64,000 nucleotides of DNA from contig QCHK01000007.1 of assembly GCA_003279635.1 (NCBI GenBank), positions 1-64,000 on the forward strand. The letters are read 5' to 3'. Below the pieces are notes generated by a model that was not told where the DNA came from, did not search any database, and saw only the letters and a program-made list of their open reading frames with translations. Below, piece by piece: positions 1 through 64,000 of the stretch (its first letter is position 1; each line of letters starts with the position of its first letter). The position numbers were made by a program, and so were the translations under genes. The stretch is from Prochlorococcus sp. AG-402-B05 (GTDB lineage Bacteria > Cyanobacteriota > Cyanobacteriia > PCC-6307 > Cyanobiaceae).

Positions 1-1
1 T

Positions 2-1321
2 ATTAATTCAATCAGCAAAATTGAGCATAGAATTGAATTTATCAGTGCACCAAATCTACACTGGCCAGATACTATTTTTTCTTTTGATCACGGTACACAA
101 GTTTTATATACCTGTGACGCATTTGGTTTACATTACTGTTCAGAAAAATTATATGACGAAAATCCAAGTCTATTAAACGAAGATTTTCGATTTTATTATG
201 ACTGCCTCATGGGTCCGAATGCCCGCAGCGTAGTTCAGGCATTAAAAAAAATTGATTCATTGCCAACTATCCAGACTATTGGTGTTGGACATGGACCAAT
301 CCTGAATTTTAATACGCAGTTATGGCTGAATCATTACAGAGAATGGAGTAAGCAAAGAAGCACGGGCGAAAACTATGCTGTGGTTTGCTATCTCAGTCAA
401 TATGGTTTTTGTGACCGGTTAAGCCAAGCAATTGCTCATGGAATAGGCAAGGCAAATGCCCAAGTCCAATTAGTTGATCTTATTGCTTCAGATACTCAAG
501 AGTTAAGTGCTCTAATTAGTGAAGCGAGTGCAGTCGTTGTGCCTACATGGCCTATCAAATCTGATTCAGAATTACAAAGCAATATTGGAACACTTCTAGC
601 ATCCTTAAAACAAAAGCAATGGGTAGCCACTTATGACTCATATGGCGGAAATGAAGAGCCTATTGACTTTATAACTAACCAATTAAGAAAGCTTGGACAA
701 AAAGAAGCATTTAAACCACTTCGAGTTCGTGACGAACCAAACAAAAGTGTTTACCAACAATTTGAAGAGGCTGGTACAGATTTAGGTCAAATTCTTACTA
801 GAAAGAAAAATTTAGCTGCTACTAAGAGCCTTGATGGAGACTTAAATAAAGCGCTAGGTTGCCTAAGCGGTGGACTTTACATTGTTACAGCAAAAGACAA
901 TGAAGGTGCTGATAGTCGAGACGGTGCGATGGTTGCAAGTTGGGTTAGTCAAGCAAGTTTTGACCCCCCTGGAATAACCGTAGCGGTAGCTAAAGACAGA
1001 GCAATTGAATCACTATTACAAGTCAATGATCGTTTTGTTCTGAATATCCTTCAAGAAAATAACTATTTGCACCTATTCAGACACTTTTTAAAACGTTTTC
1101 CACCAGGTGCTAATCGATTTGAAGGAGTTGAATTAATGAATGATCTTGCAGCTGGGGGACCAGTTCTATCTGATGCGTTAGCGTTCCTTTCATGTAAAGT
1201 TATTCAAAGAATGGAGACAACAGATCATTGGATCATTTATTCATTAGTTGAAAAAGGTAATTTATCTAATACTCAAAGTAAAACAGCAGTTCATCACAGA
1301 AGAGTTGGTAGTAATTATTAA
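2..1321 (+). CDS. flv3: Flavodiiron protein Flv3-type, 5'-truncated by window edge
   Basis: The reading frame is open from base 2, so the start lies outside the window; 439 residues are visible. Cyanobacterial Flv1/Flv3 pairs reduce O2 to water with electrons from the photosynthetic chain, protecting photosystem I. The visible part covers the end of the metallo-beta-lactamase-like domain (diiron ligands visible in the CDAFG and VGHGP motifs), a flavodoxin-like domain (starting around VVCYLSQYGF) and the C-terminal flavin-reductase domain (VASWVSQASFDPPG) that is specific to oxygenic phototrophs. The Asp in CDAFG and His in GHGP are kept, unlike the downstream partner, so I assign this gene as Flv3 and the next as Flv1. 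The first ligand cluster (HxExDH) is outside the window. The stop is 2 bp before the next ATG, so the two genes form an operon. Confidence 0.9.
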   Translation: MNSISKIEHRIEFISAPNLHWPDTIFSFDHGTQVLYTCDAFGLHYCSEKLYDENPSLLNEDFRFYYDCLMGPNARSVVQALKKIDSLPTIQTIGVGHGPILNFNTQLWLNHYREWSKQRSTGENYAVVCYLSQYGFCDRLSQAIAHGIGKANAQVQLVDLIASDTQELSALISEASAVVVPTWPIKSDSELQSNIGTLLASLKQKQWVATYDSYGGNEEPIDFITNQLRKLGQKEAFKPLRVRDEPNKSVYQQFEEAGTDLGQILTRKKNLAATKSLDGDLNKALGCLSGGLYIVTAKDNEGADSRDGAMVASWVSQASFDPPGITVAVAKDRAIESLLQVNDRFVLNILQENNYLHLFRHFLKRFPPGANRFEGVELMNDLAAGGPVLSDALAFLSCKVIQRMETTDHWIIYSLVEKGNLSNTQSKTAVHHRRVGSNY

Positions 1322-1323
1322 CA

Positions 1324-3174
1324 ATGACAATAGAGAAAATTTCTTCGACAAATTTAAACACTTTAATAAAAAAAACTATTCAGATTCCCATTGAGGATAA
1401 CTTCATTTGCTTAAGAAGCTTAAACCCAAAAAGAACAAGATTTGAAGTTGAATATTCTCTTGAGAAAGGTAGTTGCACTAATTCTTTTTTATTTAAGTCT
1501 TCTCAAGATGAACATTCTGAATTACATGACTATATTTTAATTCATCCTCCTGGTTTAACATTTGAAAAAGAATTTTTAGACGAGTTTGAGACATTGATTA
1601 GCAGTGATTCGTCTGCAATAAAGTTAGTCATGGGTCATATCAATCCCAACAAAGTAGCTTTTGTGAAAAGAATGAATTTGAAATATAAAAATTTAACGGT
1701 TATTTGTTCTAATCCAGGAGCAAAATTATTCAAAGAGATTTGGAATTTACGAAAACCTTCGCAAAATACAAATCCTAAAGAAGCATTAGAGACAGTTGAA
1801 GTTCTTCCAAATATACAAATCATCAAACAATTAGAAACTCATACACTTAACAGTAATTTTGAGGTTACGTTCATTCCCGCACCAACAGCTCGCTGGCCTG
1901 GTGGACTAATTGTTTTTGAAAAGCAAACTGGTTTATTGATGAGTGATAAATTATTCGGTGCTCATGTTTATGAAGAAAAATGGGCTGAATTAAACAGTAG
2001 TAGCACGGAAGAAGAGAGAAGACATTACTTCGATTGTCTAATGGCGCCAATGTCTACCCAAGTCAATAGTATTATCGAAAAATTTGAAGACTTTGAGATT
2101 GATACGATAGTACCCGGACATGGACCTGCAATCAGCGGTAGTTGGAGGAGTTTATTAAACAACTACCAAAGCTGGGGAGAAAGCCAAAAATACAGTAACT
2201 TAAGAGTTGCTCTATTATTTGCAAGTGCATATGGAAATACTGCTGCTATTGCTGATGCCATTGCTAGAGGAATTAGTAAAACAGGGGTCAAAGTTAAGAT
2301 TATTAATTGTGAATTCACCGCATCAGATAGCTTAGTCACTGAAATTCGTAAAGCAGATGGATATTTAATTGGATCGCCAACATTAGGAGGGCATGCACCC
2401 ACCCCGATTGTTTCAGCACTTGGCTCGCTTTTGGCTGAGGGAGACAGAAGAAAGCCGACTGGAGTATTTGGAAGTTATGGATGGAGTGGGGAAGCTCTTG
2501 ATTTACTTGAAAAAAAATTAAAAGATGGAGGCTTTAAATTTGGATTCGAACCTATCAAAATTAAATTTAGTCCTGACCCTTTAATGATTAAAAAACTTGA
2601 AGAAACAGGTATCCAATTTGGTAAGCAATTAATTAATGCAAAATTACGTCAACAAAGAAAGGCTAATGTAGGTTTAAATACAAGTAAAAGTGATCCAACA
2701 ATTAATGCACTAGGAAGGGTCGTCGGATCACTATGTATATTGACTGCTCAAAAAGGAGATGAAGATAATCTGATTAGCGGAGCTATGGTCGCAAGTTGGG
2801 TTAGTCAAGCAAGCTTTTCTCCTCCTGGTATTACTATTGCAGTCGCTAAAGAAAGAGCTGTAGAAAACTTACTTCATACAGGAGATAACTTTGCTCTAAA
2901 CATTTTAGAGCAAAATAATCACCAAAGCCTCCTTAAACAATTTCTCCAATCATTCAAACCTGGAGATAATAGATTTACCGATCTTGAGATTAAATTAAGT
3001 CCAAGCAATCAGCCATTATTAAACGAAGCTTTAGCCTGGCTGGAGGGTACAGTTAGTCAACGAATGGAGTGTGGGGATCATTGGCTGATATATGCTGAGA
3101 TTAAATATGGAAAAGTTATTAAAAAAGATGGAGTAACAGCAGTTCATCATCGAAAAACCGGAGCGAACTACTAG
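1324..3174 (+). CDS. flv1: Flavodiiron protein Flv1-type, non-canonical metal site
   Basis: 616 residues with the three-domain cyanobacterial layout: beta-lactamase-like (about 1-285), flavodoxin-like (about 290-440, LFASAYGNTAAIADAIA) and flavin reductase (about 460-616, VASWVSQASFSPPG). It should act with Flv3 in O2 photoreduction. The diiron ligand motif HxExDH reads HINPNK at residues 105-110, and the Asp of the CDAFG-type motif is Lys in SDKLFG, so most iron ligands are replaced while the GHGP His remains. Loss of canonical ligands is a known property of cyanobacterial Flv1, so this supports the assignment rather than indicating decay. It follows flv3 by 2 bp and is probably co-transcribed. 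Confidence 0.92.
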   Translation: MTIEKISSTNLNTLIKKTIQIPIEDNFICLRSLNPKRTRFEVEYSLEKGSCTNSFLFKSSQDEHSELHDYILIHPPGLTFEKEFLDEFETLISSDSSAIKLVMGHINPNKVAFVKRMNLKYKNLTVICSNPGAKLFKEIWNLRKPSQNTNPKEALETVEVLPNIQIIKQLETHTLNSNFEVTFIPAPTARWPGGLIVFEKQTGLLMSDKLFGAHVYEEKWAELNSSSTEEERRHYFDCLMAPMSTQVNSIIEKFEDFEIDTIVPGHGPAISGSWRSLLNNYQSWGESQKYSNLRVALLFASAYGNTAAIADAIARGISKTGVKVKIINCEFTASDSLVTEIRKADGYLIGSPTLGGHAPTPIVSALGSLLAEGDRRKPTGVFGSYGWSGEALDLLEKKLKDGGFKFGFEPIKIKFSPDPLMIKKLEETGIQFGKQLINAKLRQQRKANVGLNTSKSDPTINALGRVVGSLCILTAQKGDEDNLISGAMVASWVSQASFSPPGITIAVAKERAVENLLHTGDNFALNILEQNNHQSLLKQFLQSFKPGDNRFTDLEIKLSPSNQPLLNEALAWLEGTVSQRMECGDHWLIYAEIKYGKVIKKDGVTAVHHRKTGANY

Positions 3175-3224
3175 ATCCATTACAAAAATGACATCATCCA
3201 TTTACACTTCCCTGTTAATTCACA

Positions 3225-3749
3225 ATGTCTAATAAAAAGCTTCTTGTTATAGCTGCTAGTAATGGTGAAAATCTCAAATTAGCGAAAAGATTTCTAGTCG
3301 CAGGCAAAGAACTTAATTACTCATGCGAATTACTTGATTTGACAGAATCAAAAAATGATTTGCCTATATTTAATCCACGTCATAATTCAAAAGACAAAGC
3401 ACCAGAAAATCTAAAGTCAATCAATACTGAAATGGAGAGCCACTCACACTGGGTCATTTGTGCACCAGAATATAACGGCTCAATTCCTCCAATTCTTACA
3501 AATGCAATAGCTTGGCTGTCTGTGCAAGGAACAGATTTTCGAAGTTTATTCAACGAACGCCCAATTGCAATTGCAAGTTTTTCAGGCGGAGGATGTATGG
3601 AGTTATTACTTTCGATGCGAATTCAATTAACCCACCTTGGGGCTTTAGTCTTAGGTCGTCAATTAGCTACGAATAAATCAAAAGTTGCTGAGGATAAATC
3701 AATCAACGCCATTCTAAATCAACTACTACAACTAAATCATCCTAATTAA
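3225..3749 (+). CDS. NAD(P)H-dependent FMN reductase family protein
   Basis: 174 residues with a flavodoxin-like fold typical of NADPH-dependent FMN reductases: an N-terminal beta strand and phosphate-binding loop (VIAASNGENLKLAKR), the CAPEYNGSIPPILTNAIAWL motif in the middle, and an IASFSGGG strand-loop near residue 120. Proteins of this family transfer electrons from NAD(P)H to free or bound FMN. It lies 50 bp downstream of flv1 on the same strand, so it may belong to the same transcription unit and help supply reduced flavin, but that is inferred from position only. The ATG start is clear and the length is normal for the family. It is convergent with the penicillin-binding protein gene, with only 8 bp between the stops. 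Confidence 0.85.
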   Translation: MSNKKLLVIAASNGENLKLAKRFLVAGKELNYSCELLDLTESKNDLPIFNPRHNSKDKAPENLKSINTEMESHSHWVICAPEYNGSIPPILTNAIAWLSVQGTDFRSLFNERPIAIASFSGGGCMELLLSMRIQLTHLGALVLGRQLATNKSKVAEDKSINAILNQLLQLNHPN

Positions 3750-3757
3750 TTCAATAT

Positions 3758-5587
3758 CTAATCTTTACTTCTAATTAACTCATTTTTAGATTTTTGCTCA
3801 TACCAAGCCCGTAGCACTTTTCTTGCCATAGGTAAAGCATGAACTGAACCACCACCAGGGGTATTCTGAGCAAAGGCAACAATAACTATTTCTCCTGCGT
3901 CATAAGGTGCAAATCCAGCAAACCATGCATGATCAGCACCTCCACTACTATCTTCTGCTGTTCCAGTTTTACCAGCGACGGGAGGAAGAATAGAATTATC
4001 TAGATTTATTCCCATACCAGTACCACTAGTTACAACTTTACGAAGCCCACGACGAATTGTTTCAAGTGTTTTGTCTTCTATGTCAACTTTTTTTAAATAT
4101 TTCTCTGATCTCCAGTTTATATTGGCATCAACTAAATGAGGAGTAATCAAATAGCCACCATTTGCAAAAACTGCATATGCTCGTGCTAATTGCAATGGAG
4201 TAACTAAAACAACAGATTGACCAATAGATGCACTAGCCATATCCTCTACGATCCATGGAGTTTCTCCAGGATTTCCCCACCCACGACCCTCAGCAGCCCA
4301 TTTCTTGTTCCCTACTAAGCCTTTATTTTCATCTATAAAAGTTTCTATGCCAGTGTAATTGTCAAAGCCAAGTTTAGTTGCCGCATCATATAAAGCCTTC
4401 GAACCAGAACCAACCCCAACTTGATAAAAGAAAGTATTACTGGAGACTCTAAATGCATCTTCATATCCAATCCAACCAAAACCTCTTTTATTATATTCTG
4501 GAAAACAATGACTCCCATAAGTAATACAAGGAACCGTATTTAATTTTTTACTAGCAGGAAATTTGCCACTTTCCATCCCTGCTATAGCAGTTACGGGCTT
4601 CCACGTACTTCCTGGATCGTATGCATTAAATGCTCTACTCAAAAGAGGAGTATTCGATGACAAAAAAAGATTGTTATATTGTTTATCTGTAAAAGGCTGA
4701 GAAAAAAAATTAAGGTCGAAAGTGGGTTGACTAGCAATTGCTCTTATTGCACCCGTATGGGGATCAATAGCTACTATTGCTCCACCAGTTTTATCAGATA
4801 AAACTTTTTCTGCCGTACGTTGTAGCTCTAGATCAAGAGTTAATTTGATATCCCTACCAGCTTTTGGCAATTTTAAACCTAGACTGCGTTGAACCGTACC
4901 TATTGAATCAATCTCAAGCATTTCCCCTCCCCATGTACCTCTCAATTGAGATTCAAAAGCAGCCTCTATACCTTTCCGTCCAATTCGATCAGATAGTTTA
5001 TATCCTCTTTCTGAAAGCTTAGAAAACTCGTTCTGAGTTATCAACTGCGTATAACCCAAAGAATGTGCAGCTAAAGACTTATACGGATAGTTTCTAATTA
5101 AACCAATATCAATCTGAGCGCCATACAAGTTGTTCTCCTGTTCTTTAAACCTAATAACCTGCTCCACCGATAAATCAGTTAATAGTACTTTTTTATAAGG
5201 AGTGTCAGAATTACTTCTATTAAATGCAATCTCTAATTGATCAGTAGAAACATTTAACAAATCAGATAAAGAATTTCTTAGATCAATCCATTCACTATTA
5301 GTTAGAAGTCTAGGTTGAATAGCTAAAGAATAAAAGAGTTTATTATCGGCAAGAACTACACCATTACGATCTAATAATCTTCCTCTGATTGGTGGATTAG
5401 CTATTAGCTTGACTCTATTCTCCTCTGAAAGTTTTTTATAGTAAGATCCCCTAATTATTTGTATCCAAAAAAGACGCGCACCTGTTACTGAAAAAATTAA
5501 ACAAATAAACAAAAAGAAAATTAGAGGTTGATTAAAAGCACCTACGTGCTTTTTAGAACTAAGATGTAATTTTTCTTTTTTCTTCAT
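3758..5587 (-). CDS. mrdA: Class B penicillin-binding protein 2 (peptidoglycan transpeptidase)
   Basis: 609 residues. It cross-links peptidoglycan during cell elongation. A short basic cytoplasmic N-terminus is followed by one membrane anchor (about 21-48), the PBP dimerisation domain (motif RGRLLDRNGVVLA near 68-80) and a transpeptidase domain. All three catalytic motifs are present: STWK with nucleophile Ser327 (327-330), SSN (382-384) and KTG (540-542). The sequence around the catalytic site fits the PBP2/MrdA class better than FtsI, but I cannot exclude the latter without a tree. It is followed upstream (on the minus strand) by two conserved cyanobacterial genes with short gaps, which suggests a shared transcript. 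Confidence 0.92.
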   Translation of the reverse strand: MKKKEKLHLSSKKHVGAFNQPLIFFLFICLIFSVTGARLFWIQIIRGSYYKKLSEENRVKLIANPPIRGRLLDRNGVVLADNKLFYSLAIQPRLLTNSEWIDLRNSLSDLLNVSTDQLEIAFNRSNSDTPYKKVLLTDLSVEQVIRFKEQENNLYGAQIDIGLIRNYPYKSLAAHSLGYTQLITQNEFSKLSERGYKLSDRIGRKGIEAAFESQLRGTWGGEMLEIDSIGTVQRSLGLKLPKAGRDIKLTLDLELQRTAEKVLSDKTGGAIVAIDPHTGAIRAIASQPTFDLNFFSQPFTDKQYNNLFLSSNTPLLSRAFNAYDPGSTWKPVTAIAGMESGKFPASKKLNTVPCITYGSHCFPEYNKRGFGWIGYEDAFRVSSNTFFYQVGVGSGSKALYDAATKLGFDNYTGIETFIDENKGLVGNKKWAAEGRGWGNPGETPWIVEDMASASIGQSVVLVTPLQLARAYAVFANGGYLITPHLVDANINWRSEKYLKKVDIEDKTLETIRRGLRKVVTSGTGMGINLDNSILPPVAGKTGTAEDSSGGADHAWFAGFAPYDAGEIVIVAFAQNTPGGGSVHALPMARKVLRAWYEQKSKNELIRSKD

Positions 5588-5613
5588 CTCTAAAAATCAA
5601 GAATATTTACTAA

Positions 5614-5985
5614 TCATGTATTATTTAACGAGTCATTACTGATCATACGTCTCAATTGATCTAGGTCACAATCAATTCTGTTTAAAGTTGTAACTAAGGA
5701 ATCTTGATCATGACTCTCATAATCAGGATAATTATCTTCAACAGTTACATCAACTGAAACAACTGGATAACCTAAGCCAGGAATCAATTGATCAATCTTA
5801 TCCCTCACTTTCTTTGCCGAAGTTTCGCCATCAACCTGGAATTCTGAAAATGGATCTTTTGATTTAATTACATCCATTATTTTTTGAAACCCACCAGTTT
5901 TCGCATTTTTAATAATGCCCATACCAAATGGCAAAGCGGACTCCATTGCAAATAAATGAAAATCCCTTAATTGAGCTTTAGCCAT
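5614..5985 (-). CDS. Conserved hypothetical protein, 123 aa
   Basis: A small soluble protein without signal peptide or membrane segment that I do not recognise beyond a probable cyanobacteria-wide family. The N-terminus (AKAQLRDFHLFAMESALPFGMGI) looks helical and the C-terminal third is acidic, rich in Asp and Asn. It lies 16 bp downstream of the next gene on the same strand and 26 bp upstream of the penicillin-binding protein, so the three probably form one operon, and a link to cell-wall growth is possible but unproven. The ATG start is supported by the short spacing to the previous gene. Confidence 0.75.
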   Translation of the reverse strand: MAKAQLRDFHLFAMESALPFGMGIIKNAKTGGFQKIMDVIKSKDPFSEFQVDGETSAKKVRDKIDQLIPGLGYPVVSVDVTVEDNYPDYESHDQDSLVTTLNRIDCDLDQLRRMISNDSLNNT

Positions 5986-6001
5986 AATGGCTGTACTAGT
6001 G

Positions 6002-6613
6002 CTACTTAAGAATACCTGTTTCTGTCGTTGGAAAGTAAGGTGTACAACTATTATTAGAAATACCTATGGACCAACCGGCAAAGATTGACATCACGATTAT
6101 TGCTGCGAATGGCAAAAAAGCTTGATGGGTAGTTTCAAGTGTCAACCATTCTTTCCAACCTCTTATCAAACGTTCTCTAGCAAACCTATTACGCTCTTTT
6201 GAAGCTTGATTAATTTTTTTTCTAAAAGATTTTTCAACCCAACGTTCAAAAGACTTTTTTTTAGTTACTGCCATTTTTCTCTCTACTTCTAATAATTGCC
6301 CTGCAGTAAGCTGAGGGTGAAAAGTACTTATTAATTCAAGCGTTTTTAAAAACATTTCAACTGCTGCGTCTTTGATAACCAGCTCTTCGTCTCTAAGCAA
6401 AGTCCACTCAACTTCAGGATAAAAACGAGATCTATTCAGATTAATCTGATCCTCTCCTAACTGACCAGGCTCTCTCAACCATCTATCAGTATTGTTGTCG
6501 AAGCGTCTCCAATAGAGAAAAGGATTAATATAAATAACCTTTCCTGAAATAGTAATGCTATCCTTCTGAAGCCGTTGGCTTAAATGCGAATCAGTCTGAT
6601 GTGCAACTGTCAA
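6002..6613 (-). CDS. Conserved cyanobacterial membrane-anchored protein, 203 aa
   Basis: I do not recognise a named domain. The N-terminal 60 residues are polar and contain the segment VIYINPFLYWRRFDNNTDRWLREPGQL. A long basic, probably helical stretch follows (about 105-155, with many Lys and Arg). A single hydrophobic segment near residues 163-183 (FLPFAAIIVMSIFAGWSIGI) suggests a tail-anchored membrane protein. It is the first gene of the apparent operon that continues into the 123-residue protein and the penicillin-binding protein. Its own upstream region contains a run of ten T and a run of eight C, which could affect expression. Confidence 0.75.
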   Translation of the reverse strand: MTVAHQTDSHLSQRLQKDSITISGKVIYINPFLYWRRFDNNTDRWLREPGQLGEDQINLNRSRFYPEVEWTLLRDEELVIKDAAVEMFLKTLELISTFHPQLTAGQLLEVERKMAVTKKKSFERWVEKSFRKKINQASKERNRFARERLIRGWKEWLTLETTHQAFLPFAAIIVMSIFAGWSIGISNNSCTPYFPTTETGILK

Positions 6614-6924
6614 AAGTAATCGGCCATTGAACTAAGTTATCTTTTTTTTTTGAAGTAGACCACCCCCCCCTGAATAAGATTACTGCACTTAATAATACTC
6701 AAATTGATCTAACTTCAAAGAGGACAGATAGAATTTATTCTGCTCAATTCCAATCTAATTCTCTATTTTTTATTTAACTGGGATGCTACTTCGCATGATT
6801 TCATACTAACTTTCTCTGCAAACGATATTAAAATTTTTACAAGCAAAAGTATCTTCTTGAATCAGTTTATGCAAAATAACGATTATTCAGTTATGTTCAT
6901 TGTGAACATACTCAAATAAAAGCA
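6614..6924. other. Intergenic region with T10 and C8 tracts
   Basis: 311 bp between divergent genes. It holds a T10 run (6642-6651), a C8 run (6663-6670) and, just before the next start codon, a 19-bp palindrome listed separately. No ORF or recognisable RNA is visible. It should contain the promoters of both neighbours. C8 is unusual in such an AT-rich genome and is a possible slippage site. Confidence 0.6.
6892..6910. promoter_or_regulatory. 19-bp palindrome upstream of the TM2-like gene
   Basis: TATGTTCA and TGAACATA form perfect 8-bp arms around a TTG spacer, ending 14 bp before the ATG at 6925. The position fits a repressor operator or an RNA hairpin over the leader. No regulator can be named from the sequence: it does not match the NtcA pattern GTA-N8-TAC. 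Confidence 0.5.
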
Positions 6925-7242
6925 ATGCTACGTAAGCAAGAAAAAAATGCTGTCACAAGAGGATTGATCCTTGCTATTGGTTGGGGATGGGGTTTAGATA
7001 GATTTTATGAAGGTGACAAAAAAGGAGGAATACTCTCAATCATTGGCTGGGGAATTGTATTCACAAGTTTTCTATATTTGAAATGCTCAGGTATCGAATA
7101 CGTTGATGGTGTAAAAGATTATTCTAATTATAGTCCAAACCCTCTAATAATTCTTCCGTTAATTGCTGGTTTATATGGAATATATTTAATTCTACGAAAA
7201 GGATTTAGATTAGCAAAACAGTTTGAGAACGCAGAAGACTAA
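6925..7242 (+). CDS. TM2-domain-like small membrane protein
   Basis: 105 residues with two or three hydrophobic segments. The motif GWGWGLDRFYEGDKKGGILSI near residues 18-38 matches the TM2 pattern, in which two transmembrane helices flank a short polar turn with a DRFY-like motif. A second hydrophobic stretch spans about 70-90 (PLIILPLIAGLYGIYLIL). The biochemical role of TM2 proteins is not established in bacteria. It is a single gene with a palindromic sequence directly upstream and an sRNA gene starting 100 bp downstream. Confidence 0.75.
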   Translation: MLRKQEKNAVTRGLILAIGWGWGLDRFYEGDKKGGILSIIGWGIVFTSFLYLKCSGIEYVDGVKDYSNYSPNPLIILPLIAGLYGIYLILRKGFRLAKQFENAED

Positions 7243-7306
7243 ATTAAGCTTGAAAGCCACAAAACAATTTTGCCTCATGTGATCTAAGTCATTTTATTTT
7301 TTAGTA

Positions 7307-7335
7307 GTGACAAAAAGTCCTCATTGGAGTAAAAA
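7307..7335 (+). promoter_or_regulatory. Promoter of the first Yfr1/Yfr10-core sRNA
   Basis: GTGACA (7307-7312), a 17-bp spacer and TAAAAA (7330-7335) look like -35 and -10 elements. The same -35 hexamer, 17-bp spacer and a TACAAA -10 occur at the second copy (14,922-14,950) although the spacers differ, which supports function. Transcription would start near 7342. Confidence 0.65.
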
Positions 7336-7341
7336 TAAAAT

Positions 7342-7412
7342 AACAGGACAACTCCTCACACAATCGTTCTGTTAAAAAAAGCACCCGACTTCTTGTAAGC
7401 CGGGTGCTTTTT
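7342..7412 (+). ncRNA. Yfr1/Yfr10-core small RNA, copy A
   Basis: The RNA carries the 11-nt motif ACUCCUCACAC (7351-7361), which I know as the ultraconserved core of cyanobacterial Yfr1 and shared by Yfr10. The core sits in the loop of an 8-bp stem (7342-7349 with 7366-7373, one G-U pair). A short A-rich linker leads to an intrinsic terminator (GCACCCG 7381-7387 with CGGGTGC 7401-7407, then T5). In copy B (14,957) the stem differs by a compensatory change. The close link to a Yfr2-type RNA and the unusual location favour Yfr10 over the single Yfr1 gene of Prochlorococcus. Known Yfr1 acts as a trans-acting antisense regulator; targets here cannot be read from the sequence. Confidence 0.8.
7374..7412 (+). 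terminator. Intrinsic terminator of sRNA copy A
   Basis: A 7-bp GC-rich stem (7381-7387 / 7401-7407) is flanked by A7 on the left and T5 on the right, so it may work in both directions. Confidence 0.85.
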
Positions 7413-7501
7413 AATGATTGTTTTTGCGAAGTATAAGATGTGACAATCAATAAACCAACCTTCTCAAATTTGATTTTTTCATCAGATGCGCAAATATCCA
7501 A

Positions 7502-7596
7502 TTGTGAGGAGTTGAGATCCTCCGCAGTGGAAACAAGGAAACACTTGCGCCTGATCTTAAAAAAAAACCGCCTTTTTCAGAACGGGCGGTTTTTTC
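7502..7596 (+). ncRNA. yfr2: Yfr2-family small RNA, copy A
   Basis: About 95 nt. It has the two GGAAACA repeats (7529-7535, 7537-7543) that mark the Yfr2 family, displayed in the loop of a CGCA/TGCG stem (7523-7526 / 7546-7549). A 5' hairpin (GAGGA 7506-7510 with TCCTC 7518-7522) comes first, and a terminator (CCGCC 7568-7572 / GGCGG 7585-7589 plus T run) ends it. Its 5' segment TGTGAGGAGTTG (7503-7514) is perfectly complementary over 12 nt to the loop of the preceding sRNA. In the literature the Yfr1 and Yfr2 motifs are nearly complementary and the RNAs are thought to interact. Family assignment is from memory of the motif, not from a covariance-model search. Confidence 0.8.
7561..7596 (+). 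terminator. Intrinsic terminator of Yfr2 copy A
   Basis: A7 precedes CCGCC (7568-7572), the loop, GGCGG (7585-7589) and a T6 run, a classical rho-independent terminator. Confidence 0.85.
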
Positions 7597-7697
7597 TTTT
7601 GACTTAGAAAAGTAAAATAAAAAACAAGTAATGAGAAGGGTATTCACGCCAATTTTTAAAATAAATCAATTAAATTAAACATTTTAATTATTAACAA

Positions 7698-7937
7698 ATG
7701 ACCGACGAGAATAAAACAGACAAAAAAAAGTGCGGCGGGAAAAGCAAAGCAATGTTTGCTTATGGCATCATTCAACTAAGCTCTAGTGTCGTTTCTGCTG
7801 TTGCTCTTGCTGCAATCGCACTTAGTTTTTGTTCCCTCAAGCAAGAATCTAAACTGTTCAATGAATGTGTTGAAGAGATTCAATCTACTGGCAAGAGTTC
7901 ATCCGATGCAGTTCGCTTCTGCAATGGTGGTAAGTAG
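7698..7937 (+). CDS. Small single-span membrane protein, 79 aa
   Basis: A polar, Lys-rich N-terminus (about 1-20) is followed by one hydrophobic segment (about 23-48, ending LAAIALSFCSL) and a short polar tail with two Cys (NECVEEIQ, VRFCNGG), perhaps a disulfide pair outside the membrane. I do not recognise a family. The ATG start is the only one in frame near the 5' end. It is monocistronic, 100 bp downstream of the Yfr2-type RNA, in the accessory region. An overlapping 60-codon ORF in another frame is a shadow. Confidence 0.65.
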   Translation: MTDENKTDKKKCGGKSKAMFAYGIIQLSSSVVSAVALAAIALSFCSLKQESKLFNECVEEIQSTGKSSSDAVRFCNGGK

Positions 7938-8024
7938 TTATCAATCAATAAAGTCAATGATTATTTAAATAATCAATCGATAACAATATGGGGTGAATTA
8001 AGTTTCACCTCATTTTCTATGTCT

Positions 8025-8196
8025 TTAATTTTTCCAGTATTCGACCCAATAACCCTATAAATCTCTCTGCGATAAAAAGTCATTGAGAGCTCTTGATTTC
8101 TTTTCTGAATATGCGTCAGTTGTATTCCATAACACCATTAAATCTATAGCTTCGTTTTAAGTAAAAATATTTTTCATTATTAAATTTTAAAATCAG
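8025..8196 (-). pseudogene. Degenerate copy of the 56-aa ORF at 9322-9492
   Basis: Read on the minus strand, this stretch aligns from end to end with the intact small gene at 9322-9492. Matching pieces include KYF near the start, EAIDLMV and SEKKSRALNDFLS in the middle, and VEYWKN at the end. The copy has CTG in place of the ATG start (8194-8196), a frameshift after the KYF codons and an in-frame TAG before the last ten codons, so it cannot make the protein. It is a remnant of a tandem duplication or of a second insertion of the same cassette about 1.3 kb away. It shows that the 56-residue ORF is a real family. Confidence 0.75.
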
Positions 8197-8297
8197 TTAG
8201 ATGTTTTAACTTAGGGCAGTCTGTTCATACAATTTATGAATCGATGTCGTAATGATGTCAATTCTTCAACAGTTATAACCATATTGTTTCTGATCCA

Positions 8298-8689
8298 ATG
8301 CACCTTAAAACTATTAAAAGTATTTGTCTCAGTTTTTAGCACTCCTTATTATTTGCTATCCGTCAAAAATAGATGCTCTATATCATAAGTGGATTGCAGG
8401 TCCAAAGAATCAATATGGAGAGCAAGTATGGGATCAAAATAGCATTCAGAAAAATCCAGATGGATGTATACGAGTTTTAAGCAAATTTGTTCCTAAAAAC
8501 ACCACTGACATTACTCAAAACATTCTGTATACGATGGAGATCAACTGCTCGGATCAAGTCTTCAGAGATATTGCAGTTGGTTCAAACAAATTTAATGAGT
8601 TCAAAAATAACGATTCAGAGTGGAAAGATCCCAATGGAGATAAATTAATTTTGGGTGTCATCGATCAGGTGTGTTTTTTTATAAATTAA
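8298..8689 (+). CDS. Probable secreted protein with a frameshift in its signal peptide
   Basis: The longest frame starts at a TTG (8324) inside a hydrophobic stretch and encodes 121 residues. In another frame an ATG at 8298 encodes MHLKTIKSICLSF and then hits TAG. One additional T in the T5 run at 8333-8337 would join the two into a textbook signal peptide: Lys-containing n-region, hydrophobic core LSFLALLIICY and a cleavage site after KIDA. The mature part is about 100 residues with two or three Cys (DGCIRVLSKF, EINCSD). The function is not recognised. Either the gene is frameshifted, or translation starts at TTG, or one base is missing from the assembly. Confidence 0.6.
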
Positions 8690-8913
8690 TTCTTAGAAAT
8701 GCAAATTAGATTTCAATCAAGGTTATTTTCTAGATACTAATGAATAGCTAAAATAATATAAAAACTAACCTTGCCTTGATAGCCATAAAAGATTTTTAAT
8801 AGGTAAAAATAGTATTAGAGACAATCACAGTGAATGACTCATTTCTTTCCTCTCTTAACTTCACTAGGTTTTCATCACACAAATCTATCGTTTCTGCATT
8901 TGATTATTTTTCC
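8690..8913. other. Intergenic spacer without visible content
   Basis: 224 AT-rich bp between convergent genes. I see no ORF, hairpin with T-run or repeat in it. Confidence 0.5.
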
Positions 8914-9276
8914 CTAAGCCCAAGCAACTTGAACTCCAAAGCCCTCAGGTTTATCTTCACTAATTTCTTTTAAATCCATCCATTTAATCTCGTCATCTAC
9001 AGTTAAATTTTTAAACTTTCTTTCATATATATCGCCAGCTAGATCTGGATCTTCAACACCAAAAAAATCGCATATTTCTTCAACCCTAGCCCAGTGTTCA
9101 ATTTCATTAGTTGCTCGCTTAAAATCAGTTATTTGAAATTTCGATTGCTCTTCCTGACTTAATTTCTTTAAAACCGAAGAAGATAAAATGACGGTTGCAA
9201 AATCCCATTTAGAATAATCTTCTCCTTGAAGGACAAGATTTTTTTTATTGAGTTCTTTCAACCAATTTTCATCCAT
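8914..9276 (-). CDS. Hypothetical acidic protein, 120 aa
   Basis: I chose the ATG at 9276 (MDENWLKELNKKN); the frame extends to a TTG at 9300 (128 aa) but that start is weaker. The product is soluble, acidic and Trp-rich (YSKWDFA, EHWARVEEICDFFG, IKWMDLKE), with no signal peptide or membrane segment. The sequence KFQITDFKRATNEIEHWARVE is the most distinctive part. No family is recognised. It lies a few tens of bp downstream of the 56-aa ORF and the ion channel on the same strand, so all three are probably one transcript. Confidence 0.65.
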   Translation of the reverse strand: MDENWLKELNKKNLVLQGEDYSKWDFATVILSSSVLKKLSQEEQSKFQITDFKRATNEIEHWARVEEICDFFGVEDPDLAGDIYERKFKNLTVDDEIKWMDLKEISEDKPEGFGVQVAWA

Positions 9277-9321
9277 AATCTTTAATTGTCTTTGAATCAA
9301 CTAAGAGTTTATTTGATTGAA

Positions 9322-9492
9322 TTAATCTTTCCAATACTCATCCCACTCTACTTCTAATTCAGTTTTTGATAAAGAGTTATAAAAACATCTCCATTTCTTT
9401 TCTGAATTAGCCTCAGTTGCACTCAATGAGACCATTAGATTTATTGCTTCTTCTTCACTAAAATATTTTTCTTTATTTAATTTGAAGATCAT
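9322..9492 (-). CDS. Small ORF (56 aa) translationally coupled to the ion channel
   Basis: The ORF encodes 56 residues, from MIFKLNKEKYFSEEEAINLM to EVEWDEYWKD. Its ATG overlaps the channel's TGA as ATGA (9489-9492), a standard arrangement for translational coupling. The protein is charged, probably helical, with no membrane segment and a Trp-rich C-terminus. A decayed paralogue lies at 8025-8196, and conservation of the protein sequence between the two supports real coding. No function is recognised. The coupling suggests that it accompanies the channel, for example as a soluble accessory subunit. Confidence 0.7.
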   Translation of the reverse strand: MIFKLNKEKYFSEEEAINLMVSLSATEANSEKKWRCFYNSLSKTELEVEWDEYWKD

Positions 9493-10289
9493 GTTTCATC
9501 ACTGTTCCTAGAAAACTCAATTTCATTCGAAACATTTTTTTTTTCATCTTGTATGCCAATTGATTCGCTGAATCCAGATGCAAGTATTCCAGTAGGTATT
9601 GCAATTGCAGCAATACCCATAAGAGAAGTAATCGATGCAATTATTTTTCCAACTGCTGTCACGGGTATGGAATCTCCATAACCAACCGCACTAACAGTAG
9701 TAATAGACCACCAAAGACATCTTGGAATTGAACCTAACAATCCTGGTTGAATCGATGATTCAGCAAAATACATAAAAGTACTGCTAATCAACAAAAGTAA
9801 AACTGTATAAAAAATCGAAATTTGTAGTTCTTGACTCTTTGATCGAAGTGCATAATTAAAGTGATAAATACTTTGCTTAAATTTTTCACTTCTTCCAATT
9901 TTCAATATTCTTAAAAGGCGGACAATCCTAAGAATCTTTAATTCAGCACGAACACCAATAAAGGATGGGACGATTGCAATTAAATCAATAATTGCCATAG
10001 GTGAGACTAAATAACGCAAAACGCCTTTCCAACCTTGGCCGTATTTCTTTTTAAGTGGTGCGACCCATAAACGACAAAGGTATTCAATGCAAAACAAACC
10101 ACCAATAATCCAATCCAAAAAATCTATCTGATCTCCGAATTTATAATCAATTGAGTTTTCAGTAATGATAACTGCGAAAAAAATCGAAATAAAAATAGTA
10201 ACTCCACAGATTTTATTGAAGACAGAAGTTTTCCCACTTGGTGAGTCATTAATTATCTCCCTATAAATTCTTAGACGTAATTCATTCAT
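9489..10289 (-). CDS. Voltage-gated potassium channel-like protein
   Basis: 266 residues from the ATG at 10,289 (MNELRLRIYREI). The frame extends to a GTG at 10,358, but the added residues look non-native. The layout is that of six-helix Kv-type channels: S1 near VTIFISIFFAVIIT, S4 with regularly spaced basic residues (LKILRIVRLLRILKIGR), a pore helix and the selectivity filter TVSAVGYGD, then S6 (MGIAAIAIPTGILASGF). The filter predicts K+ selectivity. No cyclic-nucleotide or TrkA-type domain follows, only a polar 30-residue tail. It should act in the cytoplasmic membrane in K+ flux or membrane-potential control. It is the first gene of a three-gene unit with the 56-aa and 120-aa ORFs. Confidence 0.88.
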   Translation of the reverse strand: MNELRLRIYREIINDSPSGKTSVFNKICGVTIFISIFFAVIITENSIDYKFGDQIDFLDWIIGGLFCIEYLCRLWVAPLKKKYGQGWKGVLRYLVSPMAIIDLIAIVPSFIGVRAELKILRIVRLLRILKIGRSEKFKQSIYHFNYALRSKSQELQISIFYTVLLLLISSTFMYFAESSIQPGLLGSIPRCLWWSITTVSAVGYGDSIPVTAVGKIIASITSLMGIAAIAIPTGILASGFSESIGIQDEKKNVSNEIEFSRNSDET

Positions 10290-10396
10290 AGCTGCCTGCA
10301 AACTGAAATAGGAATGCATATAAGTTAGGCAAAACATGCTGAATTTTCCTCTAATCACTTAACGACACCAAATGCCGAAAATACTATCTCTGTACT

Positions 10397-10466
10397 AAAG
10401 CACTCCTCACGGAATCATGACTGCGCAAAAATCACCTTGGTAAGTACTAGTGCGCAGGTGCTTTTT
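10397..10466 (+). ncRNA. Hairpin with Yfr1-like core and T-run, possible third sRNA
   Basis: AAAGCAC (10,397-10,403) and CTGCGCA (10,421-10,427) pair with the contiguous TGCGCAGGTGCTTT (10,451-10,464), followed by further T. The 5' side of the bulge holds ACTCCTCAC (10,402-10,410), nine of the eleven bases of the Yfr1 core. It may be a diverged Yfr10-like RNA or a terminator for the minus-strand gene at its right. The 352-bp gap around it holds nothing else that I can name. Confidence 0.35.
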
Positions 10467-10641
10467 GGATCTTTAGAATTATCCAAGTGTTTTGAGTCAA
10501 CTCTGCTATTGCACTATTGAAGGAAGTCCAACCAAATCCAAAACACAAGTCAAATCGATTTAGTGAATGCCACAGAACTCGAAGAGATCTAATTTTCAAT
10601 AGTTAGGAATTGGTTGAGAATCAAATTCATGAGAATGCTGC

Positions 10642-11370
10642 TTAAGCTTCACTAATCTCAAGGGATGCCCTAGTTTCATCTACAAAATGAATTTCAAGTT
10701 CATTACTGAAGATGTCCGTGCCATTAGTGGGAGTGATAAGGGGTAAATCTCTGTAAGTAAGCAAACAATTTTCCATCTTTAATTCCTTTGATGAATAATT
10801 TCCCTCGTGTTGTCCCCCCTCTGTCTTAAACTCTCCCGCCTCGGTTCTCGACCAGATAATAAACCAATCCAGTTTTTCCAATTTTGCTAATTTTGCCTCG
10901 TTCGATTTGTGATAGTCATCAGAATCAAAAAAATCTATTAGCGATGTCTCTAAACTTTCACCATCAACTTCTATCCCTCCTTCAGCTAAGTGGATTTTAT
11001 ATTCCTCAGCCCCATCCTCTTCAAGAAGCACTTCATTATTAAATGTCTTCTGTGCTAATGCCAACATCTCTTCTTTTCTCTCGTCAAGAATCTTGCTGAT
11101 AACCATGTCTTCATCCCATAGATGCTCATCAATAATGTATCGAAGTGAACCAAATCTTTCAGAAAGGGCCTTATTAGCAGCATCTTTAGCAATCTTCGCT
11201 GCCTTTTCACTATCTTCATCAAGTTCCTGTTTAAAGCGTTTTAAGTCACTCGCTAATGCATCCATTTTTTTATAAAACTCGCCATAGTATTTTCCCGCTC
11301 TCGTTTTTTCAGTTGAGTAAAAAACCTTAATGTATTGAATATCCCCATTGTAAGTGACTTCAAATGACAT
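10642..11370 (-). CDS. Hypothetical acidic protein, 242 aa
   Basis: The product is soluble and acidic. The N-terminal 35 residues (SFEVTYNGDIQYIKVFYSTEKT) look beta-rich. A long charged helix with coiled-coil character follows (about 32-75, YGEFYKKMDALASDLKRFKQ). The C-terminal half is mixed and contains LEKLDWFIIWSRTEAGEF and a hydrophilic tail. There is no signal peptide, no membrane segment and no family I recognise. It is a lone gene between two long non-coding gaps in the accessory region. The ATG at 11,370 is the first in frame. Confidence 0.65.
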   Translation of the reverse strand: MSFEVTYNGDIQYIKVFYSTEKTRAGKYYGEFYKKMDALASDLKRFKQELDEDSEKAAKIAKDAANKALSERFGSLRYIIDEHLWDEDMVISKILDERKEEMLALAQKTFNNEVLLEEDGAEEYKIHLAEGGIEVDGESLETSLIDFFDSDDYHKSNEAKLAKLEKLDWFIIWSRTEAGEFKTEGGQHEGNYSSKELKMENCLLTYRDLPLITPTNGTDIFSNELEIHFVDETRASLEISEA

Positions 11371-11469
11371 CAGACCCTAGCTATCTCTTCTTTAAATGAT
11401 CACGCCTTTTTTAAAGCCTCGCCATAACTAATTCTTGATTGGAGTACAAAGTTCAACATAGCAAGTCAA

Positions 11470-11512
11470 AAAGCGAGAGCATTGCACGAGCAGAAACTAA
11501 GTTTCTCGCTTT
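11470..11512. other. Stem-loop in the 11.4-12.2 kb gap
   Basis: AAAGCGAGA (11,470-11,478) pairs perfectly with TCTCGCTTT (11,504-11,512), and the loop contains a second small inverted repeat (AGAAACT / AGTTTCT, 11,492-11,506). It could be a factor-independent terminator or an RNA element, but there is only a short T-run. Confidence 0.45.
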
Positions 11513-11564
11513 AAAACTGATCAGGAATTTAACCTTATAAATATTAAACAATATTTTTTCGTCG

Positions 11565-11676
11565 CAAAGTCGTGAGTAGATTCTTCAGGACATATCCTTA
11601 AAAATTAAATTTATAAGTTTAGAGAAAGATTTCTGCGATATCTTTACGGAGAAGGTGGGAAGAAGTTACGTGGAAC
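11565..11676 (+). repeat. Diverged direct repeat, left copy
   Basis: This block resembles 15,255-15,370. Shared islands include AAGTCGT with TAGATT near the start, TAGAGAAA in the middle, CGAT followed by GAGAAGGTG, and ACGTGGAAC (11,668-11,676) facing ACGGGGAAC. The two copies lie at the same distance (about 100 bp from the last island) before identical 17-bp guaA-tail repeats, so they look like two copies of one element end. Similarity was judged by eye. Confidence 0.5.
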
Positions 11677-11775
11677 ACCTCTCCCAAAGCCATTGCAACT
11701 AGATTCGTCAATTTTTACTTTTGACTCACGTAACTCTACAACTTTGACTTTATAACTACTTTTTAGTAGGTAGTG

Positions 11776-11792
11776 CTATTCCCACTCAATAG
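11776..11792. repeat. guaA-tail repeat (candidate attachment core 1)
   Basis: CTATTCCCACTCAATAG is a perfect 17-bp copy of the end of guaA (15,482-15,498), in the same orientation. On the minus strand it reads SIEWE-stop. A core of an integration site is the simplest explanation. Confidence 0.7.
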
Positions 11793-11858
11793 AATATCGC
11801 AAGAAGAGCACCCTCAAACACCAGTCATAGCGACGCATTTCATCTTTATATATAGCAC

Positions 11859-11888
11859 ACAAAACCCACACAAAACCAGCACAAAACC
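11859..11888 (+). repeat. ACAAAACC x3, 11-bp phased
   Basis: Three perfect copies of ACAAAACC start at 11,859, 11,870 and 11,881, one helical turn apart. They are candidate arm-type binding sites for a recombinase or its accessory factor. Confidence 0.6.
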
Positions 11889-11930
11889 AGCACCTCAAAA
11901 CCCTAGTTATATCGTCATCACTCTTCCCAC

Positions 11931-11949
11931 ACAAAACTAAAACAAAACC
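11931..11949 (+). repeat. ACAAAAC(T/C) x2, 11-bp phased
   Basis: Copies start at 11,931 and 11,942, and the array ends 38 bp before core 2. Same family as 11,859-11,888. Confidence 0.55.
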
Positions 11950-11987
11950 ATATAAATCAAGTTATCACTGGAAAGTAGACGTTTCTG

Positions 11988-12009
11988 TTACTCCCATTCA
12001 ATAGTTCCT
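11988..12009. repeat. Displaced guaA tail (candidate attachment core 2)
   Basis: 22 bp that match the guaA end at 18 positions. On the minus strand it reads GTIEWE-stop like guaA, but with GAA, GAG and TAA in place of GAG, GAA and TAG. Synonymous differences show that it derives from the 3' end of a different guaA allele, as expected for a gene tail displaced by integration. Confidence 0.65.
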
Positions 12010-12067
12010 ACCACATATGGGGTGCAAAAACGCAGTGAGTGACTGGGTTTCTTAAATGCAATATAGC

Positions 12068-12087
12068 ACGGGGAACATACGGGGAGC
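12068..12087 (+). repeat. ACGGGGA(A/G)C x2, 11-bp phased (left arm)
   Basis: ACGGGGAAC at 12,068 and ACGGGGAGC at 12,079, starting 58 bp after core 2. The 19-bp stretch from 12,067 is identical to that from 15,361. Confidence 0.6.
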
Positions 12088-12252
12088 GTTTTTAAAGCGA
12101 ATATTTGGCAATAGTGAAGATATAAAAATGACTTATGCCTCTAAGAACATGAAAAATTGGCAATTTATTACTTCAAAGGCAAAATCTAGTCCAAGTAGAT
12201 AAAATATAAAAGTATTCAATAATGCAATGAACATACAATCAAGAACAACTTG

Positions 12253-14856
12253 ATGTCAAAATTTATAGATATTAAATGGACTAAAATAATAAGTTCTTCA
12301 GAAAGCGCCTCAGCACATGCTGTAGAAATTGCAACGGATGGGAGTCTATATATAACAGGTACAACCGATGAGAATTCAGATGATCGTAGTGATATTTTTC
12401 TTAGTAAATATAATTCTGAAGGGATAGAGGAATGGACTCAATTAATAGGTGCTTCAGTCTATACTTTTGGTTTGGGGGGACAATTAAAAGCAAGTGACAT
12501 ATCAGAAGTAAATGATAATATTTTATATTTAACTGGATGGACAGATGAAGATTTAGATGACCAAATAAACAGTGGAGACAATGATACTTTTTTAATCAAA
12601 TTCAATTCCTCAGGAGAAAAAGAATTATTATCATTATTTGGAGGGAGGTGGCATATAGGATCAATTTCTGTAAGCGGAATTGATCAGGGTGTCTCAATCA
12701 ATATTGATAATGATGGATCCATATTCATTGTCGGAGATACTGGTTCTGATTTAGACGGGCAAAATAACAATGGTAGTTTTGATACTTTTATTTCAAAATT
12801 TAATTCAAGCGGAGAAAAAATATGGACAACGCTTCTTGGGACGGAAGAAACAGAATGGGTTGAGTCTTCTCTAATTGATAATGATGGATCTATATATTTA
12901 ACTGGATCTACAGAAGGAGATTTAGAAGATCAACAAAATAATGGAGGTAATGATATATACCTGACCAAATTAGACTCTGAAGGTATTAAACAATGGACCA
13001 ATCTTTGGGGAAACAGTGATGGTGACTACCCTGATTCAATATCTATAGATAATCATGGTAATATTTTTCTTGTTGGAGAGATAAAAGAGAGTCCAAGTTC
13101 ACCAACAATATATGGATTTTTAAAAAAAATAAATTCACTTGGAGAAGAACAATGGCATATCAATCTTGGAATGAATGATGGTGAAGATGAATGGAATCAA
13201 AGGAATGGAGAATATCGACCTCAAGATGTAATTATTGCAAGTGATGGATCTATATTTGTAACTGGATATACAGGATATAAACCAACTATGGGTGGTTGGA
13301 AATATTCTTCATTTTTAACTAAATTTAATGCAGAAGGAATCAAACAATGGACTGAATTAATTGGCACAGAAGATGATACTAGTTATCGTTCAACAGCAAT
13401 AAATATATCTGATGATAATTCAATATTTCTAACTGGTTATAAAGGATCTAATCGTAAAACCGATGCATTTATAATGAAATTAACTGAACTTTACCCACCA
13501 TCAAAAATCAACATATCTATAAATAGCATTAACGAGAATATAATTTCAGATTCAGTAATAGCAACTATTTCATCAACTGATAAAGATTCAGATAACACTC
13601 ATGCTTATTCATTAGTAGATGGAATGGGAGATATAGATAATGAAAATTTTTCGATTGATGATGATCAATTAAAAATTAATATATCACCAGATTATGAAAC
13701 TCAATCTTCTTACAATATTCGATTAAAAACAACTGATAGTGATGGTCTTTCTTATGAAAAATCAATCACCTTAAATGTAAATGATATTGGTGACAATCAA
13801 ATCAATCCAACAACAGGAGAGATTTATCGAGAATTAGAGCAAGGAACTAATCAGGCAGAAGAAATCAATATGAATCAATTACAGACATGGTTTGGTGGAA
13901 CTTCTGAAAGTGAACCAACAGAAACATCAACCAACTTACCGATTTATGCTCAACCAAAAGGCGGTGCGGACTATATCCATTTTGATTCTGGTTCAACAAG
14001 CAATAACAATGGATTACAAACGTATGGAAGGGAAGAACGATCTATTTTACTCAGCAATGATCTAGATTTGAGTGCTGATGATGGAACTTATATTGCACGT
14101 CATCTAAAGATGGGTAGCACCTCTGATGGTGTTTATGATTCTTGGTATCGTTCTGTTTATGCATTTGAAAATGGAAAAGTCTCAGATATATACTTTGATA
14201 TTACTGGTAAAAACCGTTTTACAGATGTCATTGTCGATGTCATGGAGGAGGGTGATCCTAATCGTCTACCCACACTCAATATTTACTTGACAGACTCAAG
14301 CAATGGTGATGCTTACTTCTTGCAAGATACTTACAGCGATCATTTCGAATCTTTAGAAACACAAACCGATGCCTTTGGGCGTTCCTATATTCCTCGCTAT
14401 CAAAATATCAATGCTCTTTATGCAGGAGAGGGAGATGATGTCATTCTTGATTCAGATGGCAAGGTCTATGGAGGAAATGGTGATGATTTAATTGTGTCTC
14501 ACTTCAACACAGAAGTATGGGGTGGAGATGGTTACGATACCTTTAGTTTTCTTGCCAATCCAGCAAAGACAAATCTGGGAGATGATATTGCACCCATTCA
14601 TGTCCTCCATGATTTCCAAACAGGCGTGGATACGATTTATCTCAGTAGTAAATCGGGAGATTTTTATTCAGAAGAAATCATACGAACAGAAGACGGCAAT
14701 ATCCAATGGCAATACGATCAAGTCTTAGGTTCAAGTAATCAATTAAATCCAGTCATGACCCTTGATATGAATGGTGCAACATGGTCAGAAAGCGATATCA
14801 ATTTTTACCAATATGAACCAGATATCTTTAGTGGCGGTACCAATTATCTTGCGTGA
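12253..14856 (+). CDS. Seven-bladed beta-propeller, cadherin-like and RTX-repeat protein
   Basis: 867 residues from ATG 12,253 (a TTG one codon earlier also exists). Seven repeats of the SBBP/beta-propeller type (GSIYLTG ... FLSKYNSEG ... WT) lie at about 31-65, 90-130, 156-195, 213-252, 270-305, 333-371 and 389-410, enough for one closed seven-bladed propeller. A cadherin-like domain follows (about 416-512, ending ITLNVND). The C-terminal half has an unassigned beta-rich region and RTX calcium-binding repeats (AGEGDD, GGNGDD, WGGDGYD; about 724-761). There is no N-terminal signal peptide, which fits type I secretion through a C-terminal signal. It is probably a secreted or surface protein. 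From about 13.85 kb base composition becomes richer in G+C, hinting at a chimeric origin. Confidence 0.85.
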   Translation: MSKFIDIKWTKIISSSESASAHAVEIATDGSLYITGTTDENSDDRSDIFLSKYNSEGIEEWTQLIGASVYTFGLGGQLKASDISEVNDNILYLTGWTDEDLDDQINSGDNDTFLIKFNSSGEKELLSLFGGRWHIGSISVSGIDQGVSINIDNDGSIFIVGDTGSDLDGQNNNGSFDTFISKFNSSGEKIWTTLLGTEETEWVESSLIDNDGSIYLTGSTEGDLEDQQNNGGNDIYLTKLDSEGIKQWTNLWGNSDGDYPDSISIDNHGNIFLVGEIKESPSSPTIYGFLKKINSLGEEQWHINLGMNDGEDEWNQRNGEYRPQDVIIASDGSIFVTGYTGYKPTMGGWKYSSFLTKFNAEGIKQWTELIGTEDDTSYRSTAINISDDNSIFLTGYKGSNRKTDAFIMKLTELYPPSKINISINSINENIISDSVIATISSTDKDSDNTHAYSLVDGMGDIDNENFSIDDDQLKINISPDYETQSSYNIRLKTTDSDGLSYEKSITLNVNDIGDNQINPTTGEIYRELEQGTNQAEEINMNQLQTWFGGTSESEPTETSTNLPIYAQPKGGADYIHFDSGSTSNNNGLQTYGREERSILLSNDLDLSADDGTYIARHLKMGSTSDGVYDSWYRSVYAFENGKVSDIYFDITGKNRFTDVIVDVMEEGDPNRLPTLNIYLTDSSNGDAYFLQDTYSDHFESLETQTDAFGRSYIPRYQNINALYAGEGDDVILDSDGKVYGGNGDDLIVSHFNTEVWGGDGYDTFSFLANPAKTNLGDDIAPIHVLHDFQTGVDTIYLSSKSGDFYSEEIIRTEDGNIQWQYDQVLGSSNQLNPVMTLDMNGATWSESDINFYQYEPDIFSGGTNYLA

Positions 14857-14921
14857 ACCGTTAAAAATAGTTTTTGTATGTTCCTAAATCTTGCAAAATC
14901 TCAACACTTTCTCTTTCTGTA

Positions 14922-14950
14922 GTGACAAACGGTCTGAATCAGAGTACAAA
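14922..14950 (+). promoter_or_regulatory. Promoter of the second Yfr1/Yfr10-core sRNA
   Basis: GTGACA (14,922-14,927), 17-bp spacer and TACAAA (14,945-14,950), the same layout as at 7307-7335. Confidence 0.65.
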
Positions 14951-14956
14951 TTAATT

Positions 14957-15032
14957 AAGAGGACAACTCCTCACACAATCGTTCTCTTAAACCAAAAAAG
15001 CACTCTTCTTTTTTTAAGTGGAGTGCTTTTTT
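14957..15032 (+). ncRNA. Yfr1/Yfr10-core small RNA, copy B
   Basis: Same organisation as copy A at 7342. The core ACTCCTCACAC (14,966-14,976) lies in the loop of an 8-bp stem (AAGAGGAC 14,957-14,964 with GTTCTCTT 14,981-14,988). Compared with copy A one C-G pair became G-C while the loop is unchanged, which is compensatory evolution and strong evidence that the hairpin is real. The terminator stem also differs (GCACTC 15,000-15,005 with GAGTGC 15,021-15,026, then T6), although its function is kept. It lies 100 bp downstream of the RTX gene. Confidence 0.8.
14994..15032 (+). terminator. Intrinsic terminator of sRNA copy B
   Basis: A-run, 6-bp stem GCACTC/GAGTGC and T6. It is convertible to a bidirectional terminator by the flanking A and T tracts. 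Confidence 0.8.
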
Positions 15033-15052
15033 AATGCGTTTAATCTATAAAT

Positions 15053-15066
15053 TGGCACATGTGCCA
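15053..15066. promoter_or_regulatory. 14-bp perfect palindrome upstream of Yfr2 copy B
   Basis: TGGCACATGTGCCA lies between the two sRNA genes, about 60 bp before the Yfr2 5' end. Copy A has no counterpart. It is a candidate operator for differential control of this copy. Confidence 0.45.
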
Positions 15067-15122
15067 GTTGGGAAACTCATCTGCGAAGTCTTGAGTCCCA
15101 TGAATGCTTCTAATAAGTTGAA

Positions 15123-15218
15123 TTTGTGAGGAGTTGAGATCCTCCGCAGTGGAAACAAGGAAACACTTGCGTTTGATCTCACAAAGAAACCGCCCTAACA
15201 GAACTGGGCGGTTTTTTT
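15123..15218 (+). ncRNA. yfr2: Yfr2-family small RNA, copy B
   Basis: It is nearly identical to copy A over the 5' arm, the first hairpin and the GGAAACA pair (15,151-15,157 and 15,159-15,165), and diverges after about 15,172. The 5' arm TGTGAGGAGTTG (15,125-15,136) is again perfectly complementary to the core loop of the neighbouring sRNA. The terminator stem is ACCGCCC (15,189-15,195) with GGGCGGT (15,206-15,212) and a T-run. Conservation is much higher inside the RNA than in its upstream region, as expected of a functional RNA gene. Confidence 0.8.
15181..15218 (+). terminator. Intrinsic terminator of Yfr2 copy B
   Basis: A 7-bp GC-rich stem (15,189-15,195 / 15,206-15,212) followed by T7. 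Confidence 0.85.
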
Positions 15219-15254
15219 GTGCCTTTTTAAATACTAAGTACACAAAATATGTAG

Positions 15255-15370
15255 AGAAGTCGTTGATAGATTATTAGCAACTAAATCCTAGACATTGAAA
15301 CAACAAGTGTAGAGAAAACAAACTATCTACGATTTCTCTGTAGAGAAGGTGACAAGGTGACACGGGGAAC
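15255..15370 (+). repeat. Diverged direct repeat, right copy
   Basis: Partner of 11,565-11,676. It starts AAGTCGT near 15,257 and runs through GAGAAGGTG into the first ACGGGGAAC. It also holds a GGTGACA doublet (15,349 and 15,356) whose inverse (GTCAC twice) recurs at 15,400-15,415, perhaps sites for an accessory protein. Confidence 0.5.
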
Positions 15371-15442
15371 ATACGGGGAACAGAGCACTTGAAAACCCTT
15401 GTCACTCCGTCACTTCATTCCCACGGGGAACTCACGGGGAAC
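15362..15442 (+). repeat. ACGGGGAAC, two 11-bp phased pairs (right arms)
   Basis: Perfect ACGGGGAAC copies start at 15,362 and 15,373, and again at 15,423 and 15,434. The last one ends 39 bp before the guaA tail, the same offset as the ACAAAACC pair before core 2. Confidence 0.65.
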
Positions 15443-15481
15443 AACTACTTTGAGTGACTGACTACGTTTTACTGCCCTGAA

Positions 15482-17068
15482 CTATTCCCACTCAATAGTT
15501 CCTGGGGGTTTACTTGTTATATCCAAAACAACTCTATTGACCCCCTCAACTTCATTAACTATCCGGTTAGAAATTTTCTCTAAGACTTCATACGGTAAAC
15601 GAGACCAATCAGCGGTCATTCCATCCTCACTAGAAACACAACGAACAACAATTGGCCATGCATAAGTTCTTTGGTCACCCATTACTCCAACTGAATACAC
15701 AGGCAATAAAACAGCGAAAGCCTGCCAAATGTCGTTATATAAGCCAGCAGTATTAACCTCCTCTCTAACAATTAAATCTGCATCCCTTAAACAATTTAGT
15801 TTCTCATGAGTTACCTCTCCTAAAATTCTTATAGCCAAACCTGGGCCTGGGAATGGATGTCTTCGAACAATCTCATCTGGCAATCCCAGTGATTTACCAA
15901 CTTTTCTAACTTCATCTTTAAATAAACGTCTCAAGGGCTCTACCAATTTAAATTGCAAATCTTTTGGCAAGCCTCCTACATTATGATGACTTTTGATTTT
16001 AACTGCTATTCGTTCACCAGTTTTTGGATCAAGATTTGTGCCAGAACTTTCAATTACATCAGGATAAAGCGTACCTTGAGCCAAGTAATCAAAAGGACCC
16101 AATCGAAGACTCTCTTCTTCAAAAACCCGAATAAATTCTCTACCTATAATTTTACGCTTTTGCTCAGGATCAGTTACTCCTTTTAATTGTGAAATAAATC
16201 TTTCTCTGGCATTGATGTATTCAACATTAATTTTAAACTTTTCATCAAAAAAAGACATTAAAAATTCTGGCTCACCTTTTCTCATAAAACCTTGATCAAT
16301 AAACATACACGTCAATTGAGGTCCTATTGCTTTGTTTAATAAAAATGCAAGAGTTGATGAATCAACACCACCAGATAGAGCCAATAAAACTTTTTTATCG
16401 CCTACCTGTTGTTGTACTTGAGAAACAGCTTCATCTATAAATAAATTTGTTGTCCAATCCGGGTCACAAGAACAAACATGATATACAAAATTTCTTATTA
16501 CAACCATTCCATTAGCGGAATGAACAACTTCGGGATGAAATTGCACTCCATAAAAGCTCTTATCATGCAAAGCAATAGCTGCCTGTGAAGTATTTGAAGT
16601 ATGAGCTAATCTGACAAACCCATTGGGTAATTTCTGAACTGAATCACCATGACTCATCCACATTGTTGATCCACTAATAACATTCGTTAATAACGCTGTT
16701 GGATCATCAACTTCTAAAGGAGCCTTTCCATATTCGGCTTTCCCAGTAGCAGGTTTTACAGATCCTCCTAGCTGATGAACCATTAATTGCATTCCATAAC
16801 AAACACCAAGAACAGGAATTCCTAAATTAAAAATTTCTGGATCACAGTATGGAGCACCTTCTTCATAAACAGATCCAGGACCTCCGCTTAAAATAATTCC
16901 CTTAGGCTTGAGAGAACGTAATTGGTCAGCAGATGTTGTGTAACTCATAACTAATGAGTAAACCTCTGTCTCTCGAATCCTTCGAGCAATTAATTCTGAA
17001 TATTGAGAACCAAAATCGAGAATTACGATTGCTGGATTACGTTTTTCAGCTGAAATCATAGAAGCCAT
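15482..17068 (-). CDS. guaA: GMP synthase (glutamine-hydrolysing)
   Basis: 528 residues, full length. It converts XMP to GMP with glutamine and ATP. The N-terminal class I amidotransferase domain shows GVCYGMQLM with the nucleophilic Cys and the GVQFHPEV motif. The ATP pyrophosphatase domain starts with the P-loop ALSGGVDSS, and the C-terminal dimerisation domain ends in PPGTIEWE, as is standard for GuaA. The last 17 bp (15,482-15,498) double as candidate attachment core 3. The protein end is unaltered because the element restores the codons. The upstream neighbour is cbiD on the same strand, 66 bp away. Confidence 0.97.
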
Positions 17069-17134
17069 ATCAACCTGATGAATCCCTATAAAACATTCTT
17101 ATCAAATAGACTAATTAAGAGAATAGAAATATGC

Positions 17135-18280
17135 CTATCGCTTAAGAATTAACCCAAAAGAATTAATCTGTTTTAAACCCTCAAAACCAGCCCATCGAAT
17201 TTGTCTTTTCCTATCAAATAATACAGATCCTATTTCCATTGATGAAGACAAGTATCTATTCACATAGCTTCTGCTTTTTATTTCAATTTCTTTAGCCATC
17301 CTGCTCCATATCAAAGACACAGCCTCTGGGTTATTTAATTCAAGGGTTAATAAAGCATTTTCCACCGATGTTGATTTACTTATTAACTTAATCAAATCAA
17401 ATGAGATGCCTTCTCTAAATGCAAGTGAAGTGAGAATTTCAATCCTTCCATCGGCAAGGTGATGATGTGTATGAAAAACGCCACCAGAAAGTTTTATTAG
17501 TTTTCCATGATATCCAAATAATAAAAGTTTTTTGACTCCATTTTCTGCAGCAGCAACAAGAAGAGGACCTAACCAATTCCCAGTTTTAATAATTTGATTA
17601 GCTGGAAGTCCATGTTTCAAAGCTAAATCCATTCCATTTTCACCAATAACAAAAGTCAAACATCCATCAAATGTTGCTTTAGTACATTTGTGGTGCAAAA
17701 TTTCTTTACAGTTTTTCAACTGATTAGGAGAAGCACTAATTTGAACCTCAGCCTGTGTTCCAATTAGGGACAATCCATCTACAACTCCAAAGGCTTCATT
17801 ACTTGTCTTAGATGCACGATCTTTCCCTTCAGGTAAAATAATTTCAACTTTTATTGAACTACCTTTGGGTAAAAGGGGGTAAAGGTTAATACATAGCAAA
17901 TCACGAGCAAACTGAGATATACATGGCTGACCGGATGATTGAAATTTACCAACTCCATAACCGGCATGAAAATCAAGCCAATCAGGAAAACCATTTTGAA
18001 CTTTCCTTTTAGATTGAAAACGTCTATTACTGAATTGAATATAAGCCCAGATTTCTAATCCTCTTGTTATGTCAAGAGGCAATCCAGACTGACAATGACT
18101 TACTGCTAAAGATCTCTCACCGTTGTCAAGTAAAGCAGAAGAAGAAATAGGTACCGAAATCGATTCTTCGTTATTTGGTAAATCAATTCTCTCGTTATCC
18201 CTAAATCTATTGCCAATAAGAATGTTTGTTGCTGACTTTGCGGCCGCAACCACCCAAACGGGAAGAGTAAATTGATTCAA
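17135..18280 (-). CDS. cbiD: Cobalt-precorrin-5B C1-methyltransferase CbiD
   Basis: 381 residues. CbiD methylates C-1 of cobalt-precorrin-5B in the anaerobic (early-cobalt) cobalamin pathway, which Prochlorococcus uses to make pseudocobalamin. Family features include the N-terminal Ala-rich segment (VVAAAKSATNILIGN), a GYGVGK motif near residue 112, and GNWLGPLLVAAAENGVKKLLLFGYHGKLIKLSGG with the HTHHHLADGR segment in the C-terminal half. The N-terminus lacks the TTGxCA-like motif of many CbiD proteins, as I would expect for the picocyanobacterial branch, but that is from memory. It is divergent from the aminotransferase gene, with 79 bp between them. Confidence 0.9.
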   Translation of the reverse strand: MNQFTLPVWVVAAAKSATNILIGNRFRDNERIDLPNNEESISVPISSSALLDNGERSLAVSHCQSGLPLDITRGLEIWAYIQFSNRRFQSKRKVQNGFPDWLDFHAGYGVGKFQSSGQPCISQFARDLLCINLYPLLPKGSSIKVEIILPEGKDRASKTSNEAFGVVDGLSLIGTQAEVQISASPNQLKNCKEILHHKCTKATFDGCLTFVIGENGMDLALKHGLPANQIIKTGNWLGPLLVAAAENGVKKLLLFGYHGKLIKLSGGVFHTHHHLADGRIEILTSLAFREGISFDLIKLISKSTSVENALLTLELNNPEAVSLIWSRMAKEIEIKSRSYVNRYLSSSMEIGSVLFDRKRQIRWAGFEGLKQINSFGLILKR

Positions 18281-18359
18281 ATCATTGGAAGAGCTGACGA
18301 TAAAGGAAATTCCCTAAATAATTTTTTAAAATAATATTAATCTAGAACTAAATAAGTAA

Positions 18360-19514
18360 ATGCAAGACAAACTCAATCTAATGATTCCTGGACCAACACC
18401 GGTGCCAGAAAATGTTTTGAGTTCTATGAGTAAACACCCCATTGGTCATAGAAGTATAGATTTTCAAGAAATTGTTCAAAAAACAACTGAGCAACTCAAA
18501 TGGCTTCACCAAACAACTGCAGACGTCCTAACAATTACAGGAAGTGGGACAGCTGCAATGGAGGCAGGAATAATTAATACATTAAGCAAAGGTGATCAAG
18601 TCATTTGCGGCGATAATGGAAAATTTGGTGAAAGATGGGTAAAAGTAGCACAAGCATATGGATTAGATGTAAAAGTTATAAAAGCTGATTGGGGCAACCC
18701 TCTTGATCCAAAGCAATTTAAGAGAATTCTTGAAGAAGACACTAACAAGAAAATTAAAGCAGTTATTTTAACTCATTCAGAAACTTCAACAGGAGTGATT
18801 AATGATCTTCAATCGATTAATAACGAAGTAAAGAATCATGGTAAAGCTATTACAATTGCGGATTGTGTAACAAGTCTTGGTGCAAGTAACATCCCAATGG
18901 ATGAATGGGGGATCGATGTAATAGCTTCAGGCTCTCAAAAAGGTTATATGATTCCACCTGGGCTTAGCTTTGTTGCTATGAGCAAAAGAGCATGGGAAGC
19001 AAATAATCAATCAAATTTACCTAAATTTTATTTAGATCTAAAACAATATTTAAAGACAGTTAATCAAAATAGCAATCCTTTTACACCTGCAATAAATTTA
19101 TACTTTGCTTTAGAAGCTTCTCTAACAATGATGCAAAAAGAAGGGTTAAATAATATATTTGCCCGTCATGCTCGTCATCAAAAAGCTACGCAAGAAGGAA
19201 TAAAAGCTATGGGGTTGAATTTATTTGCAAAAGAAATTTTTGGAAGTCCAGCAATAACAGCTGTTAAGCCTGAGAATATCGACGCTGAAAGTATAAGAAA
19301 AGCAATAAAAAATGACTTCGACATACTCCTTGCTGGAGGTCAAGATCATTTAAAAGGAAAAATCTTTAGAATTGGACATTTAGGATTTGTCAATAATAGA
19401 GACATTGTTAGTGTCATATCAGCTTTAGAAAGCACTCTTGATAAAATGGGCAAACTAAACGTCCCCATTGGCCAAGGAATAGCAAAAACAATTTCAGTAT
19501 TAAATAACGAATAA
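18360..19514 (+). CDS. Class V aminotransferase (serine/alanine-glyoxylate type)
   Basis: 384 residues of the PLP-dependent class V family. The N-terminal motif MIPGPTPVPENVL, the GSGTAAMEA cofactor loop and the SGSQKGYMIPPG segment with the PLP-binding Lys (near residue 200) are characteristic. In cyanobacteria this enzyme handles glyoxylate from photorespiration, using serine or alanine as amino donor. Older annotations call it a soluble hydrogenase small subunit, which is misleading. Which amino donor is preferred cannot be read from the sequence. It is a single gene with its own promoter region shared with cbiD. Confidence 0.9.
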   Translation: MQDKLNLMIPGPTPVPENVLSSMSKHPIGHRSIDFQEIVQKTTEQLKWLHQTTADVLTITGSGTAAMEAGIINTLSKGDQVICGDNGKFGERWVKVAQAYGLDVKVIKADWGNPLDPKQFKRILEEDTNKKIKAVILTHSETSTGVINDLQSINNEVKNHGKAITIADCVTSLGASNIPMDEWGIDVIASGSQKGYMIPPGLSFVAMSKRAWEANNQSNLPKFYLDLKQYLKTVNQNSNPFTPAINLYFALEASLTMMQKEGLNNIFARHARHQKATQEGIKAMGLNLFAKEIFGSPAITAVKPENIDAESIRKAIKNDFDILLAGGQDHLKGKIFRIGHLGFVNNRDIVSVISALESTLDKMGKLNVPIGQGIAKTISVLNNE

Positions 19515-19538
19515 TATTTAAGAGATCAATAAAAATAA

Positions 19539-19727
19539 CTATATTGTTTTAATTAGATGAAGCACTTGAGGTCCTATCTCACGAGCTCTTCTCTCCTTTT
19601 CAAGTGATTGCAAAATCAAGCCAGCACATGATTTCAAATCTCCTTCTTCAGCATACAGAGATGCATTCTTAAAGAAAAAGCAAGCCTCTTTTAAAAATGC
19701 CTGTTTTTTTACTTGAGATATATTCAT
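19539..19727 (-). CDS. Small hypothetical protein, 62 aa
   Basis: The ATG at 19,727 (MNISQVKKQAF) is chosen; a GTG at 19,745 would add six residues. The sequence is helical and cationic at the start, with KEACFFFKNASLYAEEGD and SCAGLILQSLEKERRAREIGPQV. It resembles an all-helical two-repeat protein, without signal peptide or membrane segment. I do not recognise it. It is convergent with the aminotransferase gene, 24 bp from its stop. The size and composition fit a real conserved short protein, but a chance ORF is possible. Confidence 0.55.
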   Translation of the reverse strand: MNISQVKKQAFLKEACFFFKNASLYAEEGDLKSCAGLILQSLEKERRAREIGPQVLHLIKTI

Positions 19728-19940
19728 TATTATTTTTGTAAGCACAAAAAAATTGTTAAATAACTATATCAAAAAATAGATATTTAAGTCATCTAAAAAA
19801 ATCGAACTTAAAAGTAAAAAATTGAGTTCAATATTTTATATCGTAAAAATTAGCCAAAGAAAACAAAAAACTAATCCTAAATAAAGCTAGACAGAAGAAA
19901 GAAAAATAGATAATTTAAATTTGATAATTCTCTTTAAATC

Positions 19941-20363
19941 ATGTCATTAGGGATAAAGCGAAACTTCTTACCAATTTCAATAATTTGTTTAGTCTGCGGC
20001 AGCACTTTAGGATTGAGAATTAGTGCAGCAGTCACAAATGGAGCAGATATATATTGCTTTATGAGGAATGGGGGCAACACTCATGAACCAAGCTGGCAAG
20101 CAGCCTATCAATTTATAAAAAATAAAAAACAAGGTTTATTCAAAACTTCACCCAAACAAGCTGCTTCGTTAATTGTTGAAGAAGTGGTTCAAGATCCTGT
20201 CAAATATGAAGAATGCATTAATTATTTAGGCGATCTGTATACAGGTGAGTCAAGTTCTTTAAGTGTTAATAGTGATCAAGATTTAACAAATGAAGTAACT
20301 TCTTCAACTGATAGTAAAAAGAAAGCTCCTAAGGGGACATATGTAGATCGTTATAGTTATTAG
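19941..20363 (+). CDS. Exported hypothetical protein, 140 aa
   Basis: An N-terminal signal peptide is clear: basic MSLGIKRNF, hydrophobic core LPISIICLVCGSTLGL and a cleavage region ISAA-V. The mature part contains GADIYCFMRNGGNTHEPSWQAAYQFIKNKK and a helical core with two conserved-looking Cys (CFMRNGG, ECINYLG), then a low-complexity Ser/Thr/Lys tail. I recognise it as a picocyanobacterial family of unknown function. It should be periplasmic or in the thylakoid lumen. It is a single gene on the plus strand. Confidence 0.75.
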   Translation: MSLGIKRNFLPISIICLVCGSTLGLRISAAVTNGADIYCFMRNGGNTHEPSWQAAYQFIKNKKQGLFKTSPKQAASLIVEEVVQDPVKYEECINYLGDLYTGESSSLSVNSDQDLTNEVTSSTDSKKKAPKGTYVDRYSY

Positions 20364-20504
20364 TCTTATTTATATAAATAAAAAAAATTTGTTTCTAATT
20401 CCAAAACAATAAAAAAACAAATCTTATAAAATGTGAAACTGCTATTTTCGATACATTGACTTATCGGTATGGCAAGGCAAAATTAAACTAACTAAATCAT
20501 ACGT

Positions 20505-20915
20505 ATGCACAACAGGGATGCGGTTTTCTTAGAAGATCTCTGCCCAAAGCTACGTAACAGAAGATGGCGAAAATCATTACATCAATTTACAGGTCATAGT
20601 TGTATTTATTGTGGGAAAAGTTCAGAATCGATTGACCATGTTTTACCTAGGAGTAGAGGTGGATTAAGCATTACAGAAAATTGTGTGCCTGCCTGCCTCT
20701 CATGTAATGGAAGCAAAACTGATTATGATGCTTTTGAATGGTACAGAAAACAACGTTTTTACGACCCAAGGCGCTCTATGGCAATTAGAGCATGGACTGA
20801 CGGAGACATACGTTTAGCGCTAAGGCTTCTAAAATGGGCTCAACCTAAACCTATTGAGAGTCTTAAAAACTCAAAATCTAGATCTAATGACGATTATTCT
20901 TGGCAAGCAGCTTAA
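20505..20915 (+). CDS. HNH endonuclease family protein
   Basis: 136 residues with a clear HNH core: CIYCGKSSESIDHVLPRSRGG and then NCVPACLSCNGSK. This gives the zinc-binding pair of CxxC motifs and the catalytic DHVLP ... N arrangement. Members cut DNA, but for these short cyanobacterial chromosomal copies the target and role are unknown. The C-terminal region (RRSMAIRAWTDGDIRLALRLLKWAQ) is helical and Arg-rich. There is no restriction methylase or mobile-element gene beside it, so a housekeeping role is more likely than restriction. The ATG is the only reasonable start. Confidence 0.85.
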   Translation: MHNRDAVFLEDLCPKLRNRRWRKSLHQFTGHSCIYCGKSSESIDHVLPRSRGGLSITENCVPACLSCNGSKTDYDAFEWYRKQRFYDPRRSMAIRAWTDGDIRLALRLLKWAQPKPIESLKNSKSRSNDDYSWQAA

Positions 20916-20918
20916 GCA

Positions 20919-21143
20919 CTACCAAACTTGACAGGCGACAGAAGAATTATATTTTTCACAAATAGAAGCCAAGTTAGAGGGTTTTTCAGGGACAAGAATG
21001 ATGCAAAAAAGAAAGCAAATTGAGGCAAGTAAAGGTTTTACAAAGTTTTGATCTTTCTCTGGCACAAATATTCTTTTATCGTTTCTTAATTTCCTAGCGC
21101 CATTAATGGAATTCAGACTAGGCTTGAAATAGGAAGCAATCAT
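20919..21143 (-). CDS. Small membrane-anchored protein, 74 aa, start uncertain
   Basis: The ORF fills nearly all of the gap between the HNH gene and the epimerase gene. A polar N-terminus is followed by one hydrophobic segment (PLLASICFLFCIILVPE) and a short tail with two Cys (ASICEKYNSSVACQVW). The frame can start at ATG 21,167 or 21,143; the latter leaves room for the divergent neighbour. No function is known. Convergence with the HNH gene is tight (3 bp). Confidence 0.5.
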   Translation of the reverse strand: MIASYFKPSLNSINGARKLRNDKRIFVPEKDQNFVKPLLASICFLFCIILVPEKPSNLASICEKYNSSVACQVW

Positions 21144-21175
21144 TGCCAAATAATCAACATAATACATTTGTACTA

Positions 21176-22072
21176 ATGATTCAAGAGATTGTCAAGCGAT
21201 CTAAGCCTCTACCACCTAAATCAAAATTAATCATATTTGGAGGTGGATTTAGTGGACAAAGAATCGCAAGTGTAGGAAGGCAATTAGGATTAAAAGTTTT
21301 ATGCAGCAGGAGAAAAGAAAGTAGCAAAGGAGCTGATTTTATTTTTAACACTTATCAAAAATTATCTGATGAGATTTTGGAGGGAGCAACACATGTCTTA
21401 AGTTGTATACCTCCTTTGTTAAGTGGAGAAGATCCTGTCCTTCTTAAACTTAAAACTCAATTACTAAATTCAAAAAAGATACAATGGGTTGGTTATTTAT
21501 CGACTACTGGCGTATACGGAGACTCAAAAGGGAACTGGGTCAATGAAAATACTTCTCCCAACCCTCAGCAAGATAGAAGTATTCGTAGATTGTCTTGTGA
21601 AAAACAATGGTTAGACACAAAGCTTCCCATTCAGATACTTAGGTTGCCAGGAATTTATGGACCTGGAAGATCTGCATTTGAAAGCCTTTTAAATGGAACT
21701 ACAAAAATGATTGATAAGCCTGGTCAAGTTTTTTCAAGAATCCATGTAGATGATATTGCTGGATCTGTCTTGTTCTTAATTAATCTCTATTTTCAAGGGA
21801 AAACTCCATCCATAGTTAATGTGGCTGATAACTTACCAGCAAATAATCTTGACGTGCTTAATTTTGCAGCGAAAATAGCCAAGAAATCTCTACCATCAAA
21901 AGTGCCTTTTGAAATCGCACAAAAAACAATGAGTCCAATGGCAATATCTTTTTGGCAGGAGAATAGAAAAGTTGATAACAAGTTATTATGTAAAAAACTT
22001 GGGTATTCTCTAATTTATCCAGATTTTAAATCTGGGTTAAAAAATTGTTTCTCGCAATTGAAAATAAATTAA
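21176..22072 (+). CDS. NAD-dependent epimerase/dehydratase-like SDR protein
   Basis: 298 residues from the ATG at 21,176 (MIQEIVKRSKPL); the frame reaches a weaker TTG at 21,143. An extended short-chain dehydrogenase fold is shown by the nucleotide-binding loop IIFGGGFSGQRIA, the YLSTTGVYGDSKG segment and the substrate-side motif LRLPGIYGPGRSAFE. It belongs to the branch that includes E. coli YeeZ, whose substrate is unknown. Instead of the classical YxxxK, the Tyr of TGVYGD is followed much later by a basic residue (RRLSCEKQWL), as in that branch. It is a single gene with no pathway neighbours. Confidence 0.8.
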   Translation: MIQEIVKRSKPLPPKSKLIIFGGGFSGQRIASVGRQLGLKVLCSRRKESSKGADFIFNTYQKLSDEILEGATHVLSCIPPLLSGEDPVLLKLKTQLLNSKKIQWVGYLSTTGVYGDSKGNWVNENTSPNPQQDRSIRRLSCEKQWLDTKLPIQILRLPGIYGPGRSAFESLLNGTTKMIDKPGQVFSRIHVDDIAGSVLFLINLYFQGKTPSIVNVADNLPANNLDVLNFAAKIAKKSLPSKVPFEIAQKTMSPMAISFWQENRKVDNKLLCKKLGYSLIYPDFKSGLKNCFSQLKIN

Positions 22073-22257
22073 TAGTCTTTATTTTTCAAATTATCATTAA
22101 TCAATGTATTTTAGAAAATCACTTTAATTTAGTTAAATGGATAATTAAAATCTAATGAAGTAAATCCAATATTATAAAAATTTATTACACTCTATTCCAA
22201 GCCAACTATTACTCAAAAATTGGCTAAAAAATCAAACTCCCAAGAAAAAATCGAAAC

Positions 22258-23283
22258 ATGCAAAAATTTCAAACTTCGAAAAAAAAAAGCAGTACTCTTA
22301 TTATCTCATTAGGAGATCCTGCAGGAATAGGGACAGAAATAACATTAAAAGCTCTTGGCTCTAAAAGCCTAAATAAAAATATAAAGCCTTTGCTTGTAGG
22401 ATGCAAAAATAATATTCATGATACTTATTCAAAGTTAATTAAACATGGAATAGATAATATTCCCGATCCTAACCAGCTTGATATTATTGATATCCCTTTA
22501 GAAAATAAAGTTATTCCAGGAATAGTTGACGAATATTCTGGATCAGCAAGCTTTAAATGGCTTTTGAATGCAACTAATATACTTTTAGAAGGAAAAGCTA
22601 ATGCTCTTGTAACAGCACCTATTTCTAAAATTGCATGGCATAAAGCTGGTCATAAATTTGCAGGACAAACTGAATTATTAGGTAAATTAACTAATAACAA
22701 AACATCTATGCTTTTTACAGCAATCTCACCAAATAATGGATGGAGATTTAATACTTTATTAGCGACAACACATATACCACTTAATAAAGTAAATGATACT
22801 TTAACCAAAGAATTGATTAGACATAAATTAGATACCTTATTGAATTTCTGTCGTAAGTTCAAACAGAAGCCATCAATACAAATAGCCGGTTTAAATCCAC
22901 ATGCTGGAGAACAAGGAAAAATTGGAATAGAGGAACAAAACTTAATTATTCCTATTTTAAATGAATGGAAATTAGATAATCCAGGCATCGAAATTTGTGG
23001 TCCCATACCTCCAGATACCTGTTGGATTTCATCAGTCAATGCATGGAATAGCGCTTCAATTAAAAATAATGCACCTGATGGAATACTTGCTTTGTATCAC
23101 GATCAAGGTCTGATCCCTGTCAAGCTAATTGCCTTTGATGAAGCCGTTAACACAACTCTTGGTTTGCCTTTTGTAAGAACATCACCTGATCATGGGACAG
23201 CTCTTGATATTGCAGGAATGTTTAAGGCAAGAGAAAAAAGTATGATTGCAGCAATGAATAATGCTTTGATTCTTTCTCAATAA
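22258..23283 (+). CDS. pdxA: 4-hydroxythreonine-4-phosphate dehydrogenase
   Basis: 341 residues. PdxA oxidises 4-phosphohydroxy-L-threonine in the DXP-dependent route to pyridoxal phosphate. Typical features are the N-terminal SLGDPAGIGTEI, the metal and substrate residues in KFAGQTELLGKL, GLNPHAGEQGKIG in the middle, and LYHDQGLIPVKLIAF and RTSPDHGTALDIAG near the end. The length is close to the E. coli enzyme. It is convergent with accB, 10 bp between stops, and is preceded by a 185-bp AT-rich gap in which I see only promoter-sized space. Confidence 0.95.
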   Translation: MQKFQTSKKKSSTLIISLGDPAGIGTEITLKALGSKSLNKNIKPLLVGCKNNIHDTYSKLIKHGIDNIPDPNQLDIIDIPLENKVIPGIVDEYSGSASFKWLLNATNILLEGKANALVTAPISKIAWHKAGHKFAGQTELLGKLTNNKTSMLFTAISPNNGWRFNTLLATTHIPLNKVNDTLTKELIRHKLDTLLNFCRKFKQKPSIQIAGLNPHAGEQGKIGIEEQNLIIPILNEWKLDNPGIEICGPIPPDTCWISSVNAWNSASIKNNAPDGILALYHDQGLIPVKLIAFDEAVNTTLGLPFVRTSPDHGTALDIAGMFKAREKSMIAAMNNALILSQ

Positions 23284-23293
23284 GTAAAAACTT

Positions 23294-23791
23294 TTACACA
23301 GGTTTTAATCTCATTAAAACTTGACCAAACTCGACTGGTGTTCCGTTCTCTACAAGAATTTCAATTACTTCACCACTTACCTCTGATTCTAATTCGTTCA
23401 TTAATTTCATTGCTTCAAGAATACAAACAGCCTGCCCCACACTGATTCTCGATCCAATCTCTACGAAAGGGGGCTCTTCTGGACCTGGTGCGCGATAAAA
23501 GGTCCCTACCATAGGAGCAGTTACTTCAACAAAGTCAGAGCGTGAACCTGGGACTGAAGGAGGAGGAGTGCTCGGTACTGGAGAAGTATCAATTTTAGAT
23601 TGAGGTGGTGGTGAATCAATATCTTCTGAAGTGATTTTCTTATTTGAAGCTATTGACTCTGAAGAAGTCGCAAAATTACGTTTAACTTCCAAGCAAAAGT
23701 CTTCTCCCTCAAGTCGAAACTCTTGAATGTCACTCTCAGCTAAAGTTGCCAACAAGCGATGAAGCTCTTCATGATCAAGATTCATAGTCAT
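23294..23791 (-). CDS. accB: Biotin carboxyl carrier protein of acetyl-CoA carboxylase
   Basis: 165 residues. AccB carries the biotin that is carboxylated and then delivers CO2 to acetyl-CoA for fatty-acid synthesis. The layout is an N-terminal helical domain (1-40), a Pro/Ser-rich linker (about 60-85), and a lipoyl-like domain with the biotinylation motif EAMKLMNE (126-133, biotinyl-Lys129). The thumb typical of bacterial BCCP ([15 protein letters not shown]) is present. The start overlaps the stop of efp by 4 bp (23,788-23,791), so the two are translationally coupled. Confidence 0.96.
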
Positions 23792-24351
23792 TGTGTTTCT
23801 CGGCCTAGATAACTGTCATTTCGAGTATCTACTCGAATTTTCTCACCAATTGAAATAAATAATGGGACCATTACTTGGGCTCCTGTTTCCAAGATTGCAG
23901 GCTTTGTTCCTCCAGAAGCAGTGTCACCTTTGACACCAGGATCAGTTTCTTTTATTTCTAAAACAACTGAGTTGGGCAATTCAACTTCAAGAGGTTTTTC
24001 ATTCCAAGACACTACATTAACCTCCATCCCTTCTTTTAGATATTTCCTGCTTTCACCAATTTGTTTAGCTGTTAGACGCGTTTCTTCATAAGAAGTCATA
24101 TCCATGAATACAAAATCATCTCCCTCCATATATGTGTGTTGCAACTTTGATTTCTCCAAAAGAGCTTGTTGAACCATTTCCCCAGCTCTAAAAGTCTTTT
24201 CGACAACACTCCCGCTCACAACAGCCTTTATTTTGGTCCTAACAAACGCAGAACCCTTGCCTGGCTTGACGTGTAGAAATTCAATAACACGCCAAACTGC
24301 ACCGTCTAACTCAATCGTAGTGCCAGTGCGAAAGTCGTTACTTGAAATCAT
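23788..24351 (-). CDS. efp: Elongation factor P
   Basis: 187 residues with the three beta-barrel domains of EF-P, which rescues ribosomes stalled on consecutive prolines. The KOW-like N-domain loop reads PGKGSAF, with Lys32 at the tip; I see no EpmA-type or EarP gene nearby, so the modification state is open. The C-terminal signature ([13 protein letters not shown]) is complete. efp and accB are adjacent in many cyanobacteria. It is divergent from the cyclophilin gene. Confidence 0.97.
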
Positions 24352-24414
24352 TCACACAAAAGATACCAATCGATCATAAGTCTGTGCCAAAGTCATGCAA
24401 AACATAGAATTAAA

Positions 24415-25491
24415 ATGGCGAAAAAGATTTGCATTCTTGCCCTGATAACAATCCTATTTTCTTTAAGCTCTCCATGGATTAACCCTGCTATGGCAAGTCT
24501 TCCTAATGGTAATCGATTAAAAGATCCATACGCAATATTAAGAAACTCTTTACCAATTGACCAAAAAGAATTACGTGAATTACAAAACAAACTAGAAGAC
24601 ACCAGTGAAGATCTTAGAGGAAGTAGATGGTCAGCTATCAGCAAAGCCACTTCAAGAAGTCAATTCTTAGTCAATAACAAAAAAAATCAAATTCTTGACT
24701 CAATACCAGAGGAAAATAAAGAAAATGCTGCTAAGCAACTTTCTAATTTAAAAGAACAGCTTGATGAATTAAGGCAAATAGCAAGCGAAAAAAACAAAGT
24801 CTCATTTCTAGACGTAAGGCGTCAAAGTTTAAAAACAATTGATACTTTAGAATCTCTTCTAATCACAGAAAATTTTCCAAATAAAATACCCACTGAATAT
24901 AATAATTTACCAAGACTTTTAGGTAGAGCAAATGTAGAAATAAAAACATCAAAAGGAAATATGAATGCAATTATTGATGGTTATAATGCTCCACTGACAG
25001 CTGGTGCATTTATAGATCTTTCAATGAAAGGTTTCTACGATGGTTTACCAATCAATAGGGCTGAAGAGTTTTTTATTCTTCAAACTGGGGATCCTAAAGG
25101 AGAAGCGATGGGATACATAGATCCTGATACTAATGAGTTGAGAAGAGTTCCATTAGAAATAAGAACATCTAGCTTAGAAGATACACTATATGGAGAAACT
25201 TTTGAAGACGTTGGTCTTTACACTGAGACTCCAGAACTTCCATTCGCAACTTTAGGAACACTTGGCTGGGCTCACTCTGATACAGATTTAAATGATGGTT
25301 CATCGCAGTTTTTCTTCTTCTTATACGAAGCTGAATTAAATCCAGCTGGACGTAATCTTATTGATGGAAGAAACGCAGCTTTTGGTTACGTAATAGAAGG
25401 TTCAGAAATATTAAATAAACTTGGAGTAGATGATAAAATTATCTCGATTACAGTATTAAATGGTTCAGAAAATCTTAAACTTAAAGCTTAA
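24415..25491 (+). CDS. Cyclophilin-type peptidyl-prolyl isomerase, lumenal (CYP38/TLP40-like)
   Basis: 358 residues. A signal peptide (KKICILALITILFSLSSPWINPAMA) directs export, probably to the thylakoid lumen or periplasm. A helical, charged domain (about 40-175) precedes the cyclophilin fold (about 180-350; YNAPLTAGAFIDLSMKGFYDGLPINR and GSSQFFFFLYEAELNPAGRNLIDGRNAAFGYV). The active-site Arg of typical cyclophilins is not obvious, as in CYP38/TLP40-like proteins, which assist photosystem II assembly rather than act as fast isomerases. It is followed 12 bp later by thiL. Confidence 0.85.
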   Translation: MAKKICILALITILFSLSSPWINPAMASLPNGNRLKDPYAILRNSLPIDQKELRELQNKLEDTSEDLRGSRWSAISKATSRSQFLVNNKKNQILDSIPEENKENAAKQLSNLKEQLDELRQIASEKNKVSFLDVRRQSLKTIDTLESLLITENFPNKIPTEYNNLPRLLGRANVEIKTSKGNMNAIIDGYNAPLTAGAFIDLSMKGFYDGLPINRAEEFFILQTGDPKGEAMGYIDPDTNELRRVPLEIRTSSLEDTLYGETFEDVGLYTETPELPFATLGTLGWAHSDTDLNDGSSQFFFFLYEAELNPAGRNLIDGRNAAFGYVIEGSEILNKLGVDDKIISITVLNGSENLKLKA

Positions 25492-25503
25492 ATTTGAAAT
25501 AAA

Positions 25504-26487
25504 GTGACAACTACTATTAAAGATTTAGGTGAAATAGAATTACTAAATCGTTTAAAAAAATTTATGCGCTGTGGACAAATAGATGATGATGTAGCAGAAA
25601 TAAACACAATAAATAAAAGTTTATTAATTAATACTGATTTACTTGTAGAAAAAATTCATTTTTCTGATGAAATATCTAATGCTAAAGATATTGGCTGGAA
25701 ATGTATTACCACAAATATTTCTGATCTTATTTGCAGCGGCTCAGAAAAAATAATTTCTTTTACTGTTGGGCTTGTTTTGCCGCCAAACACACATTGGAAA
25801 TGGGTTGAAAATCTATATGAAGGAATGTGGGAAGCGATGCAAGAATTTGGAGGAGAAATAATCGGTGGAGATTGCTCGTGCGGAGAAACAAAAATGATTT
25901 CAATTACAGCAATTGGAGAAATGAATCTACCCAGACTACATAGAGGAAATGCTTTACCTGGAGATTACATTGTTAGCACTGGGTTCCATGGATTAAGTAG
26001 GCTAGGTTTGGCCCTTTTAACATCCGAGAAACTGCCAAGTGAAGCTCATGTAAGTCCTGAGCTGATTAATAGGGCTATCAACGCACACAAACGCCCCTAC
26101 CCTGCATTAAAAGCACTAAAAGCATTAATAGTTTGTAAACCTCAATCAACGAGCTGGAGAGCCGCAGGAACTGATAGCAGCGATGGACTAATTGAATCAA
26201 TTAAAGGAATTTGCCAAGCCAGTAATTGTCAAGCAGTTTTATCAAAAACTTCTATTCTCAAACATCCCGACTGGCCAGAAGATGATATTTGGGATGAATG
26301 GATCCTAAATGGAGGTGAGGACTATGAATTGATACTTAGTCTTCCAAGAGAATGGGCAAAGTCATTATCAAAAAAATTAAAATCTGCCAAAATTATTGGG
26401 TTTATCAAAGAAGGTAAACCCAATATTTTCTGGGATAATTTAGAACAAACTAAAATTGACCAATCAAGTCTATTTCAACATTTTTAA
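25504..26487 (+). CDS. thiL: Thiamine-monophosphate kinase
   Basis: 327 residues from a GTG start. ThiL phosphorylates thiamine phosphate to the active diphosphate. It contains DLLVEKIHFS and the GGDCSCGETKMISITAIGE segment with the metal-binding aspartates, and a C-terminal nucleotide-binding part with AGTDSSDGLIESI and NGGEDYELILSLP. The 12-bp gap to the cyclophilin gene suggests co-transcription. Its 3' end is convergent with gap2. Confidence 0.92.
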   Translation: MTTTIKDLGEIELLNRLKKFMRCGQIDDDVAEINTINKSLLINTDLLVEKIHFSDEISNAKDIGWKCITTNISDLICSGSEKIISFTVGLVLPPNTHWKWVENLYEGMWEAMQEFGGEIIGGDCSCGETKMISITAIGEMNLPRLHRGNALPGDYIVSTGFHGLSRLGLALLTSEKLPSEAHVSPELINRAINAHKRPYPALKALKALIVCKPQSTSWRAAGTDSSDGLIESIKGICQASNCQAVLSKTSILKHPDWPEDDIWDEWILNGGEDYELILSLPREWAKSLSKKLKSAKIIGFIKEGKPNIFWDNLEQTKIDQSSLFQHF

Positions 26488-26502
26488 CGCTGGATTTTAA
26501 AT

Positions 26503-27525
26503 TTACTTCCATTTCTGAGCAACAATTTCAGCCAAATCAACAACCCTTTGACTGTAACCCCACTCATTGTCATACCAGGCTAAAACTTTGACCATATTGT
26601 CATCGATGCACATTGTTAAAGCTTCATCAACAATGGTTGATTCATTAGTTCCCGCATAGTCAGTAGACACTAGAGGCAAATCACCATATTTAATGATTCC
26701 TTTCATTTCTCCCTCTGAAGCGGTTTTTAGTAATTTATTGACCTCTTCTGCACTAGTTTTACGACTTGATTCAAAAACCAAATCAACTGCAGAAACATTA
26801 GGAGTAGGGACTCGCATCGCAATACCAGTTAGTTTCCCTTTCATTTGTGGATAAACAAGAGCAACAGCCTTTGCGGCTCCAGTTGAAGTAGGGACCAAAT
26901 TCATTGCTGCTGCTCTTGCGCGACGTAAATCACGATGAGCATTGTCAAGAATTCTTTGATCTCCCGTATAACTATGAATCGTGGTCATTAAACCTTTATT
27001 AATCCCCAACTTTTGATCTAAAACTTTTACGATTGGAGCTAAACAATTGGTGGTGCAACTTGCATTGCTGAGGATATCAAAATCTTCATGAGAGTATGAA
27101 TCAGCGTTAACACCAACAACATAAGTACCTACACCATCACCCTTACCAGGTGCAGTAAGAATGACCTTCTTAGCCCCAACTTGGAGATGCTTACTAGCAC
27201 CAACATCTGTATTAAATACACCTGTTGACTCAATTACTAAATCAATTCCCCACTCTTTCCAAGGAAGATTTAAAGGGTTTCTATCTGAATAACATTTTAT
27301 AGTTTTGCCATTAATTTGAAATGTATCGTCTGAATGTGAAATTTCGGCGTCTTTTATAGCACCTAAAATAGAATCATATTTGAGCAAATGTGCACAAGTT
27401 TTTGGGTCAGAAGTGACGTTAATGCCCACCACCTCAATATTTGTATTTGCACCCCTACTGAGCCAACAACGCATAAAATTGCGTCCAATTCTTCCGAATC
27501 CATTAATCGCTACACGCAAAGTCAT
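26503..27525 (-). CDS. gap2: Glyceraldehyde-3-phosphate dehydrogenase (photosynthetic type)
   Basis: 340 residues. It contains the Rossmann motif [12 protein letters not shown], the catalytic SNASCTTNC with nucleophile Cys157 and the C-terminal [15 protein letters not shown]. In cyanobacteria Gap2 runs the Calvin cycle with NADPH or NADH. I assign Gap2 from the neighbourhood and the sequence (AHLLKYDS motif), but cofactor preference was not checked. The divergent gap to murC is 149 bp and should hold both promoters. Confidence 0.92.
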
Positions 27526-27674
27526 TTCAAAAACGGTAAAACCGCATAAGCTACTGGCCGCTGATCATACAGAACGATGATCATTTTCTGTGCATTTTGA
27601 AAAATAATTGAAGCGTTAAGGAAATAAAAAGTACAAAAACTGTCTAATTCTTTAAAAAATGTGCCTTTATTTCA

Positions 27675-29159
27675 ATGAAGAGTTATCTTTCTAACGACAC
27701 TGAAGCGAAATTGAAGAAGACAAAAAAGTTACCACCTCATATTCATTTTATTGGAATAGGAGGTATTGGTATGTCTGCTCTGGCAATGATTCTCGCTCAA
27801 AAAGGATATTCAATATCTGGCTCTGACCAGAAAAAAAACCTAACTTTAAAGAAATCAAAAGAAAACAAAGTCCATATCTTTCCAACCCAAGAAGAATCGA
27901 ATATTGATGAAATTGTTAAAGTCCATGGGAAAAATATATTAGTTGTTAAAAGTTCAGCAATACATCCAGATAATTTAGAATTATGTAAAGCAAAAAAATA
28001 TAATTTAACAATCAAGCATCGTTCTGAAATATTAGCCTTTTTAATTGAACAAAAAAGATCAATCATCGTCTCAGGATCTCATGGTAAAACAACTACTAGT
28101 ACTTACATTACAACATTATTTTCTTATGCAAACAAGAATCCGACAGCAATTATAGGAGGAATTGTACCTCTCTACAAAAGCAACTACAATTTTGGTAATA
28201 GCGAATTTTTAATTGCAGAGGCAGATGAATCAGATGGGTCGTTAGTAAAGTTTAATCCAAATATCGGCTTGATCACGAATTTAGAACTTGAACATGTTGA
28301 TCATTATCTAGATCTAGAAGATTTAATAGAAACAATGAAACAGTTTGCTCAAAAATGTGAATGCTTGATTACCAATTATGATTGTAATAATCTTAAAAAT
28401 AATATACAAAATTCTAAATGGTTTTCGATTAAAAAAATTATTAATATAGATTTTGCGCTGATTCCTAAAGAATCTAATGGATGTGAAATTATTGCGGAAT
28501 ATTATGAAAAAGAAAAGTTTATTGATGTTATAAAAATACCTGTTCCTGGAATACATAATTTAAGCAATGCAGCAGCTGCTATAGCAGCATGTAGATTGGC
28601 TGGTATTCTTTTCAAAGATATAAAAAAAGGAATTGACAATTTAAATCTACCTTCAAGAAGATTTGAATTTAAAGGATTATGGAAAAACAGATTAATAGTT
28701 GAGGATTATGCTCATCATCCGAGCGAAATTGATGCTGCAATATCAATTGCATCTACTATTATTAAGACAACACATAACCTCTCAAAAATAACACCAAGAA
28801 GAATAGTTACGATATTTCAGCCGCATCGATATAGTAGAACTCAAAAGTTTCAAGAGGAATTTGCAAAAAGTCTAAGTAAATCTGATTTAGTATTTATAAC
28901 TCCAATTTACTCTGCTGGAGAAGATAAAATCGTAGGAATAAATAATAAGAATATTGGACATGAATTAAAAAAAATTAAACCTAACCTAGAAATATATACC
29001 CCAGATAACAATCAAAATTTGATCAAACTAATAAAAGAACATACACTTGAAAAAGACTTGATTTTAATTATGGGAGCAGGAGATATTAATCTAATATGTG
29101 AAAATCTATTTTTTGAATTAATCAATAATAACTTAATCAGCAATAATATAGCAGCTTAA
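27675..29159 (+). CDS. murC: UDP-N-acetylmuramate-L-alanine ligase
   Basis: 494 residues. MurC adds L-Ala to UDP-MurNAc, the first step of the peptide stem of peptidoglycan. Motifs in order are [14 protein letters not shown] (nucleotide fold, from about 24), the Mur ligase P-loop GSHGKTT (134-140), [22 protein letters not shown] and [11 protein letters not shown], followed by FQPHRYSRT. It is followed by murB with a 3-bp gap, a conserved cell-wall pair. Confidence 0.97.
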
Positions 29160-29162
29160 TAA

Positions 29163-30038
29163 GTGAATTCCATTCAATTAGAGAAAAATATTTCCTTATC
29201 AAATTTCACTACTTGGGGAATAGGTGGCCCTGCAGAATGGATTGCTCAACCAAAAAATATTGAAGAACTTCAATATATAATTAATTGGATAAATAAGAAA
29301 AAAATTCCTTGTAGTATTATTGGTGCTGGATCAAATCTTTTAATAAATGACAAAGGAATTAAAGGTTTAAGTCTATGTATGCGTAATTTCAAAGGAATTC
29401 ATATTGATAAAAAGAATGGAATTATCGAAGTCCTTAGCGGTGAAATGCTGCCTACTTTGGCCAGAAAAGCGGCTAAAAATGGACTTCATGGCATCGAATG
29501 GGCTGTAGGAATACCCGGAACAATTGGTGGAGCAGTAGTAATGAATGCAGGAGCACAAGAACATTGCATATCTAACTATCTCGAAAGTATTACAACGCTA
29601 TCTTTGACAGGTGAATACAAAAAGATCAAAGGAAAAGATCTAAACTTTGGATACCGACACAGTCTGCTTCAAAATGAAAAATTAATTGTCGTATCTGCTC
29701 GACTCAAGCTGACATCAGGTCATGCAAAAAAAATTCGACAGGTCACAAATGAAAACTTAAATCATCGATTAAAAACTCAACCTTATCAAGCTCAAACATG
29801 CGGCAGTGTTTTTCGTAATCCAGAACCTTGGAAAGCTGCAAAATTAATTGAAGAACTTGGTTTAAAAGGATTTCGTTTTGGTGGAGCTGAAATATCCAAA
29901 ATACATTCAAATTTTATAATTAACGCAAACCAAGCTTCTTCTTATGACGTCAGAGAATTGATTAAATATGTCAAAAAAAATGTTTTTGATTCTTATGGAA
30001 TCTTGTTAGAAACAGAAGTTAAACAATGTGGCTTTTAA
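29163..30038 (+). CDS. murB: UDP-N-acetylenolpyruvylglucosamine reductase
   Basis: 291 residues from a GTG codon 3 bp after murC. MurB reduces UDP-GlcNAc-enolpyruvate with FAD and NADPH. FAD-binding motifs are present (IIGAGSNLLINDKG and VGIPGTIGGAVVMNAGA), as are the active-site region CGSVFRNP and the C-terminal Glu (LLETEVK). It is the shorter type I/II-intermediate form common in cyanobacteria; length is normal. It is co-transcribed with murC and probably with ybaB 37 bp downstream. Confidence 0.96.
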   Translation: MNSIQLEKNISLSNFTTWGIGGPAEWIAQPKNIEELQYIINWINKKKIPCSIIGAGSNLLINDKGIKGLSLCMRNFKGIHIDKKNGIIEVLSGEMLPTLARKAAKNGLHGIEWAVGIPGTIGGAVVMNAGAQEHCISNYLESITTLSLTGEYKKIKGKDLNFGYRHSLLQNEKLIVVSARLKLTSGHAKKIRQVTNENLNHRLKTQPYQAQTCGSVFRNPEPWKAAKLIEELGLKGFRFGGAEISKIHSNFIINANQASSYDVRELIKYVKKNVFDSYGILLETEVKQCGF

Positions 30039-30075
30039 ATTTAAACCCTAAACTCATTATCAATAGGAAATTCTC

Positions 30076-30423
30076 ATGGCTGGATTCGGACTACCAAATT
30101 TTGGACAACTCACTGAAGCTTTTAAAAAAGCACAACAAATTCAGCAAAATGCCCAAAAACTTCAAGAAGAGCTTGAGGTTATGGAGATAGAGGGAACAAA
30201 TAATGACAATAGGGCAAAGATATGGATGTCAGGGAATCAAAAGCCTTTACGGGTAGAAATTGAACAATCTCTTCTTTCTGAAGAAAAGGCAATAATCGAA
30301 GAGGCCATACTAGATGCTATGAAATCTGCTCACGAAGTTTCAACTTCGACTATGAAAGAACGAATGGAAGATTTGACCGGCGGATTCAAACTTAACCTGC
30401 CTGGTATGGGAGAGGAGAGTTAA
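30076..30423 (+). CDS. YbaB/EbfC family nucleoid-associated protein
   Basis: 115 residues. The N-terminal helix contains [22 protein letters not shown] and is followed by a beta-hairpin domain and a second helix ([20 protein letters not shown]), the tweezers-like dimer fold that binds DNA. Family members coat DNA and influence gene expression. It is downstream of murB and convergent with rsgA, whose 3' end it overlaps by 32 bp. Confidence 0.9.
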
Positions 30424-31330
30424 TCATTTCTTCAAGGTTCTCACGAAAAAAAGGATATCTTTCAAGATCTTTATCAATTACACAACCAGGTTCATCTCTA
30501 TGCAAACAATTTCGGAACTTGCATTGTGAATTGATTAACTGAGTTCGAAACTCTGGGAACAAAAAAGCAAAATCAGATGGCTCACATACTATTTCCGGAC
30601 GATTAAACCCCGGTGTATCAGCAAGAAGTGATCCATTTCCAATAGCAAAAAGTTCCACATGCCTAGTCGTGTGAGTACCTCTCTTTAATTTTTTTGAAAC
30701 AACTGAAGTAGGTAGTGAAACAGTTGGGATTAAATGATTAATTAAACTTGTCTTTCCTACTCCAGAAGGACCAGCAAGTACAGTTAATTTTGTTTTTCGA
30801 AATCGTTCTATTAATGAATCAATACCCTGAGAATTATGTATAGATACTGGTATACAATCATACCCCCAAGATTTAAATTTATTTATATATAAAATCAAGT
30901 CATTATTTGTAATTAAATCTATTTTAGTTAAAATTATCAAAGGCTCTATATTTGCACATTCAGCTGTTAATAAAAAACGGCTTGTTTGCTCCATATCAAA
31001 TAAAGGCTCATCAGCTGATATGCAAATGGAAACTAATGTAACATTTGCCACAGCTGGACGCTTTAAGAAACTTTGTCTAGGCTCTACATCAGCAACTACA
31101 GCTCGTTTGTTTTTATAATCTATAGACTCAACGCAAACTATATCACCTACATCTATAAATAAACCTTGATAATTTAATTTACCTTTTCGTATACATAAAA
31201 GTCTAATTTTTTCGTAAAATTCATCAAATGAATGATCTTTGAAATTTTTATAGTCAATCTCTACGATTAAAAAATTTGCCTTAAGTGCAACAACAATACC
31301 TTTTAATTTATTAGATTTATTTTTATTCAC
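30392..31330 (-). CDS. rsgA: Small ribosomal subunit biogenesis GTPase RsgA
   Basis: 312 residues. RsgA is a circularly permuted GTPase that matures the 30S subunit. An N-terminal OB-like domain is followed by the permuted G motifs in the order TKID (G4), [12 protein letters not shown] (G1) and DTPGF (G3), and by a C-terminal zinc site ([14 protein letters not shown]). The 3' end overlaps ybaB on the opposite strand (30,392-30,423), which implies antisense overlap of the transcripts. The 5' end overlaps the TusA-like gene by 8 bp. Confidence 0.95.
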
Positions 31331-31562
31331 TCGATATTATCAAAGTTACTTTTTTAGAATCTTTATTCAATATTTTTACTTTATAACCCTTCTCTTGTAA
31401 ACCATCAATAACACTAGTTTCAGCTTCGCCTATGTCAAGGTCTACTTTTAAAACTTGATTTGAAGATAAATTTTCCAAAACCAAACAGCATTTAACAAAA
31501 TTTACTGGACAAGCAAGGCCACACAAATCTAAATAATGATCAATGAAGATATTTTTCTCCAC
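31323..31562 (-). CDS. TusA/SirA-like sulfurtransferase
   Basis: 79 residues of the TusA family: DLCGLACPVNFVKCC at the N-terminus with the active Cys18. The usual CPxP motif reads CPVN, so the second Pro is missing. TusA proteins relay sulfur, for instance to tRNA thiolation. The role in Prochlorococcus is not known. It overlaps rsgA by 8 bp and follows dnaJ by 2 bp, so dnaJ, this gene and rsgA form one operon. Confidence 0.85.
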   Translation of the reverse strand: MEKNIFIDHYLDLCGLACPVNFVKCCLVLENLSSNQVLKVDLDIGEAETSVIDGLQEKGYKVKILNKDSKKVTLIISSE

Positions 31563-31564
31563 TA

Positions 31565-32695
31565 TTATTTGCCAAATAACTTACTAAATAAGCCACTTTT
31601 ATGATAATGATGTTGAGGTCCACGTGCAGAGTAATGTCCAGCTAATTCTTCTAATAAATTTCTTTCAGAATCTGATAATTTTGTAGGTAATTTAATCTTT
31701 ACTGAGACTTGATGATTACCTCTAGCAACTGGATTGCCTAGTTTCGGCACCCCTTTATTTTCTAAATTCAAAATAGAGTTAGGTTGGGTTCCTGCTGGAA
31801 TTTGTAACTTAGTAGGGCCATCTACAGTCTCTATTTCGATAGTATCTCCTAAAATTGCCTGAAGATAACTAATATTAACTTCAGATAAAATTGTCAATCC
31901 ATCTCTCTTTAAATTAGGATGATTTTTAACTTTTAAAAAGACATATAGATCTCCAGATGGACCGCCCTTTAATCCAGCATTACCCTCTCCTGAAACTCTT
32001 AATCGTGTTCCACTATCAACTCCAGCAGGAATATTAATTTTTAATTTTTTTCTTACTTGTTTAACCCCTTTCCCCCCACAAGCACTGCAAGGGTCTTTAA
32101 TCACTTGTCCAGTACCACCACAGGTTGGACATTCAGCGACTTGAGTAAAACTTCCAAAAGGTGTGCGAGTCGCTCTTCTTACTTGACCTGCACCACTACA
32201 TGTAGGACAAGTAACAGGAGCAGTGCCTTTCTTAGACCCAGTGCCTCTGCAAACATCACAAGTTTCTAAATGAGGAACCGTAATCTCTTTTTCTTGTCCA
32301 AAAATAGCTTTATCAAAATCAATCGTTAGGTCGTAACGTAAATCGTCTCCCTGTTGTGGTCCGCGTCTTTGAGGGCGAGAACCTCCAGGTGAACTAGAAC
32401 CACCAAAGCCATTAAAAAAGGTATCAAACAAATCTGCAAAGCCGCCCATATCTCCCATGTCCGGCATGCCAGCGGCCCCACCTATTCCAGCTTCTCCAAA
32501 TTGGTCGTAACGAGCTCGCTTTTGAGAGTCGCTTAAAACTTCATATGCTTTACCTATTTCTTTGAACTTATCCTCTGCACCTGCTTCCTTATTGACGTCA
32601 GGGTGATATTTCCGAGCTTGTTGTCTATAAGCTCTTTTTAAAGTGTCAGCATCCGCATCTCTGCTGACACCCAATAGATCGTAAAAATCAGCCAT
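31565..32695 (-). CDS. dnaJ: Chaperone protein DnaJ
   Basis: 376 residues, full type I DnaJ: J-domain with HPD ([11 protein letters not shown] near residue 32), Gly-rich linker, four zinc-finger repeats ([32 protein letters not shown], about 146-212) and the C-terminal substrate domain. It works with DnaK and GrpE in protein folding. Downstream of grpE by 44 bp; DnaK itself is not in this window. Confidence 0.97.
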
Positions 32696-32739
32696 TAGTA
32701 CATTTAAACAAATTCAATTCCGTTTCGATCATCATTTAG

Positions 32740-33519
32740 TTAATTCTCATCTTTGGTTGAACCATCTAAAGATTCACTTAGTTCTTGATTAGAAGCACTA
32801 TGATCAGGAATCTCTTCATTAACGGCTTTCGGGCCTGGTCCCATAGAAACTTTAACCAAGGCATGCCTTAAAACACGACCATTAAGGTGATAACCCCTTT
32901 GTAATTCTTCAATCACAATATCCTCAGCCTTTGCATCGCTGGGCTCTCTCATAACTGCCTCATGCAAAGATGGATCAAAAGCCTGATCAACCACTCGCAT
33001 TGGAGCAACGCCAAGATTCTTAAGAACTTCAACTAATTGTTTGTAAAGTCCTTGGTAACTTCGGTGTAATGCTTGAGCTTCTTCACCCTCAGGATTCAAC
33101 TGCTGCCTTGCTCTTTCAAAATTATCAACAATAGGAAGTATTTCACTAAGGGTTGTGCAAGTAAGTTGAATTTTTAGATCATCTTGATCACGGGTCTGTC
33201 GCTTTCGAAAATTATCAAAGTCAGCAGCTATTCTCATATATTGGCTGTTTAAAGTTTCATGCTCTTTTTCTAATTGCTGTAATCTTGCTTCAGTATCTGA
33301 ACCTTTAATATTTGACTCACAACTAGTTGAAGATTGTTCGTTTTCTGTATCTACTGAATCATTCTTCACTTGAGGCTCTATCTCGGGATTATCAGAAAGC
33401 TCAACTTGATTAACTGATTCATTACTACTAGGAGAACTTACAGAATTTTCACTGGGATTATTTTGTGATGAACCATCTTGTGATAATTCATGTTCGGAAG
33501 AGGAAACGTCTGAATTCAT
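32740..33519 (-). CDS. grpE: Nucleotide exchange factor GrpE
   Basis: 259 residues from ATG 33,519 ([14 protein letters not shown]). A longer frame to 33,588 adds 23 atypical residues that I reject. An acidic Ser/Asn/Glu-rich N-terminal tail (about 1-75) precedes the coiled coil ([26 protein letters not shown]) and the beta domain ([12 protein letters not shown] ... [10 protein letters not shown]). It is the ADP release factor for DnaK. It forms an operon with dnaJ. Confidence 0.95.
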
Positions 33520-33612
33520 ATAATTCAATCGGCTTTTAAAACATATTGAATGCAAAGGGTTTTTTGTACAAGCTACGGAAGCCCACACCTATTGAATAGA
33601 AAAGATAATCAT

Positions 33613-34098
33613 TTACGAATCAACTTCGAACGCAAGTGCGACACCATTATTGCAGTATCGTTTACCGGTTGGCCTTGGACCATCATTAAAAACATGCCCT
33701 TGATGCCCACCACATCGTCGACAATGATATTCAGTTCTAGGGACAATTAATTTGAAGTCTGTTTTTGTCTCTATTGCATCCGGTAAATGATCGAAAAAAC
33801 TTGGCCAGCCTGTTCCACTGTCAAACTTTGTTTTTGAAGAAAATAAAGCAAGCCCGCATCCTGCACAACGAAAAACTCCTTTCCTTTTTTCATCATTTAA
33901 TGGACTTGAAAACGGTCTCTCTGTTCCTTCCTTACGTAAAACGTAAAAAGCGTCTTTGGGTAAACGATTTTCCCAGTCTGCATTAGTTAGAGTTTTATAA
34001 TTTTTCATAGGTTTAGAGGAGGCAAAAGCCCTTTTTGGTTTGATAGTAAAACCAAAAAGAGTATTCAAGAGTCCAAACATAAAAAATCTACGCTTCAA
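33613..34098 (-). CDS. msrB: Peptide methionine-(R)-S-oxide reductase MsrB, probably exported
   Basis: 161 residues. It repairs methionine-R-sulfoxide in proteins. The N-terminus has RR and a hydrophobic stretch (MKRRFFMFGLLNTLFGFTI) before KPKRAFA, which looks like a Tat- or Sec-type export signal; most MsrB are cytosolic, so this hints at a lumenal or periplasmic enzyme. Zinc Cys pairs are at 78/81 and 126/129, the motif GTGWPSF is at 96-102 and the catalytic Cys149 is in RYCNNG. It lies upstream of grpE on the same strand, 93 bp away. Confidence 0.92.
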   Translation of the reverse strand: MKRRFFMFGLLNTLFGFTIKPKRAFASSKPMKNYKTLTNADWENRLPKDAFYVLRKEGTERPFSSPLNDEKRKGVFRCAGCGLALFSSKTKFDSGTGWPSFFDHLPDAIETKTDFKLIVPRTEYHCRRCGGHQGHVFNDGPRPTGKRYCNNGVALAFEVDS

Positions 34099-34170
34099 AG
34101 AAATTTCTCAGTTCGATGAATCTTAATAAAATTTCCTCCCTAAAAGTTGAAAAAAATTAATTCATAAAAA

Positions 34171-35178
34171 ATGATTTCCAATTCTTTAAAAACAAATGAA
34201 ATAGCTAACTACAGGTTAAGCATTGCTCCAATGATGGATTGCACAGATAGGCATTTTCGTGTCCTCATGCGCCAGATCACCAAAAAATCGCTTCTATACA
34301 CTGAAATGATTGTGGCCCAAGCGCTCCATTACTGCAAAAACAGGAATAAATTATTAGATTTTGATGAAATTGAACATCCTATTTCCATACAACTTGGTGG
34401 AGATAATCCAAATCTTATTGCTGAAGCAGCTCAAATGGCTGAAGATTGGGGCTATGACGAAATTAACTTAAACATAGGATGCCCAAGTCCGAGAGTAAAA
34501 TCTGGCAACTTTGGAGCTTGTCTTATGGGAAAACCAAAGATAGTGGCCAATTGTATTGAGAAAATGAAGAAATCATGCAACATACCAATAACAGTGAAAC
34601 ACAGACTTGGTATTGATAATCTCGACAGTGATGAATATCTTCTGAAATTTGTTGATACTTGTTCACTTGCAGGAGCAGACAGATTCATAATTCATGCAAG
34701 AAAAGCTTGGCTTAATGGATTAAATCCAAAAGAAAATCGTACAATTCCACCACTTCAATATGACAGAGTTCAAAAATTAAAAAATAACAGGCCTGAATTA
34801 ATTATTGAGCTGAACGGTGGAATAAATACAATTAATGATTCTATTGACGCTCTAAAAGTATTTGATGGAGCAATGGTAGGAAGAGCTGCATACTCTCATC
34901 CATTTCTTTGGACAAAAATTGATTCATTAATTTTTGGACAAAAAGAAAAATATTTATCAAGATCAAAAATAATTAAAAAGCTTATTCCTTTTGCTCAAAA
35001 ACATTTAGAGAATGATGGACGTCTTTGGCAAATTTCTAGACACATTTTAAATCTGATAGAATATATTCCAAATGCAAAAATATTGAGACAAGAATTAAGT
35101 GAAAAATGTCAAACTAATAAAGATGATATTTCCATTTTAAAAAAAATTGCCCAACAACTTGAAGATGCTGGGCAATAA
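34171..35178 (+). CDS. dusA: tRNA-dihydrouridine synthase A
   Basis: 335 residues. DusA makes dihydrouridine in the D-loop of tRNAs with FMN and NADPH. The TIM-barrel motifs are NIGCPSPRVKSGNFGACLMGKP (catalytic Cys117 in FGACLM), TVKHRLGID and IHARKAWLNGLNPKENR, which is DusA-specific, then NGGI and GRAAYSHP near residue 250. It is convergent with the RRM gene, 18 bp between stops. Confidence 0.94.
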   Translation: MISNSLKTNEIANYRLSIAPMMDCTDRHFRVLMRQITKKSLLYTEMIVAQALHYCKNRNKLLDFDEIEHPISIQLGGDNPNLIAEAAQMAEDWGYDEINLNIGCPSPRVKSGNFGACLMGKPKIVANCIEKMKKSCNIPITVKHRLGIDNLDSDEYLLKFVDTCSLAGADRFIIHARKAWLNGLNPKENRTIPPLQYDRVQKLKNNRPELIIELNGGINTINDSIDALKVFDGAMVGRAAYSHPFLWTKIDSLIFGQKEKYLSRSKIIKKLIPFAQKHLENDGRLWQISRHILNLIEYIPNAKILRQELSEKCQTNKDDISILKKIAQQLEDAGQ

Positions 35179-35196
35179 AAACAATAAGCGAAATCT

Positions 35197-35925
35197 TTAA
35201 GATTCTGCGCCGCCATAATCTGCCGTAGAGTCGGCTCCCCCTTCAGGCGAAGCACCTCTTCTTCTTCTGCTACGACCTTGATCAAAGTCATTTACATCTT
35301 GAGAAGCATTGCCATGACTACGATCTTCCCAGCCTTTGGCTCCAGAAGGTCTATCTTGAGCTGATTGATCAGCTTGGCCACCACCACCGTAGCCACCTTG
35401 GCCGCCGCCGTAGCCACCTTGGCCGCCGCCGTAGCCGCCGTAGCCGCCTTGGCCACCGCCACCGTAGCCACCTTGGCCACCGCCACCGTAGCCACCTTGG
35501 CCACCTTGGCCACCGCCACCGCCACCGTAGCCACCTTGGCCGCCGCCGTAGCCACCTTGGCCGCCGCCGCCGTAGCCGCCGTAGCCGCCTTGGCCACCGC
35601 CACCGTAGCCGCCGCCGTAGCCGCCTTGGCCACCGCCACCGTAGCTGCCGCCGTAGCCGCCGCCACCCCTTCTGGGAGCACTCCCTCTAGGTTCAGCTTT
35701 GTTGATTCTTAATGGACGGCCCATGAGCTCAGCACCTTGTAAAGATTCAATTGCTGAAGCTTCAACTGCCTCATCAGCCATCTCAACAAAAGCAAAACCT
35801 CTTTTGCGTCCTGTATCTCGTTCTAAAGGTAAAGAACAATTTGACACCTCCCCAAAGGGAGAAAACAATTCCATGACATCTTCCTGCTCAGCGCGGAAGG
35901 GCAAGTTGCCGACAAAAATACTCAC
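35197..35925 (-). CDS. RRM RNA-binding protein with Gly-rich repeats
   Basis: 242 residues. One RNA-recognition motif fills about 1-80 (RNP2 IFVGNLPF, RNP1 KRGFAFVEM at 41-49). A Gly/Tyr/Gln-rich segment of about 100 residues follows (about 87-190; units GGGQGGYGG), then a polar Arg/Ser/Asp tail. Cyanobacterial Rbp proteins with Gly-rich tails respond to cold, bind RNA and can localise mRNA. The DNA under the tail (35,388-35,665) is GC-rich tandem repeat, a slippage-prone tract. The long ORFs on the opposite strand of the tail are shadows. A single gene. Confidence 0.92.
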   Translation of the reverse strand: MSIFVGNLPFRAEQEDVMELFSPFGEVSNCSLPLERDTGRKRGFAFVEMADEAVEASAIESLQGAELMGRPLRINKAEPRGSAPRRGGGGYGGSYGGGGQGGYGGGYGGGGQGGYGGYGGGGQGGYGGGQGGYGGGGGGQGGQGGYGGGGQGGYGGGGQGGYGGYGGGQGGYGGGQGGYGGGGQADQSAQDRPSGAKGWEDRSHGNASQDVNDFDQGRSRRRRGASPEGGADSTADYGGAES

Positions 35926-36051
35926 TTGAAAATTGACTTAAAATAAAATGAAACTAATCGGCTATAAATAGCCAAAATTAATAACTCTAAAATGAGTTAT
36001 CAATAAATACTTTAATACCGAAAGCCCTAAAATAGACCTAAAACAATTATT

Positions 36052-37443
36052 TTAATTAAATAATTTTTCTCGCCAATAAAAAAGCTGTTCTTGAACTCTC
36101 TCAAATCCAGTTCCACCAGCACTCAATCGAGACTCAACCACACTTGACGGTAAAAGCTTTTCATAAATATCTTTTTCAAAAAATTTATGAAATGTTTTCC
36201 ATCTTTCCAATGGAATATTTTTTAATAAAATTCCCTCCTCTAAAGAAGTTTTTACAATTCGCCCAACTAATTGATAAGCCTCTCGAAACGGTATGTCCTT
36301 AGCCACTAAATAATCAGCAACGTCAGTGGCATTTGAAAAGTCTGATGAGACAGCATGATTAAGTCTTTCTTTTCTAAAAATTAAACCTTCTTCAAACAAT
36401 ATTGATATGGCAATCAAGGAATTCTTAACTGTTTTAACGCTATCAAAGATAGCTTCTTTGTCTTCTTGAAAATCTTTGTTGTAAGCCAAAGGTAATCCTT
36501 TGATCATAGTCAGCATAGCTTGTAAATGTCCAAATACTCTTCCTGTCTTACCTCGAACAAGCTCTGGTACATCAGGATTCTTTTTTTGAGGCATAAGACT
36601 ACTTCCAGTAGCACATCGGTCGGTTAATTCAATAAATGCAAATTCTTCCGATGCCCACAAAATTACTTCTTCAGATAATCTACTTAAATGAGCCATAATT
36701 AACGAAGAGGCTCCTAAAAATTCTACGACAAAGTCTCGATCACTTACAGCATCTAAACTATTAGAATAAATATCTTGAAAGTGTAATTCTGAAGCAGTAA
36801 TTTTTCTGCTTATAGAAATAGATGTTCCAGCTAAAGCTGCTGCTCCTAGTGGGGAAATATTTACTCGTTTTCTTACGTCCTTTAATCTATTTCTATCTCT
36901 TTGTGCCATCTCAATATATGCCAATAAGTGATGCGCCAGAGACAAAGGTTGTGCCCTTTGTAAATGCGTATAACCAGGAATCAGCGTATAAAGATTTTCT
37001 TCTGCTAATAAAAAAAGGGATTTCTGAAGACGCTCCAAATCCATATCAATTTCATCAATACGCTTTCTTAGCCATAATCTGAGATCTGTGCCAACTTGAT
37101 CATTACGACTACGACCAGTATGTAATTTTTTTCCTACCGGGCCTATCAAATCTATTAATTTTTTTTCTACAGCAAAATGAACATCTTCATCTGAAGTGAC
37201 AGGCTGAAATAAACCATCAGAGGCCTCTTTCCTAATCTGTTGAAGACCATTTTCTAATCTAAGTGCCTCTTCCTTCGTAATAATCTCTTGAATGCCAAGC
37301 ATACGTGCATGGGCAATTGATCCATCTAAATCTTCTTCTAATAAACAAATATCAAACCCGATTGAAGCATTAAATTTTTCTATAAAAGGATTAAGTCCTT
37401 TATCAAATCTCTCGCTCCAAGTTTTGCTCAATGCTTTTTCCAT
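36052..37443 (-). CDS. argH: Argininosuccinate lyase
   Basis: 463 residues. ArgH cleaves argininosuccinate to arginine and fumarate. Motifs are the fumarase/aspartase signature [29 protein letters not shown] and [19 protein letters not shown]. Length and motifs are complete. It is separated from the SpoIIE-like gene by 48 bp on the same strand and is probably a separate unit from the RRM gene (126-bp gap). Confidence 0.97.
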
Positions 37444-37491
37444 ATGACTAATACAAATAAAGCAAGAGTCTTAGGAATTGTCAGGCAATTA

Positions 37492-38895
37492 CTAAGTTAA
37501 TTTAGGAACCGTTGATTCTTCGTTGACTTTTAAAACCACCATTGATGCATCATCTTCAAGATGATGATCACTAACACCAACAAAACCATCTAATCTTTCA
37601 AAAAGTTTATTTAATATTTCTTTAGCTCCCAGGCCTTCCTTAGCAAATTTATCTAAAAAAGTTATTAAACGATTTTCATCAAAACGTTCACCTGATATAC
37701 CAGGCGCCTCAGTCACTCCATCGGTGTAGTAGAGAAGTACATCCCCTGGCTGAAGAAAAATCTCCCCACATCCGTATTCAGCTTCAGGTTGAAGACCGAT
37801 TAATAAACCAGGGGTATCTAATCTTTTAATTGATTTTGACTTGGCGCTCCAAAGCAAAGGAGGGTTATGTGCTGCATTGGCAAAACGTAATTTTCTTGAT
37901 TGCGCGTCAAAGTCCGAATAAAACAAAGTTACAAACCTATGGGATTGAGTCAGATCTTCAATAGCTAATTGATTCAGGTCATGCAAAATAGAATCAGGAG
38001 GTAATCCTGTTAAAACTTCCGCTCTAAGCATTCCTCGTAACATAGTCATCAACAATCCAGCAGGAACACCTTTACCCATAACATCACCAATCACAAAAGC
38101 CCAACGCCCACTAGCTTTTGCTGTTTCATTTAAATCTGAGCGAGTGGGCATAAAATCGTAATAATCACCACCTACTTGAAAAGCTGGCCTACAGCAAGCA
38201 GCCAATTCAACTCCCTCAATTACTGGACATTGATCAGGTAGTAATTGTGATTGGATTTCAGCACCAATACTTATTTGTCTATCAACTTTCTCATGATTAC
38301 GAATCACCTGAAATATTGCATCGTTTTCTATAGCTACTCCAGCAAGATCAGCAACTATTTGAATATGTTTTCGATGTACATTACTTCCAAAAACAATCTC
38401 TTTTTTATCAAATGCATATAATCGACCTCGCTGTCTTCCTCGAGAAACTATCGATGTAGCAATTACATTAGAAGAATCAAAATGTCTTTGAACTAAACGA
38501 TCTAACATTTCAATATTCTTTTCCTCCATGCCAAAACCCGTTTTCTTACCTTTCTCTAAAAGAAATAATTTTCTAAAGAGTTCCTGATCTTCATCGATAG
38601 GGACCATTTGTAACTGCTCCCGCCAAAGACTTCCATTATCTTGAAATGGAATTAACAATGATCCTTTAACGCCAACTAATTGAGTGACAAGAAGTGGAAT
38701 AAGTTCAAGAAAACGCTGTAAATTAGTAAAACTTCGCAAAGCAAAGCTTAATGAAAGCAATAAATCTTGATTAACAATTTGCTCTTGAGAAAGACTATGA
38801 ACCAAATCGCTTAGAGACTTGGAAGCATCACTTGAGAAGAGGTTGGTAGGATCTTGCTTTTGTTGTTCAGAAATTGGACAATTTTCTTTCACCAT
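37492..38895 (-). CDS. PP2C-type (SpoIIE/RsbU-like) serine phosphatase
   Basis: 467 residues. A GAF-like N-terminal half (about 40-215) precedes a PP2C-type SpoIIE domain (VGGDYYDFM near 245, GDVMGKGVPAGLLM near 275, NAAHNPPLLW, YYTDGVTEA). The metal-binding Asp residues are in GGDYYDF, GDVMGKG and TDGVTE. Such proteins dephosphorylate anti-anti-sigma factors in partner-switching modules. No anti-sigma or anti-anti-sigma gene lies beside it. It sits 55 bp downstream of ftsY. Confidence 0.88.
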   Translation of the reverse strand: MVKENCPISEQQKQDPTNLFSSDASKSLSDLVHSLSQEQIVNQDLLLSLSFALRSFTNLQRFLELIPLLVTQLVGVKGSLLIPFQDNGSLWREQLQMVPIDEDQELFRKLFLLEKGKKTGFGMEEKNIEMLDRLVQRHFDSSNVIATSIVSRGRQRGRLYAFDKKEIVFGSNVHRKHIQIVADLAGVAIENDAIFQVIRNHEKVDRQISIGAEIQSQLLPDQCPVIEGVELAACCRPAFQVGGDYYDFMPTRSDLNETAKASGRWAFVIGDVMGKGVPAGLLMTMLRGMLRAEVLTGLPPDSILHDLNQLAIEDLTQSHRFVTLFYSDFDAQSRKLRFANAAHNPPLLWSAKSKSIKRLDTPGLLIGLQPEAEYGCGEIFLQPGDVLLYYTDGVTEAPGISGERFDENRLITFLDKFAKEGLGAKEILNKLFERLDGFVGVSDHHLEDDASMVVLKVNEESTVPKLT

Positions 38896-38950
38896 TCTCC
38901 GACAATAAAGAAATTGAAACTTAGAAACATATACAAAAAATATCTAAAAA

Positions 38951-40246
38951 TCATCTAACAGTTAAAAGTGCCTCAACAAATTCAAAGCTATTAAATGGTC
39001 GCAAGTCCCTAATTTTCTCACCAGCCCCGATGAATCTGACAGGAAGTTTTGCTTCTGATGCAACAGCCATAGCAACACCTCCTTTAGAAGATCCATCAAG
39101 TTTTGTGAGTATTACACCTGTTAATTCTGCTGAATCAGCAAATGCTAGAGCCTGCCTTAAGCCATTTTGACCTTGACTAGAATCAAGCACTAATAAAGAT
39201 TCAACGTTTGCATTAGGAGCAAGTTTATCGATAATTTTTCTAATTTTTTTCAATTCCTCCATTAAATTATTTTTCGTTTGTAATCTTCCTGCAGTATCTA
39301 CCAATAGTAAATCTATATTTTTTGATTTACTTGCACCAATAGCATCAAATACTATCGATGCTGGATCAGCATTCTTAGATTCATTTGCGATAACTTCAAC
39401 CCCTGTTCTGTCTCCCCATACCTTTACTTGTTGAACAGCTGCAGCTCTAAAAGTGTCTGCAGCAGCAATCATTGCTGAAAAACCACTTCTTTTTGCAACA
39501 CTTGCCAATTTACCAAGAGTCGTCGTTTTTCCAACACCATTAACACCTACTAGCATCCAAATATTTAAACAACCTTTTTGTGGAGAAAGTAAATCAGCGC
39601 CACTATTTTTTATTGGTTTTTCTAAAACATTGACTAATTGTTCTTTTAAAAAACGCAAGCCCTCAGAAGCTTCAACAACTTCCTCGTTTAACTTTGTTCT
39701 TAAAGATTCTAAAATTTGATCAGTAGCAGAAACTCCCGCATCTGCTCTAAGTAAAAGTGTCTCTAAATCATCAAGAACTTCAGGAGTAAGTGGATCGTCT
39801 CCTAACTTTTCTAATAAATCAGTAACAAAGGCTTTACGAGTTTTTTCTAGTCCTTCCTTTAGCCTGCTAAGCCAATCAATATCATCTAATGAAAATTGGT
39901 CAATTTTTTTACCTTGGGCAGCTAAAACTTCCGCTGACCATGTAAAAGTATCATCAAAATCTCCTAATTGAGGCTGATCTTCTCCTTCTGTCTCTTGACT
40001 AACTTGCAGTCTGTTTTTAACAGTAATATCTGATTTAAAATCCTCGTTGATATTTGTTTTAGTATTCAATATCTCTTTTTCTTCAATTTCTTTTTGACAT
40101 AACTCTTTTTCTTCTTTTTGTTTTTGTTTGAGTTGCAAATAAACTTGTTTTGCCCAATCTAAAGATTCATCATTAACAGATGAGGAATTTTCGCTTGGCT
40201 TCATTTTAGAAAAATTCTTTTTATCCTGAGAAAAATCGTCTTTCAT
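38951..40246 (-). CDS. ftsY: Signal recognition particle receptor FtsY
   Basis: 431 residues. FtsY docks SRP-ribosome complexes at the membrane. An acidic, variable N-terminal A domain (about 1-100) is followed by the NG domain: G1 GVNGVGKTTTLGKLA, DTFRAAAVQQ, DTAGRLQTK, TKLDGSSKGG and the end GEKIRDLRPF. The start overlaps the end of nusB by 4 bp (40,243-40,246), so the two are translationally coupled. Confidence 0.97.
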   Translation of the reverse strand: MKDDFSQDKKNFSKMKPSENSSSVNDESLDWAKQVYLQLKQKQKEEKELCQKEIEEKEILNTKTNINEDFKSDITVKNRLQVSQETEGEDQPQLGDFDDTFTWSAEVLAAQGKKIDQFSLDDIDWLSRLKEGLEKTRKAFVTDLLEKLGDDPLTPEVLDDLETLLLRADAGVSATDQILESLRTKLNEEVVEASEGLRFLKEQLVNVLEKPIKNSGADLLSPQKGCLNIWMLVGVNGVGKTTTLGKLASVAKRSGFSAMIAAADTFRAAAVQQVKVWGDRTGVEVIANESKNADPASIVFDAIGASKSKNIDLLLVDTAGRLQTKNNLMEELKKIRKIIDKLAPNANVESLLVLDSSQGQNGLRQALAFADSAELTGVILTKLDGSSKGGVAMAVASEAKLPVRFIGAGEKIRDLRPFNSFEFVEALLTVR

Positions 40247-40869
40247 TTCAAATTTAGTATTAAAGCAGAACTTTGAAGTTTTCTTAAAACTCCATTAATC
40301 ATTCTTCGTCCTTGTTCGTCGCTATAACGATTAGCCAAATTTACAGCTTCATTACAAGTAACAGCCATAGGAGTATTAAAGTCTATTAAATCAACCCATG
40401 CCAATCTCAAAATATCTCTATCAATTCTAGGTAATCTTTTTAAACGCCAACCTTCCATAACGCTATCAAGCTTATGATCAATCTCATCTTGCTTTTCAAT
40501 TACTAAATCAACACGCCTCAGAGCTAACTCACGTATTTCTTTTTGATCAACTAACGCTAGTAATCTTGGTAATTCGATACTTTCAGATAAGCAGTTAAGT
40601 ATATTCTCTGAATCAATCAAACAAGTTTTCAAATGATTTTGAGATTTTATTAACAATCCCGCATCTCCTTGCAATTCACTATCCAATAATTCCTGATTGG
40701 CTTTTTCTAATTGCGCTGCACATGAATCTAATTGTTCTCGCCAATGTTGAGTTAAAGATTCAATTGCTTTACTAAGTAAACTTTCAATATTTAATTTATT
40801 AATATCTTTTTTTTTAATTTGTCCTAAAAGTAAAAGAGCTAACTCTCTGGAAATTGATTTTAATTGCAT
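40243..40869 (-). CDS. nusB: Transcription antitermination protein NusB
   Basis: 208 residues. The NusB fold is recognisable in the C-terminal two thirds (LPRIDRDILRLAWVDLI and NEAVNLANRYSDEQGRRMINGVLRKL). It participates in rRNA antitermination with NusE. The N-terminal half is longer than in E. coli NusB (139 aa), as in other cyanobacteria. It lies between the DUF502 gene (17 bp) and ftsY (overlap), within a minus-strand operon. Confidence 0.92.
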   Translation of the reverse strand: MQLKSISRELALLLLGQIKKKDINKLNIESLLSKAIESLTQHWREQLDSCAAQLEKANQELLDSELQGDAGLLIKSQNHLKTCLIDSENILNCLSESIELPRLLALVDQKEIRELALRRVDLVIEKQDEIDHKLDSVMEGWRLKRLPRIDRDILRLAWVDLIDFNTPMAVTCNEAVNLANRYSDEQGRRMINGVLRKLQSSALILNLK

Positions 40870-40886
40870 AACTATGACTAAAAGCT

Positions 40887-41612
40887 TTAAGAAGATGATG
40901 CTCTTAACTGAGAAAATAAACTAGAAAAAGATGTGTTTGTAGAGTTACTCCTATCATCAGGATTTACAATTCCGGCGGAAATAATAGTTCTAAAAGCATC
41001 TTCCACAGATATATCTAAATCTTTAACAGAATCTTCTGGCACTAATGTATACCAACCAGTTGTAGGGTTTGGTGCAGTAGGTATAAAAACACTCAACAAA
41101 GGTTGATTTGGTTCAGTTTGTAGAGATGGTCCAACAATACCAGTAACAAAACCAACGCTGAATAAACCCTCTCGCGGATATTCAACTAATACAACTCTGC
41201 GAAATCTAGTTGAATTGTCTCTCAAAAAAGTTTCTAGAAGTTGTTTAAGAGTTTTATAAACTGATCCCGCAAGTGGTATTCGAGATAGAGTTCCTTCCCC
41301 GAACTCAAGCAACCATCTCCCTACAAAATTTCTAGCCATAAGACCTATCAACAAAATACCTAGTAATGGCACAGTTAAACCCAAAGCAAGGTTAATAAGG
41401 TCTTGCAGTAAAGGATTAAGAGTAATGAAGGGATTTAATTGTTTTGGTATTGAAGTTAATATTGCCAAAACAAAGCGGCTGACAATTGTAGACAACCAAA
41501 TAGTGGTAGCTAAAGGAATAACCACCAATAGACCAGCTATTAGGTCATTTTTAAGATCCTGCTGAAGCCTTGAGCCAAGAGTCAGATCTTCCTTGGGAGA
41601 GGACTGCACCAA
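40887..41612 (-). CDS. DUF502 family membrane protein
   Basis: 241 residues. Two transmembrane segments (LIAGLLVVIPLATTIWLSTIV and LALGLTVPLLGILLIGLMA) and the motif RIPLAGSVYKTLKQLLETFL with GLFSVGFVTG and FIPTAPNPTTGWYTLVPEDSV identify DUF502. It is widely conserved in cyanobacteria and other phyla, of unknown function. It is the first gene of the unit with nusB and ftsY. The start is the only ATG that precedes the hydrophobic region. Confidence 0.9.
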   Translation of the reverse strand: MVQSSPKEDLTLGSRLQQDLKNDLIAGLLVVIPLATTIWLSTIVSRFVLAILTSIPKQLNPFITLNPLLQDLINLALGLTVPLLGILLIGLMARNFVGRWLLEFGEGTLSRIPLAGSVYKTLKQLLETFLRDNSTRFRRVVLVEYPREGLFSVGFVTGIVGPSLQTEPNQPLLSVFIPTAPNPTTGWYTLVPEDSVKDLDISVEDAFRTIISAGIVNPDDRSNSTNTSFSSLFSQLRASSS

Positions 41613-41802
41613 ATAAAGAGAGTCCGAAAAAATTTATATATATACAATCTAACCAAATTAAGTGCCTTAATTGAATAATTTAAGCTATTAATAGAAATAA
41701 AACATCAAAAGAAAGAATTTAAAGCTCCTCATCAAGTCGGAATTGACTAAAAAACCTCTTAATTAAAGGCAAAACATTATTCATAAAAAGCTTGCTCCAA
41801 TC

Positions 41803-42741
41803 TTGAAAAATTCTATTGATCTAACAAAAAAAATCAAAGAAAAAGCCTTTGAAGAAGGCTTTGATGCAGTAGGAATTGCAAAAGTCCCAGGATCTTCAAG
41901 AATCAAACTTCGAACCGCTTCGTTAGAAAGATGGTTGCAAGCAGGCCATCAAGCAAAAATGGAATGGATGAAAAGCCCAAAAAGAAAAGATATAGAAAGC
42001 ATGCTCAAAGGGGTAAAAAGTGTTCTTGCTGTTGGACTTAATTACTATGTAGATACTGATAGACCAGCTAAAGATATATCAATTGCCAGATATGGATGGG
42101 GAAAGGATTATCATAAAATTATTAAAAAAAAATTAAAAAAAATTGCTGAATTTTTAGAGACAGAAAGACCAAATGCAAAATGGAAAATATGTGTTGACAC
42201 AAGCGCATTTTTGGATAAGGCCTGGGCAGAAGAAGCTGGTATTGGATGGATTGGAAAACACAGCAACATAATTAACTCTGAAATTGGTTCATGGATGTTT
42301 TTAGGCCATCTTTTATCTACTGAAGAGTTAGAGGCTGATAAGCCTTCCAAACCAATATGTGGTGAGTGTGAAAAATGTATTGAAGCATGCCCAACCAAAG
42401 CAATAGAAGAACCATTTATTATAAACTCATACAAATGTTTGGCATATCACACCTTAGAAAACAGAGATCAAGAATTACCAGAAAACATTATTAATAAAAT
42501 GGGAAATTGGATTGCTGGTTGTGATATTTGCCAAGATGTATGTCCGTGGAACCAAAAACATATTCCAAGCACAACTGAAGCAGACCTTCAACCATCTGAA
42601 TGGATATTAAATACAACTAAACAAAATCTATTGTCATGGGATGATTCAAAATGGAAAGAAAATTTAAAAAATTCAGCACTAAAACGAATTAAGCCATGGA
42701 TGTGGCGTAGGAATATAGATTCAATATCAAAGAATAAATAA
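41803..42741 (+). CDS. queG: Epoxyqueuosine reductase QueG
   Basis: 312 residues from a TTG codon. QueG reduces epoxyqueuosine in tRNA, the last step of queuosine synthesis, with a cobalamin cofactor. It has two ferredoxin-type [4Fe-4S] motifs (CGECEKCIEACPTKAI and CDICQDVCPWN) and the N-terminal GFDAVGIAKVPG. It is the right length for the short (one HEAT-less) form. The TPR gene follows after 5 bp, so both are co-transcribed. Confidence 0.93.
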   Translation: MKNSIDLTKKIKEKAFEEGFDAVGIAKVPGSSRIKLRTASLERWLQAGHQAKMEWMKSPKRKDIESMLKGVKSVLAVGLNYYVDTDRPAKDISIARYGWGKDYHKIIKKKLKKIAEFLETERPNAKWKICVDTSAFLDKAWAEEAGIGWIGKHSNIINSEIGSWMFLGHLLSTEELEADKPSKPICGECEKCIEACPTKAIEEPFIINSYKCLAYHTLENRDQELPENIINKMGNWIAGCDICQDVCPWNQKHIPSTTEADLQPSEWILNTTKQNLLSWDDSKWKENLKNSALKRIKPWMWRRNIDSISKNK

Positions 42742-42746
42742 AAATA

Positions 42747-43613
42747 ATGATAAAAACTTCAAAGATTTTTAAATATTTACTTAGCCTAAGTCTAATTGAA
42801 ACTTTTTTTATACCTAATTCGTCGATTGCATTTTTCCCAAGAATTAACGAACCAAATCAAGAAGAATTTGAATTTACTTCAATGCAAATGGGAAAAGCTG
42901 CTATGCAGCTAATTCAATTTGGTCAATACAAAGAAGCAATTAACATTTTAAAACTCGCATTAAAACTAAATCCTAAAGAAGAAACTCTTTGGATAGCTCT
43001 TGCAGATGCGCAATTTAAATCAAAAGATAGTGATAGTGCATTATTATCATTGAATAAAGTTTTAGTAATAAATCCGAAAAATGCCTCAATATATTTTACT
43101 AAAGGTTCTATATATATGAATTCAAAAAATCTTGAGAAAGCAATTTTAATGCTTAATCAAGGATTATTATTAGATAACAAAAATGAAACAGGCTACTTCC
43201 AACTTGGAAATGCATATATTATGCTAAAAGAATATACAAAAGCTTTAGATACTTATAATAAAGTCACTAAATTAAACCCTAATTTTTGGCAAGTAATTAA
43301 TAATCAAGGTCTCATACTTTATGAAATAAATAAAAAAAAAGACGCTATCTCAAAATTTAAATTAGCCGCAAAATTAAGTAATAATGCTGAACCTAAGCTT
43401 GCATTAGCAATTACAATCTATTCAACGAAAGGTAAATCTATTGAATTATTAAACATAGCAAAAAATGCTTTAATAGATAATCCAAAATATGCTAATATTG
43501 AGTATCAATCTGAACAGTTATGGGGAAGAAAGTTACAACATTCAGCAAAACTTTTTTTTAAAACGAAAGAAATGAAAAAAGTAGTTAGAGAAGCTAGACA
43601 AAAAACTCAATGA
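42747..43613 (+). CDS. TPR-repeat protein, exported
   Basis: 288 residues. A signal peptide (KIFKYLLSLSLIETFFIPNSSIA) is followed by about five tetratricopeptide repeats (for example YKEAINILKLALKLNPKEETLWIALADAQFK and YTKALDTYNKVTKLNPNFWQVINNQGLILY). TPR proteins are scaffolds for protein complexes. The partner is unknown. The 5-bp gap to queG suggests one transcript, but no functional link is evident. Downstream, an 83-bp gap leads to the gyrase-like gene. Confidence 0.87.
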   Translation: MIKTSKIFKYLLSLSLIETFFIPNSSIAFFPRINEPNQEEFEFTSMQMGKAAMQLIQFGQYKEAINILKLALKLNPKEETLWIALADAQFKSKDSDSALLSLNKVLVINPKNASIYFTKGSIYMNSKNLEKAILMLNQGLLLDNKNETGYFQLGNAYIMLKEYTKALDTYNKVTKLNPNFWQVINNQGLILYEINKKKDAISKFKLAAKLSNNAEPKLALAITIYSTKGKSIELLNIAKNALIDNPKYANIEYQSEQLWGRKLQHSAKLFFKTKEMKKVVREARQKTQ

Positions 43614-43696
43614 GTTAATGTTTAACAAAAAACTGGTTTTTAACAAATTAGTTAGTAACCTAAATAAAGAAATTTAGGCCTCTTTCATACTCCAAG

Positions 43697-46180
43697 ATGG
43701 CCAAGGAACGCCTGAAACCCATTTCGTTGCATCAGGAAATGCAGCGTTCTTATCTCGAGTACGCAATGAGCGTAATCGTTGGGAGAGCATTGCCAGACGC
43801 GAGAGATGGATTGAAGCCAGTGCAAAGAAGAATTCTTTTTGCAATGCACGAGTTAGGACTTACGCCCGAAAGGCCTTACAGGAAATGTGCTCGCGTTGTA
43901 GGAGATGTTCTTGGTAAATATCATCCACATGGAGATCAAGCTGTCTACGATGCACTTGTAAGACAAGTTCAAATATTTAATTCAAGATACCCAATTCTTG
44001 ATGGCCACGGAAACTTTGGATCTATTGATGATGATCCTCCTGCTGCAATGAGATATACAGAAACTCGACTAGCGCCAATATCTAACGATGCAATTTTGAG
44101 TGAAATAGATCAAGAAACTGTTGATTTTTCACCAAACTTTGATGGCTCACAACAAGAACCAGATGTTTTACCAGCTCAATTACCTTTCCTCATCTTAAAT
44201 GGAAGTACAGGGATTGCTGTTGGAATGGCAACAAGCATTCCTCCACATAATTTGAACGAAGTGGTAGAGGCCTTAATAGCAATAATAAAAAACCCCTCAT
44301 TAAACGAAGAAAAATTGTTAGAACTAATACCTGGGCCCGACTTTCCAACGGGAGGAGAGATATTGGTAAGTAGCGGAATAAAAGAAACTTACAAGAAAGG
44401 GAGAGGAAGTATAACCATGAGAGGAATAGCGCACATTGAAGAAATTAATCCTGGAAAAGGTAAACACAAAAGAAGTGGCATTATTATTTCAGAACTACCA
44501 TATCAATTAAATAAAGCTGGCTGGATTGAAAAATTAGCTGACCTTGTAAATAATGGAAAAGTTTCGGGAATAGCTGATATTAGAGATGAAAGTGATAGGG
44601 ATGGAATGCGAATTCTTGTTGAAGTTAAAAGAGATTCTGATCCAAAAAAAATTCTAGATTTTTTATATCAAAAAACTGCTTTACAAAGCAATTTTGGTGC
44701 CATTTTACTTGCGTTAGTAAATGGCCAACCAGTTCAACTTACATTAAGAAAATTATTAAATAATTTTTTAGAGTTTAGAGAAAATACTATTTTACTAAGG
44801 AGTAACTATTTACTAAAAAATATTAAAAATAGGCAAGAAATAGTTGAGGCTCTAATTCAAGCCATAAATAATCTTAGAAAAATAATTGATTTGATTGAAA
44901 AATCAAAAGATACAGCTGAAGCAAGAAATAATTTAATTATTAGCTTAAATATTAATGAGAAACAAGCAGATGGAATTCTTGGTATGCCTTTAAAGAAAAT
45001 TACAAGTCTTGAAAAAGATTCTCTAAAGAATGAAATAAATGATTTAAAAAATAAAAGAGCAGAACTCGAGTTAATAATTAATGATAGAGCAAAGTTAATG
45101 AAAGTTATGATTAAAGAACTAAAAGAGCTTAAAAAAAGATTTGGCAGTGAAAGAAGAACCAAATTAATAGAAGGTGGAGATGCTCTTATTGCAGAAAAAA
45201 TGGCAAATCAAAGACCAAATAAAGAACTTCAAAGAATAAATGCACTAAAAGAATTATCAACGGATTCTGAAATAATAATTCAATCAAATAATGAAATAAA
45301 AATAATTCCTTCAGTAATAATAAAAAAATTAAAATTGAAGGAATTTGCTCAAGAAAGAAAGGATATTCTGCCTGCAAAGCTAATATGGCCAATTAAAGAT
45401 GAACCAAAAATATTAGCCATCAGTCAACAAGGTAAAATAGGTCTTCTTAAGTGGGAATTTGCGGGACAAAAGCCCGGCCCTCTAAAACAATTTTTACCAG
45501 CAGGTTTAGAAAATGATAAAATAATTAATCTTATTCCACTAACAGAAATAAAAGATATAAGTTTAGGATTACTTAGTACTGATGGAAAGTTTAAAAGAAT
45601 TTCTATCAATGAGATTAGCGATATTTCTAATAGGTCAACATCGATTTTAAAATTAAAAGACAGTGTAAAGCTTAAGTCTTGCATTCTTTGTAAAGAGAAT
45701 AGCTATTTGTATATAGTTAGTGATATTGGCAGAATTATTAAAATTAAAATAACAGAAAATGATTTCCCATTTATGGGTAAATTAGCTCAAGGAACAAATA
45801 TAATAAAATTATTCCCTGGTGAAAATATAGTTAAAGCTTTAAATTTTCAAGAAAAACAAAATAAAGATTTAATTTTAATAACTAATAAAGCTTCTTTCGT
45901 AAAACATTCGACAAAAGAAATAACTATATCAAAAAAAGGAGGCTTAGGATCAATGGGAATAAATTTTAAAAATAATAAAACAATTAAAGAAAGAGTAATT
46001 GATTGTTTTATAAATAATAAACACGTTTATCTTAAAACTGATAAGGATAGATATCAAAAATTAAAAACCGATCAAATTGACACTAGTTCATATAAAAAAG
46101 AGAACAAATTAAAGATAGACTTAAACAATAATGAGTTTTTAAAATCTACTTTTTCAATGAAATTACCAGAAAAAAATTAA
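43697..46180 (+). CDS. gyrA: Type II topoisomerase subunit A (GyrA/ParC family)
   Basis: 827 residues. The breakage-reunion domain has the catalytic Tyr120 in AAMRYTE, preceded by the helix-turn-helix [21 protein letters not shown] (70-90). In E. coli GyrA the position of Gln82 is Ser83, the main quinolone-resistance site. The C-terminal half should form a beta-pinwheel. I do not find the QRRGGKG-type GyrA box that defines gyrases; the corresponding region reads QERKDIL. So the enzyme may be ParC-like (decatenating) rather than a true gyrase. It is convergent with purF, overlapping by 4 bp. Confidence 0.88.
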
Positions 46181-47634
46181 GACAAAGATGTTTCTTCAAG
46201 CCAAGCTAAATATTCATCAGTGACTGTTCCAGTAACATATTTACCTGTGAAGCAAGATAAATCTAAATCCTCAATTTTAGAATCTTGCGTAATAGCCTGA
46301 GTAAGATCATCTACTTCTTGATAAATCATTTTATCAATAAATAAATTATTTTCTATTTGATTTATATCTCTATTATAAGCAATCAATTCATTCTTGCTTG
46401 GCATATTAATTCCATAGACATGTGGATATCTAATTGGTGGTGCAGCAGATGTAAAAGTAACTTTATTAGCCCCTGCACTTCTTGCCATTTGAACTATTTG
46501 CTGAGATGTCGTTCCTCTAACCACTGAATCATCAACTATCAATACGTTTTTATTCTTAAATTCAGTACTCATTGCATTTAACTTCTGACGCACTGAACGT
46601 TTTCTTAGAGATTGACCAGGCATTATAAATGTTCTACCAACATAACGATTCTTGAAAAAGCCTTCCCTATATTCAATCCCTAACTGTCTTGCTACCTGCA
46701 TGGCTGCAGGTCTAGAAGAATCAGGGATTGGCATTACAACATCTATATCACCAAGAGAAATTTGCTTTTTTATAGTTTCAGCTAATAAATCTCCCATTCT
46801 TAACCTTGACTCATACACAGATATGCCATTCATTATTGAGTCAGGTCTAGCTAAATAAACATATTCAAATGAACAGGGGAATAATTGAGGATTATCTGAG
46901 CATTGTTTAGAAAAAAACTCACCATCTGAAGTTATAAATATCGCCTCACCTGGTTCAACATCTCTAACAATTACATAATCGTTATTTTCAATAACTAGAG
47001 ATTCGCTAGCGATTATCCATTCAGGTTTATTATTTTCTTTTACCCTTCTTCCAACAACTAAAGGGCGAATTCCAAAAGGATCTCTGAAAGCTAAAAGACC
47101 ATGACCAGCTATTAAAGCGATTGAAGCATAGGATCCCTCTACTCTCGCGTGAAGTCTTTTAACAGCATTAAAAAGATCCTCTGGATCTATATCTTTTCCT
47201 TTTATTTCACTATTTAATTCTGTTGCCAAAATATTCAATAACATTTCAGTATCGCTCGATGTATTTGTATGTCTTTTATCAACTTTAAAAAGTTCTTTTT
47301 CTAGCTCTCTTGTATTAGTTAAGTTTCCATTGTGAACAAGAATAATTCCATAAGGAGCATTTACGTAAAAAGGTTGTGCTTCTTCTTCTTTATGAGCAGC
47401 ACCTTTAGTTGCATAACGTACATGTCCCAAGCCTAATCTTCCAATCAAAGCTCTCATATCTCTAGTTCTATAAGCTTCTCTAACTTGACCTTTAGATTTA
47501 TTAATATGAAAAACACTTCCGTCCATTGTTGCAATCCCCGTAGAATCTTGACCTCTATGCTGTAGCAATAACAAACTATCGTATATTTGTTGATTACATT
47601 GATCAGTTGAGACAACACCTACAATTCCACACAT
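46177..47634 (-). CDS. purF: Amidophosphoribosyltransferase
   Basis: 485 residues. PurF catalyses the first step of purine synthesis, PRPP + glutamine to phosphoribosylamine. The start MCGIVGVVS places the nucleophile Cys2 directly after the initiator Met, without a propeptide. The PRPP-binding motif [14 protein letters not shown] is intact, and RPLVVGRR and [11 protein letters not shown] are also typical. It is transcribed downstream of purL with a 61-bp gap. Confidence 0.97.
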
Positions 47635-47695
47635 AATTATATTCCTAGGTTAAGTAAACTTAATTTAATTTTAAGATTATAAATCATAAATGAGA

Positions 47696-50107
47696 TTATT
47701 TAGTTATTTTTTTATAGATGGTGTCTTTGTATATATCTTTCAAGTCTAAAATATTAATATCTATAATTGTATTATTCGATTGAGACACTAATAGTTTTTT
47801 TTGATTATTTACAATGCCTAAATGAGATATTGAAAACAGATTAGATTCTTGCAAAGAAATATTTTTATAATATTTCTCTAATTCTACGCTTTGTTCACTT
47901 GAACAACTAACTAAAACTCTTGCTCCTCCTTCAGCAAATAAGAGTCTATCTAATCTTGATTCGCTAGGAGGGAGCATAATATTTGCTCCGTAACCAGAAG
48001 AAATACAACATTCAGCTATAGCTACTGCCAGACCACCATCACCTAAATCATGAGCAGAGTTAATAATACCTTTTTTTATTATTTCTCTTAAAAATGCATG
48101 AACTTGTTTTTCTAAATTTAAATCTATTTCTGGAGGTCTTCCTGTTTTTAATCCATGAATATACTCTAAAAAAGATGAAGCAGATAATGAAATTCTTTGA
48201 TCTTGATTTATATTATTTTCCAAAGATAATCCAATCATCCATATTTGATCTTCAGCTTTAACCCAAGATTTTTTACAAATTTTATTAATATCCTCTATTA
48301 ATCCAACCATACCAATTACTGGCGTTGGATGTATTGGGATAACGGTATTATTTGGCAATTTAGTATCATTGTATAATGACACATTTCCTCCTGTAACTGG
48401 AGTATTCAATGCTAAACAAGCTTTAGTTATCCCTTCACATGACATTGATAATTGCCAAAAACCGACTGCTTTGTCTGGAGAGGAAAAATTTAAATTATTT
48501 GTAATTGCTATAGGTTCAGCTCCCACAGAACTTAAATTCCTAGCCGCTTCTGCAACAGCAGACATACTTCCTCTTTGAGGATCTAAATAAACCCATCTAT
48601 CATTACAATCAACAACTGATGCTATTCCTCTATCTTTCTCTGGCTTGGCTAGAAAGTCATTTTGAGAACGAATCCTAATAACAGCAGCATCAGCTTCTCC
48701 AGGAGAAACAACTGTATTAGATTGCACTTGATAGTCGTATTGTTTATAAATCCAATTTTTTGAAGCTATTGAAGGCGTACTTAATAAATCTAATAGAACA
48801 TTATTCCAGCTAATAAATAAATTATTTTTTATATTAATAATTCCATCTTTTAAAGTTTTAGGTAATAAATCTTCAGTCCATTTCCAATGTTCTTGCAAAT
48901 ATTCAGGTGTTGAATTTATTAATATATGTTCTTCTATAGGCGTATCATCAGCAAGGGCAGATGCTGGCAGATTTGCTACAACTTCGCCTTTATGAATCAC
49001 TCTAACAACTTTTTCTTTTAAAACTTTTCCAACAACTTCAACATACAATCCCCATCTTATAAATAATTGTCTCAATTCTTCTTCTGAACCAGGTTTCACA
49101 ACAAATAGCATTCGTTCTTGTGATTCTGACAACAAAAACTCATATGCAGTCATTCCCTTTTCTCTCGCAGGAACAAGGTCAAGATTCAATTCAATTCCTA
49201 CCTCACCTTTTGACGCCATTTCAGAACAACTACAAGTCAACCCCGCCGCTCCCATATCCTGAGCAGCAATTACATGACCTGTTTTAAATGCCTCTAGACA
49301 AGCTTCTATTAATCCTTTTTCAAGAAAAGGATCCCCAACCTGAACGGCAGGTCGATCATCTATTGAAGTTTTAGAAAGTTCAGAACTAGCAAAGCTTGCT
49401 CCTCCCATACCATCTCTACCAGTTGTGTTTCCTACGTAAAGAACTGGAAAGTCTATTCCACTAGCACCTGAGCAAACTATTTCTTCTGTTTCCATCAAAC
49501 CCAACGCCATTGCATTAACTAATGGGTTACCTGAGTAACTACTATCAAATCCCACTTCCCCTCCAATAGTAGGAACGCCTACACAATTTCCATAGTGAGA
49601 AATACCTGCAACTACTCCTTCCAATAAACTAATATTTTTTTCATCATCTAATGGACCAAACCTTAAAGCATTCAACAAGGCTATTGGCCTAGCTCCCATA
49701 GTAAAAATATCTCTAAGAATTCCACCTACACCAGTTGCTGCTCCTTGAAACGGCTCAACAGCTGAAGGATGGTTGTGACTTTCAATTTTAAACACTAATC
49801 TTTGACCTAAACCAATATCAACTACGCCAGCATTTTCTCCAGGGCCCACAAGAATTCGACTACCTGTTGTAGGAAAGTTTTTAAGTAAAGAACGAGAGTT
49901 TCGATAGCAACAATGTTCAGACCACATAACACCAAACATTCCTAATTCATTTCTATTGGGAGGTCTATTGAGTCTTCTACAAATTTCTACATAGTCTGAT
50001 TGTTTTAACCCTTCTTGCTCAAGAGCGGACATAACATCGTATTCAACAATAAATTTTGATGAATTAATGAATTGGCTAAAATCATTATTTTCAAAAAATA
50101 CTGTCAT
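47696..50107 (-). CDS. purL: Phosphoribosylformylglycinamidine synthase subunit PurL
   Basis: 803 residues. PurL is the large, ATP-dependent subunit that makes FGAM; the short form needs PurQ and PurS from elsewhere. Conserved segments are [18 protein letters not shown], the ATP-binding [36 protein letters not shown] and the C-terminal [18 protein letters not shown]. It is encoded between the PRC-barrel gene (3-bp gap) and purF. Confidence 0.97.
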
Positions 50108-50110
50108 TTA

Positions 50111-50893
50111 TTAAATCCATGGATCAAGATCTCTTTCATTAGTGAAATTTGTATTTCTCTTACGTTTATTCATTCTATTAAATTCCTCGGAACTATCTAT
50201 GTCTAAATTGTCTATCCAGTCATCATATGAAGCATCCCCATTCAAAATTTCATCAAAATGATCGACAGAATCATTATCACTTTCACTAATTTGATCATCA
50301 ATCCATCCCTCAAGCTTATCAGAAGCATTATAAGTTAAATCTTGAAATTGAGTTTTCCATTTTCTACTCTTACTAAGAAATTCTTCTTTTAAACTAGCTT
50401 TTTGTATTGGTAGATCTTCAAATGTATCAATATCGCAAGAGATAGAACCTGGCTGTTTATCAGTAATTTGAGCTATGGATAAACGCCATCTACTAGTTCC
50501 TGGAATTAATGGATTAGATCTACTAACTAAATAATATTGTATATTTCCTTTTTTTGACTCAAAAAGAAAATCAGCTATTAAACCTATTTTTTGACCAGTT
50601 CTATTAAAAACACTTGAATTCATTAAAGTAGGGAAACGATCTAAGGTTTGTTGGTCAGAGACTGAACAGGGCGCTTTTACATACACTTCTTGTTGATTTA
50701 TTCCTTTAAGTTGATCTAATCTCCAAACCTCTCTTTCAAGTCTCAGGTTAGAAGGACGAGTTATAAATCCTAATATTCTATGAAAAGGTGGATGCATCCA
50801 TGGACTAATAACTGGACCATGATCAATTCCATTTTCACAACGAACGTTATGTTTTAATAAATCACTAAGTAATAATTTTTTAGGGACAGCCAA
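50111..50893 (-). CDS. PRC-barrel-like conserved protein, 260 aa
   Basis: The middle part contains two PRC-barrel-like beta segments (NRTGQKIGLIADFLFESKKGN, then GTSRWRLSIAQITDK). The N-terminus (LSDLLKHNVRCENGIDHGP) and acidic C-terminus are variable, and the C-terminal 70 residues are Asp/Ser rich. PRC barrels often bind partner proteins or RNA, but this cyanobacterial family has no assigned function. It lies between dnaN (2-bp gap) and purL (3-bp gap), a conserved arrangement in Prochlorococcus, so it may act in replication or be a passenger of the operon. Confidence 0.82.
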   Translation of the reverse strand: MAVPKKLLLSDLLKHNVRCENGIDHGPVISPWMHPPFHRILGFITRPSNLRLEREVWRLDQLKGINQQEVYVKAPCSVSDQQTLDRFPTLMNSSVFNRTGQKIGLIADFLFESKKGNIQYYLVSRSNPLIPGTSRWRLSIAQITDKQPGSISCDIDTFEDLPIQKASLKEEFLSKSRKWKTQFQDLTYNASDKLEGWIDDQISESDNDSVDHFDEILNGDASYDDWIDNLDIDSSEEFNRMNKRKRNTNFTNERDLDPWI

Positions 50894-50895
50894 AA

Positions 50896-52056
50896 TTAAT
50901 TTCGTATTTGTATGGGCATTACTAGATAAGTGAAATTAATGTCACTATTAATAGGTGAGAAAACTGCAGGTGTAGTAGGAGAATTACAACTTAATTTAAT
51001 CAGGTTTGAATCTATGACTTTAAGTCCATCTAATAAATATCTAACATTAAATGCTATTTGAAATGATTCACCTTTATAAGAGATAGGTAGTGACTCATAA
51101 CCTGTTCCAATATCTTGAGCATCTGTACTAATTTTTATTAATTTTGCAGAACCATCAGTCGTTACTTTTATAACATTATTATGCTGATCTGCCAAAACAG
51201 CAATTCTTTCTAATGAAGATATAAATTCTTTCCGATCAAATTCTAATTCATTTTCAAAAGTATCAGGTAATAATTGCGAATAATTTGGATAAGAACCTTC
51301 TAAAGCTCTTATAGTAATAATATCATCGACAGATATAAACACTACTTGTGCTTTATCGACAAAAAAATTAATTGGCTGACTAATATCACAAGTACTTAAA
51401 AATTTTTCGACTTCTCTTAAAGATTTAGAAGGTAGTGTAATAGAAAATTTTTCAAATTTATTAGAATTATCTATCTCTTTTGAATCTGATAATATATTAT
51501 TTAGATTAAGAACAGCTAATCTATGTCCATCAGTAGCTGCAGATTCAATACCATAACCGTCAAAAGTAAGATTAACGCCAGTAAGTAATTGTTTAGCATC
51601 ATCAGTACTGCTTGCAAATAAAGTTGATTTAATGGCATTAGATAATAATAATGGATTCAACTTAAGAGAAGTACCACTCTCTACCAAAGGTAAATCAGGA
51701 AAATCATCAGAGAGCATTCCTCTGACTTGATACGTTCCACTTTTACTAGTTAACTCGACTTTTTGACTACTTTCATCTGATGTCAAAATTAAAGGTGAGT
51801 CGTTAGATAATTTCGAAACAATTTCACCAAACAACTTGGCAGGTAAAGTTATGGCACCACTTCTCTCTATAGAAGCAGATATTGAAGTTTGTATTCCTAA
51901 ACTCAAGTCAAAACCAGTCAGACGAAGTTTTCCAGTTACCTCATCAGCAGCGAGTAAAACATTAGCTAATATAGGGTGCGTTGGTCTGTTAGAAACAGCT
52001 CTACTAACCAATTGAAGAGCAATATTTAATTCAGACTGAGAGCAATTTAATTTCAT
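50896..52056 (-). CDS. dnaN: DNA polymerase III sliding clamp (beta subunit)
   Basis: 386 residues with the three-domain clamp fold; typical motifs include GFDLSLGIQTSI near residue 50, TDGHRLAVL near 170, and the C-terminal VMPIQIRN. The clamp encircles DNA and gives the polymerase processivity. dnaA is not adjacent, as usual in cyanobacteria. The gap upstream of its start contains the oriC candidate, and replication forks would follow dnaN transcription (leftward) away from it. Confidence 0.96.
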   Translation of the reverse strand: MKLNCSQSELNIALQLVSRAVSNRPTHPILANVLLAADEVTGKLRLTGFDLSLGIQTSISASIERSGAITLPAKLFGEIVSKLSNDSPLILTSDESSQKVELTSKSGTYQVRGMLSDDFPDLPLVESGTSLKLNPLLLSNAIKSTLFASSTDDAKQLLTGVNLTFDGYGIESAATDGHRLAVLNLNNILSDSKEIDNSNKFEKFSITLPSKSLREVEKFLSTCDISQPINFFVDKAQVVFISVDDIITIRALEGSYPNYSQLLPDTFENELEFDRKEFISSLERIAVLADQHNNVIKVTTDGSAKLIKISTDAQDIGTGYESLPISYKGESFQIAFNVRYLLDGLKVIDSNLIKLSCNSPTTPAVFSPINSDINFTYLVMPIQIRN

Positions 52057-52430
52057 CCTGTTATTTCAAATAAAATCTATTTCTATAAGAATTTCATAGC
52101 TAATTCCAAAAAGCAATACCGTTAATAAAAACAAAACCTTTCTCTTCTATTCAATTTCTTTTTTTCTAATATGAAATTGAATTAGTAGTAGTAGTTCCTG
52201 TGGTTTCTGTGGGTAATTGAAAAAACGTAGTAACCATCTATTATTTTTGAAATCTTATCTGTGGAGAAGTTTTTTAAAAAGAGGACAAAAATATTCTTAT
52301 CCACTAACTTTATCACCTGTGGAAAAAGCCAGATTAATTGTTGATGAGTTTTAATACGTTTTCCCCAGTAAATAGGACGAAGAACCGTTGAAATTAACAG
52401 ACAGTTTTTTTATTGGATATTAGAATGTTT
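52057..52430. other. Candidate chromosomal origin of replication (oriC)
   Basis: 374 bp non-coding between dnaN and thrC. Five sites match or nearly match DnaA boxes: TTTTCCACA exactly on the minus strand at 52,318-52,326, TTATCCACT at 52,297-52,305, TTCTCCACA (minus) at 52,260-52,268, TTACCCACA (minus) at 52,208-52,216 and TTTTCCCCA at 52,349-52,357. An AT-rich stretch (52,081-52,200) could be the unwinding element. oriC beside dnaN is known for Prochlorococcus. GC skew was not computed. Confidence 0.7.
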
Positions 52431-53537
52431 CTAAAAGCCCATTTTTTTTGATATTAAACTTACTTCTGGTTCTATTCCCGTATGAAAGATTGAATCATTA
52501 TTCTTTATTGCGCAATCAGGATCTTTTAGACCATTTCCAGTCAAAACACATACAATTGTCGAATTTTTTGGGACATCATCTTTAATTTTCAATAAACCAG
52601 CGACAGAAGCTGCGCTTGCAGGCTCACAAAAAATGCCTTCTTCTTTACCAAGTATTTTGTATGCGTTGATTATTTCTGAATCTGATACGGATGAAAATTT
52701 ACCATTGCTTTCTTTTTTTGCTAAGAGAGCTTTTTCTTTATTAACAGGATTACCAATTCTTATTGCAGTAGCAATTGTCTCTGGGTTACTGATACTTTTA
52801 CCTTCAACTAGAGGTGCAGAGCCACTTGCTTGAAAACCCATCATTCTTGGGAGATGTTTCGATTTTCCAGCGTGAAAAAATTCTTGAAAGCCCATCCAGT
52901 AAGCACTTATATTTCCTGCATTTCCCATTGGAATGCATAACCAATCAGGAGCATTTCCTAGATTTTCTATTATCTCAAAGGCGGCTGTTTTTTGTCCTTG
53001 TAACCTGTAAGGATTAACTGAGTTAACTAATGTAATTGGATATTTTTCAGATAGTTTTCTAACAATATCTAATGCTTTATCAAAATTTCCTTTAATAGCT
53101 AATACTTCAGCTCCGTAAACTAAAGCCTGAGCTAGTTTCCCTTGAGCAACATATCCATCTGGAATAATAACAAAAGATTTCATCCCACCTTTGCTTGCAT
53201 AAGCAGCTGCAGAAGCTGAGGTATTACCTGTGCTTGCGCAAATTACAACTTCACAACCAGCTTCTTTAGCTTTACTGATTGCCATAGTCATTCCTCTATC
53301 TTTAAACGATCCAGTTGGATTTAAGCCGTCATACTTGACATATACTGTTGTTCCCTTTCCAATTCGATTAGAAATGGACTTGACTTCAATAAGAGGCGTT
53401 GCTCCTTCTTTTAAGGTTATGATGGGTGTTTTTTTACTTACTGGTAACCACGGTTTGTATGTTTCTATAAGTCCATCCCAATTATTTTTATCTGGGGTAT
53501 AAGTCAATAGTTGTTTTAATTTCTTGGAAAATGACAC
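52431..53537 (-). CDS. thrC: Threonine synthase
   Basis: 368 residues. ThrC converts O-phosphohomoserine to threonine with PLP. The PLP-binding Lys79 sits in [13 protein letters not shown], and [27 protein letters not shown] and [11 protein letters not shown] are conserved. Length and motifs fit the short bacterial/cyanobacterial form. It is transcribed toward the oriC candidate (minus strand). The next gene upstream is the DUF1400-like gene, 26 bp away. Confidence 0.95.
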
Positions 53538-53563
53538 TACTTACCTAATCAATTTCAAACAAT

Positions 53564-54124
53564 CTAAGTGCTAGACCTTCCATCTTTGAGCTTTTTAAAG
53601 GGTGAAGCTGAGTAGAATTCGATTAACTCTTTTAATGAGTCTACTTTTTTAAGGGTTTTAGTTAATGTGTTCAGATCGAGTGCAATATTTTTATTTGGAT
53701 ATGCCTTCAAAAAATCGATCAGATCAATTTTTTGATTGTTATTAAAAGAACTTAGTAAGAGTCCAGATCTTATAGCTTTAGAACTTAATTTTAAATTAGA
53801 TATTTTATTAGGATAAATTATTGTAGATAACCTGCCTAAAAAAACTTCTCCTATTTGACTGTTCATCAATCTGCTACTTGTTTTGATTGGAAATTTTATT
53901 TTTATAGATAGTATCTTATGTAAATTTTTTTCATTTTGGCCGGTAATTTTTATTAGATTTTTTAATTTATTGCTAGGTTTTCTTGTTAATTTAAATTGAG
54001 ACAGCTCTTCTATTTTAATACTTCTACTAAATGTTCCTTTATAAAGAAAAAGGTTTTCTGCTCCTTTGGCACTTTGATTGAAAAATAATATTAATGGTAT
54101 AATATATTTATATTTTGAATTCAT
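53564..54124 (-). CDS. Exported protein, DUF1400-like, 186 aa
   Basis: A signal peptide (YKYIIPLILFFNQSAKGA) precedes ENLFLYKGTFSRSIKIEELSQF, which recalls the DUF1400 domain (xLYGxFxxxIxVxxLxxF) that in larger cyanobacteria often precedes a hydrolase. The rest is beta/alpha mixed and Lys-rich. There is no hydrolase domain here, so it would be a stand-alone DUF1400. It lies directly after the UbiB-like gene, its ATG abutting the stop of the latter (54,124 / 54,125). A periplasmic location is inferred. Confidence 0.7.
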   Translation of the reverse strand: MNSKYKYIIPLILFFNQSAKGAENLFLYKGTFSRSIKIEELSQFKLTRKPSNKLKNLIKITGQNEKNLHKILSIKIKFPIKTSSRLMNSQIGEVFLGRLSTIIYPNKISNLKLSSKAIRSGLLLSSFNNNQKIDLIDFLKAYPNKNIALDLNTLTKTLKKVDSLKELIEFYSASPFKKLKDGRSST

Positions 54125-55981
54125 TTATTGTCTTACGCCAGCCGCAACTTTAACTAACCTAACTATTCCTTTTTCTGAAGTTTTTTTCATTAATTCTAAA
54201 CCCATTCGATAGGTATCTTTAGTTGACAAGATTTTCGGTAATGTTCTAAAAAATATTTTTCTTTTAAAACCAGATTTCATATTTGACATTTTAAACATTT
54301 TCTTTATTGAAGACATATTGATAGCTCGTTTCTTTATTTTAGATGATTTTTCTATAGTTTTTGAACGAATTTTTGACGGTAATTTTTCATTTAATGTAAT
54401 TACAGTTTTCCACCCAATAGAGTCTATTTTTGAAGCTATGATATTTACTAATTCATTTCTAAGAACAATACCTTTTGTTGAAAATAAAAAATCAATTGTT
54501 TGATCTAAAATTTTTTCTCCATCTAGTTGTTTTTCTTTTGTAGCGCTTGTTAGAAGATCATCTAATCTTTCCAATTTAAGACTATCTTCATCAAAGAGCA
54601 TTTCTTTTAAACTATCTCTTAATTCTGGATTTTCGTCTTCCATCAGTCTTCTTGCGAAGTAAGGATATGCAGCTCCTAGTATTTTAAAATTAGGGTCAAC
54701 ACTTAGTGCTATTCCCTCTAAAGTAATTAAAGATCTAATTATTAGTGCATAATAAGGTGGTAATTTAAAAGGGAATTTATACATAATACCAGACATATCA
54801 TCTGTAACGGCTTTAAAGTCCATCTTGTTTACGCCAATTTTCAAAGCGCTAGTAAAAACACTTTCAAATGCAGGAGAAATGGGAGCTAAATCAACTTCTT
54901 CAGATAGAAATCCTAACTGTACAAAATCATTAGAAAGTTTATCAAATCTCCTGTTGACAAGATGAACAACAGCTCTAATTAATCCAACCCTAGATTGTTG
55001 TGTAATATCACTCATCATACCAAAATCTAAATAACATAATCGTCCATCTTCCATGGCTAAGATATTTCCTGGATGTGGATCGGCGTGAAAAAAACCGTGT
55101 TCGATAAGTTGCTGAAGACTACAACTTACTCCAATTTCAACCATTTCATTTGGATCAATTCCTAAATTTTTAACAGCCTCTATATTTGTTAATTTTGTTC
55201 CATCTATCCATTCCATTGTAAGTACTCTTCTGCTTGTAGCCTTTCTATAAATTTTTGGAACCGCAATTTTGTCATTTCCGCTATGGAGATTTTTAAACTT
55301 TTCTGCATTGTTTGCTTCATTAACATAATCCATTTCTTCAAAAATTCTCTTACCTAGTTCATCTATTAATGCAACAAGGTCACTTCTAATAATCCCAATA
55401 TTGTTTTTAAACCATATTGCTATATTTCTTACTATGTATAAATCTAAAGTGATTTGTTCTCTTAATCCTGGTCTTTGAATTTTAACAGCAACTTTTTCCC
55501 CACTCTTGAGTTTTGCCTTATGTACTTGTCCTAAAGATGCTGCTGAAATAGGTTCTTTGTCTATCTCTTGAAATATGTTCTCTATTTTATCCTCTAAATC
55601 TTTTTCAATACAGGCCATTGCAAGCTCACTTTCAAATCCTGGCAGCTGATCTTGAAGTTGTGCTAATTCTTCTAAAACCTTTGGTGGAACAATATCTGGC
55701 CTGGTTGATAGCGCTTGTCCAGCTTTTATGAATGCTGGTCCTAAATCCACAAGAAGTTTTGTAAATTCCTTGGCTCTAAAAGTTTTTCTCTCATCTTTTT
55801 CTAAGGAGCCAATTAACTTTTCCCATCCAACGCCAACTAAAAATAATCCAATTGGTAAAAGCGTCTGCCATAGTCTTCGAAGTAGACGAATTGGATTTTT
55901 TTTGTAGATTGAGTCAATAGCAGCTGGGTCATACGAAAGTAGACCTGAGGCTTCAATGAAATCGCTTAATTCCTCGGCCAT
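54125..55981 (-). CDS. ABC1/UbiB (ADCK-like) atypical kinase
   Basis: 618 residues. The KxGQ-type motif (FIKAGQALSTRPDIVPPKVL) and the Ala-rich loop (ISAASLGQVHKAKLKSGEKVAVKIQRPG) are hallmarks, followed by the catalytic HADPHPGNILAMED and DFGMM. Members regulate isoprenoid quinone or tocopherol/plastoquinone metabolism and, in plants, plastoglobule functions. A long, basic C-terminal extension is predicted to be helical. Divergent from recN, 75 bp apart. Confidence 0.9.
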   Translation of the reverse strand: MAEELSDFIEASGLLSYDPAAIDSIYKKNPIRLLRRLWQTLLPIGLFLVGVGWEKLIGSLEKDERKTFRAKEFTKLLVDLGPAFIKAGQALSTRPDIVPPKVLEELAQLQDQLPGFESELAMACIEKDLEDKIENIFQEIDKEPISAASLGQVHKAKLKSGEKVAVKIQRPGLREQITLDLYIVRNIAIWFKNNIGIIRSDLVALIDELGKRIFEEMDYVNEANNAEKFKNLHSGNDKIAVPKIYRKATSRRVLTMEWIDGTKLTNIEAVKNLGIDPNEMVEIGVSCSLQQLIEHGFFHADPHPGNILAMEDGRLCYLDFGMMSDITQQSRVGLIRAVVHLVNRRFDKLSNDFVQLGFLSEEVDLAPISPAFESVFTSALKIGVNKMDFKAVTDDMSGIMYKFPFKLPPYYALIIRSLITLEGIALSVDPNFKILGAAYPYFARRLMEDENPELRDSLKEMLFDEDSLKLERLDDLLTSATKEKQLDGEKILDQTIDFLFSTKGIVLRNELVNIIASKIDSIGWKTVITLNEKLPSKIRSKTIEKSSKIKKRAINMSSIKKMFKMSNMKSGFKRKIFFRTLPKILSTKDTYRMGLELMKKTSEKGIVRLVKVAAGVRQ

Positions 55982-56056
55982 TTTAGTATGGCAATGTTCT
56001 AAGTCCCTTCTAATCCATTTTACGCTTGCTTTGTGCCTTTTTGGTTGCTTTGAGTT

Positions 56057-57742
56057 ATGCTAAACAGTCTTTATTTTAAAAATATAGCTTTATTTGGTAA
56101 CTTAGAGATTGATTTTGATAAGGGATTTACTGCTTTTACGGGGGAAACTGGCTCAGGTAAATCAATATTTATTGAAACGTTAAATGCTTTATTAGCTAAT
56201 AAAAAAACTTTTCTAGATAATCGATTGGTCGCCGAAGGGTCTTCTTTTTCATCAATTGAAGGGGTTTTTTCTGTACAGAAAAACACAAAAGACTGGCTAA
56301 CAAATCAAGAATTTGGTGTTGATGAAGAATTAATTGTTACAAGGGAATGGCGTTTAAAAGAAAATAAATATAAATCTAGATTTAGAATTAATGGTGTATT
56401 AGTTAACAGAGACCAAATATCTGAATTGAGATCACTTTTGTTTGATTTTACTTTACAAGGTGATACATATATCTTAAATGATTCATTGCATCAATTAAGC
56501 CTATTGGATTCTTTAGGTTTAAAGAAAATTAAGGAATCGATTACCAAAGTAAAGCAAGATTGGAATATATGGAATGACTCTAATTTTAGACTAGAGCAAG
56601 CGCGAGTTAGAATTAATGATTACAAAAAAGAGTTTGAGGAAATGGAATATATATATCAAGACTTAGATAAATTAGAATTAGAAGATCCAAACGAACAAGT
56701 CAAGTTAGAAATTGATCAGAATCGTTTATCAAATCTTCTAAGATTAAAAGAAGGAGTCAAATCATTATTAATTCGTTTAAGTGAAAGCTTAGATGAGTAT
56801 CCATCCATTTTAGACCATGCTAATTTTTGTATTAACGAATTAAAAAGCTTGTCTCAAATTGATTCTTCTTTAGAACCTATTTTTGAGAGTTTTTATATGA
56901 TAACTAATAATCTTAATGACTTAATTTATCAAATTAATGATTACGAAAAAACTTTAGATATTGATCCATCTTTTTTAAATGATTTGCAAGTTAGATTATC
57001 TACTCTTAAATTCTATCAAAAAAAATATCAAAGAAATATACCAGATCTCATGCGGTATAAAAATGAATTAAACAATTCTTTGTCTCTGCAGGATAGTTCT
57101 ACTAACGTTAATGAGCTTTCTTCTGTTGAAAACAAAAAAAGAACTATAAGAGACAAGTCTAATAAAGATTTATCAAGTATAAGAAAAATTATTGCTTCAA
57201 AACTTGAAGAAAAATTGATTATGAGTTTAAAAAAATTGGGTATACCTAATGTTCGTTTTAAGGTCATATTTGAAGAATGTGAACCAACAATTAATGGAAT
57301 TGATAAAGTTAAATTTATGTTTTCAGCAAATCCGGGTATACCTTTAGCACCTCTTTCAGAAACAGCCTCTGGTGGAGAGAAATCTAGAGTTCTTCTTGCA
57401 ATAAAGGCAATATTTTCTACATTTGAAGATTGTAATTTATTGATTTTCGATGAAATTGATTCAGGCGTTAGTGGATCAATTAGTAGTTACGTAGCAAATT
57501 TGCTGAGTGAATTGTCAAAGCATCGGCAGGTTTTTTGCGTGACTCATCAACCTTTAATTGCAGCATTTGCTGATAATCATTTCGCTTTTAAAAAGAGTGT
57601 TACTGCTGGCCACACAAAGTCTATTGTTACTAATTTAAAGGAAATCCCAGATAGACAAAGAGAATTGGCTTTATTGGCGGGGGGTGAAATTGTAGAAGCT
57701 AATGCTTATGCGGCGAGCTTGCTGGAACATAAGGCTGCATGA
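56057..57742 (+). CDS. recN: DNA repair protein RecN
   Basis: 561 residues. RecN is an SMC-like ATPase for double-strand break repair. Walker A is in AFTGETGSGKSIFIE, the ABC signature in ASGGEKSRVLLAIK and Walker B in LLIFDEIDSGVSG, with a coiled-coil middle (about 165-345). Domain order and length are normal. It precedes uvrA on the same strand with a 44-bp gap, so the two repair genes may be co-transcribed. Confidence 0.95.
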   Translation: MLNSLYFKNIALFGNLEIDFDKGFTAFTGETGSGKSIFIETLNALLANKKTFLDNRLVAEGSSFSSIEGVFSVQKNTKDWLTNQEFGVDEELIVTREWRLKENKYKSRFRINGVLVNRDQISELRSLLFDFTLQGDTYILNDSLHQLSLLDSLGLKKIKESITKVKQDWNIWNDSNFRLEQARVRINDYKKEFEEMEYIYQDLDKLELEDPNEQVKLEIDQNRLSNLLRLKEGVKSLLIRLSESLDEYPSILDHANFCINELKSLSQIDSSLEPIFESFYMITNNLNDLIYQINDYEKTLDIDPSFLNDLQVRLSTLKFYQKKYQRNIPDLMRYKNELNNSLSLQDSSTNVNELSSVENKKRTIRDKSNKDLSSIRKIIASKLEEKLIMSLKKLGIPNVRFKVIFEECEPTINGIDKVKFMFSANPGIPLAPLSETASGGEKSRVLLAIKAIFSTFEDCNLLIFDEIDSGVSGSISSYVANLLSELSKHRQVFCVTHQPLIAAFADNHFAFKKSVTAGHTKSIVTNLKEIPDRQRELALLAGGEIVEANAYAASLLEHKAA

Positions 57743-57786
57743 CGAGCATATTTTTTTATACAATTAACTATTAATGTGTTTCCCTA

Positions 57787-60729
57787 ATGGGAAGTTCGAA
57801 ATCTAGTTCAAAAAAAAATAAATTAAATATTGCTTCTTCTAGTGAAGATGTCATAACTATTCGTGGTGCGAGACAACACAATTTAAAAAACGTTGATTTA
57901 TCTATTCCAAGAAATCAATTGGTCGTTTTTACAGGTGTTAGTGGAAGTGGTAAAAGTTCTTTAGCTTTTGATACTATTTTTGCTGAAGGACAAAGAAGAT
58001 ATGTTGAGAGTTTGTCTGCTTATGCAAGGCAATTCCTAGGTCAGGTTGATAAACCAGATGTTGATTCAATTGAAGGTTTATCGCCAGCAATTTCCATTGA
58101 TCAAAAATCAACAAGTCATAATCCTCGTTCAACAGTTGGAACGGTTACGGAGATACAAGATTATTTTCGTCTGCTTTTTGGAAGAGCTGGTGAACCTCAT
58201 TGCCCTGAGTGCTCTAGGCCAATTAAGCCCCAAAGTATAGATGAGATGGTTGATCAAATTAAGACTCTTCCAGAAGGAACTAGATATCAATTACTTGCAC
58301 CAGTTGTCAGGGGTAAAAAAGGAACACATTCGAAACTATTATCTGGACTTGCTGCAGAAGGGTTTGTTCGAGTAAGAATTAATAAAGAAGTTAGGGAGTT
58401 GGCAGATAATATTGAATTAGATAAAAATCAACTTCATTCTATTGAGGTAGTGGTCGACAGATTGATTGCGAGAGAGGGTATTGAAGAGAGATTAACTGAT
58501 TCATTAAGCACTGCTTTGAAAAGAGGAGATGGTTTAGCAATCGTCGAAGCAGTCCCTAAAAAGAACGAAGAACTTCCTAAAGGTATTGAAAGAGAAAGAT
58601 TATTTTCTGAGAATTTTGCTTGTCCAGTTCATGGGGCGGTGATTGAGGAATTATCTCCAAGATTATTTTCATTTAACAGTCCATATGGAGCTTGTCCTGA
58701 TTGTCATGGTTTAGGTCATTTAAAAAAATTTACTTGTGAGAGAGTTGTACCTGATCCATCGTTACCGGTTTATGCTGCTGTTGCACCATGGAGTGATAAA
58801 GATAATTCATATTATTTTTCATTATTATTTTCAGTTGGCGAGGCATTTGGTTTTGAAATAAAAACTCCTTGGAAAGATTTAAAAGAGGAGCAAAAAAATA
58901 TTTTGTTAAATGGTAGTAAAGAACCTATTTTAATAAAAGTAGATAGTAGATATAAGCAAGATTCTGGATTTAAAAGACCTTTTGAAGGTATTTTACCTAT
59001 TTTGGAAAGGCAGTTACAGGATGCAAATGGAGAAGCTGTTCGCCAAAAGTTAGAGAAATACCTTGAATTAGTTCCTTGTGCAAGCTGTCATGGAAAGAGG
59101 TTACGTCCTGAAGCGCTCGCTGTGAAACTTGGACCTTTTGCTATAACTGACCTCACTTCATCAAGTGTTTCTACCACACTTGAAAATGTTGAAGAATTAA
59201 TGGGTTTAGAAACAACTAATAATTCAAAGCAATTACTTTCTAATAAACAAAAGAAGATTGGGGAATTAGTCCTCAAAGAAATTCGATTACGGCTTCAATT
59301 TCTGTTGGATGTTGGACTTGATTATTTAACTTTAGATAGGCCAGCAATGACTCTATCTGGAGGGGAAGCTCAAAGAATACGACTTGCTACGCAAATAGGT
59401 GCTGGTTTAACAGGAGTTCTTTATGTGTTAGATGAACCTAGTATTGGACTACATCAAAGAGATAATGATCGATTATTGTCTACATTAAAAAAGCTACGTG
59501 ATCTAGGTAATACTTTGGTTGTTGTTGAACATGATGAAGATACTATAAGAGCAGCTGACTATTTGGTAGATATAGGACCCGGTGCAGGAGTGCATGGAGG
59601 TGAAATTATTGCTCAAGGAACTCTAGATAGTTTGTTAACAGCAAAAAAATCATTGACTGGTGCTTATCTTAGCGGACGCTCATCTATTCCTACTCCTACT
59701 AGTAGGAGAGATTCTGTACAAAGAAAATTGCGTTTGATTGATTGTAATAAAAATAATTTAAAAAATGTTTCAGTTGATTTTCCATTAGGCAGATTGGTTG
59801 CTGTCACTGGAGTAAGTGGAAGTGGTAAAAGTACTCTTATAAATGAATTACTTCATCCTGCTTTAAATCACTCTCTAGGCTTGAAAGTTCCTTTTCCAAA
59901 AGGCTTAAAAGAACTTAAAGGTATTAAATCTATTGATAAAGTCATTGTTATTGACCAATCTCCAATTGGTAGAACCCCAAGATCTAATACTGCTACTTAC
60001 ACAGGTGCATTTGATCCTATACGCCAACTTTTTGCTACCTCTGTTGAAGCAAAAGCGAGAGGTTATCAAGCAGGTCAATTTAGTTTTAACGTTAAAGGTG
60101 GAAGATGCGAAGCTTGTCGTGGTCAAGGTGTAAATGTAATTGAAATGAATTTTCTTCCTGATGTTTATGTTCAATGTGATGTATGTAAAGGAGCTCGATT
60201 TAATCGAGAGACATTACAAGTCAAATATAAAAATTATTCTATTTCCGATGTATTAGAAATGACTGTCGAGCAAGCTGTCGATGTTTTTTCTGCAATACCT
60301 CAAGCCGCAGATCGATTAAGGACGCTTCTTGATGTTGGGCTTGGATACATTAAACTTGGTCAACCTGCTCCAACACTGTCTGGAGGAGAAGCTCAAAGAG
60401 TAAAACTTGCCACTGAGTTGTCTAGAAGAGCCACTGGTAAAACTCTTTATTTAATTGATGAGCCCACAACTGGTTTAAGTTTTTATGATGTTCATAAATT
60501 AATGGATGTTATTCAGAGATTGGTAGATAAAGGGAATTCAATTCTTGTTATCGAGCATAATTTAGATGTTATTCGGTGTTCAGATTGGATTATTGATATG
60601 GGACCTGAAGGAGGTAATCGAGGAGGCGAAATTATTGCTATGGGAACTCCTGAAGAAGTGGCAACAAATAAAAATAGTCATACAGGTCATTATTTAAAAA
60701 AAATTTTAGAAACGCACTCTTCTAGATAA
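57787..60729 (+). CDS. uvrA: Excinuclease ABC subunit A
   Basis: 980 residues. UvrA is the damage-recognition ATPase of nucleotide excision repair. It contains two ABC ATPase cassettes (first P-loop GVSGSGKSSLAFD at about 52, second GVSGSGKSTLINELL), zinc fingers (CPECSRPIKP, CPDCHGLG, CEACRGQG ... CDVCKGARF) and LSGGEAQRIRLA and LSGGEAQRVKLA signatures. It carries the C-terminal LYLIDEPTTGL. UV repair is important in surface waters. Confidence 0.97.
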   Translation: MGSSKSSSKKNKLNIASSSEDVITIRGARQHNLKNVDLSIPRNQLVVFTGVSGSGKSSLAFDTIFAEGQRRYVESLSAYARQFLGQVDKPDVDSIEGLSPAISIDQKSTSHNPRSTVGTVTEIQDYFRLLFGRAGEPHCPECSRPIKPQSIDEMVDQIKTLPEGTRYQLLAPVVRGKKGTHSKLLSGLAAEGFVRVRINKEVRELADNIELDKNQLHSIEVVVDRLIAREGIEERLTDSLSTALKRGDGLAIVEAVPKKNEELPKGIERERLFSENFACPVHGAVIEELSPRLFSFNSPYGACPDCHGLGHLKKFTCERVVPDPSLPVYAAVAPWSDKDNSYYFSLLFSVGEAFGFEIKTPWKDLKEEQKNILLNGSKEPILIKVDSRYKQDSGFKRPFEGILPILERQLQDANGEAVRQKLEKYLELVPCASCHGKRLRPEALAVKLGPFAITDLTSSSVSTTLENVEELMGLETTNNSKQLLSNKQKKIGELVLKEIRLRLQFLLDVGLDYLTLDRPAMTLSGGEAQRIRLATQIGAGLTGVLYVLDEPSIGLHQRDNDRLLSTLKKLRDLGNTLVVVEHDEDTIRAADYLVDIGPGAGVHGGEIIAQGTLDSLLTAKKSLTGAYLSGRSSIPTPTSRRDSVQRKLRLIDCNKNNLKNVSVDFPLGRLVAVTGVSGSGKSTLINELLHPALNHSLGLKVPFPKGLKELKGIKSIDKVIVIDQSPIGRTPRSNTATYTGAFDPIRQLFATSVEAKARGYQAGQFSFNVKGGRCEACRGQGVNVIEMNFLPDVYVQCDVCKGARFNRETLQVKYKNYSISDVLEMTVEQAVDVFSAIPQAADRLRTLLDVGLGYIKLGQPAPTLSGGEAQRVKLATELSRRATGKTLYLIDEPTTGLSFYDVHKLMDVIQRLVDKGNSILVIEHNLDVIRCSDWIIDMGPEGGNRGGEIIAMGTPEEVATNKNSHTGHYLKKILETHSSR

Positions 60730-60923
60730 TTTTTATTTTTGTATATATTCCTTAATCTTTAAGATTTGTTTTGTGTGCTTACGATTTGTAAAACTCTAAA
60801 TATCAAGTGATAGAAAGAATCTTAAAAAATTTGATTACTAAAATAATAATTTCTATGTTTTCTTTAGATTTACAAAGCAATAAATCAGTTAAGTATCCAC
60901 AATCTCTTTACTAAGGGTTTTGC
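60730..60923. other. Intergenic spacer before sucrose-phosphate synthase
   Basis: 194 AT-rich bp with no hairpin or repeat that I can support. The promoter of the sucrose gene, whose expression is expected to respond to salt or nitrogen, should be here. Confidence 0.5.
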
Positions 60924-63053
60924 TTGGGCTTAAGACTTTTACACTTAAATTTGCATGGTCTAATCCGTTCACATGATCTTGAGTTGGGTAGAGACTCAGA
61001 TACTGGAGGGCAAACTTTATATGTTTTAGAATTAGTAAAAGGACTTGCAGCAAGACCAGAAGTTGAAAAAGTCGAACTAATAACAAGATTAATTATTGAT
61101 AGGAGAGTATCTGCTGATTATTCAAATCCTGTTGAAAAGATATCAAGTAGTGCGGAAATTATTCGATTGCCTTTTGGTCCTAAGCGTTATGTGAGGAAGG
61201 AGTTGTTATGGCCTTACTTAGATGATTTAGCTGATCGCATAGTTCAAAGATTGCAGAAAGAAAATAAATTTCCTGATTGGATTCATGCCCATTATGCCGA
61301 TGCTGGTTATGTAGGAGCATTGGTTAGTCGAAGATTAGGATTACCATTCGTTTTTACTGGCCATTCATTGGGCCGTGAAAAACTGAGAAGATTATTGGCT
61401 GCTGGAATTGATCATGATCAGATAGAGCAAACTTATTCAATTAGCAAAAGAATTGATGCAGAGGAATTAGCTTTAGCACATGCAAATTTACTTGTCACAA
61501 GCACTAAGAACGAATCTGATGAGCAGTACGCTCGCTATGGTCGATTTAGTTCAAAAAACGTAGAAATAATTCCACCTGGTGTTGATTTAAATCGCTTTCA
61601 TTCAGTAGATATTAATTCAAAGGATGAGGAAAAAGAATTAAACAAACTTTTTAACCCTTTTTTGAGAGATTTAAATCTTCCACCACTTTTAGCTATATCA
61701 AGAGCAGTAAGGAGAAAAAATATTCCCGCGTTAATTGAGACTTTTGGACGTTCGTCAATTTTGCAGCAAAGACATAATCTTATTTTAATTTTAGGTTGTC
61801 GTGAAGATTCTCGTCAGCTTGAGAAACAGCAAAGAGAAGTATTTCAGCAAGTTTTTGAATTGGTTGATAAATATAATTTATATGGAAAAGTTGCTTTTCC
61901 AAAACAACATAAAAGAGAGCAAATCCCATCAATTTATCGTTGGGCAGCAAATAAAAGGGGACTATTTGTTAATCCCGCTTTAACTGAGCCATTTGGATTG
62001 ACATTACTTGAAGCAGCTGCGAGTGGTTTGCCTATGGTAACTACTGATGATGGCGGCCCAAGGGATATTATTGCTCGTTGTGAAAATGGTCTACTTGTAG
62101 ATGTAACTGATTTAGAAGCGTTTAGAGATGCTTTAGAGACAGCTGGTTCAAGCTTTTCTTTATGGAAAAGTTGGAGCAACAATGGAGTTGAGGGAGTAAG
62201 CAGGCATTTTAGTTGGGATGCTCATGTTTGTAATTACATTGCATTGATGCAGAAGCGTCTGAAATTTCTTGCACCTCGACACTGGACACTTGGAAATATT
62301 AAAGAAACCACTCCTATCGGTGAAAAAATAATATTTCTTGATTTAGATAATTACCTTGAGCGATCAAAATCCTTATCAAAATTGAGAAATAAGTTAGAGA
62401 ATAATTCATTTAATACTGCTGATATCCAATTGGGAATTTTAACTGGAAGATCTATTAAAGCTGCTCGCTTTAGATATGCAGAAACGCAGCTACCCAAACC
62501 TTCTGTATGGATATGTCAAGCTGGTACTGAAATTTATTATTCTGATGAAAATAAATCAGATATCTTTTGGCAAGATTCAATGACTGTTGATTGGAATCGT
62601 AAAGATATAGAAAAGGTTTTGTTTGATTTAAAAGATTACTTAGAGCTTCAATCATCTGAACATCAAGCTCCTTATAAGGTTAGTTATTTACTAAAACAAC
62701 CTAGTGATGCAATTTTATCTTTGGTACGAAAAAGAATTAGGCAATCCGGACTTGCTGCTTCTCCTCATTTAAAATGTCATTGGTACTTAGATGTTGTGCC
62801 TTTGCGAGCATCACGAGCAGAAGCTATTAGATACTTGATTTTACGTTGGGGTTTATCTTTAGAAAAAGTTCTTATAGTAGCAAGTCAGCAAGGAGATGCT
62901 GAGTTGATAAGGGGATTAACTACAAGTATTATTCCTCTTGATCATGATGTGTCATTAGATGGATTCAAATCTCAACAAAGAGTTTTCTTTTCTGAGGCTG
63001 AAGATGGTGTTTTAGATGGTTTAAAGCATTTTCGATTTTTTAAAACTCATTAA
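60924..63053 (+). CDS. sps: Sucrose-phosphate synthase (glucosyltransferase plus HAD-like domain)
   Basis: 709 residues from a TTG codon (LLHLNLHGLIRSHDLELGRDSDTGGQTLYVLEL follows). The GT-B glycosyltransferase family 4 domain fills about 1-455, with RRKNIPALIETFGRS and the nucleotide-sugar motif EPFGLTLLEAAASGLP. A C-terminal HAD-like domain (about 468-709) resembles sucrose-phosphate phosphatase; its first motif reads DLDNY (Asp473, Asp475) where the active family has DLDNT. It should make sucrose-6-phosphate, the precursor of the compatible solute sucrose. Whether the second domain is active cannot be told from the sequence. Confidence 0.9.
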   Translation: MGLRLLHLNLHGLIRSHDLELGRDSDTGGQTLYVLELVKGLAARPEVEKVELITRLIIDRRVSADYSNPVEKISSSAEIIRLPFGPKRYVRKELLWPYLDDLADRIVQRLQKENKFPDWIHAHYADAGYVGALVSRRLGLPFVFTGHSLGREKLRRLLAAGIDHDQIEQTYSISKRIDAEELALAHANLLVTSTKNESDEQYARYGRFSSKNVEIIPPGVDLNRFHSVDINSKDEEKELNKLFNPFLRDLNLPPLLAISRAVRRKNIPALIETFGRSSILQQRHNLILILGCREDSRQLEKQQREVFQQVFELVDKYNLYGKVAFPKQHKREQIPSIYRWAANKRGLFVNPALTEPFGLTLLEAAASGLPMVTTDDGGPRDIIARCENGLLVDVTDLEAFRDALETAGSSFSLWKSWSNNGVEGVSRHFSWDAHVCNYIALMQKRLKFLAPRHWTLGNIKETTPIGEKIIFLDLDNYLERSKSLSKLRNKLENNSFNTADIQLGILTGRSIKAARFRYAETQLPKPSVWICQAGTEIYYSDENKSDIFWQDSMTVDWNRKDIEKVLFDLKDYLELQSSEHQAPYKVSYLLKQPSDAILSLVRKRIRQSGLAASPHLKCHWYLDVVPLRASRAEAIRYLILRWGLSLEKVLIVASQQGDAELIRGLTTSIIPLDHDVSLDGFKSQQRVFFSEAEDGVLDGLKHFRFFKTH

Positions 63054-63104
63054 TTATTCTATTGGCATGGTTTGTAAGTATTTATATTTTGAAAGAAGTA
63101 GATT

Positions 63105-63356
63105 TTATTCTATTTTTTCTTCAAGTATCATTGTAAGTTGTTGATATGGTGCCTCCTCACTAACAAACCCCCAATCATTAAAAACTTTTGAATCGATATG
63201 GGTGATTATTTGCCGTTTATTTCTTTTTTCTACTTTAAAACCTTCTGCTGACATTTTTCTCATAAGTCTTGCAGATTCTTCAAATCGAGCGGCCATAGAA
63301 TCTAATGTTTCACAGTCTTTAGTTAGTCCTTCTTCTTTCCAAGTAAAATAGGTCAT
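63105..63356 (-). CDS. Small conserved cyanobacterial protein, 83 aa
   Basis: MTYFTWKEEGLTKDCETLDSMAARFEESARLMRKM is a helical, charged segment, followed by beta-like EGFKVEKRNKRQIITHIDSKVFNDWGFVSEE. There is no signal peptide or membrane segment. I recognise it as a short family of picocyanobacteria without function. It is 17 bp downstream of mraY on the same strand and may be co-transcribed with it. Convergent with sps, 51 bp between stops. Confidence 0.7.
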   Translation of the reverse strand: MTYFTWKEEGLTKDCETLDSMAARFEESARLMRKMSAEGFKVEKRNKRQIITHIDSKVFNDWGFVSEEAPYQQLTMILEEKIE

Positions 63357-63373
63357 CTTTTCAATTTAAAGAG

Positions 63374-64000
63374 TTAGGACTTAATCAAAAAAATTAGATT
63401 TACTATGACTAAGAATAATGTAATTAACCAAAAGCTACTTACAATTAAACTCTCATTGTTACCTTTAAGTTCAAAATGGTGATGTAACGGAGTCATTAAA
63501 AATAATTTATGACCCTTTCCCTTTAATCGTTTAGAAATTTTAAAAATACTTACTTGAATTATTACTGAGATAGATTCTGCGGCAAGTATTCCCCCCATAA
63601 TTAAAAGAGACCAAAGATGATTTGATATTAAAGCTATACCACCTAGGGATGCTCCTATGGCTAAGGAACCTGAATCTCCCATAAATAATTTTGCAGGATA
63701 TTTGTTTAGAAAAAGAAATCCCATACAAGCTCCAGCCATTGCTATGCAAAGAGGAGCGAGTGTAAAATTATCGCTTGGATTTTCAATTAAAATACTGATA
63801 GCTAGGCCTGTGAAAATTAATACGCTACAGCCACTCAATAAACCATCTAAACCATCCGTCAAATTTGTTGAATTACTTTCGGCTAATAATACAAATATCC
63901 CTAAAGGATAAATTAAATTTCCTATATTAAATACTTTATTAGGTATTTGTATATTTTGAGGTATTAAATTATTTGATGCACAAATAAGAATAAAAATAAG
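63374..64000 (-). CDS. mraY: Phospho-N-acetylmuramoyl-pentapeptide-transferase, truncated by window edge
   Basis: The frame is open to base 64,000, so the N-terminus lies beyond the window; 208 residues are visible. MraY makes lipid I of peptidoglycan synthesis. The Mg-binding and catalytic motif NLTDGLDGLLSG is present (near 63,830-63,870), as is FMGDSGSLAIGASLGG and the C-terminal HHHFELKG with multiple transmembrane helices. The TTG at 63,862 is not the start, because conserved protein continues upstream of it. Confidence 0.93.
   Translation of the reverse strand, partial: LIFILICASNNLIPQNIQIPNKVFNIGNLIYPLGIFVLLAESNSTNLTDGLDGLLSGCSVLIFTGLAISILIENPSDNFTLAPLCIAMAGACMGFLFLNKYPAKLFMGDSGSLAIGASLGGIALISNHLWSLLIMGGILAAESISVIIQVSIFKISKRLKGKGHKLFLMTPLHHHFELKGNNESLIVSSFWLITLFLVIVNLIFLIKS

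Follow-up and report, generated by a model that had tools for sequence, protein, structure and literature searches.

Tandem Yfr10-type and Yfr2-type RNA genes with complementary motifs in a low-light Prochlorococcus genus

Introduction

A short motif upstream of Yfr2-type RNA genes was seen as early as 2007, at 150-160 nt from the 5' end of Yfr2 and 128-138 nt before Yfr5 (PMC2190773). In the following year Yfr10-Yfr2, Yfr12-Yfr4 and Yfr18-Yfr5 were described as neighbours in MED4, where pairing between them was predicted and put forward as a candidate interaction, and where Yfr10 and Yfr2 were found on a common precursor of 270 nt (PMC2518516). The interaction of Yfr1/Yfr10 with Yfr2 was demonstrated in MED4 by reciprocal pull-down in 2019; the same work, which also used primer extension, reported that Yfr2 restores a GFP reporter repressed by Yfr1 and, from an RNase E assay, that Yfr1 or Yfr10 protects Yfr2 from RNase E (PMC6778093). 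The resulting model is built on titration between Yfr1/Yfr10 and Yfr2, with separate control of Yfr10 and Yfr2 measured in MED4 (PMC6778093). Adjacency of the genes was stated for high-light strains, and their proximity was suggested to enhance the interaction (PMC6778093, Lambrecht 2019).

The window analysed here is a stretch of 64,000 nt from contig QCHK01000007.1 in the draft genome of Prochlorococcus sp. AG-402-B05, which comprises 62 contigs and 1.76 Mb. It contains two tandems that resemble the Yfr10-Yfr2 tandem of MED4 (PMC2518516) in gene order, strand, the placing of the motif in the loop of an upstream hairpin with Yfr2 downstream, similar spacing, the predicted pairing of this loop with the Yfr2 5' end and the association with variable regions. 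Adjacency, shared precursor, pairing and titration are already published for MED4, and the locus is nothing new in kind. What is new is that the tandem is standard in a low-light genus, that its pairing is gap-free over 12 bp and that it lacks partner specificity. In MED4 and other high-light genomes, unlike here, aCUCCUcACACAC pairs with GUGUGUAGGAG across a bulge and a mismatch (the high-light motifs being ACTCCTCACACAC and GTGTGTAGGAG), whereas the present motifs match at 12 of 12 positions and their pairing extends on the other side (CAAC/GTTG) relative to the high-light pairing. A further difference from the MED4 tandem is the presence of several unequal copies per genome. The interaction and mutual titration proposed here are identical to those of the Yfr1/Yfr10-Yfr2 network, although predicted here and shown there; that network was studied in MED4, with adjacency stated for high-light strains, and a low-light genus is now added (PMC6778093).

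The two tandems in the window

Two complementary 12-mers on the forward strand define the first tandem (copy A). CAACTCCTCACA, the Yfr1/Yfr10 motif, was read directly at 7349-7360, and TGTGAGGAGTTG, its complement at the Yfr2 5' end, lies at 7503-7514; an inverted-repeat search returned them as arms complementary at 12/12 positions (100%) with 142 nt between them. The preliminary description of this DNA had already claimed complementarity at 12 positions, which holds, and had placed the second arm exactly, while its first arm (7350-7361) was shifted by one base. The second tandem (copy B) carries CAACTCCTCACA at 14964-14975 and TGTGAGGAGTTG at 15125-15136, both on the forward strand and again complementary at 12/12 positions. 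With at most one mismatch allowed, the window holds four matches to the 12-mers against 0.15 expected from shuffles, and these four are both arms of copy A and both arms of copy B. In an alignment of 325 columns the two copies share about 72% identity, indicating old relatives and not a fresh duplication. Between them an ion channel protein (Pfam Ion_trans, Ion_trans_2) is encoded on the reverse strand at 9489-10358; the small proteins around pair A had no match in Pfam. The features of both copies are collected in Table 1.

Table 1. Coordinates of the RNA genes and associated elements in the window
Feature	Position	Strand	Basis and details
TAGTGACAAA before Yfr10 copy A (conserved)	7305..7314	+	direct reading; -35-like position
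Yfr10-type RNA copy A	7343..7412	+	folding, inverted repeat, Rfam RF02362
Hairpin and terminator of Yfr10-type RNA copy A	stem 7343-7349/7366-7372, 16-nt loop; then intrinsic terminator stem 7376-7387/7401-7412	+	folding, inverted repeat
TGTGACAAT element before Yfr2 copy A	7439..7447	+	alignment of upstream regions
Yfr2-type RNA (Cyano-1) copy A	7498..7598	+	Rfam RF01701 at 7498-7562, 62.4 bits; terminator arms 7559-7572/7585-7598
TAGTGACAAA before Yfr10 copy B	14920..14929	+	same element as in copy A
Yfr10-type RNA copy B	14956..15032	+	stem 14956-14964/14981-14989, terminator 14994-15032; folding, Rfam RF02362
TGTGCCAGTT element before Yfr2 copy B	15060..15069	+	alignment of upstream regions
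Yfr2-type RNA (Cyano-1) copy B	15120..15221	+	Rfam RF01701 at 15120-15184, 63.5 bits; terminator arms 15180-15195/15206-15221

The upstream gene is predicted to fold into a hairpin with a stem of 7 bp in copy A and 9 bp in copy B, each closed by a 16-nt loop that holds ACTCCTCACAC; the loop of copy A contains 11 of the 12 motif bases, C7349 being the last base of the stem. The Yfr1 motif ACUCCUCACAC is exposed in this predicted hairpin loop, as is characteristic of Yfr10, and the gene stands upstream of a Yfr2 homologue on the same strand. Across 77 Yfr10 relatives the loop motif has a mean unpaired probability of 0.99. The stem of copy B (AAGAG/CTCTT against the usual AACAG/CTGTT) represents a compensatory change. 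Full-length matches to the Yfr10 model RF02362 score 38.5 bits (A) and 33.6 bits (B), both below the gathering cut-off of 43, despite a complete ACTCCTCACAC motif, hairpin and terminator in both copies; because this cut-off is missed, and as it is a database threshold and not a biological feature, the genes are labelled Yfr10-type. Yfr10 homologues have little in common outside the motif (PMC6778093). The TAGTGACAAA element precedes 48 of the 77 Yfr10 genes of the genus, and a match to a consensus -35/-10 promoter lies upstream of Yfr10 copy A at 7307-7336, which is a sequence match and no proof of activity.

Both downstream genes exceed the gathering cut-off of 41 for RF01701 and are therefore members of this family; their predicted fold leaves the conserved 5' end with GUGAGGAG unpaired and has an interrupted stem topped by the apical loop GGAAACAAGGAA. 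Upstream of Yfr2 an element resembling TGTG[AC]CARTT (TGTGACAGTT-like) was found in 69 of the 77 linked genes and in 35 of the 40 unlinked ones, and throughout the genus nearly every Yfr2, copies A and B among them, is preceded by TGTGACAGTT followed by AAACT. This element is a candidate for CGRE1, the site of a GntR regulator (DNA Research 2018). The elements before Yfr10 and before Yfr2 are different, which is consistent with separate control as measured in MED4.

Yfr1 (RF01116) shares the ACTCCTCACAC motif with the Yfr10-type RNAs. However, in Yfr1 the motif lies between two stem-loops, the gene has a fixed guaB/trxA site and no Yfr2 adjoins it. Of 17 good-quality genomes of the genus, 15 carry Yfr1; it was not found in this draft. 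The assembly lacks the entire guaB-yfr1-trxA stretch, as does one other draft (G020), while the query matches four relatives with identities of 88-91%. An assembly gap is the apparent cause, and the absence of Yfr1 here is not to be read as loss; a replacement of lost Yfr1 by Yfr10, as proposed for SS120, was dropped for the same reason.

Distribution of the linkage

Four Yfr2 genes are present in this genome, together with three ACTCCTCACAC motifs, each of which lies upstream of a Yfr2. The distance from the motif to the Rfam match is 137 nt in copy A, 144 nt in copy B and 351 nt in a third pair on another contig. The fourth Yfr2 lies 34 nt from a contig end, and its upstream side is cut off. 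Across the genus (41 genomes) we counted 128 Yfr2 genes and 140 motifs outside Yfr2. For 82 of the 128 Yfr2 genes a ACTCCTCACAC motif lies within 700 nt upstream on the same strand, and for none on the opposite strand, a pattern not due to chance; the spacing is 89-144 nt in 77 of these and 302-352 nt in five, most loci having 107-144 nt. The linked pair, which the preliminary description had singled out as worth a look, is therefore common in the genus and not unusual, quite apart from the linkage having been noticed in 2007 and published in 2008.

Of the 46 unlinked Yfr2 loci in the genus, 40 were inspected. About eleven have a mutated or truncated Yfr10 hairpin upstream, mostly at the usual spacing, and many of the remainder share one conserved solitary site. 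The solitary Yfr2 at this site (loci L149-L182), found in many genomes of the genus and preceded by CCGAAATATGCTCAAGTCCCCGTTCCTTGGC, may be the ancestral copy. None of the four Yfr2 genes in the present draft was found to correspond to it.

Among genomes of the family at least 80% complete, the exact linked pair occurs in 24/24 of this genus, in 114/147 of the genus whose pairs are of the high-light type and in 1/3 of a third genus. How often the two genes adjoin had been put forward as a matter for survey, and the tandem proves common in the first two of these genera. It was found at this spacing in 0/218 other genomes of the family, a count that covers exact motifs and misses diverged ones. 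Yfr2 genes less than 10 kb apart are on the same strand in 37/37 pairs, and several contigs carry clusters of Yfr10-Yfr2 pairs (G037:C13, G016:C21, G025:C6 and G017:C6), with close neighbours on one strand throughout. Carriage of the pair by phages or viruses was considered and rejected. Two viral contigs matched the Yfr2 core, neither scoring as Cyano-1, and the one inspected was coding-like sequence; the Yfr10 hairpin was not found in viral contigs, and phage records returned only unrelated coli-phage matches (79% identity over about 50 nt).

Partner specificity

If neighbouring genes were adapted to each other, they would be expected to pair better than genes drawn from different loci. The mean predicted duplex energy is -20.15 kcal/mol for neighbours and -20.10 kcal/mol for non-neighbours, with 20% of 2000 permutations doing as well; within the same genome the values are -20.19 and -19.89 kcal/mol, a nominal difference of 0.3. 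The energy test was run without L135, which is a real pair. The motif variants point the same way: the Yfr2 motif is mutated beside an intact Yfr10 motif in several linked loci (L070, L078, L086, L097, L123 and L140), and the reverse is seen in L147, L184 and others. The search for exact motifs enriches for unchanged Yfr10 motifs and so weakens the test for covariation, a bias that the 40 unlinked loci partly offset. One locus, L161 (G012:C14:20272-20846), has a matched double change (CTGCTC/GAGCAG; CAACTGCTCACA with TTTGAGCAGTAG). It is a decayed locus, with the 3' half of Yfr10 and its terminator deleted and a degenerate Yfr2 below the Rfam cut-off, and the change could be due to chance or to templated correction between the inverted-repeat arms. 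Apart from L161, neither energies nor motif variants give any sign of partner-specific coevolution, which we reject. The two genes of a tandem are not exclusive partners, and mutations in its two halves are mostly uncompensated. This suggests that both RNAs belong to a cell-wide pool.

Interpretation of the tandem

The contact foreseen between loop and 5' end is predicted to be strong. The 12-mer duplex has an energy of -19.3 kcal/mol, opening of the Yfr10 loop costs 3.6 kcal/mol, and the net gain on cofolding is -12.3 kcal/mol for copy A and copy B alike. The locus is very probably an ordinary Yfr10-Yfr2 tandem, one more locus of a genome-wide Yfr1/Yfr10-Yfr2 network whose members pair in trans into a common pool. 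It would encode two sRNAs, each with its own promoter and its own terminator, and the exposed Yfr10 loop (ACTCCTCACA) would bind the single-stranded Yfr2 5' end (TGTGAGGAGT) in trans. By analogy with MED4, both RNAs would be expressed here and binding would titrate them, so that neither reaches its mRNA targets; homology with MED4 suggests that it would also shield Yfr2 from RNase E. Each Yfr2 copy could pair with any copy of Yfr10 or Yfr1, so that neighbours would supply a common pool and form no private switch. The self-titrating module envisaged in the preliminary description thus survives in part: the pairing is predicted to be strong, and titration by this RNA pair has been shown in MED4 (PMC6778093), but control confined to neighbours does not fit, since non-neighbours pair equally well and each gene has a separate upstream element and terminator. 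The adjacency itself was probably inherited and spread through tandem duplication, its likely benefit being matched dosage together with cis pairing on read-through transcripts.

Whether the linkage has any function is a separate matter. Chance ancestral neighbours may simply have been copied together in genomic islands, which is compatible with the common-pool reading as far as the activity of the RNAs is concerned. Same-strand clusters of tandem pairs, the decayed Yfr10 remnants before some Yfr2 genes and the existence of solitary Yfr2 genes are what such a history would leave behind. However, the tandem has been kept in both the high-light-type genus and the low-light genus with nearly invariant motifs, and the fairly uniform spacing is not required by pure duplication and may hint that the linkage has a function. 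A linkage devoid of function is accordingly a doubtful reading, albeit one to be taken seriously.

We consider it quite improbable that the two genes form a local module, in which read-through of the Yfr10 terminator would give partial co-transcription and cis pairing, and the ratio between free Yfr10 and free Yfr2 would be set locus by locus. On a read-through transcript the two motifs are predicted to pair in cis with a probability of 0.995 in 71 loci, and this duplex is the MFE structure of both copies in the window; a module would also agree with the 270-nt common precursor of MED4 (PMC2518516), with the narrow range of spacing and with the suggested enhancement of the interaction by proximity (Lambrecht 2019, PMC6778093). 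However, a shuffled spacer does nearly as well (0.973), suggesting that the spacer is not tuned for cis pairing. Moreover, the two genes are separated by a strong intrinsic terminator, Yfr2 is preceded by an upstream element of its own, there is no partner-specific covariation, and the third pair of this genome lies 351 nt apart. Processing into separate RNAs would in any case send both back to the common pool. It is also conceivable, if unlikely, that the tandem of low-light Prochlorococcus is a dosage-locked self-titrating unit with a cis-paired read-through precursor, in which duplication, as in copies A and B, would scale both RNAs and leave their balance unchanged. Lastly, a DNA-level element (a recombination or protein-binding site) is suggested by the perfect inverted repeat itself, but this is hardly tenable given that the arms occupy defined places in separately conserved RNAs, the Yfr10 loop and the Yfr2 5' end, and that each motif also occurs alone, in Yfr1 and in solitary Yfr2.

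The tandem is no high-light peculiarity and is a lasting feature of a low-light lineage too, in several diverged copies per genome. These copies offer a natural set of variants for testing the need for complementarity and for linkage. The accepted model is unchanged, with the missing partner specificity favouring a cell-wide pool over local switches.

Accessibility of the Yfr2 5' end

Two competing folds are predicted for Yfr2, one in which a GAGGA/TCCTC hairpin hides the motif and one in which a GAGAUC/GAUCU stem frees it. Among 109 distinct Yfr2 sequences, double changes occur at 5/6 core pairs of the GAGAUC/GAUCU stem and at none of the GAGGA/TCCTC hairpin. Opening of the 5' motif is predicted to cost 0.2-1.0 kcal/mol, depending on the 5' end assumed. 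A 5' end always locked in the GAGGA/TCCTC hairpin, which had been named as the case that would speak against the pairing, is therefore not what the predictions give, with opening so cheap and compensatory changes confined to the alternative stem, and we reject it, with the proviso that the outcome depends on the 5' end. With a longer assumed 5' leader the mean unpaired probability of the motif is 0.40 in 71 loci and 0.18 for copy A; openness differs with leader length, so this result hinges on the position of the 5' end, which is unmapped. For copy B the modelled energies of the two folds differ by at most 0.4 kcal/mol, which would allow an equilibrium between them.

A minor observation, made at 7506-7510 and 7518-7522 in copy A and at 15128-15132 and 15140-15144 in copy B, concerns the internal UCCUC of Yfr2, which mimics the Yfr10 motif. 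It is nearly invariant, though partly unpaired in the covariation-supported fold, and is possibly a built-in competitor for the 5' end of the same RNA.
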